Origin: Gemmataceae bacterium
Lineage (GTDB): Bacteria > Planctomycetota > Planctomycetia > Gemmatales > Gemmataceae
Length of the DNA stretch: 47,228 bases
NCBI GenBank assembly: GCA_019748295.1
Contig: JAIEPT010000062.1
Location: 1 to 47,228 of the forward strand
Reading direction: 5' to 3'
The position numbers and the translations under genes are program-made. Below, one piece after another: positions 1 to 47,228 of the stretch. How positions within the stretch are numbered: position 1 is the stretch's first letter; the number at the start of each line of letters is the position of its first letter. The notes beneath the pieces were generated by a model, which did no database searches, was not told the origin of the DNA, and worked only from the letters and a program-made list of their open reading frames with translations.

Positions 1-400
1 GGCAAGTAGCTGACTTCAGCTAGATATAAGACGAAACACGCATACGATCAAGCATGCGTCGCGTCCGGGGTGCGCGCTTTCCAGCACGCTGCGCAAGCAA
101 GAGTTCGCAGCTTCCCGGAAGCGGATGAATCCCGCAACCGGGCCAGAAGGGCTTGCTTGACCGAAGGGTGAAATTGTGCTGTCGTGACTGATTTCCTTCG
201 AAGGGTGTGGGGCGGGGCTTGCTCAATCAAAGACCCCGACCCATGCCGATTTTCACGCGCCCCGCCATTTCCCGCCAAAATCAACCTGTCGCACCCCTCC
301 GCAAATTCAGCCGTGGTTTTTGTTGGCATGCGGCCGGCAATTCGCGCATCATGAAAGCCCCACAGGGTACACGACCCGCCGTCTCTGGAGTTATCCGCTC
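1..400. other. No gene recognised
   Basis: I see no convincing gene here. Short open frames on both strands have no recognisable motif and no ribosome site. The segment probably holds the promoter of the PQQ-propeller gene that starts at 401, but I cannot point to clear -35/-10 boxes. Confidence 0.4.
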
Positions 401-1663
401 ATGTATCGAGCCGCTCTTCTTGTCGCCCTCGTCGCCTCTCCCGCCTTCGCCGAAAATTGGCCCTCCTGGCGCGGCCCGGATCGCACGGGCGTTTCGCACG
501 AAAAGAACCTGCCGGTGCAGTGGAGCGAAAAGCAGAATGTCGTCTGGAAGATCGCCATGCCGGGCAAAGGCGGCGCGACCCCCATCGTGTGGGACGACCG
601 CATCTTCATCGTGAGCGGCGTCGGCAACACGGCGGAACAAGTGCTCCTCTGCCTGGGGACCGACGGCAAGGAACGCTGGAAGAAGAAGATCGCTTCCGGC
701 GGCCGCAACAACATCCGCGGCGACGAAGCCAACGAAGCCTCGGCCACGCCCAGCACCGACGGCAAGCATGTGTACGTCTTCGTCGGCTCCGGCTTCCTCG
801 CCTGCTTCGATTTCGAAGGCAACGAAAAGTGGAACGTCGATATCCAAAAGAAGTACGGGAAATTCGGCATCCAACACGGCATCCACATTTCGCCGGTGCT
901 GTTCGAGGATCGCCTGTACCTGTCGCTGCTGCACGCGAATGCCCAGCTTGTGATCGCCTTCGACAAGGCGACGGGCGACGAGGTGTGGAAGGTGCAACGC
1001 AAGAGCGACGCCAAGGGCGAGAGCCTGGAGGCCTATGCGTCCCCCTATCTGTGGAACGACGGCAAGGAGAACCTGCTGATCGTCCTCGGTTCCGATTACG
1101 CGACGGCCCATCGCCTCAAGGACGGCTCCGAAGCGTGGCGGTTGGGCGATCTTAATCCGAAGAAGAACTACAGCACCGCGCTCCGCATCATCGCGTCGCC
1201 GGCAGGTAGTTCGGATGTGCTCGTCGTCCCCACGGCTCGCGGCGGCTTGACGGTTGCGGTGAAGCCCGGCGCGTCCGGCGAGATCGCTCACACGGAGCAC
1301 GAATTCTGGCGCAAAGGCAAGGGCGCCCCCGATGTGCCGTCCCCCTTGGTGCATGAGGGCATCGCGTATCTGTGCCGCGAGAACGGCATCCTGCAAGCTT
1401 GGGGCGCGAAATCGGGCAAGGAACTTTACCAGCACCGCTTCCACGACGACCGCTACCGCGCGTCTCCCGTTTATGGCGACGGCAAAATCTACATCGGCTC
1501 TCGCAACGGCACCTTCGTCGTCGTGAAGGCGGGGCCCAAGTTCGAATTGCTGGGCACGAGCAACCTTGAGGACACTTTCACCGCTTCCCCCGCAATCTCC
1601 GGCGGCGTCATGTATCTCCGCGGCTTCAACTCGCTCTACGCCATCCGCGAAGACGCGAAATAG
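401..1663 (+). CDS. PQQ-binding-like beta-propeller protein (BamB-like fold), secreted
   Basis: About 420 residues. The start is placed at the ATG at 401 because it opens a clean signal peptide (MYRAALLVALVASPAFA) ending just before NWPSWRGPDRTGVS, a block typical of planctomycete PQQ-like propeller proteins. An in-frame ATG at 320 would put 27 polar residues before the signal. The mature part has repeated W-K/W-R blades (for example DGKERWKKKI, TGDEVWKVQ, DGSEAWRLGD), the tryptophan-docking pattern of pyrroloquinoline-type propellers. Family knowledge predicts an extracytoplasmic eight-blade propeller; many relatives lack enzyme activity and act as scaffolds, so no reaction is assigned. A large hairpin lies just after the stop. 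Propeller and export are well supported; the role is unknown. Confidence 0.85.
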   Translation: MYRAALLVALVASPAFAENWPSWRGPDRTGVSHEKNLPVQWSEKQNVVWKIAMPGKGGATPIVWDDRIFIVSGVGNTAEQVLLCLGTDGKERWKKKIASGGRNNIRGDEANEASATPSTDGKHVYVFVGSGFLACFDFEGNEKWNVDIQKKYGKFGIQHGIHISPVLFEDRLYLSLLHANAQLVIAFDKATGDEVWKVQRKSDAKGESLEAYASPYLWNDGKENLLIVLGSDYATAHRLKDGSEAWRLGDLNPKKNYSTALRIIASPAGSSDVLVVPTARGGLTVAVKPGASGEIAHTEHEFWRKGKGAPDVPSPLVHEGIAYLCRENGILQAWGAKSGKELYQHRFHDDRYRASPVYGDGKIYIGSRNGTFVVVKAGPKFELLGTSNLEDTFTASPAISGGVMYLRGFNSLYAIREDAK

Positions 1664-1693
1664 GCCGCCTCGCACGGGGCAGTGGATAGGCAA

Positions 1694-1790
1694 AAGCAGG
1701 ATAATGAGGAGAGCAGGATAATAAGAAGCAGTGAAATCCGATGATTTTCATTCTGCTTTTTATTATCCTGCTCTCCTCATTATCCTGCTT
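1694..1790. repeat. Large hairpin, AGCAGGATAAT family, copy 1
   Basis: The arms at 1694-1723 and 1761-1790 are perfect 30-base inverted complements, beginning AAGCAGGATAATGAGGAG on the left. The spacer adds further pairing (AAGCAG against CTGCTT). It follows the PQQ-propeller gene by 30 bases and could end transcription, though there is no clear U-tract. A diverged second copy sits at 19079-19182. Confidence 0.85.
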
Positions 1791-1949
1791 GCCGCTGGCC
1801 ATATAGGGGTCGTTCGCCTCCGGTTGCTCCCCACCCGTCTCGCGACGACGCAGTTGCCTTCGGCTGCCATGTCCAGACCAGACGTCGCAGGGACTTGCAC
1901 CCCGCCAACTCCTCGCGCTTGAAGGGGCACTGTGGGGCGGTCTCTGACA

Positions 1950-2160
1950 CACGGCCCGACCGAAGGTCTCCATGAAGCGTCCGAAGGCCTCATGCCGCTC
2001 CCGCTGTCCAATCCACGAATTGGCTGCAACCACGGATCGCACGGATAACACGGATCAGACGGTCTTCATCCGTGCGCTCCGTGTTATCCGTAGTTAACGT
2101 TCTTCCTGTCTGCGGACCTAGGTCCCTGGCGCTTCATGGAGACCTTCGGTCGGGCCGTGC
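1950..2160. repeat. Nested inverted repeat with perfect 30-base outer arms
   Basis: The left arm 1950-1979 (starts CACGGCCCGACCGAAGG) is the exact reverse complement of the right arm 2131-2160. Between them, around 2030-2097, a second inverted repeat is built from copies of ACGGATAACACGGAT, including CCGTGTTATCCG. No coding potential is visible in 1664-2291; this gap is repeat-derived DNA. Confidence 0.8.
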
Positions 2161-2291
2161 GGCACGGTCGGAGACCGTGCCGCAACGGCCGAGGCCGCCT
2201 GCGGGCGAACAGGCGTTGACTGGACAAATCTTCAGAAGTCCGGATATATGGCTTTAGGGGAAGAATCGCCTGTGCTTTCGCATCCGTCCAC

Positions 2292-2321
2292 TTGCGTGAG
2301 CTGGAGTCTTCCTTGCATAAT
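2292..2321 (+). promoter_or_regulatory. Possible sigma-70-like promoter for the TIGR03000 gene
   Basis: TTGCGT at 2292-2297 and CATAAT at 2316-2321 are separated by 18 bases, about 78 bases upstream of the ATG at 2399. This is a weak consensus match found by eye. Confidence 0.3.
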
Positions 2322-2398
2322 GCACTGTCGGAAGAACCAGCGCGACACGGAGCAGGAGGCCGTGCCCGACATTCGGAAGCACACCAAGAGCCATCGCC

Positions 2399-3244
2399 AT
2401 GAAGATCGTTCGACTCTGCGTCGTCGGCGCCCTGAGCGCCTTCGCCCTCTTTTCGTCCGCGTCGCCCGCTGAGGCGAATTTCCGCTCGCGGAGAGTTTTC
2501 CGCACGCCGGCCTATGCGGTTCAGCCCGGCCAAAGCTGTTTCGTCGCCGATACCTTCGGCGACATTGCGAACTTCCCGACCGCGGCAGCGGGCGTCAGCA
2601 CCGGAGCGGGCTGCACCTGGTCCGACGAATGCTCGGGCGGATGCAGCCAGGTGAGCGACGTCGTGGCCGAGTCGGCCGCGCCGCCGTTGCTTGAAGAGCG
2701 CGTGACGGCCCCGTTGATCCACACGCCGATCACCCATTCCATCGTGCAAGCGCCCGTCTACCATGCTCCGATGATGCATGCGCCGATGGTGAAGGCCCCC
2801 TTCCCGCCGCATCCGATCTATGGGTACATGGCTGCGGGGCCTTACTATTACGGCGTTCCCCACTATTATGATCCTTCGTGGGATTGGAACCGTACGGACC
2901 TGCGAACGAACGTTCAGCGCGGTCCGGTGGCGAAGGGACGCCCCGAGGCGTACCCCGCCCTCCCGTATTCCGAGTTCGCCAATCAGCAGGCGGTGGAGTC
3001 GGCGAACGTGGACAACACGCGAGGCGCCATCGTGGTCCGCGTGCCGCAGGAAAATGCCCGCGTGTTCATCGAAGGGCAGCTGATGCGGACGACGGGCCTG
3101 GTGCGATCGTTCACGACCCCGCCGCTCGCTCGCGGCAAGACTTTCGAGATGGAAGTTCGCGGCGAATGGCAAGGGGACGAACCGCACACCAAGCGGATCG
3201 AAGTCCGCGCGGGCCAAACCACGACCGTGGAACTCGGCCGATAA
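2399..3244 (+). CDS. TIGR03000-type planctomycete secreted protein
   Basis: 281 residues. A signal peptide (about 1-26, ending SASPAEA) is followed by a low-complexity middle rich in His, Pro, Met and Tyr (repeated HAPMMHAPM-like steps, then GPYYYGVPHYY). The C-terminal domain of about 70 residues (GAIVVRVPQENARVFIEG ... RSFTTPPLARGKTF ... VRAGQTTTVELGR) matches the TIGR03000 pattern: beta strands in a V-PxxA-V-G layout with an R-F-TPPL core. The family is restricted to planctomycetes and is presumed cell-surface; its function is unknown. The Cys- and His-rich central part could bind metal, but that is speculation. A palindromic element begins 2 bases after the stop. Confidence 0.8.
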   Translation: MKIVRLCVVGALSAFALFSSASPAEANFRSRRVFRTPAYAVQPGQSCFVADTFGDIANFPTAAAGVSTGAGCTWSDECSGGCSQVSDVVAESAAPPLLEERVTAPLIHTPITHSIVQAPVYHAPMMHAPMVKAPFPPHPIYGYMAAGPYYYGVPHYYDPSWDWNRTDLRTNVQRGPVAKGRPEAYPALPYSEFANQQAVESANVDNTRGAIVVRVPQENARVFIEGQLMRTTGLVRSFTTPPLARGKTFEMEVRGEWQGDEPHTKRIEVRAGQTTTVELGR

Positions 3245-3246
3245 CC

Positions 3247-3402
3247 CGTTTAGCGGGGAGCCGTAGGCGACCAGGCTTTCTCCCTCTCCCTGCGCGATAG
3301 GGTTGGGGTGAGGGAAATCGCTCGATGCCATCGGGCGCTTTGACCCTCACCCCCGGCCCCTCTCCCAAGGGGAGAGGGGAGGAATGCGCTCCCCGCTAAA
3401 CG
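3247..3402. repeat. Composite palindromic element (GGGGTGAGGG core), copy 1
   Basis: Perfect 15-base terminal inverted repeats (CGTTTAGCGGGGAGC at 3247-3261 and its complement at 3388-3402) bracket two internal arms: TCCCTCTCCCTGCGCG..GGTTGGGGTGAGGG, and CCCTCACCCCCGGCCCCTC with its GGGGAGAGGGG complement. The layout is shared with elements at 35721, 43836, 46782 and 42015; a half copy is at 30471. No ORF is inside. Confidence 0.8.
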
Positions 3403-3484
3403 AGTGCATGATCCAACAAGCGAAGAGGCGAACGCGCCGCTTCGCTTCGAACTTTTACCAGAAACCACTGAGACGGTTCATTTC

Positions 3485-4159
3485 ATGAGCGATCCGAAGA
3501 AATCCGAACGCTGGCGCGAACTCGCTGACCTGCTCGGCCTACCTGCCGAAGAGCCCAAAGCTGCCGCGGAAGTGGCGGACGAAGTCGAGGAAGTCGTCGA
3601 AGAGCCTGCAGCGGAAGAAGAGGGCCTCGAAGCGAACGAACCCGCGGAAGTCGCTGAAGCGGCTGCGGAAGGGGACGCGGATGAAGAAGGCGATCGCCCG
3701 CGTCGCGGCCGTCGCCGGCGCCGTCGTGGACGTGGACGCCGTGATGAGGCTGAAGGGGCCGAAGGCGGCGATGCGCTTCTGGAAGGAGCCGACGCTCCCG
3801 TGGGCGAAGGGGACGAATCGGAAGTCGAAATCGTCGAAGAAGAAGTCGTCGCCGGCGAATCCGAGGCAAGTCCCGAAGGAGAATCGGGCGAGCAGGAACG
3901 CGGCGCACGCCGCGGCCGGCGTCGTCGCGGACGAGGCCGTCATCGCGAAGAGCGCGAAGAACCCGTCGGCGAAGGCGACGAACTCGATCGTGACGCACAG
4001 TCCGAAGACGAATCGGACGAAGTCCTCGCCGACAATCCTGAAGCCCTTGAGGATGAGGATGACGACGAGTTCGACGAAGCCGCGATGGAAAGCCTGCGCG
4101 ACTGGAATGTCCCGTCATGGCAAGAGCTGATCGGTTCGCTCTTCCGCCCCGAACGATAA
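3485..4159 (+). CDS. Acidic Glu/Arg-rich hypothetical protein
   Basis: 224 residues with the start at ATG 3485 (MSDPKKSERWRELADLLGL). An in-frame ATG at 3404 would begin inside the repeat-flanking DNA. The short N-terminal helix is followed by a long Glu/Ala/Asp-rich tract broken by arginine blocks (RRGRRRRRRGRGRR near residue 75, RRGRRRRGRGRHR near 145), then an acidic tail. It ends in a compact hydrophobic-aromatic peptide, WNVPSWQELIGSLFRPER, which looks like the only folded or docking part. The alternating acid and RGR clusters suggest a disordered, possibly RNA- or ribosome-associated protein, but that is inference. Composition biased DNA of this kind also creates long false ORFs on the other strand. 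Confidence 0.65.
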   Translation: MSDPKKSERWRELADLLGLPAEEPKAAAEVADEVEEVVEEPAAEEEGLEANEPAEVAEAAAEGDADEEGDRPRRGRRRRRRGRGRRDEAEGAEGGDALLEGADAPVGEGDESEVEIVEEEVVAGESEASPEGESGEQERGARRGRRRRGRGRHREEREEPVGEGDELDRDAQSEDESDEVLADNPEALEDEDDDEFDEAAMESLRDWNVPSWQELIGSLFRPER

Positions 4160-4177
4160 ACTGACATACGTGACTCA

Positions 4178-4280
4178 AAGCCCAGGGGCGACCGTAGGGA
4201 GCTCCTGGGATCGGAGTGTCGGAAGAGCAACACGTTTACGGTCTGGATCCCAGGAGCTCGCTGCGCTCGCCCCTGGGCTT
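4178..4280. repeat. CCCAGGGGCGA palindromic repeat, copy A
   Basis: The outer arms AAGCCCAGGGGCGACCGTAG and its partner GAGCTCGCTGCGCTCGCC-CCTGGGCTT enclose an inner GAGCTCCTGGGATC / GGATCCCAGGAGCTC pair. Relatives lie at 8843, 29313 and 32890. It fills the gap between the acidic protein and the GNAT gene. Confidence 0.85.
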
Positions 4281-4337
4281 GAATCGAATTTGTTGGTTCA
4301 CTTGCTCGTTGTTCACGATCTCTGAGGCATCTTCGCC

Positions 4338-4784
4338 ATGGCCGATGCGATCGTCGATCTGGTGGGGCCGGACGATCTTCCGACGATCGTCGCGCTCTAC
4401 AATCAGATCTTTCGGCCCAACCGCGACGTCGATTCGTTTCGACGCCGGTTTCGCGGACGTTACAACGTGCTGATGCTGATGGCGCGTCTTGGCGAGGAGC
4501 CGGTCGGGTTCTTCATCGGGTTCGAGCTGAAGCCGACGGTGTTTTTCGCTTGGTTTTACGGGGTGAAGCCTGAATATCGCCGGCAGGGAGTCGCGTCTCA
4601 ATTGATGGAGGCGGTGCATTCCTGGGCGAAGCAGAACGATTACGAGTCGATCCGCTTCGAGTGCCACAATCAGCATCGCCCCATGCTCCATTTGGCGATC
4701 GCCCTGGAGTACGATATCGTTGGCATGCGTTGGGACCCGGACCGGGGCGACAACCTGGTTATCTTCGAGAAGGTCCTGCACTGA
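4338..4784 (+). CDS. GNAT-family N-acetyltransferase
   Basis: 148 residues, the usual length for a single GNAT domain. Visible features are the central beta strand FFAWFYGVKPEYRRQGVASQLMEA, containing the acetyl-CoA pyrophosphate-binding signature R-R-Q-G-V-A (Q/RxxGxG/A type), and the downstream helix MEAVHSWAKQNDYESI. The family transfers an acetyl group from acetyl-CoA to an amine; the substrate cannot be told. The stop is 20 bases before the PP2C gene, so the two are probably co-transcribed. Confidence 0.85.
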   Translation: MADAIVDLVGPDDLPTIVALYNQIFRPNRDVDSFRRRFRGRYNVLMLMARLGEEPVGFFIGFELKPTVFFAWFYGVKPEYRRQGVASQLMEAVHSWAKQNDYESIRFECHNQHRPMLHLAIALEYDIVGMRWDPDRGDNLVIFEKVLH

Positions 4785-4804
4785 TTGGCGGAGGTCCGGT
4801 TTCG

Positions 4805-5542
4805 ATGGCCGATTTCGTGCTTCGCGTGGGCAGCCGTTCCGTTCAAGGAAAGCGTTCCAATAACGAGGACCGCTGCGTCGTCGATCTCGGCAACCGTCTG
4901 TTTCTCGTCGCCGACGGCATGGGCGGACAGGAGCGCGGCGAACTCGCTTCCGGTCTGGCTGCCGACATCATTCCGAAGGTCGTCTCCGACCGCCTCGCCG
5001 CCGCATTCCCCGTGGAAAAAGCCGTCACCGACGCCTTCGATCGTGCCAACGCCGCCATCCTCGATGCGGGGCGCGATCAGCCCGAAGGCCGGCGGATGGG
5101 AACGACGGCCGTCTGTGCGTTGCATCAAAACGGCAAGGTATATGTCGCCGGGCTGGGCGATTCGCGGGCGTATCTGATTCGAGGGGACCAAGTCGATCTG
5201 TTGACGGTCGATCATTCGGTCGCCAATGCCCTGGTTCTCTGCGGCGCCCTCACCAAGGAAGAAGCGAAGACAAGTCCCTACAACCATGTTCTCCACAAGT
5301 TCCTCGGCTGCGCCAACATGCATGAAGGCGCCGAGGTCTCGCCCTTCGTTCCCGAGGCGGGCGATCGACTGCTGTTGGCAAGCGACGGGTTGACGAACCA
5401 CGTCGAGGACGAGGATCTCGTCGAAGGCTCGAAGCGATACGCCGACCCGCAAGAGTGGGCGGACACGCTGATTTCGGCCGCGCTGGAACGCGGCTCGCGC
5501 GACAATGTCACGTGCATCGTCGTCTACTTCGATCCCGACTGA
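4805..5542 (+). CDS. PP2C-family protein Ser/Thr phosphatase
   Basis: 245 residues. The start at ATG 4805 (MADFVLRVGSRSVQGKRSNNED) has GGAGG about 12 bases upstream; the longer open frame would overlap the acetyltransferase. Metal-binding motifs are all present: SNNEDRCVVD, VADGMGGQERGE, GTTAVCAL, GLGDSRAYLIR, LLLASDGLTNHV and the C-terminal RGSRDNVTCIVVYFD. The family dephosphorylates Ser/Thr with two Mn/Mg ions and usually opposes bacterial Hanks-type kinases. FHA-domain (18283) and kinase (36070) proteins are also in this window, although not adjacent. No membrane segment is seen, so it is cytoplasmic. Confidence 0.93.
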   Translation: MADFVLRVGSRSVQGKRSNNEDRCVVDLGNRLFLVADGMGGQERGELASGLAADIIPKVVSDRLAAAFPVEKAVTDAFDRANAAILDAGRDQPEGRRMGTTAVCALHQNGKVYVAGLGDSRAYLIRGDQVDLLTVDHSVANALVLCGALTKEEAKTSPYNHVLHKFLGCANMHEGAEVSPFVPEAGDRLLLASDGLTNHVEDEDLVEGSKRYADPQEWADTLISAALERGSRDNVTCIVVYFDPD

Positions 5543-5697
5543 AAGTCGTTTCAGATCGCACAACCGGCCCGCTCGCGCGACACCGTACCGGTTCCGCGGG
5601 ACGCATCCTTGCATGGGCTGTGAATTTGGGTAGGATTTCTGGAGAGTGCCGTGATACCAGCGCGCGGGAATCTCCACGTCTTTCGTTGAGGTCGTTC

Positions 5698-7233
5698 ATG
5701 CCTCTTGGGTTGCGTTGTCCCGCCTGCCAGCAAGCGATGCGCGTACCGGACCATGCTCAGGGACGCCGTGTCGAATGCCCGTTTTGCAACCATGAATTTC
5801 GATTCACGGGTCAGAAGAACCTGCTGCTCGGCCGAGTTCCCGAGAAGGGTTCCAAGGCGATTCCGTTGGCCGCAGCCATCGCCGTTCCGCTGGCCTCGGC
5901 TGCGGCAGTCGCCTCGATCGCTCGGCCCGCGCGGGCGGAAGTGATCGAACTGAACGAACTGCCGGGCGCCAGGCCTCCCGAACGAGACGTTGCGATCCCC
6001 GAGGTGGTGGGCGAAACGCAGCCGCGCGAACTGCCGGAGGGCGAGGACGACGATTTCCGCCCGGTCACGTTCCCGGAGGACGCGGTCGTTGAGGAGGCGG
6101 TCGCTGAGGAGATTGAAGAAGCCGTCGAAGCCGATCTCGCGGACGAAGAACCCGCGGAAGCGGAGTTGGCCGACGACGACGTCGCGGAAGCGGAACTGGC
6201 CGAAGACGAAGAAGTCGCCCTCGCGGAACCAGCCGAAGCGGATTTCGCTGACATTGCCGAGACGGCGCTCGTGGAAGCCGAGGAACTGGTTGAACTCGTC
6301 GAGGAAGCACAATTTGCGGAAGCCGTCGAAGCGGATTTCGCCGAGGCCGCGGAGGAAGCGGAGGAAGATATCGCGGAAGCGGAGATCGCGGATGAGCACG
6401 ATCCGCTCATGGCGGCGGCGCTCGCCGAGATGACTGCGAGCGAACCAGAGGAAGAGATCCTGGAAGTGGCGGAAGCCGAACCCGAGCCTGCGGTCGCTGA
6501 AATCGCTGCGGTCGCCGCCATGCCGGCCGCATCCGCACCGACGGCCCAAGAGGAAGACGCCGCGTTCGCCGAAGCGATGGCGGTGCTCTCGGCCGAGACT
6601 CCCGCAGAACCCGCGGACGACGCCTCGCTCGAGGAAGCGGAAGCGTTGCTTGCCGACGAGGCTGAGATCGCGGAAGCGGAAGAAGCGGAGTTGTTCGTCG
6701 AGGTCTCCGATCCCGCCGCTCCCGCCGCTCCCGCCGCTCCCGTAGAGGCAACGCTGCTCGCCGCATCGCCGTTGGCGGTCGAAGAAGACGTCGTCGAAGC
6801 GGAGGAAGCCGATCTGGCGGAAGCCATCTTCGAAAGCGAACCGACCCCCGCGGCATCGAGCGTGCCGACCCTGCTCGCCTTCGAGGATATGCCGGCAGCC
6901 GTAGGCAAAGAAGCGGAGACGGAAGAAGAGATCGCCGTGGCCGAAGAAGAGGAAGAAGAAGCGCCCAAGCCGAAGCGGGCGGCCCCTGCTCCGGTCGCCG
7001 AGGATGAAGTCGATCTCAACGAGATTTTCGGAGCGACGGAGATCGACGAAGACTCGAGCAAAACACCGACGCCTGGCGCCGTCTTCGACGACGAGGCCAC
7101 CGAAACCATGGAACCGATCGAAGCGGATCAGCTCTTCGAAGACGCCTCGGCCGAGACCGAAAACGTCGCCCCCAAGAAGTCGAAGGGCAAGGACAACGAG
7201 ACCGGCAAGAAAAAGGGCTGGAAGCTCTGGTAG
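5698..7233 (+). CDS. Zinc-ribbon protein with long Ala/Glu-rich tail
   Basis: 511 residues with the start at ATG 5698. The N-terminus is a small zinc ribbon, LRCPACQQAM ... VECPFCNHEFRF (two CPxC knuckles, residues about 5-36). A hydrophobic Ala-rich stretch (AIPLAAAIAVPLASAAAVASIA, about 60-80) might be a membrane segment. The remaining 400 residues are almost only Ala, Glu, Asp, Val and Leu in EAEEAEL-like steps, ending in a Lys-rich tip KGKDNETGKKKGWKLW. The tail is probably disordered or a long acidic helix. The repetitive GAAGCGGAG codons may be expanding by slippage. No function is recognised; two other proteins here (9959 and 36070) also begin with CPxC knuckles. Confidence 0.7.
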   Translation: MPLGLRCPACQQAMRVPDHAQGRRVECPFCNHEFRFTGQKNLLLGRVPEKGSKAIPLAAAIAVPLASAAAVASIARPARAEVIELNELPGARPPERDVAIPEVVGETQPRELPEGEDDDFRPVTFPEDAVVEEAVAEEIEEAVEADLADEEPAEAELADDDVAEAELAEDEEVALAEPAEADFADIAETALVEAEELVELVEEAQFAEAVEADFAEAAEEAEEDIAEAEIADEHDPLMAAALAEMTASEPEEEILEVAEAEPEPAVAEIAAVAAMPAASAPTAQEEDAAFAEAMAVLSAETPAEPADDASLEEAEALLADEAEIAEAEEAELFVEVSDPAAPAAPAAPVEATLLAASPLAVEEDVVEAEEADLAEAIFESEPTPAASSVPTLLAFEDMPAAVGKEAETEEEIAVAEEEEEEAPKPKRAAPAPVAEDEVDLNEIFGATEIDEDSSKTPTPGAVFDDEATETMEPIEADQLFEDASAETENVAPKKSKGKDNETGKKKGWKLW

Positions 7234-7252
7234 TAGGGCGAGCGGGCGTCTT

Positions 7253-7317
7253 GCACCAACCCGAAGCGTAAGTAAGCGAGGGACGACTTTGACCTCGCGA
7301 ACGCTTCGGATTAGTGC
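7253..7317. repeat. Inverted repeat, ACCCGAAGCGT family, copy 1
   Basis: GCACCAACCCGAAGCGTAAG at the left pairs with CGAACGCTTCGGATTAGTGC at the right, with GCGAGGG/CCTCGC inside. A related copy lies at 40151-40220. It fills the gap between the acidic zinc-ribbon gene and the DUF2330 gene. Confidence 0.7.
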
Positions 7318-7435
7318 AGAAACTGCCGCAATCTCGTGATTCCCGCTTCCGAACGGCGACTTTGCAATCCGTGCAGGTCGCCGTTTCGTCGTTAAGATGT
7401 CCCTATTCCGAATTCGGTTTCGATTGGAGATTCCC

Positions 7436-8827
7436 ATGCGGCGACTTTGGACGCCCCTCGGCATGCTGGCGGCACTTTTGACGAGCGCCGCCCCCGCTCA
7501 AGCGGCCTGTTGCTACTTCTCCGCCAAAAACGCGGACATTCTGCAACCCGCTCAAAAAGTCTTCCTCACCTACGACCCCGCCGAGAAGGCGGAAACCTTC
7601 ACGGTGCAGCCGAAGTTCGAAGGCAACGCCCTCGATTTCGGGATGGTGATCCCAACGCCCACGCAGCCGAAGCTGCATGAAATGCCGCGCGATTTCTTCA
7701 AGCATCTCGCTCTGTACACGATTCTCAAAAAGCGCGAGTTCCCGCATTCGAAGCTCATGCCCCGCGTCGAGCGCGAAATGCTGATGCGCGCCGCCAACGG
7801 TCGCCGAGCAGGATCTGCCGACGAGGACGCGAAAGCCGACAAAGGAAACGCGCCTCCACGTCCGACGGTCCGTGTTCTGGAAGCGGGCGTGGTGGGTTCG
7901 CTCGATTACAAGATCATCGAAGCCGATCGGGCCGACGATCTCTTCCAATGGCTCAAGAACCACAAGTACAGCTATTCAGGGGACGAAGCTTCGCTGAACT
8001 TCTATGTGCAGAAGAAATGGCTGTTCACGGTCATGAAGATCGACACGATGCAGATGAAGCGGAATAAAGACGGCACCTTCGCCGGCGAAGTGACGCCGAC
8101 TCGATTCCAGTTCACGAGCGAGAAGTTCATCTATCCGCTGAAGATCACGCAGATCTCGGTCAAGGATAAGACCGAAGCCCTCTTCTATGTTCAGGCCCCC
8201 TTCAAAGCCGACCTTGAGGGCGACTTCAGCTATCAGATGACGTGGATCCCCATGCTGCAAGCGGGCAGCGGCTGCATGCCGAGCGGCCTTCCCGGCGGCG
8301 GCGGCGAATGGCTCAAGGACTTCGCCCCACAACAGCCGAATCTTCTCGCCCGCGCTCAAGGCCTCGGCTTCCAGTTCGTCGCCGGCCAACGTCCGCAACC
8401 CGGCAAGGGCGGCCGTATTCCGACGACGATGGAATGGGCCCGCAAGCTCTCCAAGGACGACGTGAAAGTCCTCCGCGGCGAAGCGCCTTACAGCGAAAAG
8501 GCGCCGGATGTGGATGAAGGCTTCACCCAAGCCGACGTCAACGATCCCCAGCGCAGCCAGGCCATCTTCAAGGTGATTCAGGCTCGGCTCAACAAGGCCC
8601 GGCAAGAACGCCCTCTGGGCTACCTCGTCCGCGAAGCCCCGAAGGAAGACGTGACCGCCCTCGCCCAACTCGCCGGCCACATCCAGGAAGGCAAGTTCGT
8701 GACGAAGTTCCGCAAGATTTTCCTCAAGGACGAGATGAACGAAGACTTGATCATCATCCCCGCCCGTTACAACGACGCGGAGGACAAGTCGGAGTACGAG
8801 GAAATCCTCCCCGTCTCCCCACCGTGA
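7436..8827 (+). CDS. DUF2330-family secreted protein
   Basis: 463 residues. A signal peptide (MRRLWTPLGMLAALLTSAAPAQA) is followed directly by ACCYFSAKNADILQPAQKVFLTYD and then a TFTVQPKFEGNALDFGMVIPTPTQPKL block. The exported N-terminal ACC.., Y(D)-T-F-T-V-Q and the DFGxVxPxP motif are the marks of DUF2330, an exported family of unknown function. The double Cys at the mature N-terminus may be a disulfide or metal site; I see no lipobox. The start is chosen at 7436 because it gives the signal peptide; an ATG at 7397 adds 13 residues. A palindromic repeat follows 15 bases after the stop. Confidence 0.8.
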   Translation: MRRLWTPLGMLAALLTSAAPAQAACCYFSAKNADILQPAQKVFLTYDPAEKAETFTVQPKFEGNALDFGMVIPTPTQPKLHEMPRDFFKHLALYTILKKREFPHSKLMPRVEREMLMRAANGRRAGSADEDAKADKGNAPPRPTVRVLEAGVVGSLDYKIIEADRADDLFQWLKNHKYSYSGDEASLNFYVQKKWLFTVMKIDTMQMKRNKDGTFAGEVTPTRFQFTSEKFIYPLKITQISVKDKTEALFYVQAPFKADLEGDFSYQMTWIPMLQAGSGCMPSGLPGGGGEWLKDFAPQQPNLLARAQGLGFQFVAGQRPQPGKGGRIPTTMEWARKLSKDDVKVLRGEAPYSEKAPDVDEGFTQADVNDPQRSQAIFKVIQARLNKARQERPLGYLVREAPKEDVTALAQLAGHIQEGKFVTKFRKIFLKDEMNEDLIIIPARYNDAEDKSEYEEILPVSPP

Positions 8828-8842
8828 TCGAAAACAACCGCC

Positions 8843-8971
8843 AAGCCCAGGGGCGAGCGTAGCGAACTCCTGGGATCCAGACGGAGAATGAAAAGGGCAG
8901 AAGGACAACCCGTCTGCCTTTCTTGCTTTCGGCCTGGAACCCAGAAGCTCGCTGCGCTCGCCCCTGGGCTT
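8843..8971. repeat. CCCAGGGGCGA palindromic repeat, copy B, with inner hairpin
   Basis: Outer arms match copies A, C and D (AAGCCCAGGGGCGAGCGTAG ... CTCGCCCCTGGGCTT). The middle differs: AAAGGGCAGA (8889 on) pairs with TCTGCCTTTCTT, which looks like a terminator hairpin for the DUF2330 gene. The right end is 18 bases from the stop of the convergent transketolase gene, so the element separates two converging transcripts. Confidence 0.8.
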
Positions 8972-8988
8972 GGGCGCGCGATTTCTCT

Positions 8989-9924
8989 CTACTTCTTCGG
9001 CAAATCCTTCACCGCGGCGACGATCGCATCGGCGGTGAGGCCGTATTTCTTCAGCAGCTCATCCGGTTTGCCGGACTCCGCGAACGTGTCCTTGACCCCG
9101 ACGAATCGCATCGGCACGGGATGCTGTCGCACCACCGACATCGCAACCACGCTGCCGAGGCCGCCATGCAGCATGTGCTCTTCCGCCACGACGATGCGGC
9201 CCGTTTCCTTGGCGGCTGCCGACACCGCGGACTCGTCGATCGGCTTCACGGTGTGCATGTCGAGCACGCGGGCCTGGACGCCCGAAGCCGCGAGTTTCTC
9301 GGCGGCTTCCAACGCGGGAGCGACCATCAGGCCGTTGGCGATGATCGTCACGTCCGTTCCTTGGCGAATTTGGATCGCCTTGCCAAGCTGGAAATCGCAG
9401 CCGTTTTCGTAGAGGATGGGAACATTGGGCCGGCCGGCTCGCAGGTAGGCCGGCGTCTTCAGCGCCCCAAGGGCCTCGACCGCCTTCATCGTGCACGGCT
9501 CGTCGGAGGGGACGACGACGGTGAAATTCGGCAGCGAGCACGCCAGACTCACGTCTTCGATGCCCATTTGCGAAGGGCCGTCCTCGCCGATCGAAATGCC
9601 GGCATGCGTGCCGACGACTTTCACGTTGAGATTGGGAAACGCGACGGACATGCGGAGTTGGTCGTAGGCGTTGCACATGATGAAGGCGGCGAAACTGGAG
9701 AGCCATGCCTGCTTGCCGGAAGCCGCGAGACCGCCCGCCACGCCGACCATGTTCGATTCGGCGATGCCGACGTTGAAGAAGCGATCGGGGTACTTCTTGC
9801 CGAAGAGCTCGGTGCGCGTGGAATTGTGCACGTCGGCATCGACGACGACGAGGTCTTTGTGCGTGTCGCCAAGTTGGGCGAGCGCGATGCCGAACGTTTC
9901 GCGGACCGATTTACCCATCTTCAT
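8989..9924 (-). CDS. Transketolase, C-terminal subunit
   Basis: 311 residues with the start at 9924 (MKMGKSVRETFGIALAQLG), with CAGGAG about 8 bases upstream. It carries the transketolase pyrimidine-binding domain (AFIMCNAYDQLRMSVAFPNL, GTHAGISIGEDGPSQMGIEDV) and the C-terminal domain (VRVLDMHTVKPIDE-type block, VAEEHMLHGGLGSVVA). With the N-terminal subunit encoded upstream it would form a split transketolase moving two-carbon ketol units in the pentose phosphate pathway (TPP/Mg dependent). Split transketolases are known in archaea and many bacteria; some pairs act on 1-deoxyxylulose-like or unknown substrates, so the exact reaction is inferred. It is last in a three-gene - strand cluster with a 34-base gap to the gene before it. 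Confidence 0.88.
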   Translation of the reverse strand: MKMGKSVRETFGIALAQLGDTHKDLVVVDADVHNSTRTELFGKKYPDRFFNVGIAESNMVGVAGGLAASGKQAWLSSFAAFIMCNAYDQLRMSVAFPNLNVKVVGTHAGISIGEDGPSQMGIEDVSLACSLPNFTVVVPSDEPCTMKAVEALGALKTPAYLRAGRPNVPILYENGCDFQLGKAIQIRQGTDVTIIANGLMVAPALEAAEKLAASGVQARVLDMHTVKPIDESAVSAAAKETGRIVVAEEHMLHGGLGSVVAMSVVRQHPVPMRFVGVKDTFAESGKPDELLKKYGLTADAIVAAVKDLPKK

Positions 9925-9958
9925 GGAACCACTCCTGCAGAGCCGCAAGTGCGGCGAG

Positions 9959-11098
9959 TTATGTTTTTTTGAGTACCCCGGCTCGAATCCGCGTCAAGAG
10001 CTGAATCATGCCGAGCAGAAAGAAGAAATAGAAGAAGGCGCCCCAACCTAATATCAGCAAGACGACGACGACGACGCCGAGCCAGGGATCCACCGCGGCG
10101 GCGACGAATCCGAAGACATACAAATCGATGGTGAAGCTGATGGGAGCCGTGATCACATGCACGACAAGGAACGCGATGAGGTTGAGCGCCTCATTGCCGA
10201 CGCCTGGCATGCCGACATAGGCGCCCAACTCGCGGAGGTAGACCATGAAGAACAGCCAACCCAGGATCATGCACGCGAAGCTGCCGAGCTTCAGGTAAAA
10301 GTTGAGCCGTTCGAGCTTGCCCGGGTCGATGTCGGACCAGACTTCGTTGAACAAAAGCCGAATGATGCCGGCGATGATCGGCGCCAGATCGAACACCAGG
10401 CTGGCGACGACGATCACGCGGGTGCGGGCGCCGCGGGGCGTGAAGCAGCAGAAGAACGAACCGATGATGCCGAGGACCGGCGCCACCACCACGGCGGCGA
10501 TCTGGGCGATCACCATCATCGCCACGGGAATCGACAGACTCCCCAGCACCGCGAATGCCGCGGGATTCTGATCAGGCCGCAAGGACAAGCCGCCGAAGAT
10601 CGCCAAGCTGAGGACGAACCCCAAGATCGCCACGCAGATGGCGACCAGCAGCGTCATGAACTTGACGAAGTGCATCTGCAAGCCGAAGGCCACGGCCCCG
10701 AACTGCCCCTTGCGTTCCTTGCGGCGAAGCTTGAGCCGCTCTTCGGGCGAGAGCCGTTCCTCCCCTTCGCGAACCTCATCGTCGTCGTCGAACTCGTCGG
10801 CCTTGGCTTTGGGTTTCGCCTTCTTCTTTTTCTTGGACCGCTTCTCCTCTTCCTCATCCTCGTCGTCCTCTTCGTCGTCCTCTTCGTCGTCGTCCGGGCC
10901 GCGGCCGCGGGGACGGTCGTCTTCTTCGTCCTCATCCTCGTCTTCGCGGGATCGGCTGCGCGGACGATCCTCCTCTTCGTCGTCCCTATCGGAAACGACG
11001 AACGAGGTCTGACAACGAGGGCAGCGGATCTTTTTCCCCGCTACCTTGTCGTCGAGCTTCAGCTTGTGCCCTTTCGGGCAGGTTGCCTGGATGGTCAT
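9959..11098 (-). CDS. Zinc-ribbon, acidic-linker, polytopic membrane protein
   Basis: 379 residues in three parts. The first is an N-terminal zinc ribbon (CPKGHKLKL ... IRCPRCQTSFVV, about residues 7-37). A charged, disordered linker of DDEE/RPRSR repeats and a KKKKKAKPKAK patch runs to about residue 125. The rest has roughly six or seven hydrophobic segments (for example FMTLLVAICVAILGFVL, VVVVVLLILGWGAFFYFFF). I do not recognise the family. It lies between the two transketolase subunit genes, 20 bases after the upstream one and 34 before the downstream one, so it is likely translated from the same mRNA. That position suggests either a functional link or simple insertion into the operon. Confidence 0.75.
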   Translation of the reverse strand: MTIQATCPKGHKLKLDDKVAGKKIRCPRCQTSFVVSDRDDEEEDRPRSRSREDEDEDEEDDRPRGRGPDDDEEDDEEDDEDEEEEKRSKKKKKAKPKAKADEFDDDDEVREGEERLSPEERLKLRRKERKGQFGAVAFGLQMHFVKFMTLLVAICVAILGFVLSLAIFGGLSLRPDQNPAAFAVLGSLSIPVAMMVIAQIAAVVVAPVLGIIGSFFCCFTPRGARTRVIVVASLVFDLAPIIAGIIRLLFNEVWSDIDPGKLERLNFYLKLGSFACMILGWLFFMVYLRELGAYVGMPGVGNEALNLIAFLVVHVITAPISFTIDLYVFGFVAAAVDPWLGVVVVVLLILGWGAFFYFFFLLGMIQLLTRIRAGVLKKT

Positions 11099-11118
11099 GG
11101 TCCGCCTTGGTAACCGAA

Positions 11119-11949
11119 TCAGGCGAGCAGGGCGAGGGCCTGGGTCGCTTCATCCTTGGTCAGCGGCTTGCCATGGTGGTTGGGATCGGATGCGAGCATT
11201 TGCTGCAGCGGGTAGCCCTTGACCGTGCGGGCCACGATCGCGCTGGGTCGGCCCTTCGTCGCCGCCGCCTTATCCAACGCCGCCAGCACTTGGCCCACGT
11301 CGTGGCCGTCGATTTCCTGGGCGAACCAGCCGAACGCCTCGAACCGCGGAGCGAGCGGCTTCAGATCGAGGACGTCCTTGGTCGCGCCGGTCTGCTGATA
11401 GCCGTTTTGATCGACGATGCACACGAGATTGTCGAGCTTGTATTTCTCGGCGGACATCATCGCCTCCCAAACTTGGCCTTCCGCCATTTCGCCGTCGCCG
11501 GTCACGACGTAGGTGCGGGTCGGATAGCCGTCGAGCTTCGCGGCCAGCGAGCAGCCGACGCCGATGGAAAGGCCCTGGCCCAAGGAGCCGGTGGAGGCTT
11601 CGACGCCGGGCAGACGCCGCATGTTCGGATGACCTTCGAGCACGCTGCCGATCTGGCGTAGGGTGGGGAGCAGATCGCGCGAGAAGTAACCGACTTCCGC
11701 CATCACCGCGTAGAGAAGCGGAGCCGCATGCCCCTTGCTGAGGATGAAGCGATCGCGCTGAGGCCAATGCGGATTCTTGGCGTCGTATTGCAGAATGCCG
11801 CCGTAGTAGAGGGCGGCGACGATATCGGTGGCCGACAGCGAGCTGGTGGGATGCCCCGAGCCGGCCGCGGTGGTGCATTCGATGATGTCGCGCCTTAGCT
11901 GCTTGGCTTTGGTCTGAATGTCAGCGACGGAAAGTCGGGGGGTCGCCAC
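11119..11949 (-). CDS. Transketolase, N-terminal (TPP-binding) subunit
   Basis: About 276 residues. I prefer the GTG at 11949 (VATPRLSVADIQTKAKQLRRDI), which has GGAG about 10 bases upstream; an in-frame ATG at 12021 would add 24 residues without similarity to the family. The diphosphate-binding region is clear: GSGHPTSSLSATDIVAALY, RFILSKGHAAPLLYAV, GSLGQGLSIGVG, and the TPP motif GDGEMAEGQVWEAMMSA ... LVCIVDQNGYQ (GDG-x-N-type). Together with the C-terminal subunit downstream it makes a two-polypeptide transketolase. It is first in the - strand cluster; about 600 bases upstream hold repeats. Confidence 0.88.
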   Translation of the reverse strand: MATPRLSVADIQTKAKQLRRDIIECTTAAGSGHPTSSLSATDIVAALYYGGILQYDAKNPHWPQRDRFILSKGHAAPLLYAVMAEVGYFSRDLLPTLRQIGSVLEGHPNMRRLPGVEASTGSLGQGLSIGVGCSLAAKLDGYPTRTYVVTGDGEMAEGQVWEAMMSAEKYKLDNLVCIVDQNGYQQTGATKDVLDLKPLAPRFEAFGWFAQEIDGHDVGQVLAALDKAAATKGRPSAIVARTVKGYPLQQMLASDPNHHGKPLTKDEATQALALLA

Positions 11950-12119
11950 GCTCGGTCTCCGCTCGAAAAAAGACGGCTCGGAAGGTCGGACTCGGTTCGA
12001 TGGTCCGCCTATTGTAAGCAATCGCCCGACGATGAAAAGCCGGGGGAAGCACGACTCATGAGAATCGCCCCCGGAAGAAGGATCAAGCTAAAAGGGAGAG
12101 AAAACGCGCGATGCATTTC

Positions 12120-12605
12120 GCCCGCGTGCCATCGTCTCCCTCGCTTGCGGCTTAAAGGTTGTTTCGAAACCATCTGATGGGTTTTCCGCTTGCGGCTCAG
12201 CGAGCCCAGGGCTTTCTCCGAACGCTAAGCCGCAAGCGGAAGACAGGGGTTTCGGAAAAACTTCTTAGCGATTCCGGGTTCGCCAAGTTTCGAACCGAGC
12301 GCGAATGTCATTTCGAATGACGGCAACTTTTCGTTACGCCAAAGGCATTGCAGCCCACAGCCCAGGGTTGCGAGCGTAGCGAGCTGCCCTGGGTCCAACC
12401 GTAAATTCAGGCTGCGTACCCCGAAGGGGTTCGAGCAACGGAATCGTATCCGTCGCTTCAACCCCGTTGGGGTAGGCCGTTTCTCTTCTCGCGTTACCCA
12501 GGGTAGGCTCCCTGCGGTCGCCAACCCTGGGCTGTCCGCTGTAACGCCGTTGGCGTAAAGAGGACCGCCGCCGCGGAGGGCGTTCCGCCGCGGAGGGCGT
12601 TCCCT
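12120..12605. repeat. Repeat-rich gap with nested palindromes
   Basis: The gap between lgt and the transketolase gene contains no supported gene. It holds CGCTTGCGGCTTA / TAAGCCGCAAGCG copies (about 12132-12240). A nested palindrome follows (about 12337-12560): ACGCCAAAGGC, then CAGCCCAGGGTTGCGAGCG, then a TACCCCGAAGGGG / CCCCGTTGGGGTA centre, then the mirrored arms. Last comes a direct repeat of GCGGAGGGCGTTCC at about 12576-12604. Confidence 0.65.
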
Positions 12606-12613
12606 ACGGCGCC

Positions 12614-13744
12614 TCACACCGTCGCGGGGGGCAACTCGACGGCGGAAGGGGCGGCAGGTTCCGTCGGCGCATTGGGATCGACCGGGCGGCGCGTGCGGGC
12701 GATGAGCAGGAGCACGGTCGCGCTGATGAGGATCAGGATGCTGATGTTCTGCGACAGCGTCATGCCGAAGGCGACGGGGGCGGTGTCGGTGCGGAGCATC
12801 TCGTTGAGGAAGCGGTGCACGCCGTAGCCGTACATCCACGCAACCATCACGGCGCCTTCGTATCGCCGCAGTTCGAAGTAAGCCAAAAGGGCGAACATCA
12901 GGAGAACCATGCTGATCGTTTCATAGAGCTGCGTGGGATGCAGGCCGATCGACTGCGGGTAAAAGGGCCCCACTACGCGCGCCTCGCCGCTTTGGTTCTT
13001 CACCTCGAGATAAAGGGCGTTCTGCCCGCGCGGCCAATCGCTGGTGAAGGCGGCGTAGACGTCGGCGAAAGCAGGCGTTTGCCGGGTGTTGACCTGAACG
13101 ATGCGGTCGCCGGGCCGAAGCCCCGCTTCTTCCGCCGGCGATCCTGGCGACACCGCGTAGACGATCGCGGGTTCTTCCTTGGGACGATTCACGGTTTCGA
13201 GCACGAACCCGGCCGCACTCTGGTAGCCGCGTTCCACCATGGCGAAGCGAGGCGGGCTGGCCATGGGAAAGTAGAGTGCCGGGCAGCCGTCAGTGCATGA
13301 GACATTTCCGAAGCAGCAGCCATTGAGCAAGCATCCGACCCGGCCCAAGGCGAGGCCCAGGCAAAGGCAGGGGGCAACGATGTCCGCTATCTTCCAATGG
13401 CTAACGCCGTATTTCTTGAGTTGGAATCGATAGGCGAGGAAGTAACCGAAGACGGCGCCGGGGAGCGAGCCGTAGAAGACGAGCCCACCGTCCCAGATCG
13501 CGGTAATTTGGGCGAAGTTTTGGAAGCGGTCGCGGTACTGGAAGTAGTAGGTGAGGCGAGCGCCGAGGATGCCGAAGACGAAGAGCCAGATGGAGAGATC
13601 CTGAAACGCTTCGCGCGGAATGCCGTCGCGTTTGCCCAGGCGGGCCGCGAGCCAGGTGCAGAGGACGAAGGCGAGGAAGAGCATCGTGCCGTAGCCGTAG
13701 ATCGGCAGATCGAGGCCAGGGACGCGGAAAAGAACTTGCTGCAT
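12614..13744 (-). CDS. lgt: Prolipoprotein diacylglyceryl transferase with PDZ-like insertion
   Basis: 376 residues; Lgt enzymes are usually near 260-300. It transfers diacylglycerol from phosphatidylglycerol to the lipobox cysteine of prolipoproteins in the inner membrane. The Lgt core is visible: several membrane segments, [17 protein letters not shown] (about 85-101), the signature [13 protein letters not shown] (134-146), and HPTQLYE (269-275). Between the last two, residues about 190-258, lies a PDZ-like stretch: [20 protein letters not shown] followed by IVQVNTR. This matches the carboxylate-binding and GDxI motifs of HtrA-type PDZ domains and accounts for the extra length. It would sit in the periplasmic loop near the active site. 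The tail is Pro/Ala-rich. Lgt assignment is firm; the PDZ call is by motif. Confidence 0.9.
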
Positions 13745-13842
13745 GGTTGATTCCGTTCGCTAGGGGGCGTCGGATCATTCTAGGGCGCAGGCTCGTCGCC
13801 TCCAGACTGCAACCCTTCGACGGAAAACAGCAGCGCGACTCT

Positions 13843-13896
13843 GGGTTGCACGGGTTGCACGGGTTGCACGGGTTGCACGGGTTGCACGGGTTGCAC
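13843..13896. repeat. 9-base tandem repeat, six copies
   Basis: Six exact units of GGGTTGCAC followed by a partial GGG, between lgt and the CAP-domain gene. Read on the - strand it would encode VQP repeats, but no gene with a start site contains it. It is a simple slippage-prone minisatellite downstream of the CAP-domain gene. Confidence 0.9.
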
Positions 13897-13922
13897 GGGC
13901 ATGTTCAACGGTCGATCGGGCG

Positions 13923-16805
13923 TCACAGGATCGTGAAGTCGGCGCCGGGGCTCCAGCCGAGCGTTTCGCCGAGGTTGTTGAATGCCAGCACCCAGAAGCG
14001 GTAGCGACCCAGGGCGAGCGGCGTTGTCGGGGTGTAGCTGCTGGTGCTCAGATTCGGCTGGCGAATGACCTGATCGGCCCCGGTGGTGAGGTTGGCGACC
14101 CATAGGTCGTAGCGCGTGGCGCCGCTGCTGGCGTTCCACTGGAATGTCGGCAATTGCGTGCTTTGCGTGGCGAAGGGACCGGTGATCACCGGGATTGCGG
14201 GAGGCTGGAGGGTGAAGGTCCTTCCCACGCTCCACGCCCCGAGTTCGCCGCTCGCGTTCGCGGCTCGCACCCAGGCGGTATAGGAACCTGCCGGCAGCGA
14301 CGCGGACGCGGCGAAGTTCGTTCCCGCCAAGTTCGCGGCGCGAACCGCGACGGCTCCGCTCGTGTTGTTCCCCACATACAGTTCATACGTGGCCGCGCCG
14401 GTGGAAGCGGTCCATGCGAACGTGGGCCGATTGTTCGTCGTGCCGCCGGTCGGTGCGGTCACTGTCGGGGCCAGGGGAGCAATGATCGTGAAGGTGTAGG
14501 CGGCGCTCCAGCCGCGCGATTCCCCGGCCGCGTTGAACGCCCGGACCCAGCCTTGATACGTGCCGAGCGGCAGCGTTCCGGGCGCGTAGGAATTGGTCGC
14601 CAGGCTTTGCTGGCGGATGGTTTGACCCGTCGTCAGATTGTCGAGCCACAGGTCGTAGCGCGTTGCTCCCGCACTTGCGGACCAAGTCGCCGCGGCGGTC
14701 TTGTCGGTTGTCGTGCCGGGACCGGAGAAGGTTGGAACGACGGGAGCGGTTTCCACGGCGAACGTCTGCCCGATGCTCCACCCAGCCGATTCGTTCCGCG
14801 ACGACAGCGAGCGGATCCAGGCGGTGTAGGCGCCGCGCGGCAAGGCGGTTGTCGGGGTGTACGTCGTTCCGGTCAGAGCTTGCTGCCGGATGACGACGCC
14901 CTGCGCATTCGCCACATAAAGGTCGTACTTGTCCGCCCCGGCGACCGCCGACCAGGCGAACGTCGGCGTGCTGGTTGATTGGGCTCCCGTCGGACCGGTC
15001 AGTGTGGGGATGCCGGGAAGCGCGACGTTGAAGTTTCGGGCCGGGCTCCATCCGCGCGTTCCTCCGGTCGAATCGAAGGAGCGAATCCAGGCGGTGTAGC
15101 TGCCCGCCGCGAGAGCGGAGCCAGTGCTGAACGACGTTGCGGCGAGATTTTCCTGACGCGTCACCAATGCACCCGTCGCGGCATTGCTGACCCAGAGTTC
15201 ATAGCGAGCCGCTCCGCTGACGGCATTCCAGCCGAAAGAAACCTGATTGTTCGAAGTGGCGCCTGCAGCGGGCGAACTGAACGTCGGTATCGCCGGCAAT
15301 GCGACATCCACGGAGAAGTCCGCGCCGGCGCTCCACGCTCCGCTGCTGCCCGCATCATTATTGGCTCGCACCCAGAAGCGATAGTTGCCTGCGCCCAGCG
15401 GGGTCGTCGGCGTGAACGAAGTGGCGTTGATGCCCCTCCGGTCAATCGCTTTCGACGTGCCGGTCGTGAGATTATCGACCCACAAGTCGTAGGTCGCCGC
15501 ACCGGTCGTTGACGTCCACGAAAAGGTCGGCGTGCCGTTCGCGACGACGCCGGTCGGCCCGGTCGGCGTCGGAGCCGCGGGGGCGGTGATGGTGAAGCTG
15601 AGCTGATCGCTCCAGTTGCTGATTTGGTTCGTCGCGGAGTAGCCGCGGACCCAGGCGCGGTAGGTTCCTGCGGGGAGCGAGGTGGTGGTCGCGAACGAGT
15701 TGGTGTTGAGATTCGTTTCCCGAATGATCTGAAGCTGCCCGGTCGAGACGTTATCCACCCGCAGGTCGAATCGCACCGCTTCTGGCGGCGCTCCCCACGA
15801 AAACGTCGGCCGAGTTTGAGCGGTCGTGCCGATCTGCGACGACCAGATCGGCGAAGCAAGGGGGGTGCGGATGAAATTCGAGCGGACGTTGCTGGAGCCG
15901 ATGGTGATGGTGCGGACGATGGGAGCCGCCAGGCTTCCGCCGCTCGCGGTGACTTGATACGTGCCCGCGCCGAGTTGCAGTTGATATCCGCCGGCGTCGG
16001 AGGTGGTCGTCTGGAACGTGCCGGACGTTCCGTTGATGCCGACGGCGGAGACGGTCACGCCGCCGATGCCTTCGTTGAGGCTGTAGTAGGCGTCCGCGTT
16101 CGTATCGTCGTAGGCCACGCCGAGGAAGAACGGGTTGCCTTGATTGAATCGCCTGCCGAAATTCTGGGTGATGACGAGCGGCCCGAAGCCGGGGGTGGCC
16201 GTGTCGTCGACGATGCCGATGCCGATTTCGCGGACGTCGGTCGCCATGATGTTGTCGCGATGCCCGGCCGGGCTCTGAATGCCGCCGGGACCGCTGCCCC
16301 AGTCGATCGCGAAAGCGGCTTGAGCGTGCAACAAGCTCTTGGCGTAAGAGAAGACGTTCTCGCGCGCCATCTGATAGTCGTAGCCGGCGTCGATGAAGCG
16401 TTGCCCGAGTCCGGGCTCGCCGGGAACTTGATGCGATTGGGCATCCGCCGCGGCGAGGGCCTGGCTGTGTCCCAGGGCAGCTGCCGCGAGGTTGTCGTTC
16501 CAGGCCAGGGGCGGGGCAGCGGTGAGCAAAGCCCATTGATCGGCAAGCATCGTTTGGTTCACGCCGAAGTAGCTCAGCGCCGATGCCACATCTGGATCGC
16601 CGCTGTTCAGCAAGAGCGGCAACTCCGCGGCCGGGTTCTCGCGCATGCGGTTGATCAGTTCGAGCATGTACTGCTCGCGGGCGCCGACCGCGGGCGTCAG
16701 GCGGTCTTCCAGCGACTCGAACGAAACGCGGCAACTGGGTCGCTTGCGAATGGCCGTACCGTGTTTCGGAGCAAGCCAACGGCCGACGAAGGAGAACATG
16801 CCCAT
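13923..16805 (-). CDS. Secreted CAP-domain protein with seven Fn3-like repeats
   Basis: About 960 residues with the start at 16805 (MGMFSFVGRW); ATGs six bases inside and further upstream are possible. An Arg-rich leader followed by FESLEDRLTPA (about 29-39) is the N-terminal motif seen on many planctomycete exported giant proteins. Next is a CAP/SCP domain with NRMRENPAAELPLLLN, LAWNDNLAAAALGHSQ, ARENVFSYAK, AGHRDNIMATDVREIGIGI. A small carboxypeptidase-regulatory-like beta domain (VTVSAVGINGTSG ... GTYQVTASGG) follows. Seven repeats of about 95 residues then share PTFxWxxxxGAxxYDLWVxN, LPxGxYxAWVRA and GxWSxxxxFTV. The family role is extracellular: adhesion, or a CAP activity that is unknown in bacteria. 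Seven similar repeats suggest recombination-driven length variation. Confidence 0.85.
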   Translation of the reverse strand: MGMFSFVGRWLAPKHGTAIRKRPSCRVSFESLEDRLTPAVGAREQYMLELINRMRENPAAELPLLLNSGDPDVASALSYFGVNQTMLADQWALLTAAPPLAWNDNLAAAALGHSQALAAADAQSHQVPGEPGLGQRFIDAGYDYQMARENVFSYAKSLLHAQAAFAIDWGSGPGGIQSPAGHRDNIMATDVREIGIGIVDDTATPGFGPLVITQNFGRRFNQGNPFFLGVAYDDTNADAYYSLNEGIGGVTVSAVGINGTSGTFQTTTSDAGGYQLQLGAGTYQVTASGGSLAAPIVRTITIGSSNVRSNFIRTPLASPIWSSQIGTTAQTRPTFSWGAPPEAVRFDLRVDNVSTGQLQIIRETNLNTNSFATTTSLPAGTYRAWVRGYSATNQISNWSDQLSFTITAPAAPTPTGPTGVVANGTPTFSWTSTTGAATYDLWVDNLTTGTSKAIDRRGINATSFTPTTPLGAGNYRFWVRANNDAGSSGAWSAGADFSVDVALPAIPTFSSPAAGATSNNQVSFGWNAVSGAARYELWVSNAATGALVTRQENLAATSFSTGSALAAGSYTAWIRSFDSTGGTRGWSPARNFNVALPGIPTLTGPTGAQSTSTPTFAWSAVAGADKYDLYVANAQGVVIRQQALTGTTYTPTTALPRGAYTAWIRSLSSRNESAGWSIGQTFAVETAPVVPTFSGPGTTTDKTAAATWSASAGATRYDLWLDNLTTGQTIRQQSLATNSYAPGTLPLGTYQGWVRAFNAAGESRGWSAAYTFTIIAPLAPTVTAPTGGTTNNRPTFAWTASTGAATYELYVGNNTSGAVAVRAANLAGTNFAASASLPAGSYTAWVRAANASGELGAWSVGRTFTLQPPAIPVITGPFATQSTQLPTFQWNASSGATRYDLWVANLTTGADQVIRQPNLSTSSYTPTTPLALGRYRFWVLAFNNLGETLGWSPGADFTIL

Positions 16806-16930
16806 GGTGATTCGCAACCGGCGGGTGAAGACGTAGCGACTTCCAACTCTAGCGAATGAATGGAGGACGCGCCGCCGGTTGCGCGGATTTTGCACGCTTT
16901 TATGAACGAACATTCACTAGCTTTGCGAAT

Positions 16931-18166
16931 TCATGCCTCAGATTTCAGTTCTTGGACGAGTGCACGCAGAAATGGCTCGGCGTCGGTCACCACGCCGACA
17001 GTCTGATGGCTGCCACGGTCCGCCAGTTTCGTCACGGTCGCAGGGTTGATGTCCACACAAGCGACTTTCACCCACGCCGGGAGCAGATTGCCGACCGCGA
17101 TGGAATGCAGCATGGTGGCCATCATGAGGCAAAAGCCGACGCCGCGTATTCGTTCGCGCATCGCATCCTGCGCGGCGAGGACATCGGTGACGACTTCGGG
17201 CAGAGGGCCGTCGTCGCGAATGCTTCCGGCGAGAAGGAACGGGATCTTCGCCTTCACGCATTCGTACATGATGCCGCTTTTCACTGTCCCTTGCTCCACG
17301 GCCTCGGCAATGCCGCCGATGCGGCGAATGCGGTTGATGGTGCGGAGGTGATGCTCATGCCCTTCATCCGCCGGCAATCCGCGCTCGAGCGAGACGCCCA
17401 GGCTGGTGCCGTAGAAGGCTTGCTCCAGATCGTGAGTCGCCAGGGCGTTGCCCGCGAAGAGCACGTTGAGATACCCCATGCGGATCAGGTCGCACACATG
17501 CGGCACGCTGCCGGTGTGGACCACCGCGGGGCCCAGCACCGCGAGGATTTTTTCCCTCGCCTGCTTCGTTCGCTTCATCGTGGCGGCGATCTCGCGAACC
17601 GTCACCCCCTTGGGCTTCTCGCTTGACACCGCGCTCGACATGAACTCGAACAGACTCTGCCGCGGAGCCGTCTCCGCGGGCAACACACGTGTGCCTTGCC
17701 GGCCGACGATGATGCGGTCCCCTTTGCGGACATGCACCATCGGCAAGCAGCGGACCGCGGTTCCTTGCGGATCGACGAGGATGCCGCAGTCCATCTCTTG
17801 ATCTTCGACTTCGATCCACTCGCCGTTGAGCCGAACCTGGGTGCGGTAGTTGGTGGTGCTGTAGAACTGCTCGGGAAAAGCCCCATCCATGTCCGCCGCT
17901 TCAATCGCGGCATCGTGGGTGGAAATCTGCGAGGCGCCGTGGTCGTGGATGGCATCAAGGATGTCTTCAAGGGCCTCGGCCGTCTCCGCCTTGACCTGCA
18001 ATCGGGCGAAACTGGGATCGGTCTGCTTCTCGCCCAGGCGAATCTCGCGGACGGCATAGGTTCCGCCGCGGGTGAGGATTTCGTCGAGCACCTTGGGGAG
18101 CAAGAGCGAATCGATGATGTGCCCCTGAATCTCGACTTCCTCGACAGGTTCCTTCTTGGCTGCCAT
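16931..18166 (-). CDS. TIGR00300-family (LOR/SDH-type) protein, possible ornithine cyclodeaminase
   Basis: 411 residues; the start at 18166 (MAAKKEPVEEVEIQGHIIDSLLLP) has GAGG just upstream. The N-terminal domain has the EIQGHIIDSLLLPKVLDEI and GGTYAVREIRLG blocks. The C-terminal domain has GPAVVHTGSVPHVCDLIRMGYLNVLFAGNALATHDLEQAFYGTSLG, a Rossmann-like region of the LOR/SDH bifunctional conserved domain family. Archaeal and cyanobacterial members are reported as ornithine cyclodeaminases (ornithine to proline plus ammonia), acting alone or fused to an arginine dihydrolase. No dihydrolase domain is present here. The reaction is inferred from the family; arginine-catabolic neighbours are absent. 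The gene is 125 bases from the CAP-domain gene start and divergent from the FHA gene. Confidence 0.8.
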   Translation of the reverse strand: MAAKKEPVEEVEIQGHIIDSLLLPKVLDEILTRGGTYAVREIRLGEKQTDPSFARLQVKAETAEALEDILDAIHDHGASQISTHDAAIEAADMDGAFPEQFYSTTNYRTQVRLNGEWIEVEDQEMDCGILVDPQGTAVRCLPMVHVRKGDRIIVGRQGTRVLPAETAPRQSLFEFMSSAVSSEKPKGVTVREIAATMKRTKQAREKILAVLGPAVVHTGSVPHVCDLIRMGYLNVLFAGNALATHDLEQAFYGTSLGVSLERGLPADEGHEHHLRTINRIRRIGGIAEAVEQGTVKSGIMYECVKAKIPFLLAGSIRDDGPLPEVVTDVLAAQDAMRERIRGVGFCLMMATMLHSIAVGNLLPAWVKVACVDINPATVTKLADRGSHQTVGVVTDAEPFLRALVQELKSEA

Positions 18167-18282
18167 GACTCGCCTCGTTTCGCCTGAGAGATTCGGCGCA
18201 TCCATTTTACGCCCGGAAAGCAGCGCCCGCCTGATTCGTGCTATTCTGAGGGAAGCAAGCCACTCTCCGCCGGTGAACATTC

Positions 18283-18936
18283 ATGGACGCACGTCTGCTC
18301 CTCAAGAAAAGCGCGGGATCGCCTCAGCCGTTCACGTTGCGCTCCGACGAAACCGTCATCGGACGACAGACGGGTTGCCAGATCCGTGTTCCTTCCGGAA
18401 CCGTGAGCCGGCGGCATTGTCGCCTGACGCAAGAGAACGACTTGCTCTGGGCGGAAGACCTGGGGAGCGCCAACGGCACCATCATCAATGGTCGCCGCAT
18501 CAAGGGCCGCACCGTGCTGCGCCCGGGCGATTGGCTGCAGATCGGCGTCGCCAAGTTTCTCGCCGTGTATCAGCTGTCGCAACGATCCATCGATACCCTG
18601 CTTACGCTCGCGCCCACGCCCCCCGCGCAGCCGAAAGAAGAGGTGATGCCTGAGATCGACATCGAAGTGATGGACGAGGATTTGGGGACAGGCGCATCGG
18701 AACCGGAACCCATCGAATCCGATCTGCCTTTGGCCGTGGACGTCGACCTCGACGACGTGCCCCCACCTGCAATCGAACCCGTCCGCGAGAAAAAGAAAAA
18801 ACGCAAATCGAACGAGAGTGCGCCCGCTCCGGCGGCCTCGCTGGAAGAATTCGACGTGAGCAAGATTCTGGCCATGCGCCGCAAGACGATGCTAGGCAAA
18901 GGCGGCAGCGGCGATCTGAACGACCTGGGAGAGTGA
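18283..18936 (+). CDS. FHA-domain protein
   Basis: 217 residues. The N-terminal FHA domain (about 1-100) shows the phosphothreonine-binding core: ETVIGRQTGCQIRVPSGTVSRRHCRL (GR..S..H pattern with S and H of the SRRHC motif) and LGSANGTIINGRRI (NG motif). The rest is an acidic linker with a KKKKRK patch and a helix EEFDVSKILAMRRKTMLGKG at the end. FHA domains bind phospho-Thr on kinase substrates, so this likely reads signals from Hanks-type kinases such as the one at 36070. It is cytoplasmic, divergent from the TIGR00300 gene. Confidence 0.88.
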   Translation: MDARLLLKKSAGSPQPFTLRSDETVIGRQTGCQIRVPSGTVSRRHCRLTQENDLLWAEDLGSANGTIINGRRIKGRTVLRPGDWLQIGVAKFLAVYQLSQRSIDTLLTLAPTPPAQPKEEVMPEIDIEVMDEDLGTGASEPEPIESDLPLAVDVDLDDVPPPAIEPVREKKKKRKSNESAPAPAASLEEFDVSKILAMRRKTMLGKGGSGDLNDLGE

Positions 18937-19078
18937 ACGCCCGTCGAGGCATTCCTGTTTGATCGCTTTTCATTTCTTGAGCTAGAGTTCGCCTCCTTTA
19001 CGGAGCCCCGTGGCCGCTGTGACAAAAAACGGCGAGGATTTTTCCTCTCGCTCTTTGGACGCTACAGACCAAAAGCAA

Positions 19079-19182
19079 AAGCAGGATAATAGGAGAGCAG
19101 AAGAATAAGAAATGCAGATGAGCGAAGAATCCTCCTTCTCGCTCTGCCTTCTTATTATTCTGCTTTCTCCATTATCCTGCTT
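19079..19182. repeat. Large hairpin, AGCAGGATAAT family, copy 2
   Basis: The left arm at 19079-19111 starts AAGCAGGATAATAGGAG and pairs, with a few mismatches, with 19149-19182 (ends CCATTATCCTGCTT). It shares sequence with the perfect hairpin at 1694-1790. It lies between the convergent ends of the FHA gene and thiC, so it may separate their transcripts. Nothing else is seen in the 318-base gap. Confidence 0.8.
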
Positions 19183-19254
19183 ATCTTCTTCCGCAGCATG
19201 CATGACGAGACTTGCAAGGTTTCTGGACCAGCCGGCTAACGCCGGCCGCTCGCC

Positions 19255-21103
<1,849 letters not shown>

Positions 21104-21171
21104 GGAAGCCCGCAAGCCTGGAGAGACAGGTCGGCGACGGGCGTGGGGGAAGGGCGGCTTCGGATCGATCG

Positions 21172-21246
21172 CTTTCCCACGCCGGCATCACCCGGATCAG
21201 GTCCCAAGGGTCTGATCTCAGCCCGCGTCGCAAGCGGGCACCCCTA
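21172..21246 (-). promoter_or_regulatory. TPP riboswitch (THI element)
   Basis: Reading the - strand, the conserved parts occur in order: P1/P2 start GGGGTGCCC, the bulge GGGCTGAGAT, the helix AGACCCTTGGG, ACCTGATC, then GGTGATGCCGGCG followed by TGGGAAAG. These are the TPP-binding core sequences. It precedes the unknown membrane protein and thiC. The expression-platform structure between 21172 and 21103 is not obvious, so transcription versus translation control is undecided. Confidence 0.95.
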
Positions 21247-21258
21247 GCGATCGCCTGT

Positions 21259-21286
21259 ATTGTAGTGGCGATTAAGCGGAATGGAA
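21259..21286 (-). promoter_or_regulatory. Possible promoter for the thiC operon
   Basis: On the - strand TTCCAT and TACAAT are 16 bases apart, putting the expected start of transcription about 6 bases before the riboswitch. The match is weak but the position fits well. Confidence 0.4.
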
Positions 21287-21576
21287 GCGCGGGCCGCGGT
21301 TGGGGAAGTGTCGAGCGAAGCGAGAGGCGCCCTACGGAACGCGGTCGCGGCCTCTCCGAAGGCGGCGGAATCGGCGCAAAGATGCGCGGTGGCGGCGGTG
21401 GGGCGGAGGTGTGACGTTTGCGCCGACTCGCGAATCTTCATTTCCCGATTTCATTCGACTTTTTCTCAACTCCGATCAAGCCCGCCGTCTAAAATTGCTT
21501 CGCTTGACCCGTCCGGTCCCGCGTTTGCGAAGCGTTGTTCCGCTGTCCACCACCGGCCTGCATCCTTGAGCCCTCC
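21287..21576. other. Gap between divergent promoters, no gene seen
   Basis: No supported ORF. The segment lies between the thiC operon promoter and the protease gene and presumably contains the protease promoter; CTAAAAT at about 21490-21496 is one candidate -10 box without a good -35. Confidence 0.3.
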
Positions 21577-22716
21577 ATGAAGAAATTCTTGGCGTTCGGC
21601 TTCGGCGTCCTCGCGATCTTCGGCAGCGCGCACGCCTTCTTCCCGAACCTCGGCAATCCTGCCGCGGCACAATCGCCTGTCGTCGGAGAAGGCGGCCCCT
21701 TCCCTGAAGGGCCGCGCGATCCGCTCATGGCGCTCAGCGATCGCTTCGAAACGATTGCGCAGAAAGTGCTGCCTGCCGTCGTCTCCATCGAAGCCATCAA
21801 GCCCCCCAAGGCGAATTCCAATCGCACCAAGCCGATCGAAGAATCAGGCTCCGGCGTCCTCGTCAAGCTGGACGGCAAAGCGGGTTACTACGTGATTACC
21901 AATAATCACGTCATTTCCCAGGCACGCAACGATCAGATCACCATTCACCTGGCCGATGGCCGAATCTTCCGACCGATCCAGGTGTGGACGGACCCGGAAA
22001 CCGACATCGCCCTCATGGCCATCGAAAGCAACAACGCCCTCCCCACCGCTCCGCTCGGCAACAGCGACAACGTCCGCGTGGGACGATGGGTGCTGGCGTT
22101 CGGCAGTCCGTTCGGGCTTGCCCAAACCGTCACGCACGGCATCATCAGCGCACGCGATCGCGGTCAGGTCAGCCTGGGCGGCACGATTCGCATCAAGGAG
22201 TTCTTGCAGACCGATGCTGCGATCAACCCCGGATCCTCCGGCGGCGCCTTGGTAGACATGACGGGGCACGTCATCGGCATCAACACCGCGATCGCTTCGC
22301 ATAACGGCAGCAACAGCGGCGTCGCCTTCGCGATTCCCAGCAACCTCGTGAAACGCGTCATCGTGCAGATGATGGCCCAGGGCCAAGTGCAACGCGGCTT
22401 CCTGGGCATGCAGCTCGCCCAGGGTTTCGAGCCGAATGAAGCGTTGCGATTAGGCCTGGAGCGAGTGCAAGGCGCACTCGTGGAAAAGGTCTACCCGGAC
22501 ACGCCTGCTTCTTCCGCGGGATTACGGCCCAACGATGTGATCCTGCAAATCGAATCGGTGGCCGTGCGAAACGAGAACCACCTCATCAACCTCATCAGCA
22601 ACCTGCCGATCGGCCAACGCATCCGCATGCAAGTGTGGCGCGACCGCAATACCTCGACGCTCGAAGCCGTCGTCGGCGATTGGGCGAAGGCGCAAACGAG
22701 ATTCAAAGCCGATTGA
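21577..22716 (+). CDS. HtrA/DegP-like periplasmic serine protease with one PDZ domain
   Basis: 379 residues, start at ATG 21577 with a signal peptide (about 1-31, ending AAAQS). The catalytic triad is complete: His111 (ITNNHVISQ), Asp143 (DPETDIALMAI) and Ser221 (NPGSSGGALVD). The chain continues with GINTAIASHNGSNSGVAFAIP, typical of the family. A single PDZ domain covers about 275-370 (VYPDTPASSAGLRPNDVILQIESV). HtrA proteases degrade or refold misfolded envelope proteins. A single PDZ is like DegS or HtrA-type enzymes rather than DegP. It is monocistronic; a palindromic repeat starts 17 bases after the stop. Confidence 0.95.
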   Translation: MKKFLAFGFGVLAIFGSAHAFFPNLGNPAAAQSPVVGEGGPFPEGPRDPLMALSDRFETIAQKVLPAVVSIEAIKPPKANSNRTKPIEESGSGVLVKLDGKAGYYVITNNHVISQARNDQITIHLADGRIFRPIQVWTDPETDIALMAIESNNALPTAPLGNSDNVRVGRWVLAFGSPFGLAQTVTHGIISARDRGQVSLGGTIRIKEFLQTDAAINPGSSGGALVDMTGHVIGINTAIASHNGSNSGVAFAIPSNLVKRVIVQMMAQGQVQRGFLGMQLAQGFEPNEALRLGLERVQGALVEKVYPDTPASSAGLRPNDVILQIESVAVRNENHLINLISNLPIGQRIRMQVWRDRNTSTLEAVVGDWAKAQTRFKAD

Positions 22717-22732
22717 GCAGCAACATGACGCT

Positions 22733-22949
22733 CTGTAGGGAACGCCCTCCGTGGCGTTCCGCCGAACTGAACGCGTCCGAGCGACATCACCCAACTTGCA
22801 AATGTCGAAATCCCGCTTGCGTCTTTGCGTTCGAGCCGATTCTACGGCTCGCTACTAAGCCGCAAGCGGAAGACGGGCGATCGCAAGTGGGACGCATTCC
22901 ATCGGACGCGTCCCGTTCGGCGGAACGCCACGGAGGGCGTTCCCTACAG
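22733..22949. repeat. Long inverted repeat, 48-base arms (46/48 matched)
   Basis: The left arm 22733-22780 (starts CTGTAGGGAACGCCCTCCG) and the right arm 22902-22949 pair at 46 of 48 positions. The 121-base interior includes CCCGCTTGCG and TAAGCCGCAAGCG arms like those in the gap after 12120. It separates the convergent ends of the protease and PAP2-like genes. Confidence 0.85.
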
Positions 22950-22972
22950 CGCGTCGCGATTTCGCGCGGCTC

Positions 22973-24052
22973 TTAGTACTTCATCATCACGCTTAGGCCC
23001 ACCGCGTCTTGCATTGCGAGCGGAGCGAGTTGGAAGCGGCTATGCTCCATGTCCGTCTGAAAGACGCTGTGCGTCGCAACGACGGCGATCGCGTAACCCA
23101 GAGCAACTTGGCTGAAGTAATTGCGGTCGTCGTTGATGCGGGCGACGGGCGTATAGAGCGAACCCGCTACGAAGAGAACTTTGAGGGCGTACGAATCGGT
23201 CATGTACGCCGCGGTGAGCAGCGGCACGGCGCCGACATACGCATGGCCGGCGACGCCTTCGCGAGTGCGGATCGGCTGCCAGTAGCTAGACCCATCGCCC
23301 GGCCGATCGCCGCCCAGGCCATATTGCAGAACGCCGACCGCAGGGGCGCCCACGATGAGGGCTCGCAGCGATTTCGTGCCGAAAGTCCGCAGCGTGCCGC
23401 CAGCCGGATAATCTTCAAGGATTTTGCCGACGACGGCTCCGCCGATGAGCACGCCCCCCGTCCAACGCCAGTCGCCGAGTTGATCGTTGCCGAAGCGGAA
23501 AATCTGGTCGGAGCGTTCATTGCGGACACGCCCCTGCCACCAATCGCGGATGCCGGTATCGGCACGCGTGTTTGCTACCGGCGCGGCCGCGATCACAGCG
23601 ATGCCGACGCACAGCAGGTTGGGCGTCGTGTAGAAATGGCGGAAGTCTTCCCCGCTGCGAAACGCGGTCTCGGTCGCTTCGTCCCGATAGTCCATCAGCC
23701 ATTCTTGCCAAGTGCGAGGAACATGACGGGTGCGATCCACGTCCATCACCTCCGCCGGCGCTGCCATGGGATCCCAAGGACGCAACGGCGCCAATTCCGC
23801 GATCGACCATGCACGGGGGCCGAGCACCGGAACGATTGCCTGTTCCTTCACGCGCGGCACATTGGGAATCTCTTCCGGCACCACCACGCGGGGCAACTGC
23901 GGGACGACTTCGCCTCCCAGCGGAGGGGGCGGAAACTGCACGTTCGCATCGGGCAAGAAGTCGAGCGGCGGCGGCCGATCCTGAGCGCTCGCAGGGCGAA
24001 CGCAGTGCACCGCGACCCACGCCGACAACATCATGAGCACGATACGACGCAT
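22973..24052 (-). CDS. PAP2-like membrane protein with altered catalytic motifs
   Basis: 359 residues. A signal peptide ([23 protein letters not shown]) is followed by a Pro-rich stretch (to about 70) and a C-terminal half with several hydrophobic segments. Three motifs resemble the PAP2 (type 2 phosphatidic acid phosphatase) signature: YGLGGDRPG for the K..RP motif, VAGHAYVGA for PSGH, and [16 protein letters not shown] for SR..H..SD. In the last, the catalytic His position is Asn. The family removes phosphate from lipids; with the third-motif His missing this protein may be inactive or bind without catalysis. The family call is by motif only. Confidence 0.55.
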
Positions 24053-24235
24053 CGCGACACGCTCCTCCGGAAACCAACGTCCGCTGTGTTTATCGGCGAT
24101 TCGGGTCGTGAGGAAGAATCGGATTGGGGAATCTGTAACGAACCTGCCGAAAACGCCGTCGCTACGACCGGACGACTTTGCGCTGTTTGCTCAGATTGCC
24201 AAGAGAATGACGATTTGGAAAATGCCCGCCCAACC

Positions 24236-24264
24236 TTGCCGGCGTGGGAAGCCGCCGTCATAAT
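24236..24264 (+). promoter_or_regulatory. Possible promoter for the DAHP synthase attenuator
   Basis: TTGCCG (24236-24241) and CATAAT (24259-24264) are separated by exactly 17 bases. Transcription would begin near 24271, about 26 bases before the leader ORF, giving a 5' leader of about 277 bases. Found by eye. Confidence 0.4.
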
Positions 24265-24296
24265 GGAGCCATTGGATCGGACTGAGCAGAAATGCC

Positions 24297-24413
24297 ATGC
24301 ACTCCCCTGGAACCAATGCGACGCTCGTGAACCGGAAGAATTCCGGCGTGGCGTTTTATTGGTTTTATTTCGGGCCCTACGGGGTTCCTGGGAGATTGGC
24401 GTCCGCCGGTTGA
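24297..24413 (+). CDS. Aromatic leader peptide of a DAHP synthase attenuator
   Basis: A 38-residue open frame, starting [17 protein letters not shown] and continuing [12 protein letters not shown]. Codons 20-25 read Phe-Tyr-Trp-Phe-Tyr-Phe with another Tyr at 28, so all three aromatic amino acids occur in one run; Trp is a single codon. It ends at TGA 24411-24413, 16 bases before the palindrome at 24430. It is in a different frame from the DAHP synthase. Ribosome stalling on these codons when aromatic aminoacyl-tRNAs are scarce is the expected sensor. The ribosome-binding site is weak (GAGCAG about 8 bases upstream) and the ATG at 24292 in another frame is an alternative start, giving only 12 residues. 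Confidence 0.7.
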
Positions 24414-24450
24414 TCGAATCGAAATACCGAACGCCAAAGACCCTGGAACC
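24305..24450 (+). promoter_or_regulatory. Antiterminator and competing helices of the attenuator (segments 1-3)
   Basis: CCCTGGAACC at 24305-24314 (segment 1) and again at 24441-24450 (segment 3) can each pair with GGTTCCTGGG at 24383-24392 (segment 2), at 9 of 10 positions. The 2:3 pairing extends through TTGGCGT (24396-24402) with ACGCCAA (24431-24437). Segment 2 begins just after the aromatic codons, so a ribosome stalled there leaves it free and 2:3 can form. A ribosome at the stop codon covers part of it, freeing segment 3 for the terminator. Confidence 0.65.
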
Positions 24451-24477
24451 TTGCAAGGTTCCAGGGTCTTTGGCGTT
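24430..24477 (+). terminator. Attenuator terminator hairpin, perfect 48-base palindrome
   Basis: 24 bases from 24430 (AACGCCAAAGACCCTGGAACC and on) are mirrored exactly to 24477, followed by TTC with TTTT at 24476-24479. Segment 3 (24441-24450) pairs with segment 4 (24457-24466, GGTTCCAGGG). The T-run is short for an intrinsic terminator. The palindrome lies 71 bases before the DAHP synthase start. Confidence 0.75.
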
Positions 24478-24526
24478 TTCCCGTCCATGGTTATTCCCCA
24501 GCCTGGGCCGCGATTTCACGAATGGG

Positions 24527-24542
24527 GATTCTTCGGAGAATC
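24527..24542 (+). promoter_or_regulatory. Small hairpin over the DAHP synthase ribosome site
   Basis: GATTCT and AGAATC flank a TCGG loop, so the GGAGAA ribosome-binding site (about 9 bases before the ATG at 24548) lies in the loop and right arm. It might add translational control, but a 6-base stem is weak. Confidence 0.3.
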
Positions 24543-24547
24543 GAACG

Positions 24548-25561
24548 ATGATCGTCGTCATGAAGGCCGGGGCGAAGCCGCACGAAGTGGATCATGTCGT
24601 CCAGGAAGTGGAACGACTGGGATTGAAAAGCCACATCATCGTGGGCTCCGACAGGACAGTAATCGCCGCCCTGGGCGAAAAACGGGATGGCGCGAAACAA
24701 GCCCTCGAAACCGCGGCCGGAGTGGAGAAAGTCATGCCGATCCTCGCCCCCTACAAGATGGCCAGCACCGAAGTGAAGAAGGAACCTACCATCGTGCCGT
24801 CGCTCGGCCTCAAGGTGGGCGGCGGCACGATCGGCGTCATTGCAGGGCCTTGCTCCGTCGAGAGCAAGGAGCAAATCCTGCAAGTGGCTCGCATCGTCCG
24901 CGAAGCGGGGGCGGCGGGGCTACGCGGCGGCGCTTTCAAGCCGCGAACCAGTCCGTACAGCTTCCAGGGGATGAAGGAGAAAGGGCTCGAACTGCTCGCG
25001 TTGGCCCGCGAAGAAACCGGGCTCGCGATCGTCACCGAGGTGATGGCGCCCGAGCAGGTCGCCATGGTCGCCCAGTATGCCGACATCCTGCAAGTGGGCG
25101 CCCGCAACATGCAGAACTACCCGCTGCTCGAAGCCGTGGGCGTGGCGAACAAGCCGGTGCTTCTTAAGCGAGGCCCCTCCGCCACCATGGACGAGTTCCT
25201 CCTCGCGGCCGAGTACATCCTCAAGACGGGCAACACGCAAGTGATGCTCTGCGAACGCGGCATCCGCACCTTCGAAGACCACACCCGCTTCACCCTGCCC
25301 CTCGCGACCGTTCCGTACCTGAAGCAAACGACGCATTTGCCCGTAGTCGTCGATCCGAGCCACGGCACCGGCAAAGCGAGCCTCGTCGCACCGATGGCGG
25401 TCGCCGCCGTCGCTGCTGGCGCCGATGGCATCATCATCGAGGTCCACCCCGATCCGGAGCATGCGTTGAGCGACGGCTTCCAGGCGCTGACGCCGCCGAT
25501 CTTCAGCCAGATGATGGCCAATTGCCGCAAGGTGGCGCAGGCGTTGGGCAAGACGATGTGA
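24548..25561 (+). CDS. aroF: 3-deoxy-7-phosphoheptulonate (DAHP) synthase
   Basis: 337 residues; start at ATG 24548 ([22 protein letters not shown]), with GGAGAA upstream. The open frame runs much further upstream, but that stretch is antisense to the PAP2-like gene and includes the attenuator. It condenses phosphoenolpyruvate with erythrose 4-phosphate, the first committed step of aromatic synthesis. A ferredoxin-like N-terminal regulatory domain (about 1-70) precedes the barrel. Core motifs are [51 protein letters not shown] and [11 protein letters not shown]. This is the DAHP synthase/KDO8P synthase-like type with an N-terminal domain, as in Thermotoga, which is usually feedback-inhibited by aromatic amino acids. 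The gene symbol is by function; the paralogue letter is uncertain. Confidence 0.95.
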
Positions 25562-25587
25562 CCGCTTCGGATTTGGGAGGGCGAGGC

Positions 25588-25686
25588 GGGCGAGGCTCCT
25601 GCCGAGCCGGCGTTGCTAAAAACCCACGGAAAAATCAGCGTTTGGCGCAGCGAACAGTACCCGGCCGCTCGGCAGGAGCCTCGCCC
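25588..25686. repeat. Inverted repeat, 19-base perfect arms
   Basis: GGGCGAGGCTCCTGCCGAG at 25588-25606 is mirrored exactly at 25668-25686. It lies between the convergent ends of the DAHP synthase and the redoxin-fusion gene. Confidence 0.85.
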
Positions 25687-25706
25687 TGCCGGCCTCTTGC
25701 TGCGGT

Positions 25707-27464
25707 CTACTTCTTCTTCGGCGTGGTCTTCTCATCAACCCAGTAGAAGTCCACGTAGCCGATCATCATTTCGTCCCAGGTCTGGTCGCCCCAGCGGACT
25801 TCCTTGGTGGGATCGGGATTCGCGGGGTTGTCGAGCGAGTTGTCGAAGTGGGCGACGCACTGGATCTTGGAGCCCATCGGGACGAACAGCGGTTCCTTGA
25901 AGCGGTAGGTGTTCTGCCAATTGAAGTCGTACTGCGGGATCGAAAGGATCGTTTCCTTCTTGCCGTCGCCATGCACGAGATAGTAAGTGAAATCTTTGCC
26001 GCGCACGTGCATGTGCGGATAAAGGGAAAGGACCACGGCATCCTTGAAGGCGGGGATGGACGACGTGATCGTCTGGTTCGGCTCTCCCGGCGGGATCTTG
26101 ATTTTCGTGTTGGCAATGCCGTGATTCACGACGCTTTGCTTGGGCGGCTCCTTGCAGAAGACCAGGCCCACTTCGGAGCAATCCAACTCTTCCTTGCCCG
26201 TCGCCGTGTAGTGCATCTGGAACACGATTTCGGCTCCCGCCGGGATCTTGCGGCCCATGCCTTCGGGGAGCACCAAAGGCTCCGCCCCTGGCGCGGTTGA
26301 GACGAGCCAGACCGGCGTCTTGAGGAAGCTCTTCGGATCGCGATACGAAATGATGATGTGATGCACGACCGCCCGGTTGCCCGGCCTTGTTTCCGCGGAC
26401 TGCACCCACATGTCTTCCTTGAAGTTCGTCTTCGTCGCGAAATATTTGTAGCGGATCGTTCCCTTCGCCGGCACTTTGCAGGTCTCCGGCATTTTGAAGA
26501 CGACATCTGGTTTTCCGATGCGCCAGCCTTCTTCGAAGGTCGGCGCTTTCGGTTCGGTCTTGGCGTCGCCGCGTGGGGCGCCGGCGTCCACCCAGGCGAG
26601 GATCGTGTCGGTTTCCTCCTGCGACAGCCGGCGTTCGTTGGCGAAATGTCCGAAACGCGGGTCGGCATGCCACGGCGGCATCGTCCGGCGAGCGACCACT
26701 TCGCGGATCATGGCCGACCAGTTCGACGCGTCGTCAAAAGTGAGCAGCGGAAACGGCGCGGAGGTGCCCGCGTGATGGCAGTCGGCGCATCGCGAATGCA
26801 GAATCTTGGCAACGTCCTTGGCAAAGGTCGGTCCTGCTTTCGCATCCGCTCGGCGGATCGGCGTGATCAGACAACCCGCCGGTTCGGTCTCGGCCACGGT
26901 TACCTTCTTGGAAGCAATCACCTCGTCGATCGCTTCGCGCAGATCGTGCCGTTTTGCTTCGTCGCGGCGATAATCCTGGCCAATACGATCGTCGATGCGT
27001 CCGCGGTAACGGATCGCCATGCGGTGGTCGAGCACCACGACTTCCGGCGTCCGCTTCGCGTCGAATTGCGCCAAGGTGGTTTGGGTCGAATCGATCACGG
27101 CGGGAAACGCGAGCTTGTATTCCTTGACGTGCTTGGCGACATCCTTCGCATTGTCCGCGGGGGAAGGATACACGCCGAGGAACTGCACCTTCTTGTCCCG
27201 GTATTGGTCGGCCAGTTCATTGAGCGTCGGCACATAGCCGTTGCCGATGGGGCAGCGTGTGGACATGAAGACGACGACGGTCGCCTTGGAGTCCTGTACA
27301 TCGGCGAGTCCGACCGACTTGCCTTCGGGAGTGCGAAGGACGAAGGGGGCGATGCGTCGCCCGATGCCGCGCTCCTTGGCCGCCTTGCCGTCGCCGCCGT
27401 AGTTTTGGGCGAAGGCCGGGGCCGACAAGACACCAAGAGCCGCGAGAATCAAATACCATCGCAT
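25707..27464 (-). CDS. Redoxin, cytochrome c-like and copper monooxygenase-like fusion, secreted
   Basis: 585 residues; start at 27464 (MRWYLILAALGVLSAPAFAQN), with GGAGGAATG upstream and a clear signal peptide. Three parts are visible. Residues about 30-190 are a thioredoxin/AhpC-type redoxin with one active-site Cys (MSTRCPIGNGY, Cys71). A single heme c site CADCHH follows (Cys226, Cys229, His230). The C-terminal half has His/Met motifs like copper type II ascorbate-dependent monooxygenases: VVHHIIISYRD, FQMHYTATG, LYPHMHVRGKD. This combination is known from planctomycete genomes as a redox protein of unknown substrate. The last two modules suggest an electron-feeding heme next to a copper site; the reaction is unknown. 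Confidence 0.75.
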   Translation of the reverse strand: MRWYLILAALGVLSAPAFAQNYGGDGKAAKERGIGRRIAPFVLRTPEGKSVGLADVQDSKATVVVFMSTRCPIGNGYVPTLNELADQYRDKKVQFLGVYPSPADNAKDVAKHVKEYKLAFPAVIDSTQTTLAQFDAKRTPEVVVLDHRMAIRYRGRIDDRIGQDYRRDEAKRHDLREAIDEVIASKKVTVAETEPAGCLITPIRRADAKAGPTFAKDVAKILHSRCADCHHAGTSAPFPLLTFDDASNWSAMIREVVARRTMPPWHADPRFGHFANERRLSQEETDTILAWVDAGAPRGDAKTEPKAPTFEEGWRIGKPDVVFKMPETCKVPAKGTIRYKYFATKTNFKEDMWVQSAETRPGNRAVVHHIIISYRDPKSFLKTPVWLVSTAPGAEPLVLPEGMGRKIPAGAEIVFQMHYTATGKEELDCSEVGLVFCKEPPKQSVVNHGIANTKIKIPPGEPNQTITSSIPAFKDAVVLSLYPHMHVRGKDFTYYLVHGDGKKETILSIPQYDFNWQNTYRFKEPLFVPMGSKIQCVAHFDNSLDNPANPDPTKEVRWGDQTWDEMMIGYVDFYWVDEKTTPKKK

Positions 27465-27492
27465 CGTTGAACATTCCTCCAGAATCCCGTTG

Positions 27493-27573
27493 AGCCGCCG
27501 CTCTCGGAGCGGCGCAGGCAATCGCGTTGTCCACCGCCACGTCAAGTCCGCGCCGCTCCGAGAGCGGCGGCTA
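27493..27573. repeat. Inverted repeat, 22-base perfect arms
   Basis: AGCCGCCGCTCTCGGAGCGGCG at its left end (27493-27514) mirrors 27552-27573. It lies between the divergent redoxin-fusion and pssA genes, so it shares space with their promoters. Confidence 0.8.
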
Positions 27574-27829
27574 AACGTGAACTCAGTGGGCGTCCGGGCT
27601 CGTCGTCGCCGCGTCTCACTCGCTGTCTCCACATTGGGATGGAGACGTTACTGCCGAAGAGCGGGTAAAGTTTCAGGCAGCGCTGCTCGTCCTTTGGCGC
27701 TTCCAATTGAGTGCCATGAAGCAACCAAATGGCTCCGTTCGACTCGCTTTTCGCGTGACATTCCGATTGTTTCGGTATCTTAGTATGGATAGGGACGCTC
27801 GGTTTTCCTGCACCAAGGGGAGCATTCCG

Positions 27830-28669
27830 TTGAGAAAGATCGCCATCCTTCCGACGCTCCTCACCCTGGGCAACGGCGTGTGCGGCTTCGCCTCGATCAC
27901 GATGGCGAGCAAGATCTTTCCGGGCGTCTCGCCGGAACACATCGACCGATTCTTCGCTGCCGCCGGTTGGCTCATCATCTTCGCCATGGTCTTCGACGTG
28001 CTCGACGGCTACGTCGCCCGCCTCTCCAAAACCGCCTCGAAGTTCGGCGGCGAACTCGACAGCCTTTGCGATGCCGTGAGCTTCGGCGTCGCTCCCGCAT
28101 TCCTGCTCCTGAAAATGGGACCGGGCTGGGAGCCGAATCCCTTCTTGCATCAACTGCTCGCCGGCATTGCCGCGCTTTACATGGTGTGCACGATCCTTCG
28201 CCTTGCCCGCTTCAACGTGGACAACACCCCGGACCCGGACAGCCACAAACGCTTCCGCGGATTGCCGTCGCCGGGCGCGGCCGGATGCCTTGCGTCGCTG
28301 GCGATCGTCCGCGGCGATTTCCCGGGCAACTTCGTGCAACTCTTCAGCGACGTGAGCCAGGACGCATTGCGGCAGACGATTCAGCGTAGCGTCGAAATTT
28401 TCTCGCCGATGGGTGCTTTGGTTGTCGCCCTGCTGATGGTTTCGATCGTGCCCTTCCCGCATTTCGGCAAGCAATTCCGCGGCAAACGCCATGGCGGATT
28501 GCTGATCCAGATCCTGCTTGCCGTACTCGTGATCGTGATGGTCCGCGACTTGGCGTTCATGATCATCTTCTGGGGCTACGCGTTCTTCTTCCCGCTTCGC
28601 GCCGCGTATCTTCGCTACGTCGCTCCCCCGTCTCAAGCGAATCCGCGCCCCGAAGGCGGGATCTCGTAG
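27830..28669 (+). CDS. pssA: CDP-diacylglycerol-serine O-phosphatidyltransferase
   Basis: About 279 residues from the TTG at 27830, chosen because AAGGGGAG lies 8 bases upstream and the product begins LRKIAILPTLLTLGNGVCGF like other PssA proteins; an ATG at 27785 would add 15 residues without a ribosome site. It makes phosphatidylserine from CDP-diacylglycerol and serine in the membrane. The CDP-alcohol motif is complete: DVLDGYVARLSKTASKFGGELDSLCD (D..DG..AR..........G..D...D). Six or more membrane segments follow. The 30-base gap to ribE suggests co-transcription. Confidence 0.9.
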   Translation: MRKIAILPTLLTLGNGVCGFASITMASKIFPGVSPEHIDRFFAAAGWLIIFAMVFDVLDGYVARLSKTASKFGGELDSLCDAVSFGVAPAFLLLKMGPGWEPNPFLHQLLAGIAALYMVCTILRLARFNVDNTPDPDSHKRFRGLPSPGAAGCLASLAIVRGDFPGNFVQLFSDVSQDALRQTIQRSVEIFSPMGALVVALLMVSIVPFPHFGKQFRGKRHGGLLIQILLAVLVIVMVRDLAFMIIFWGYAFFFPLRAAYLRYVAPPSQANPRPEGGIS

Positions 28670-28699
28670 CAAATCCCCGCCTTCGACTTCGGAAGCAGC

Positions 28700-29338
28700 A
28701 TGTTCACCGGCCTCGTCGAAACCATGGGCAACGTCGTCGCCGCCACGAATGAAGGCGAGGGGCGACGCCTCACGATCGATAGCTCGCTGATCGCCGACGG
28801 CTTGCCGATTGGCGCTAGTGTTGCCGTGAATGGGGTGTGTCTTACGGCCGTCGCGATTCGGAATTCGCAATTCGATTTCGAGGCGGGCCCCGAAACCTTG
28901 AAACGCACCAACCTTGGCGAAGTCCGGCCCGGCGATCGCGTCAACCTCGAGCGAGCCCTCAAGGTGGGCGATCGACTGGGCGGCCATATCGTGCAAGGCC
29001 ATGTCGATGCCGTGGGCGAAATCTCCAAGCGCGAACGTGAAGGGGAGTGGGAGGTCGTTCGCTTCGCCTGTCCCGCGGATCTGACGTCGTGCATGGTTCC
29101 CAAGGGCTCCATCACCGTCGATGGCGTGAGCCTGACGCTCGTCGACGTGAATCCTGGCGAATTCAGCGTCGCCCTGATTCCGCACACGATGGATGCCACA
29201 ACGCTTGGCTTCAAGCCCGTCGGCGCGACGGTGAATCTCGAAGTCGACATCTTCGCCAAATACATCCAGAAGCAATGGCAATCGGCAGCCGCGGAATGGA
29301 TGGTGAAATTCCAAGCCCACGCCCAGGGGCGACCGTAG
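28700..29338 (+). CDS. ribE: Riboflavin synthase alpha subunit
   Basis: 212 residues. It joins two 6,7-dimethyl-8-ribityllumazine molecules to make riboflavin. The two lumazine-binding repeats are visible: MFTGLVETMGNV ... GASVAVNGVCLTAV ... FEAGPETLKRTNLGEV and GGHIVQGHVDAVG ... VPKGSITVDGVSLTLV ... IPHTMDATTLG. The stop at 29336-29338 lies inside a CCCAGGGGCGA palindromic repeat beginning about 29313, so the last residues (QAHAQGRP) are encoded by repeat DNA. This suggests the insertion moved the original stop. Beta-subunit and other rib genes are not adjacent. Confidence 0.95.
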   Translation: MFTGLVETMGNVVAATNEGEGRRLTIDSSLIADGLPIGASVAVNGVCLTAVAIRNSQFDFEAGPETLKRTNLGEVRPGDRVNLERALKVGDRLGGHIVQGHVDAVGEISKREREGEWEVVRFACPADLTSCMVPKGSITVDGVSLTLVDVNPGEFSVALIPHTMDATTLGFKPVGATVNLEVDIFAKYIQKQWQSAAAEWMVKFQAHAQGRP

Positions 29339-29421
29339 GGAACTTCTGGGTTCGGAGTGTCGGCAGTGTGATACGTTTTCGGGCTGGAACCCAGGAGCTC
29401 GCTACGCTCGCCCCTGGGCTT
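29313..29421. repeat. CCCAGGGGCGA palindromic repeat, copy C, overlapping ribE
   Basis: The outer arms begin AAGCCCACGCCCAGGGGCGA and end CTCGCCCCTGGGCTT, with inner GGAACTTCTGGGTTC / GGAACCCAGGAGCTC. The left arm carries the ribE stop codon. The right end is 18 bases before the rsmA start. Confidence 0.85.
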
Positions 29422-29438
29422 GGACATAGAACATCAAC

Positions 29439-30407
29439 ATGTCCCAACCCGACCTGCCTTCGCCGCGTCAAACTCAGTCCTTCCTACGAACGTTGTTCCA
29501 GGAACATGGGCTGCACCCCAAGAACAAGCTTGGGCAGAACTTCCTTATCGACTTGAATCTTCTCGAATTCATCGTTCGCGAAGGCGAGGTGACGAAGGAC
29601 GATCTCTGCCTCGAAGTCGGCACCGGCACCGGCAGTTTGACCGCCAAGCTCAGCGATGCCGCGAAGGCGGTCGTCTCGGTCGAAATCGACCATCACTTCC
29701 ATGAGGTCAATACGCGCGGCTTGGGCCGTCTTCCCAACATCACGCTTATTTTTGGCGACGTCCTCAAGAACAAAAACCTCCTGAACCCGACCGTCACCAA
29801 TCAACTTCGACTGACCCTGGAGAAGGTGCAGCCCAAGAACCTGAAGCTGGTGGCCAATCTTCCTTATGCCGTGGCCACGCCGGTGATTTCCAACTTCCTG
29901 ATGTCCGAATTCGCATTTGAGCGGATGGTCGTGACGGTGCAGTGGGAGATTGCCGAACGGCTGACCGCGAAGCCGAACACGAAGGAATACAGTTCGCTCG
30001 CCGTGCTGGTGCAGAGCCTCGCCGACGTCGAAATCCTGCGGCGGCTTTCGCCCGCGGTATTTTGGCCGAAGCCCAAAGTCGATTCCGCCATCGTCCGCAT
30101 CCGCCCCAATGCGGCCAAGCGAGCGATGGTCAACGAGCCGCTGATGTTTCGGGTCTTTCTCCGCGATCTGTATGCTCACCGCCGCAAGAATCTGCGTGGC
30201 GCGATGCTGGCTGCCGCGGGACGAGACCATGAAAAGGCGGAGATCGATCAATTGATTGGCGAACTTGGCATGGACGGCCTCGGCCGAGCCGAGACGCTCG
30301 ACATTCCGCAGCACCTCAAACTGTTCGAGGCGTTCCGCAAACGCGGCCTGCTCTCGGCGGACAAGCGAGATGACTCCGCGGATGACGACGCTTTGCCCGC
30401 GGTCTGA
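29439..30407 (+). CDS. rsmA: 16S rRNA dimethyladenosine transferase (KsgA/RsmA)
   Basis: 322 residues. It dimethylates two adjacent adenosines of 16S rRNA helix 45 during small-subunit maturation. Motifs: HPKNKLGQNFLID at the N-terminus, SAM-binding LEVGTGTGSLT, VVSVEID, the catalytic LVANLPYAVATPVISNFL (NLPY) and the C-terminal RRLSPAVFWPKPKVDSAIV block. It has a longer N-terminal helix (about 20 residues) than E. coli KsgA. It is separated from ribE by the palindromic repeat. Confidence 0.95.
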   Translation: MSQPDLPSPRQTQSFLRTLFQEHGLHPKNKLGQNFLIDLNLLEFIVREGEVTKDDLCLEVGTGTGSLTAKLSDAAKAVVSVEIDHHFHEVNTRGLGRLPNITLIFGDVLKNKNLLNPTVTNQLRLTLEKVQPKNLKLVANLPYAVATPVISNFLMSEFAFERMVVTVQWEIAERLTAKPNTKEYSSLAVLVQSLADVEILRRLSPAVFWPKPKVDSAIVRIRPNAAKRAMVNEPLMFRVFLRDLYAHRRKNLRGAMLAAAGRDHEKAEIDQLIGELGMDGLGRAETLDIPQHLKLFEAFRKRGLLSADKRDDSADDDALPAV

Positions 30408-30470
30408 TCCCCACCGTGCGCTGGGCTTACGGTGGGGCTTGGCGGGTAAACGCACATCTATGCACCGCTC

Positions 30471-30520
30471 TTTTCCCTCACCCCGGCCCCTCTCCCGGAG
30501 GGAGAGGGGAGAAATGCAGT
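30471..30520. repeat. Half copy of the GGGGTGAGGG-type element
   Basis: Only the right half is present: TTTTCCCTCACCCCGGCCCC and its TCTCCCGGAGGGAGAGGGGAG arm. It lies between the convergent rsmA and pyrD genes, 15 bases before the pyrD stop. Confidence 0.65.
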
Positions 30521-30534
30521 TGCATAAAGAGAGG

Positions 30535-31440
30535 TCAGCCGGCAAGCGTGCCGACGATATCCGCCACGCGCGTCGCCCCAAGTTGCAGCAAGGCGGCGGG
30601 AAGCTGATCGGCAAGCGTGCCGGAAAGCGTTGGGTTGAAGAAGTTCGCGGTCCCGACTTGCACCGCGGAAGCGCCGGCGATGAGAAACTCCATCACATCA
30701 TCGATGTTCGAGATGCCGCCGATTCCGATGATGGGAATCTTCACGTTTCGGGCGACGCGCCACACGGCCCGCAATGCGAGCGGCTTGATGGCGGGGCCGC
30801 TCAATCCGCCGGTCACGTTTCCGAGGATCGGCTTGCGGCGTTTCCAATCGATCGCCATGCCGACGAACGTGTTGACCAGCGAAACCGCATCCGCGCCGCC
30901 GTCGGCTGCCGCCTGAGCGATCGGCACGATGTCGGTCACGTTGGGCGTCAACTTGGCGAGAATGGGCAGCGAACAAACCGCACGCACGCCGGCGACCACT
31001 CGCTTGGTGACGGCGGGATCGATGGCGAAATCCACGCCCCCCGAAACATTCGGGCACGAAAGATTCAGCTCCAGCGCCGCCAGCCCCGTCGATCGACCGA
31101 CCTTCTCCGCCATGGCGAGGAACTCAGCCTCCGTCTTCCCGGCGATATTGCCGATCACCGCAGTCGGCAGCGTTCGCAGATAGGGCAGATAGTGCTTGAG
31201 GAAATGGTCGAGGCCATCGTTGTCCAGCCCAATCGCATTCAGCATCCCCGCAGCCGTTTCAACGGTTCGTGGCGGCGGATTGCCGGCACGCGGAGCCTGC
31301 GTCACCGTCTTCGGAACGATGCCGCCAAGCTTCGCGAAATCGACCAGGCCTTCCATCTCCCGCGCGTAGCCGAACGTGCCCGATGCGACCAGAATCGGAT
31401 TCCCAAGCTTCAAGCGGCCAAGGGTGATGGAGAGATCCAT
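30535..31440 (-). CDS. pyrD: Dihydroorotate dehydrogenase, class 1B-like
   Basis: 301 residues. It oxidises dihydroorotate to orotate in pyrimidine synthesis with FMN. Visible blocks are [40 protein letters not shown], the catalytic-cysteine loop [12 protein letters not shown], and the FMN-binding [29 protein letters not shown]. The cysteine (rather than serine) base and length fit class 1 enzymes; class 1B would use a PyrK partner, which is not seen here. It is downstream of dcd on the same strand with a 92-base gap that contains an AT-rich repeat. Confidence 0.95.
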
Positions 31441-31445
31441 AGGTA

Positions 31446-31530
31446 AATTTCAAATTGCAGATTTCGAATTGCAAATTCGAAAACCGAAGATTTCTGTTCC
31501 TTCATTTGCAATCTGCAATTCGAAATTCGA
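31446..31530. repeat. AT-rich inverted repeat between dcd and pyrD
   Basis: Copies of ATTTGCAATCTGCAATTCGAAATT-like sequence occur in both orientations: CAAATTGCAGATTTCGAATT on the left, and TTTGCAATCTGCAATTCG then AAATTCGAAATC on the right. It is unusually AT-rich against its surroundings. Confidence 0.6.
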
Positions 31531-31532
31531 AA

Positions 31533-32090
31533 TCACTTGTTTTGGCCCACGACGAACGGCAGCGTTAGCCCGCCCTGATCCTGATACTTCCCCTTCTTGT
31601 CCGCGTAGCTCTTCTCGCAGACTTCGTCCGCTTTGAAAAACAGGATCTGGGCGATGCCTTCATTCGCGTAAATCTTCGCAGGGAGCGGCGTCGTGTTGCT
31701 GATCTCGATCGTGATTTTGCCGCGCCATTCCGGCTCCAGCGGCGTCACGTTGACGATGATGCCGCAGCGGGCGTAGGTCGATTTGCCGAGGCATGTGGCC
31801 AACACGTCGCGCGGAATCTCGAAGTATTCCACCGTCTCCGCCAGTGCGAAACTGTTCGGCGGGATGACGCAATGATCCGCCTCGATGTCCACGAACGCGG
31901 AAGGATCGAACTTCTTCGGATCGATCACCGCGCCGTAGACGTTCGTGAAGATCTTGAAGCTGCGGCCCACGCGGACGTCGTAGCCATAGCTGGAAACGCC
32001 GTAAGAGATCACGCCGGGGCGATGCGACTCCTCGGCGAACGGTTCGATCTTGACGAGCTTTCGAATCTGCCAGTCGGCGAGCAATCCCAT
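31533..32090 (-). CDS. dcd: dCTP deaminase
   Basis: 185 residues. It deaminates dCTP to dUTP as a source of thymidylate. Motifs: [22 protein letters not shown]-like [57 protein letters not shown], with the glutamate of EPEW in the catalytic place. The C-terminal [15 protein letters not shown] is the trimer-closing tail. It is divergent from the hypothetical gene at 32240. Confidence 0.95.
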
Positions 32091-32239
32091 GGTCGATCCT
32101 CACGGTGTGCCGACTGTCTTATCCGGCCTGCCCCGATCCGCCCATTTGCAAAACCGTGTCGATTCCGATAATTTCCACATTCCGCAATCGCTTTGACGGC
32201 CCCTCCGCGAGCGTGCGGCTCTTCACCAGGATTCTCGAC

Positions 32240-32872
32240 ATGCTTCGTTGGACGATGCTCGCCCTGCTTCCGCTTCTTCTTTTCGCGGCCGCCCCGGCTC
32301 AAGAGAAGAAGGGGCAGTTGTTCCAATCCGATTACCTGCCGCTGAAAGTGGGCAATCGCTGGATCTACAAAGCCGGCAAGGAGAAGGTCACGGTCGAAGT
32401 CGAACGACAAGAAACGATCAAGCGAAAGGTGAAGACGCAGGATGATTTCCGGTACGAACTGATCGAAGCCTTCCGCCTGAAAATCACCGCGGGGGACAAG
32501 ACGTTGCATGAGCACGTGGTGGTGGCCGAAGACGGCATCTATCGCGTCAGCGCCGCCGGCAAGGAGATCCAGCCGCCGCTCCGTTTGCTGAAACTCCCGC
32601 CCATGGCTGACGACTCATGGCTGATCGACAGCGTGACGGAGAACATCGTGCTGAAGGGCCGTTTCGCCACCCTGGGGGACAAGGTGAGCGTGCCTGCTTA
32701 TCCCGAAGGCGTGGCCGCCGTGCTGTCCAGCTGCGACGACTTTCAGATCGGTTCGCAACGCATGTCGGCCCGCTATTGGTTCGTCCCGAAGGTCGGCATC
32801 GTGAAGCAGGAAGTGAAGGCGGGGACGAGCGACGTATCGATGGAACTCGAGCGATTCGAACCCGCGAAGTGA
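32240..32872 (+). CDS. Small secreted hypothetical protein
   Basis: 210 residues; the start at ATG 32240 (MLRWTMLALLPLLLFAAAPAQE) gives a good signal peptide; a longer open frame begins at 32105. The mature part has DYLPLKVGNRWIYKAGKEKVTVEVE and later RYWFVPKVGIVKQEVKAG, an alternating beta-strand pattern resembling the exported DUF-type single-domain proteins with an NxWxY motif. I do not recognise the family. A palindromic repeat starts 17 bases after the stop. Confidence 0.75.
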   Translation: MLRWTMLALLPLLLFAAAPAQEKKGQLFQSDYLPLKVGNRWIYKAGKEKVTVEVERQETIKRKVKTQDDFRYELIEAFRLKITAGDKTLHEHVVVAEDGIYRVSAAGKEIQPPLRLLKLPPMADDSWLIDSVTENIVLKGRFATLGDKVSVPAYPEGVAAVLSSCDDFQIGSQRMSARYWFVPKVGIVKQEVKAGTSDVSMELERFEPAK

Positions 32873-32889
32873 TGCATGGAGTGGTCCCC

Positions 32890-32996
32890 AAGCCCAGGGG
32901 CGACCGTAGGTAGCTCCTGGGATCGGAGTGTCGGAAGAGCGCCATGATTCGGTCTGGATCGGATCCCAGGAGCTCGCTACGCTCGCCCCTGGGCTT
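32890..32996. repeat. CCCAGGGGCGA palindromic repeat, copy D
   Basis: AGCCCAGGGGCGACCGTAGG at the left pairs with GCTACGCTCGCCCCTGGGCT at the right, with inner TAGCTCCTGGGATC / GGATCCCAGGAGCT. It closes the gap between two convergent genes. Confidence 0.85.
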
Positions 32997-33025
32997 GGCG
33001 CGATCGGTACTTGTCGTTGGTCTTT

Positions 33026-34060
33026 TTAGATCCCCTTGATGCCGCCCCCCAGGGCGTTGATGTAGTTGCCGTAGATCGCGAAGATGGTGTAGATGATGAA
33101 CCCCGCCACGCAGAGCCAGATGAAGCCGCCGGCCGCCTTCACCAAGACGCCGATGCGTCGAGTCGCCTCGTCATGCAGGTATTCCGCCTGATGACGCATC
33201 ATTTCAGGCACTCGGCCTGCTTCTTCCGACGAGGCGATCATCTCGAGAAAGGACGCAGGGAAAATCCCTGTTTCCGCAAGCGAATCGTACAGAGTGTGGC
33301 CCGTCTGCAGCGCCTGGGCCGCTTGCGGGGCTTTCGTTCGATACACGGGGTTGTCGGTCAGGTCGAAACTCAGATTCATCGCTCGAACAATGGGAATCCC
33401 GGCATCCAACGTCAGGTGAAGTCCCAGGGCGAATCGGCCGAGTGCGAGCGTCTCAAGAGCGGTCCCAACCAAAGGAATCCTCATGAGAAGCCGCGTCAGC
33501 CCGGCTGTCCCGCCGAATAGTTTGGGAAACGCTTTCCAAACGAGCACGATGGCCGCAACGACGCCGAGAACGACGCTTACGAAGATCAAGCTGCCCGTCG
33601 GCCCCGCGAGGCCGAAGATGCGGATCGGCTGGGAGTTTCGGGACTCCGCAATAATTCCGACTACGTAGATGACGATTGCGATGATGAACACTGCGCCGGC
33701 GAGCTGAAGCAACGGCCCCATCGCCTGCCGCCGAAACTCGCGTCGTCGGTCGCGTTCCAGCGTCATGTAGCGCTCGAGTTCCTGCATCGCCTCCGGCAGT
33801 TTGCCCGTCTCTTCGCCGACATGAACAAGGGGCATCACGATGGCGGGAAACGCGGCTTTTTCACGTTCCAGCACTTCGCCGAGGCTTTCCCCACGCTCGA
33901 CCGCTTCCACCACGCGTTTGCATAAGGGGCGAACCGCGGGATTGCCCGAACGCGCCTGCTGACGGAAGCTGTCGCGAACCGTCAGGCCCGCGGCAAGCTG
34001 ATGCCGCAAGGCACGGAACATTTCCACTAGGTGATTCACGGAAAGTCGCGACGAGAACAT
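33026..34060 (-). CDS. Type II secretion/type IV pilus GspF/PilC-like protein
   Basis: 344 residues. Two copies of the T2SSF domain are visible: N-terminal SVNHLVEMFRALRHQLAAGLTVRDSFRQQ ... LVHVGEETGKLPEAMQELERYMTLERD, and C-terminal LALGRFALGLHLTLDAGIPIVRAM ... EMIASSEEAGRVPEMMRHQAEYLHDEA. Membrane segments lie between (AGAVFIIAIVIYVVGII, SLIFVSVVLGVVAAIVLVW) and at the end (GFIWLCVAGFIIYTIFAIYG). The family forms the inner-membrane platform of pilus or secretion machines. No other gsp or pil genes are in the window, so its machine is unclear. It follows the VWA gene on the same strand. Confidence 0.85.
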   Translation of the reverse strand: MFSSRLSVNHLVEMFRALRHQLAAGLTVRDSFRQQARSGNPAVRPLCKRVVEAVERGESLGEVLEREKAAFPAIVMPLVHVGEETGKLPEAMQELERYMTLERDRRREFRRQAMGPLLQLAGAVFIIAIVIYVVGIIAESRNSQPIRIFGLAGPTGSLIFVSVVLGVVAAIVLVWKAFPKLFGGTAGLTRLLMRIPLVGTALETLALGRFALGLHLTLDAGIPIVRAMNLSFDLTDNPVYRTKAPQAAQALQTGHTLYDSLAETGIFPASFLEMIASSEEAGRVPEMMRHQAEYLHDEATRRIGVLVKAAGGFIWLCVAGFIIYTIFAIYGNYINALGGGIKGI

Positions 34061-34166
34061 TCCGAACGCCTCGGTGAAGTTTGGGGCCGGATCGAGCTAC
34101 GTTATCGGCATCTTCGCGTCGATGGAATGTCGAACGCGAGAATTCCGGGTGTGCATCGCTCAAAAA

Positions 34167-35567
34167 TCAAAAATCTATGTCTTGAGCAACCATGACTTCC
34201 TCCGCCCGCGAGGATGCCGCCAGCGAGCGGTTGAGCATTTCCTGCGAGATCGAGCCGTTTCGCTGAAACTCGTCCCGCATCGCCGCGTATTGGTTGACCA
34301 TCGCCTGATCGCCGAAATCGCGAAACTTGGCGAGGAGCGCTTCGAGCAGCTTGGCGACGATCGCGCGGTCTCGATCGTTGGCCTGATTCGCGGCGAGCAA
34401 ATCGATCTTGTGTTGCAGAAACAGAACCTGCCGCTGCACCTCCGCCCGCGCGAGCACTCGCTTCACGTCGCCGGAACGCTCGCCCAATCGTGCAACGTCG
34501 TCGGTGTATTCGACGACGACGTTGCTTTCGAGATGATGCAGGTTGGCAGGGTCGCTCGTCAACTGAAACTCAAGCGTCGCCTTGGCGATGCGAAACCGCT
34601 GATGCGACGAACGGGCGGGCAAGGTGCAGCGAAAGAGAAACTCATAGGCCTTGCCGCGCTCCATCTGTTCGAGCCGAAGCGTGACCATCTGATGGGCATC
34701 GGGTTGCAGGTCGCCGACGAACAGAATCTCGGGCCGGGTGCGGTACAACTCGCGGACCTGGATCTCCGGCGAGAGCCAAAGCTTCAATGAGACGTTCGAC
34801 GCCTGAATGTTCTGCTGGCCCGTGAGCACTTGGAAGAAGAGTTGCTCCGCGTCGCTTTCGGAGCGGATATGGTTGAACCCGCCCGCGAGCGTGGTCTTGG
34901 CGACGTTCGTCAGAAACGCCACTTTGCACTCGCCGGTGCCGAACGCGACGATGGGGACGTTCAGGTCGCGGCCGAGCAGTTGTGCCTCGCTTAGGGCTCG
35001 CTCGGGATCGTTCGCTTCGCCGTCGGTGAGCAGCACGAGCTTTCGATGCCGCGGCGCGTCGCTGACCGCGGCCAGCACATCGCGAACCGCTTGCATGCCT
35101 TGACCCAGAGCCGTCCCGCCGCCCCCCACTTTCCCGAGCCGATCGACCGCGGCCGCGAGCACCGCCCGATTCGCCGCCGGAGTGGAATGCGTCAGCACGT
35201 AAGGTTGATCGTCGAACGCGACGAGCGTGATCCAATCGTCGGGTTGCAAGCGATCGACGATCTTGCGAACGACGGAGCATGCGGTTTCGCGGCGACTGGG
35301 CACCTCGGACACGACTTCTTCCGACGCGATGCCCTCGGTCGTTTTCGACCGTAGAGTGCGAGCTTGCGGGTCGGGCCGAATGAGAATGTTCATCGACTCG
35401 CTGACGTCCACGAGCAGCAAGAGGTGGACGGGCACATGCCCCGCCCCCGCATCGCGCAGCAAAGCCGGGTTAGGTTCGATCCGAAACAGCACATGCAGAT
35501 CTTCCGACTTCCCCGCTTCAACGCAGGGACGATCGAGTTTCCAGCGCATAAAGAATGGTTCAACCAT
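34167..35567 (-). CDS. VWA-domain protein
   Basis: About 466 residues from ATG 35567 (MVEPFFMRWKLDRPCVEAGKSED); ATGs at 35600 and 35549 are alternatives, and TATACT lies just upstream of 35600. The von Willebrand A domain has the metal site (MIDAS): LLLLVDVSESMN (DxSxS), and later LVLLTDGEAND. The N-terminal part is a small beta domain; the C-terminal part is helical with QYAAMRDEFQRNGSISQEML. There is no signal peptide, so it is probably cytoplasmic, unlike most secreted VWA proteins. It lies 106 bases upstream of the GspF-like gene and may share its transcript. The function is not known. Confidence 0.8.
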   Translation of the reverse strand: MVEPFFMRWKLDRPCVEAGKSEDLHVLFRIEPNPALLRDAGAGHVPVHLLLLVDVSESMNILIRPDPQARTLRSKTTEGIASEEVVSEVPSRRETACSVVRKIVDRLQPDDWITLVAFDDQPYVLTHSTPAANRAVLAAAVDRLGKVGGGGTALGQGMQAVRDVLAAVSDAPRHRKLVLLTDGEANDPERALSEAQLLGRDLNVPIVAFGTGECKVAFLTNVAKTTLAGGFNHIRSESDAEQLFFQVLTGQQNIQASNVSLKLWLSPEIQVRELYRTRPEILFVGDLQPDAHQMVTLRLEQMERGKAYEFLFRCTLPARSSHQRFRIAKATLEFQLTSDPANLHHLESNVVVEYTDDVARLGERSGDVKRVLARAEVQRQVLFLQHKIDLLAANQANDRDRAIVAKLLEALLAKFRDFGDQAMVNQYAAMRDEFQRNGSISQEMLNRSLAASSRAEEVMVAQDIDF

Positions 35568-35720
35568 GGGAAACGTCGCCGACAGGAAGGCGGACAGCAT
35601 TCAGTATAGACGATCCGACCCTTCGCCTTTGCTGAAGGAGAAACGGCGCCTGCTCTTGCCTTCATGAACCCGCAGGCAGTCTCGATCAGATGACATGCGC
35701 CTCAGATCGGAAGTCGCTTC

Positions 35721-35879
35721 GCTTAGGCAAGCGGCAGGAGCTAGCCTACCTCCCTCTCCCTCCGGGAGAGGGCTGGGGTGAGGGTGCCTTTTCTCGCGTA
35801 ACGCCACGTCGCACGCCCTCCACCCCCGGCCCCTCTCCCGGAGGGGGAGGGAACAAATGCAGGCGCCGCTCGCCTTAGC
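35721..35879. repeat. Composite palindromic element (GGGGTGAGGG core), copy 2
   Basis: Terminal inverted repeats (GCTTAGGCAAGCGGC left, complement of GCTAAGGCGAGCGGC right; 13 of 15) enclose the CTCTCCCTCCGGGAGAGGG / GGGGTGAGGG unit and the CCACCCCCGGCCCCTC unit. It is about 88% alike by eye to copy 3 at 43836-43995. It lies between the divergent VWA and kinase genes. Nothing else is seen between 35880 and 36069. Confidence 0.85.
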
Positions 35880-36069
35880 ATGCGCTCGCTTGCCGATGGC
35901 GGTTTTCCTTGCGGGGCGACCTGAACACGACCCCAGTCGAATTGCTGCACCGCCTCAGGTCGCCTGGCGAATCGGCGGCGAGAAACCATGAACCAGCAGC
36001 AAAGGGAACGCCCACGGACAGGATTGTGGCGATGCTCATCGAATGGTTCAATAGGTGCCGGGGTGAACC

Positions 36070-39000
36070 ATGTCGATCGAATTCTCCTGTCCCAATCCAA
36101 CGTGCGGCCGAGCTCTCAGACTGGCGAAGACTCCGGCAGCGGGTTCGTCGTTTCGCTGTCCTTCCTGCAAGGGTGTGATTTCGTCCTTGTCGTTGGGTCT
36201 GGAGAAGCCGAGTTCGCTTGATGCGGAAACCGTCGATGCCGTATCGACCGCGACGCGGCGCTGTCCGGAAGGGCATCCTCTCTCGGACGCCGACACGCTT
36301 TGCCCGACGTGCGGAACGCTCCCGCCCGGCGCCATCTCGGCGCCGGCTCAGCCGGGTTTGCCGTCGATTCCGGGCTACGACATCCATGCGGAATTGGGCC
36401 GCGGCGGCATGGGGGTCGTCTACCGTGCCCGCCACCAGCAACTTGGCCGAACCGTCGCGATCAAGATGATTCGCAGCGGCGCCTTCGCCAGCAGCCATGA
36501 ACTCGAACGATTCGAGTCGGAAGCCCGCGCCGTCGCCAGATTGCAGCACCCGAACATCGTGCAGATTTTCGAGGTCGGCGTGCACCGGGAGCGTCCCGGA
36601 GCGACGCCATTTCCTTTCATGGCTCTGGAGTATCTCGAAGGAAAGAACCTGTCCCAGGAGATTCATTCGGCTCCGCTGAGCCCGCGGCGTGCGGCGACGT
36701 TGGCCGTCTGCATCGCCGACGCGCTGCAGCATGCCCACGAGAAGGGCATTGTCCACCGTGACTTGAAACCGGCGAACATTCTCCTGAACAAGGACGGCCT
36801 GCCGAAAATCACCGATTTCGGCCTCGCCAAGCATCTTGACCTCGATTCGGATAACACCGCAACCGGCGAGGTCATGGGGACGCCGGAATTCATGGCGCCC
36901 GAACAGGCGATCGGCGCGGCCAAGCTGGTCGGGCCGGCGGCCGACGTGTTTTCTCTGGGGTCGACGATCTATGCCATGTTGGCAGGCAAATCGCCCTTTA
37001 GGGGTCCGTCGGCGCTGGAGACGGTCGAGCGCGTGCGAGTTGCGGAGCCGGCTCCGCTTCGATCCCTCCGCTCCGACATTCCTCGCGATCTCGAGACGAT
37101 CGTCGCCAAATGCCTGCAGAAAGCGCCCGCGCGCAGGTATTTGGCTGCACAAGACGCGGCAGACGATCTGCGGCGATTTCTGAAGGGGGACCCGATCCTC
37201 GCCCGCCCGATCAACCGCATCGAGCGGGTTGCGCGGTGGTGTCGCCGCTATCCGACCGCGGCGGCATTGCTGTTGGTGCTGGCCTTGGCGACCGCAGGAG
37301 CGTTGTGGGGGTGGACGGAGGTGTCCGCCCAGCGGGACGAAAAGATTGCGGAAAGCAAAAAGGCCGACGATGCAAAGAAACTGGCGCAGGAAAACGAGAA
37401 GAAGGAAAACGAACAGCGTCTGAAAGCGGAGGCGGCAACGGAAGATGCCAAGAAGCAGGCGGAATTCGCGGCCGCTTCGGCGGCAAAGGAACGGGAAGCG
37501 AAGGAGGCTCTCGATCGGGAACTCTATCGCGCCCGCATTCTGCTTGCGGATCAGTATTGGTTCGCCAACAACGTCCCGGATGCGGAACAAAGCTTGGCCG
37601 AATGTCCGCCGGCGCTCCGCGGATGGGAATGGCACTATCTGATGCGATTATGCCGCGGCAGCGGCCGCGCGTTCGCCGGAATAGCAACGGCTTCGTCGGT
37701 CGATTTCGCCGACAAGGGAACGAAGGTGGTCGCCGTCGGCCCAGGCCAACCGCTCACGACGTGGAATCGAGCCGATGGGGTCCGCCTGTCGTCGATTCCG
37801 GACATTGCCGCACCAGGCGACTATCGAGCCACGGCAGCATTGGATCCCGTGCGCGGCCGTGCGATCGTGCCGGTCAAGGGGCAGGCCAAATTCGTGGACA
37901 ATCGATGGGAAGTCGCTTCCGTCGTGGACATTGCCACAGGCAAAGTTCTTTTCCCGCTCACGGCGAACTCTCCGACCCCGATGAAGTTCTCGTTCGCCCC
38001 CGACGGTACGCGCATCCTCGGCCATGGGCTTGGCGCGGGCATCCAGTTTTGGGAAGGAGATGCCGGGAAACCCCTCGCGAACGTGCCGCTTTCTGGCGTG
38101 TTTTTCAAGCATGTCGAATGGAGTCCGGATTGCACGCACGTGGCCATCGTCGGCTCCAAAGGGAATCGCGGCATTCTCATCCTCCGCAACGTGGCGAACG
38201 AAAAGGAAGTCTGGTCCGTCGAAGGCGACACTTTCGATCAATGGAACGCTCCAGGGTTCGACGGAAAAGGAAAACTCGTTGCACTCGGGGGGAAACGGCC
38301 GATCAAGTTCGATCCGAAGGCCAAGCCGGGAGAATTGAAGATCCCCGGTTTCGTCAAAGTATGGGACGTGGCGAGCGGCATGGAAAAACATGGGTTCGAG
38401 ACGGAAAGCGAAGCCGACACGACGCGGTTGTCGCCGGACGGGCGCTACATTGGAACGTATCTGCCCGACGTGGGCGTTATCCGGATATTCGACATCGAAA
38501 GGTCCAAGTCGTTCGTTGCAGGGTCAGGGCTGCTTCGAGGCAACATCGGTTGGCCTCGGCTGTTCGCGTTCTCGGCCGACAGCAAGCGCTTGGCGTTCGG
38601 GGGCGGGATCAACGTTCAAGTTCTCGACTTGGACGCACGGAAAGCGATCCATGAGTTTCGCGGACACGCTGCCTCGGTGGTCAGCTTGGCTTTCAGCGAG
38701 GATGGAAAGCACCTCGCTAGCGGCGGAGACGGCGTACGCCTATGGAGCATGGATGCCGATGCCGAGCGTCGCGTGCTCGCCGAGCCCAAGCATGATTTCG
38801 AACGCGTGAGCTTCCTGTCGAACGCCTCGCAATTGGCCATCGCCAAAAGCGTGGCGCAAGGAAGCTTGAAAAGCGAGGCGATGGTTTGGAATCGTAAGGA
38901 AGAGATCGCCCCCCGCCTGCTCGGTGTGCTGCCGAATCGGGTCATCTCATGGGTCGTCTCGAAGAACGGCAGGGAATTAACCCTGTCTGGGTTGGGCCCT

Positions 39001-39735
39001 GTCCAGGTGTTGGAAACGGCGACGGGCAAGGAATTGATGAAGATCGAAGCAGACCCTTCCCCCACCTTTTTTCCTACCTGTGCCGCCGTCAGTCCCGACG
39101 GAAGCATCATCGCAGTCGGGTCCGCGGTCCGGGGCGGCGTATTCCGCAAACGGGACAGCGGCGAAGAGGTCTTTCGATGGCCGGAGAAGCCGGATCCCAA
39201 GGCGGCATTCAAGAATTATCAGCGCGTGCACTGCATCGCATTTAAGCCCGATGGAAAGCAATTCGCCATTGCCGCGGGCGACGAAGTGAGAGTGTTTGAT
39301 GCCCAATCCTATCGAAGCGTCGCTACCATACCGCAAACAGCCCATGCCTATGGAGTGTCCCTCGCATTTCGCGCGGGCACTTCGCAGCTTGTCGTCAACG
39401 GCGCCGCCGGGCTTTCGCAAACGCCTCAAATCCGCATCTTCGATGTGACGACCGGGAAGCCTGTCGGAGAATTGAAAGGACATCTGGGCACGGTTGAGTG
39501 CATCGCGATCACCCCCGATGGAAAACGCCTCGCAACGGCGAGTTCCGATGCCACCATCCGCATCTGGAACCTCGACACGCACCAGCCGATGCTGGCCTTG
39601 CGCGGACTGCACGGTTACGGCAGGTGGGTCGATTTCAGCGGCGACGGAAACTGCCTGGCCGGGATCTTTCAAGCCGTCGACCCGGCAGCGGGCGTCAAGA
39701 GCGAAGTCCGCATCTGGGACGCTCGACCGCAATGA
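36070..39735 (+). CDS. Membrane Ser/Thr protein kinase with zinc ribbons and WD40 repeats
   Basis: 1221 residues. Two CPxC-type zinc knuckles occupy the N-terminus (CPNPTCGRAL ... RCPSC, about 7-33; CPEGHP ... CPTC, about 65-81). A Hanks-type kinase domain spans about 103-375: GRGGMGVVYRA, Lys132 in VAIKMI, HRDLKPANIL (Asp231), DFG (Asp249), MAPEQA. A membrane segment is at about 394-412 (YPTAAALLLVLALATAGALW) and a Lys/Glu-rich coiled coil at about 418-500. The rest (about 520-1221) contains WD40-type propeller blades (for example HAASVVSLAFSEDGKHLASGG, HLGTVECIAITPDGKRLATASSDATIRIWNLDTHQ). A kinase fused to an exported propeller sensor is typical of planctomycetes. The active-site residues are all present. 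Confidence 0.93.
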   Translation: MSIEFSCPNPTCGRALRLAKTPAAGSSFRCPSCKGVISSLSLGLEKPSSLDAETVDAVSTATRRCPEGHPLSDADTLCPTCGTLPPGAISAPAQPGLPSIPGYDIHAELGRGGMGVVYRARHQQLGRTVAIKMIRSGAFASSHELERFESEARAVARLQHPNIVQIFEVGVHRERPGATPFPFMALEYLEGKNLSQEIHSAPLSPRRAATLAVCIADALQHAHEKGIVHRDLKPANILLNKDGLPKITDFGLAKHLDLDSDNTATGEVMGTPEFMAPEQAIGAAKLVGPAADVFSLGSTIYAMLAGKSPFRGPSALETVERVRVAEPAPLRSLRSDIPRDLETIVAKCLQKAPARRYLAAQDAADDLRRFLKGDPILARPINRIERVARWCRRYPTAAALLLVLALATAGALWGWTEVSAQRDEKIAESKKADDAKKLAQENEKKENEQRLKAEAATEDAKKQAEFAAASAAKEREAKEALDRELYRARILLADQYWFANNVPDAEQSLAECPPALRGWEWHYLMRLCRGSGRAFAGIATASSVDFADKGTKVVAVGPGQPLTTWNRADGVRLSSIPDIAAPGDYRATAALDPVRGRAIVPVKGQAKFVDNRWEVASVVDIATGKVLFPLTANSPTPMKFSFAPDGTRILGHGLGAGIQFWEGDAGKPLANVPLSGVFFKHVEWSPDCTHVAIVGSKGNRGILILRNVANEKEVWSVEGDTFDQWNAPGFDGKGKLVALGGKRPIKFDPKAKPGELKIPGFVKVWDVASGMEKHGFETESEADTTRLSPDGRYIGTYLPDVGVIRIFDIERSKSFVAGSGLLRGNIGWPRLFAFSADSKRLAFGGGINVQVLDLDARKAIHEFRGHAASVVSLAFSEDGKHLASGGDGVRLWSMDADAERRVLAEPKHDFERVSFLSNASQLAIAKSVAQGSLKSEAMVWNRKEEIAPRLLGVLPNRVISWVVSKNGRELTLSGLGPVQVLETATGKELMKIEADPSPTFFPTCAAVSPDGSIIAVGSAVRGGVFRKRDSGEEVFRWPEKPDPKAAFKNYQRVHCIAFKPDGKQFAIAAGDEVRVFDAQSYRSVATIPQTAHAYGVSLAFRAGTSQLVVNGAAGLSQTPQIRIFDVTTGKPVGELKGHLGTVECIAITPDGKRLATASSDATIRIWNLDTHQPMLALRGLHGYGRWVDFSGDGNCLAGIFQAVDPAAGVKSEVRIWDARPQ

Positions 39736-39837
39736 CGCATGCGAAAACGCCTGACCTTTCCGACTGACGCCCTTTTCTGATCTTTTGCAAGGCGCTCGCT
39801 GACAAGCGAACCGACCAACGCCTTCTGGAGACGAGCC

Positions 39838-39957
39838 ATGCGACTCCGCCTGACACGACAACCTGCCGCCGCCATGAGCGAATTGAAACGAATCGACCGC
39901 GAATGGCGATCATTTCGAAGGGCCACTCCAAATCGATTGATCCGGCACTCGCAATGA
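39838..39957 (+). CDS. Possible small peptide gene (39 residues)
   Basis: The frame starts MRLRLTRQPAAAMSELKRID and has a TGGAG site eight bases upstream of the ATG. It is basic and has no recognised domain. It lies alone in the gap between the kinase and tRNA genes, so a short real product is possible but unsupported by homology. Confidence 0.3.
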   Translation: MRLRLTRQPAAAMSELKRIDREWRSFRRATPNRLIRHSQ

Positions 39958-40150
39958 GCCATCCGCCTCGCAACGGGGACGACAGGACGACGGGATGGCA
40001 ATCATCTGTAGGCACCTAGGGAGGGCATCGCAATCGACGTCCAACGCGACAAGCCGGATACCACGGCTGACAATTTTCCAGGTCTTGGGACAGCATGCAC
40101 TCTCGCCGGCGGACCTAAATCAGCGTGCGCGATTTCGCAGCAGCACCTTT

Positions 40151-40220
40151 CGCACCAACCCGAAGTGTCAGCGAGGAATTTCGCGTCGACCCTCGCTGAC
40201 ATGACGCTTCGGGCTAGTGC
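40151..40220. repeat. Inverted repeat, ACCCGAAGCGT family, copy 2
   Basis: GCACCAACCCGAAGTGTCAG at the left pairs with CTGACATGACGCTTCGGGCT and AGTGC at the right. The outer arms match copy 1 at 7253-7317. The rest of 39958-40368 shows no gene. Confidence 0.7.
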
Positions 40221-40368
40221 GGGCGACTGGCAGCTTGCGACTCATCGGCGGCTTTCCGGAGCTTTTGCGTAAGCACGCCGCCTTTTTCGATCTTCATTCC
40301 AGCTTGGCACAGCATGCCCACGGCATGCGTCCGAACGTCGACGGAGTTGCTAATTAAAATCTTGGATC

Positions 40369-40410
40369 TTACCAAACTCTTACCAAACTCTTACCAAACT
40401 CTTACCAAGC
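40369..40410. repeat. 11-base tandem repeat near the tRNA
   Basis: Three exact units of TTACCAAACTC followed by TTACCAAGC, about 60 bases beyond the 3' end of the tRNA-Leu gene. The array is AT-rich compared with its surroundings. Confidence 0.9.
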
Positions 40411-40426
40411 CACTCGGAAATGAAAG

Positions 40427-40465
40427 AAGGCAAGGAGATCGGCATTGCCGAAACTCCTTGCCCTT
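40427..40465 (-). terminator. Terminator-like hairpin after tRNA-Leu
   Basis: On the - strand, AAGGGCAAGGAG and CTCCTTGCCTT form a stem with a GTTTCGGCAATGCCGAT-type loop, starting about 7 bases after the tRNA 3' end and followed by TCTTTC. It probably ends the tRNA transcript. Confidence 0.6.
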
Positions 40466-40471
40466 CTTGAT

Positions 40472-40555
40472 TGCCGGAGACAGGACTTGAACCTGCACGA
40501 CCTTTACGGCCACCAGGCCCTCAACCTGGCGCGTCTGCCAATTCCGCCACTCCGG
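40472..40555 (-). tRNA. tRNA-Leu (anticodon GAG)
   Basis: On the - strand the 84-base gene begins GCCGGAGTGGCGGAATTGGC and ends CAAGTCCTGTCTCCGGCA, with an exact 7-base acceptor stem. The anticodon arm CCAGG TTGAGGG CCTGG gives GAG. A long variable arm (TGGCCGTAAAGGTCGTG) is typical of class II tRNA-Leu. The T arm GCAGGTTCAAGTCCTGT is standard. The CCA end is not encoded. Confidence 0.97.
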
Positions 40556-40736
40556 CTCGGTCAGTTCAAATTATGGAAAGCACCCCGTAGGGAGCAAGGG
40601 GACAATCCTTCCTTCTTCGTTTTTCGTTCTTCGTTTTTCGGCCTGCCGCATGCCGCATCTCGAAACAGGGGGGCAAGATGGCGGTGACGATGATTGGCTT
40701 CGGTTCTATGGCTGAACCGTGCTTTCCCGAGGAAAC

Positions 40737-42035
40737 ATGGGACCGACGATACATACCGACGTGACGTGCACCGCGTGCGGCTGCGTGTGCGACGATCTGC
40801 GGATTGTCGTGGAGGATGGGCGCGTCGTCTCGGCGGAAACGCGGTGCGGGCTCGCCGATCGCTGGCTGGAATCGATGGCGTCGCCGAAACATGTGGGGGC
40901 GTCCATCGAGGGGGTTGCCGTTCCGCTTGCCGATGCGATCGAACGGGCGGCACGCATCTTGGCCGATGCGCGATCGCCGCTGGTTTACGGCCTCTCGCGA
41001 AGCAGCACGGCGGGACAGCAAGCGGCGCTGGCGCTGGGCGAACATATTGGCGCCGTCGTCGATACCACTGCCTCCTTGGGACATGGGCCTTCGATCATTG
41101 CGGTACAGGAAGTCGGCGAATCGACGTGCACGTTGGGGGAAGTGAAACAGCGGGCGGACCTGGTCATCTTCTGGGGGTCCGATCCCGTCGAAAGCCATCC
41201 GCGGCACTTCGAGCGCTATTCGGTCGACCCGGCTGGGATGTTCGTCCCGAACGGACGTCGCGACCGCTTCATCGTGGCCGTCGATCCGCGGCGGACGGCG
41301 ACGGTCGAGCAAGCGGATCTGCATCTTCCAATCGAAGCTGGCGGCGATTTCGAATTGCTGTGGGCACTACGCGCCCTCATTCGCGGCGTGGGCTGGAATG
41401 CTCCGTCGGCGGGAGGCATCGCATCAGCGCAGATCGAGTCGCTCGCGGCTCGCATGAAAGCGTGCCGATTCGGGATTGTCTTCTTTGGATTGGGCCTGGC
41501 GCGACAAGGCGTGCGAACGGTTGCGGCCCTATTGCGATTGAGTCAGGAATTGAACGACTTCACTCGCTTCTATGTGCGGCGCATGCGCGTTTCGGGAGAT
41601 GTGGCCGGGGCCGACAGCGTTCTCGCGTGGCAAACCGGCTTTCCGTTTTGCGTCAGCTACGCCCGCGGCTTTCCGCGCTACGGGCCCGGCGAGTTCAGCG
41701 GGCATGACATGCTGCGCCGCGGCGAAGCGGATGCCTGCCTGCTCGTTGGATCCTCCGGCACGCGTCGATTCTCGGCCGAGGCGTGCGATGAGTTGAAGAG
41801 GATTTCGACCGTCGTGCTCGACCCGGGCCATGTGGATCAGGGGTTCGTGCCGACGGTTCGTTTTACGACCGCTGTGCCCGGCGTGCATCATGTTGGGACG
41901 GCGTATCGGATGGACGAGATTCCAATACCGCTCAACCCGTTTCTGCCGAAGTCCGCACCCTCGGATCGCGAGGTGTTGTCCGCGATCCATGGCCGGGTGC
42001 GCGAGCTGCGGCAAGGCGGCGCGGCTCGCACTTAG
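40737..42035 (+). CDS. fhcB: Formylmethanofuran dehydrogenase/hydrolase subunit B
   Basis: 432 residues; start at ATG 40737 (MGPTIHTDVTCTACGCVCDD), with GAGG just upstream. The N-terminal Cys-rich block TCTACGCVCDD (Cys11, 14, 16, 18) and ETRCGLADRW (Cys37), followed by SPLVYGLSRSSTAGQQAALALGE and DLVIFWGSDPVESHPRHFERYS, match the FwdB/FhcB family. In methanogens the complex binds a W/Mo-pterin; in bacteria (Fhc) it works as a hydrolase in the methanopterin-dependent C1 pathway. The partner subunits A, C and D are not next to it, and scattered Fhc genes are known from planctomycetes. The start of the palindromic element overlaps its stop codon. Confidence 0.88.
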   Translation: MGPTIHTDVTCTACGCVCDDLRIVVEDGRVVSAETRCGLADRWLESMASPKHVGASIEGVAVPLADAIERAARILADARSPLVYGLSRSSTAGQQAALALGEHIGAVVDTTASLGHGPSIIAVQEVGESTCTLGEVKQRADLVIFWGSDPVESHPRHFERYSVDPAGMFVPNGRRDRFIVAVDPRRTATVEQADLHLPIEAGGDFELLWALRALIRGVGWNAPSAGGIASAQIESLAARMKACRFGIVFFGLGLARQGVRTVAALLRLSQELNDFTRFYVRRMRVSGDVAGADSVLAWQTGFPFCVSYARGFPRYGPGEFSGHDMLRRGEADACLLVGSSGTRRFSAEACDELKRISTVVLDPGHVDQGFVPTVRFTTAVPGVHHVGTAYRMDEIPIPLNPFLPKSAPSDREVLSAIHGRVRELRQGGAART

Positions 42036-42270
42036 GCGATTGCATTTCTCCTTCTCCCTGCGGGAGAGGGTTGGGGTGAGGGCGCCTTTTTTTTGCGCAA
42101 CGTCAGAGCCCGAGCGCCAGCCAGCGAGGGTTTCGCGTGATCGCCTCGGGATGCTGCGACACCCTCGCTGGCTGGCGCTCGGGCTCTGACGTTGCGCAAC
42201 GGCACTTCGCATGCCCTCACCCCTCTCCCGGAGGGCGAGGGGAGAGAATGGCGGCGCGGCTCGCTCTTAG
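42015..42270. repeat. Composite palindromic element, copy 4, with nested perfect hairpin
   Basis: The element runs between two 21-base direct repeats (GGCGGCGCGGCTCGCACTTAG at 42015-42035 and 42250-42270, 20 of 21 alike). It contains TTCTCCCTGCGGGAGAGGG / GGGGTGAGGG and CCCTCACCCC parts, and in the middle a perfect inverted repeat: 37 bases at 42095-42131, starting GCGCAACGTCAGAGCCCG, mirrored at 42161-42197. The left direct repeat contains the fhcB stop codon and the right one overlaps the stop of the BBP7 gene. Confidence 0.85.
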
Positions 42271-43451
42271 AACACGAAGGCGATGCCGAAGTTCATGCCG
42301 TGCATCCAGCGGGTCTGCCCGGCGGAGTAGCCTGGGTCGAGCGTGCCATAGTTGAAGTCCACCGGCCGGCGAGACGCGACGGTGTTGAAGACCGTGATGA
42401 ACTGGTAGCCGACCGAAATCTGAATGCCTTCCCAGGGATACCACCAGAGTCGGAAATCGACATCGGCCGCGGGTGCGATCGTGAGTATTTGGCGATCTCG
42501 GATTCGGGAGACGGTGCCGTCGCCCAAGTCGTAGCTCGCTTCGGCTCCGACGAAGTTGGCGTAGACGCCGCCGTTCAGTTCCGCACTGGCGGAGAATGCT
42601 CCGAGGGGATTTTCGCCGAGGTACTTCTCGACGCCGTAGCCGAAATTGACGCCCCAGAGATTGTTTCGGACGAAGTTCGTGTAGCTGGCAGTGGTGTCGG
42701 GCGTGAAATTGCCGAGCGGATCGGTGTCGATCGTGGTCCACTTGAAGCGATCGAAGAACTGGTACGTTCGCGGGCCGATCTTGCCGTAGGTTCGCGTGGT
42801 GTCCGTTTGCCAAATCGGCACGCGGGCCATGATGTCGAACATGTCGAACTTCTGGAGGTATTCGATCTCCATGTACGAGGCGGCGTTCCAGATGCCGAAG
42901 GTGGCTCCGGGGTTGCCGTTGACGACGTTCTGCGCGTTTCCGGAGAAGTCGATCGGAAAGTTCGAGACGGGCGAGGTGAGGAACGTGTCGGCTCCGCCCA
43001 AACCGATGTTCAGGTTGGGCGACAGCAAGGATGCGTTGGCTCGGTAGCGGATGGCATTGAGACGCCACCAGTTCACCGAGACGGCCAGGCCGTCCTCGAA
43101 GCGATAGCCGATGGTGGTTTGGTAACCCGGATTGTAGTTGCCCGGTCCGCGCAGCTGCTGCGTGGAGAGGGCGACGTCGTTGGACCCCACGAACTTGCTG
43201 GGGCCTTGCCCGGCAATGCTGCCATCGAGATCGAGGAAGCCTCGAAATGCGATGTTCTGGTTGCCGATGTTGCGATTCATCCGCCAGAACTTGCCTTCCA
43301 TGGCCACGAAGAATCCGCCCAGCTCATAGCGTGGGTGGCTCAATGGCCCGGTGAAGACGGCAGGAGTGACTTCTTGGTATTGGGCACGAACGGCCGAGGG
43401 CGCTAAAAGCGCGGCGGCGGCGAGAACCCATGCGACGAGTAGTTTGCGCAT
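42267..43451 (-). CDS. BBP7-type outer-membrane beta-barrel protein
   Basis: 394 residues. Start at 43451 (MRKLLVAWVLAAAALLAPSAVRA) because AAGGAG lies nine bases upstream; the ATG nine bases earlier would have no spacing. A signal peptide is followed by alternating polar/aromatic beta strands (for example FFVAMEGKFWRMNRNI, YNPGYQTTIGYRFEDGLAVSVNWWRLNAI) and ends in an aromatic strand, MNFGIAFVF, as outer-membrane barrels do. The pattern GxFxxAExxxWxxxR...GxxxGYRF...VxxxWxxL is the BBP7 family, abundant in planctomycetes; function unknown. It is convergent with fhcB, sharing the repeat at 42015-42270. Confidence 0.85.
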   Translation of the reverse strand: MRKLLVAWVLAAAALLAPSAVRAQYQEVTPAVFTGPLSHPRYELGGFFVAMEGKFWRMNRNIGNQNIAFRGFLDLDGSIAGQGPSKFVGSNDVALSTQQLRGPGNYNPGYQTTIGYRFEDGLAVSVNWWRLNAIRYRANASLLSPNLNIGLGGADTFLTSPVSNFPIDFSGNAQNVVNGNPGATFGIWNAASYMEIEYLQKFDMFDIMARVPIWQTDTTRTYGKIGPRTYQFFDRFKWTTIDTDPLGNFTPDTTASYTNFVRNNLWGVNFGYGVEKYLGENPLGAFSASAELNGGVYANFVGAEASYDLGDGTVSRIRDRQILTIAPAADVDFRLWWYPWEGIQISVGYQFITVFNTVASRRPVDFNYGTLDPGYSAGQTRWMHGMNFGIAFVF

Positions 43452-43835
43452 ATCCCCCATCTCCTTCGGCGATCGAAGGCAACCCCCGGGCGTAGGCCCC
43501 GTCGTGCCGGAAGTCCCCCGACCTCCTGAACACGATGTACCCCTGGGAAGGCAATGCTTCCAAGAAGTTGCGGGACCATAATCGCTCTGAGTGCGGCGTC
43601 AAGGTCAAAAAACAGTTTCGCGGGGCGATGCGATACGCGGCTTGCGAATTGAACCCGGGATTGCGATCAAAGCGGAACTTGGCGGCGCGAAAGGGGGGTC
43701 CGAGGGCGCCGTTTGTAGCGGCTTTAGCGCGACCGTTGCACCCGAACCGGCCTGCAACGGGTCGAAAAATGGGAAACCGTCCCGATTTCGGTTTGATTCG
43801 TCGATGGGAGCCGGTATTGTTCAGTGTGTCGCTGC
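43452..43835. other. Gap upstream of the BBP7 gene, no gene seen
   Basis: No supported gene in either direction. Short frames lack ribosome sites and motifs. The BBP7 promoter presumably lies in the part nearest 43452. Confidence 0.4.
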
Positions 43836-43995
43836 TTAGGCGAGCGGCAGGAGCTAGTCTACCGCCCTCTCCCTCCGGGAGAGGGTTGGGGTGAGGGTGC
43901 CTTTTCTTGCGAAACGCCATGTCGCACGCCCTCACCCCCGACCCCCGGCCCCTCTCCCGGAGGGAGAGGGGAGAAATACCGGCGCCGCTCGCCTT
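43836..43995. repeat. Composite palindromic element (GGGGTGAGGG core), copy 3
   Basis: Left end TTAGGCGAGCGGC and right end GCCGCTCGCCTTA form terminal inverted repeats. Between are CCCTCTCCCTCCGGGAGAGG with GGGGTGAGGG, and CCCTCACCCC with GGCCCCTCTCCC/GGGAGAGGGG. Almost identical to copy 2 (35721) and to the truncated copy 5 (46782). Confidence 0.9.
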
Positions 43996-44089
43996 ATGTC
44001 TTTGGACATCCTGTCGCCGTTGCTTTGCCGATGTCAAACGCTGTGCAGGAGGCCGCCGGTTTCGGTGGACATGGATTCCTGAGACGGTT

Positions 44090-44111
44090 GAGTCCGTTGG
44101 GGAACGGACTC
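44090..44111. other. Small hairpin before the Q/N-rich protein gene
   Basis: GAGTCCGTT, loop GGGG, AACGGACTC: a nine-base perfect stem 77 bases upstream of the ATG. It could influence mRNA stability; no T-run follows. Confidence 0.45.
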
Positions 44112-44188
44112 GGGCTGACGTTTGGCGCTTCATCATTTCAACACCTTCTCGTTGACCGCGCGAAGAAGCAGAAGGATTTGGGGACATT

Positions 44189-45103
44189 ATGAACAAGTCG
44201 CTCGCAAGCGGAACCTGCCTCATGCTGATGGCGTTCGCCAGCCCCCTCTTCGGCCAAGTGAATAACGTGGGCAAGGCGGGGAACGTCGGAAATGCCGGAA
44301 ACGTGGGAAATGCCGGAAAAGCGGGGAACGTTGGAAATGCCGGAAACGCGGGAAATGCCGGCAACAACGTCGGCAATGCTGGAAACAATGCCGGCAATGC
44401 TGGAAACAATGCTGGGAATGCTGGAGCGGCAGGCATAGCAGGCGCGTTTGGCAACAACGGCGGCGCCTCGTTCCGCGGCTTCCTGCCCACGCGCCCCGGG
44501 CTCGGCACCCGGCAACCGCTCAATACCAATCTCCAAATGGGCGGAAACCTAGGCAATAACGCCGGTCAACAAGGCCAACAAGGCCAATTCGGCCAGCAAG
44601 GTCAACAAGGTCAATTCGGCCAACAAGGGCAGCAAGGCCAATTCGGCCAACAAGGCCAATTCGGTCAGCAAGGTCAAGGCGGCGGCAACTCCGGCATCAA
44701 AGTGATTCCAGCCATTCAAGGCTACACCGGCGGCCAAGGCGGACAGCTTGGCGGGCAGATCGGCCAAATCGGTGGCCAGATCGGTCAGTTTGGTCAATTC
44801 GGCCAACAAATCGGCGGGCAGATCGGCCAGTTCGGGCAAATCGGCGGGCAGATCGGCCAGTTCGGGCAAATCGGCGGACAGATCGGCGGGCAGATCGGCC
44901 AGTTCGGGCAAATCGGCGGACAGATCGGCCAGTTCGGCCAGCAAATCGGCGGGCAGATTGGCCAGTTCGGCCAGCAAATCGGCGGGCAGATTGGCCAGTT
45001 TGGTCAATTCGGCCAACAGATTGGCGGACAAATCGGGCAGTTCGGCCAAGGCGGCGGCAAGTTCGGCCAAGTCGGCCTCGCCGGCTCGCGAAACGGGCTC
45101 TAA
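44189..45103 (+). CDS. Secreted Q/N/G-rich repeat protein
   Basis: 304 residues. A signal peptide (MNKSLASGTCLMLMAFASPLFG, cut near 22) is followed by three repeat blocks. The first (about 25-90) is N/G/A/V with NAGNVGNAG and NNAGNAG steps. The second (about 118-165) is QQGQQGQFG. The third (about 180-295) is GGQIGQFGQ and GGQIGQIG in near-perfect copies. A short unique part lies between (KVIPAIQGYTGG). No Cys follows the signal region and there is almost no charge. The alternation of Gln/Asn, Gly and a hydrophobic residue resembles functional amyloid or adhesin repeats, but that is inference. Repeat copies at DNA level are nearly identical, so length variation by slippage is likely. A GGGGA ribosome site precedes the ATG. 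Confidence 0.8.
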   Translation: MNKSLASGTCLMLMAFASPLFGQVNNVGKAGNVGNAGNVGNAGKAGNVGNAGNAGNAGNNVGNAGNNAGNAGNNAGNAGAAGIAGAFGNNGGASFRGFLPTRPGLGTRQPLNTNLQMGGNLGNNAGQQGQQGQFGQQGQQGQFGQQGQQGQFGQQGQFGQQGQGGGNSGIKVIPAIQGYTGGQGGQLGGQIGQIGGQIGQFGQFGQQIGGQIGQFGQIGGQIGQFGQIGGQIGGQIGQFGQIGGQIGQFGQQIGGQIGQFGQQIGGQIGQFGQFGQQIGGQIGQFGQGGGKFGQVGLAGSRNGL

Positions 45104-45183
45104 CCGACACCTCGCCAACGCTACGATGAAGGCTGGCCAAGCGGACCAGCCTTTTCTCATTCCCCTTCGGAGCGATCCGAACG

Positions 45184-46653
45184 ATGCGTGCCGCAGTGCT
45201 CCTGCTTGGCCTTCTCACGCCCGCCGCGGCTTGGAGCCAGCTGCCGACAGCGCGTGCCCTCGACGGGTTCTTTCAGGATTCGCTCAAGGAATGGAAAGCT
45301 CCAGGCCTTGCCGTCGCGATCGTTGATGCAGATCGGATCCTTTACGCCAAGGGATTCGGCTTCCGCGAAGCGGGCAAACCTGAGCGGATGACGGCAGACG
45401 CCATCTTCCCCTTCGCGAGTTGCACCAAGACGCTTACCGTCGCCGCTCTGGGCCGAGCTCGCGAAGACGACAAGCTCGCCTGGGACGATCCCCTTCGCAA
45501 GCATCTACCCTGGTTCCGCCTCCAGGACGAATACGCCGGCAAACATGCCACCTTACGGGATGCGCTATGTCATCGCATCGGGCTCGGCGGGCATGATCTG
45601 CTCTGGTACGGCCGCAGTCTCACCATGAATGAGAAGACCAAGTCGCTCGCACTGCTTCCGTTCGACCACCCGTTTCGCAGCCAGTTCGATTATCAGGCCA
45701 TCGCTTTCGGCGCCGCGGGATTGGCGCTTGAGTCCGCCGTCGGCGAATCGTGGGACGCCTATCTGCAGCGTCGCATCCTCACGCCGCTCGGCATGACTCG
45801 GACGACGACACGCAAACCGAAAGAAGGCAGCGATGTCGCCGTAGGGCATCGGCGAAGCCCCGCAGGAGACCCCGTCGCGATTGCTCCTTACCTCTTCGAG
45901 CATCCCGATCCCGCGGGTTCGGTTCACACCACCGTCCGCGATTCGGCCGAGTTTCTGCGTCTCTTGCTTCGCAAGGGGGAATGGAAAGGGGAGCGAGTCC
46001 TCGCCGAAAAGACGATCGCCGAGATGCTCACGCCGCAGGTCGTCATTCGCCGCGAGGGGCTTGCGAAAACGATGACTCCGGATGCCACGATGATGGCCTA
46101 CGGCCTCGGTTGGGTGATTCAGGATTACCACGGCGTCACGATCTGCCAGCATGGGGGCGCAATCGACGGCTACCGCATCCATCTGCTCCTTGTGCCCGAA
46201 GCCAATCTTGGAGCCGTCTTTTGCTGCAACATGGATGGCGTGTCGATGAACCTGGCCCTGAGCCATGCCCTGCTCGATGCGGCACTCGGGCGAACTGCGA
46301 AGAACTGGAACGCCTACTACCGCGAGCTTGACCAGAGCAAACTCGACGAACGCATCGCCCATTTCGCGGCCATCAAGAAACGCGAAGCGCCGCCAGCCTT
46401 GCCGCTCGCAGCGTATGCGGGACGTTACGAGGATCGTGCGTATGGAGCGACAGAAATCTCGGTCGCAGACGGCAAACTGACCGCGAAGCGAGGGGCCTGG
46501 CGGATCGCTCTCGAATCGCTCGGCACCCACCGCTTCTACGTCACGACGGATCCCGCCGCGGGCGGACTCGCGGAGTTCGTCATCCGCGACGGCGCGCCCG
46601 TCGAACTGCAACTCTTCGACCAGACGTTCCGCAAAACGAAATCGTCGCCGTAG
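45184..46653 (+). CDS. Serine hydrolase of the beta-lactamase/class C family
   Basis: 489 residues. A signal peptide (MRAAVLLLGLLTPAAAWSQ) is followed by a beta-lactamase-like domain: the SxxK motif is Ser79-Cys-Thr-Lys82 (FASCTKTLT). The second motif, normally YxN, reads YQA at about 170-172, so its Asn is missing. The third region is near GYRIHLLLVPEAN, with QHGGAIDGY (HxG type). A C-terminal beta domain (about 400-489, LAAYAGRYEDRAYG ... KLTAKRG) resembles DUF3471. The family contains peptidases, esterases and enzymes of unknown function; beta-lactam resistance should not be assumed. It stands 80 bases after the repeat protein. Confidence 0.85.
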   Translation: MRAAVLLLGLLTPAAAWSQLPTARALDGFFQDSLKEWKAPGLAVAIVDADRILYAKGFGFREAGKPERMTADAIFPFASCTKTLTVAALGRAREDDKLAWDDPLRKHLPWFRLQDEYAGKHATLRDALCHRIGLGGHDLLWYGRSLTMNEKTKSLALLPFDHPFRSQFDYQAIAFGAAGLALESAVGESWDAYLQRRILTPLGMTRTTTRKPKEGSDVAVGHRRSPAGDPVAIAPYLFEHPDPAGSVHTTVRDSAEFLRLLLRKGEWKGERVLAEKTIAEMLTPQVVIRREGLAKTMTPDATMMAYGLGWVIQDYHGVTICQHGGAIDGYRIHLLLVPEANLGAVFCCNMDGVSMNLALSHALLDAALGRTAKNWNAYYRELDQSKLDERIAHFAAIKKREAPPALPLAAYAGRYEDRAYGATEISVADGKLTAKRGAWRIALESLGTHRFYVTTDPAAGGLAEFVIRDGAPVELQLFDQTFRKTKSSP

Positions 46654-46781
46654 GGCCCGTGGCTTGGATTCCGGCCTCATTAAGTCGGCGTTGCTCGTCG
46701 TAGATGTTCAGTGCGGATTTGCCGAAACTTGGCTTTGAGGTCTCGATCGTCGAGGATGCCGGCGCTGGGATCGCTTATGTG

Positions 46782-46904
46782 TTTAGGCGAGCGGCAGGAG
46801 ATAGTCTCCCTCTCCCTCCGGGAGAGGGTTGGGGTGAGGGTGCCTTTTCTTGCGAAACGCCACGTCGCACGCCCTCACCCCCGGCCCCTCTCCCTCCGGC
46901 AGGA
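46782..46904. repeat. Composite palindromic element, copy 5, right end missing
   Basis: Begins TTTAGGCGAGCGGCAGGAGA like copies 2 and 3 and continues through CTCTCCCTCCGGGAGAGGG and GGGGTGAGGG to CCCTCACCCCCGGCCCCTC, but the right terminal repeat is absent; from about 46905 unrelated DNA follows. It appears truncated. Confidence 0.8.
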
Positions 46905-46953
46905 TATTGCATCTTCGACATAAGCCCTTTGGATCTGTGGAAGCAGCCGCGGC

Positions 46954-47213
46954 GTGCCATGCTTGGGCGGGTCCCTGGCCGGGGCCAGCGAGCTGCCCGC
47001 TTTCACCGTCCAAGCATGCCCCCAGACCGAACGCTCGGACACCGAACGCTCGGACACCGAACGCTCGGACACCGAACGCTCGGACACCGAACGCTCGGAC
47101 ACCGAACGCTCGGAAGCTGAACGCTCGGAAGCTGAACGCTCGGAAGCTTCACATGCTTCGCCGGTGGAAGCGGAAGCATTGAACAGCCCGGCCAGGGATC
47201 CGGCGAAGCATGG
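46954..47213. repeat. Minisatellite inside an inverted repeat
   Basis: Eight tandem 15-base units at 47027-47146 (CCGAACGCTCGGACA, the later ones CTGAACGCTCGGAAG) are flanked by inverted arms: GTGCCATGCTTGGGCGGG and TCCCTGGCCGGGG on the left, and CCCGGCCAGGGATCCGGCG and AAGCATGGCAC on the right (26 of 30 matched). The arrangement may continue beyond the window. No gene is supported in 46654-47228; the frame it opens on the - strand encodes SVSER repeats without a start context. Confidence 0.8.
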
Positions 47214-47228
47214 CACACGCCACACCAT

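Follow-up and report, generated by a model that had tools for sequence, protein, structure and literature searches.

A conserved candidate attenuator with a mixed aromatic leader upstream of a DAHP synthase gene in Gemmataceae

The window analyzed here, a stretch of 47,228 nucleotides from a Gemmataceae bacterium, very probably carries a ribosome-mediated transcription attenuator in front of its DAHP synthase (3-deoxy-7-phosphoheptulonate synthase) gene, in which expression of the enzyme would be set by how much charged Phe-, Tyr- and Trp-tRNA is available. By sequence comparison, the predicted element is a short ORF with mixed F/Y/W codons, a segment 2 behind the aromatic run, alternative 2:3 and 3:4 pairings, and the concerted change of these segments among relatives. 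An attenuator had been proposed in an earlier sequence-only reading of the window, and the conserved leaders, the 2:3 pairing and the concerted segments 2, 3 and 4 lend support to that interpretation.

Organization of the locus

The features of the locus, all on the forward strand, are the following:
24236..24264, +, sigma-70-like promoter candidate (TTGCCG-17-CATAAT), with a predicted RNA start near 24271
24297..24413, +, leader ORF of 38 codons (from the ORF list; aromatic leaders are kept upstream of orthologues)
24305..24314, +, segment 1 (CCCTGGAACC), a copy of part of segment 3 (inverted-repeat search; locus-specific, not conserved)
24354..24371, +, aromatic codon run TTT TAT TGG TTT TAT TTC (FYWFYF), the presumed stall site
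24379..24405, +, segment 2, 5' arm of the antiterminator, within the leader ORF, 7 nt past the aromatic run
24430..24453, +, segment 3, 3' arm of the antiterminator and 5' arm of the terminator (inverted repeats)
24454..24477, +, segment 4, 3' arm of the terminator (inverted repeat)
24476..24479, +, short T-run TTTT, two T of which lie inside the palindrome
24548..25561, +, DAHP synthase, type I, with an N-terminal ferredoxin-like domain (NCBIfam, Pfam)

The product of 24548-25561 matches NCBIfam NF006421 (490 bits) and TIGR01361 (388.6 bits), both over the cut-off, as well as Pfam PF00793 (DAHP_synth_1) and PF18152 (the N-terminal ferredoxin-like domain). DAHP synthase is the first enzyme, and the entry, of aromatic amino acid synthesis. 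The 38-codon leader ORF (24297-24413) was found as the sequence-only reading describes it, codons 20-25 reading Phe-Tyr-Trp-Phe-Tyr-Phe and codon 28 Tyr, and its stop codon ends 42 nt past the aromatic run. It has no Pfam match. The ribosome site, already suspected to be poor, is indeed weak, and a convincing one was not found for this ORF. The gene on the 5' side of the leader (22973-24052) is divergent, so that a promoter is needed in 24053-24296 if the leader is co-transcribed with the DAHP synthase gene. The candidate at 24236-24264 is a weak match, with 9/12 consensus letters; two sites are present in the region vs 0.2 in shuffles.

Paired segments and the candidate terminator

Segments 3 and 4 form an inverted repeat with arms of 24 nt (24430-24453 and 24454-24477) that are 100% complementary and have no loop, and the 3:4 hairpin is predicted at -41.0 kcal/mol. 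By plain arithmetic, a loopless perfect 24-bp inverted repeat is expected by chance ~2e-10 times per 47 kb. The perfect 48-base palindrome noted earlier is therefore present as claimed; the TTTT said to follow it is not, as two T lie inside the palindrome and just TT, then CCC, stand beyond it. The earlier doubt about the short T-run is justified, the T-run being weaker than in most relatives, whose T-runs are longer; those of L006 and L023, for instance, are better. The consensus terminator scan of 24053-24560 returned no site. The evidence for an intrinsic terminator consists of the 24-bp hairpin here and of a hairpin behind the leader in 40/41 related loci, to be set beside the short T-run and the empty scan.

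The 2:3 helix, which had been said to reach beyond 24383-24392, has arms of 23 nt (24383-24405 and 24428-24450) that are 78% complementary. Its duplex energy is -30.5 kcal/mol vs -17.2 +- 3.0 kcal/mol for shuffled sequences, with 0/500 shuffles as strong. Folding of the RNA from 24271 to 24548, which had been suggested as a check, gave -126.1 kcal/mol (z -5.9), and 0/200 shuffles were as low. No second copy of the leader stretch was found in the 6.47 Mb assembly, and it is therefore not a dispersed repeat.

Segment 1 (24305-24314) repeats 24441-24450 letter for letter and is a perfect complement of 24457-24466; read against 24383-24392, it can pair at 9/10 positions. Among the three pairings proposed (1:2, 2:3 and 3:4), the last two are borne out, being conserved; the first has one mismatch here and goes beyond shuffles at 5% in just 5/26 representative loci, that of the window (L001, 12/300) among them, which means that relatives do not in general keep a 1:2 helix. 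In the classical four-segment, trp-type attenuator, segment 1 pairs with segment 2 as a conserved pause or protector hairpin; segment 1 was rejected as a conserved element of this kind.

Proposed mechanism

In the proposed mechanism, a ribosome would stall on the run when any of the aromatic tRNAs is uncharged, leaving segment 2 free. Free segment 2 would pair with segment 3 as the latter emerges, the terminator would be blocked, and the polymerase would enter the gene. With all three tRNAs charged, the ribosome would pass over segment 2 and reach the stop close by, the 2:3 helix would be prevented or undone, 3:4 would form, and transcription would end near 24480. Such a device would need a ribosome close behind the polymerase.

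With segment 4 in place, the terminator is predicted to be much the stronger fold at the locus, and it stays the favoured one when the aromatic run is masked. Antitermination must therefore be kinetic, decided during transcription. The sequence-only reading had the ribosome at the stop codon covering segment 2. This did not hold in general: for an assumed ribosome footprint, the share of segment 2 under cover is 50% or more in 11/26 loci, and ~40% here. With cover at the stop only partial, release of the terminator probably needs a ribosome moving through segment 2.

Aromatic leaders in relatives

The comparison comprised 112 loci with related DAHP synthases, some from whole genomes of the window's own family and the others from a public collection of genomes; the leader scan covered the 98 upstreams that were distinct and at least 150 nt long. 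A leader ORF was counted when it had at most 90 codons, lay within 350 nt and held at least 5 F/Y/W per 8 codons. Such clusters of product codons in a short upstream ORF, a feature of attenuators, were found in 40/98 sense upstreams, in 0/98 antisense ones and in 36/1960 dinucleotide-shuffled ones; at 6/8 the counts were 36/98, 0/98 and 2/1960, respectively. Two of the 40 positives (L015, L016) were scored on the wrong ORF, their true leaders (FGYRITYWHYY) reaching 4/8, and one locus missed by the 350-nt limit (L112) joined the set later by hand, so that 41 loci were carried forward. Loci with both leader and hairpin belong mainly to Planctomycetota and Geobacter-like bacteria, and the leader of L037, whose record is named Gemmataceae, is the same as that of L005, from the family of the window.

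The leader peptides vary around the run (FYFWYYF, AYSYWFY, FGYWFYF, AYSFWWF, NFYFWYGFYF, SYYYYYWYF), hence it is the kind of codon that is conserved and not the peptide. All three of F, Y and W are present in the 12-codon scored stretch of 26/29 leaders. The Phe codons of the 29 leaders are TTT and TTC in a ratio of 78 : 18, against 41 : 155 in the downstream DAHP synthase genes (Fisher p 3e-23); the preference for TTT may reflect an unstructured or slowly read stretch.

Conservation and covariation of the segments

A terminator-like hairpin (the first strong one past the leader that has a T-rich tail) was found in 40/41 loci; L075 (Aminicenantes) has an aromatic ORF without a terminator and was excluded before the pairing counts. 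An earlier rule that took the strongest hairpin chose a later one in Geobacter-like loci (26/39 at 10/200 or better) and was replaced. With the first-hairpin rule, the 2:3 pairing was better than in shuffles in 30/40 loci at 5% and in 24/40 at 1%. Ten loci failed at 5%. Seven are near-identical Geomonas-type loci, for which even this rule settled on a later hairpin; the other three, L024, L084 and L112, stood at 34-35 of 500 shuffles. A rule blind to the leader gave a hairpin in 40/40 leader loci vs 22/57 leaderless ones, and 2:3 pairing at 5% in 23/40 vs 3/57.

Measured from the end of the run, segment 2 starts at 0-19 nt and the stop codon is complete at 21-51 nt in the 26 representatives. 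The sequences contain an antiterminator whose 5' arm lies beside the stall codons and which competes for pairing with the terminator. The three segments change in concert. At one position, segments 2/3/4 read C/G/C in 7 loci, T/A/T in 11 and T/G/C in 1; at another they read G/C/G in 11 and A/T/A in 5 (the pairs were taken from predicted duplexes). Some positions near the terminator loop, which pair solely in 2:3, still vary in a complementary manner. MAFFT alignments were tried for pair counting and set aside, as segment 2 was misaligned by eye in several rows; for this reason an anchored table and a permutation test of cognate against non-cognate duplexes were used instead. For 12 loci of the family, cognate 2:3 duplexes average -23.4 vs -18.3 for non-cognate ones, an advantage reached in 0/20,000 permutations; the corresponding counts are 0/20,000 for 16 planctomycetes and 18/20,000 for 10 other bacteria. 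Near-identical rows (e.g. L016, L021, L046, L048, L050, L065 and most Geomonas loci) were left out of the permutation, tree and 26-representative analyses. A lack of conservation of the aromatic run and of the paired segments in close relatives had been named as a refutation of the attenuator reading; the comparison did not refute it, the aromatic run, the 2:3 pairing and the concerted segments 2/3/4 being kept upstream of orthologous DAHP synthases.

These data bear directly on the simplest rival, in which the palindrome is a mere terminator or insulator and the aromatic ORF a chance frame. The poor T-run and weak ribosome site of the window locus agree with it, and so do the 12/28 family orthologues without a leader, and L026, which keeps a terminator-like hairpin with no leader. 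A chance frame does not account, however, for leaders in 40/98 upstreams vs 36/1960 shuffles and 0/98 antisense sequences, nor for a segment 2 that covaries with segments 3 and 4, and we consider this explanation very improbable.

Distribution of the leader

Among the 28 family orthologues, 14 have the full set, 12 are without a leader and two have an incomplete upstream: L007 is truncated at the end of its contig and shows segments 2-4 by eye, and L029 has just 19 nt. No orthologue was found at E <= 1e-120 in 67/95 family genomes searched. In four orthologues from another family of the order (L163-L166), no leader was seen by eye. The DAHP synthase paralogues of the family (~50% identical, one of them in the genome of the window) have a leader in 0/20 upstreams at 5/8, and seven reach 4/8, in long frames. 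In a tree built from 87 DAHP synthases, the leader trait needs 12 changes vs 24.9 in shuffles and falls into two clusters, one of planctomycetes and one of Geobacter-like, Desulfobacterales and Nitrospirota loci; in the clade with Omnitrophota it is found in 0/30 rows. The pattern is compatible with a single origin followed by many losses and also with origins in two or more places.

A locus scored as negative, L057, has a Phe-only/Phe-rich ORF (MNFHFDFAIRFDFAFTGARAGVR) at most 250 nt upstream, followed by a terminator-like hairpin (by eye); it is possibly a single-residue variant, under the threshold used. A trp attenuator was also sought in the family, and 0/30 trpE upstreams had 3 W in 8 codons (two of them, L152 and L158, have less than 70 nt of upstream). 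In 5/30 (L134, L135, L137, L138, L140), all of one genus, a frame ~300 nt ahead of the open frame of trpE reads YFSHSFWY.

Other elements upstream of DAHP synthase

A conserved stretch of ~80-120 nt lies upstream of DAHP synthase in L019, L014, L018, L026 and others, and in the genome of the window at G000:C258:14908-14986. It comprises an extreme Shine-Dalgarno-like sequence (AAAGGAGGTGATC), a possible 10-codon ORF (MCKSNQVGLH-like), a GC-rich hairpin and a terminator. The stretch is found at one place per genome in 28/95 family genomes, and in 15/28 of them its coordinates place it no more than ~500 nt ahead of the DAHP synthase orthologue. It has no Rfam match at the gathering score and only chance-level ones below it, and no tRNA or tmRNA was identified in it. 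In L060 and L074 (Peptococcaceae/Pelotomaculum), repeated triplet-like GGTAG/GTAG motifs precede a terminator-like hairpin, and by eye they resemble a site for an RNA-binding attenuation protein. In several loci (L062, L064, L065, L067, L071, L073) a second terminator-like hairpin is present behind the attenuator, ~21-36 nt before the gene, possibly a tandem terminator or an element of translation control.

Other explanations for the hairpin region

Control of translation, with the hairpin region hiding the ribosome site of the gene, would find a place for the second hairpin that stands 21-36 nt before the start in some Geobacter-like loci. In the window, however, the palindrome ends ~70 nt before the start codon and the minimum-energy fold shows no pairing with the start region, which leaves this explanation about as unlikely as a chance frame. 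Attenuation by a T-box, a riboswitch or an RNA-binding protein, in place of a stalled leader ribosome, is slightly less probable still. A terminator and an antiterminator are common to all such devices, and DAHP synthase is a regulated pathway entry, as this explanation would have it. It leaves unexplained, however, why aromatic codons are conserved in frames of differing sequence, and an Rfam search of 23000-26000 with E up to 10 gave just chance-level matches, without any amino acid leader (e.g. Trp_leader) or T-box; at the gathering score, six relatives likewise gave no leader or T-box family. Finally, a real long frame (23009-25561) coding for an N-terminally extended enzyme can practically be dismissed, because, open as the frame is upstream of the gene, its upstream 1.0 kb overlaps the divergent ORF, the proteins of relatives also begin with MIVVMK and their matches are confined to 1-337, and the domains begin at residue 1.

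Possible transcription-translation coupling

A separation of transcription from translation has been claimed for Gemmata, according to the passages cited (PMC6212462, PMC5394234). A ribosome-mediated attenuator conserved in Gemmataceae, as the comparison suggests this one to be, argues for coupling at least at the DAHP synthase gene, and such coupling would follow if the device works. The broader proposal is that the pan-aromatic attenuator is an old companion of a DAHP synthase lineage shared by Planctomycetota, Geobacter-like bacteria and Nitrospirota, and works in living Gemmataceae cells; to us the case for it and the case against it are evenly balanced. If true, ribosomes would have to be present on the nascent transcript, and the two processes could not be strictly separated there. 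Caution is in order, as the orthologue (at E <= 1e-120) is missing from 67 of the 95 family genomes. An attenuator of this type works only with a ribosome following the polymerase, and a reporter in a cultured relative would therefore test coupling directly. A leader with codons for all three aromatic amino acids would let a single sensor serve a pathway that has three end products, and a conserved attenuator in Planctomycetota would widen the range of such devices.

Comparison with known attenuators

The mechanism is classic, and what looks new, from the sequence comparison, is its conservation in a bacterial group for which no report was found in the open-licence PMC literature. No report of an aromatic attenuator in either Planctomycetota or Geobacter was found there, and the subscription literature may hold a Geobacter case. 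The predicted element resembles trpL and pheL of E. coli in its leader peptide, stall codons, 2:3 antiterminator and terminator-like 3:4 hairpin. Those leaders, in contrast, sense a single amino acid and control branches, not the pathway entry. Segment 1 is conserved in the E. coli trpL and pheL attenuators, whereas in the DAHP synthase leaders it is not (5/26). The leader of E. coli ilvGMEDA is mixed and reads several end products of the branched-chain pathway at once; the present leader is similarly mixed, with aromatic products in place of branched-chain ones.

Rfam has a Trp leader family (PMC4046766), and unlike the E. coli trp leader the window locus is without an Rfam match. The closest system is the aroR leader before aroF (DAHP synthase) of Corynebacterium glutamicum, the attenuator of Neshat et al. 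2014, which, in the passages cited, has a Phe-Tyr-Phe leader and responds to limitation of Phe, not of Tyr (PMC11802643, PMC4046766). Both systems would be ribosome-mediated attenuators with aromatic leader codons before a DAHP synthase gene. They differ, as far as AroR can be compared by its description, in that the run in the window holds Phe, Tyr and Trp, and belongs to another phylum.
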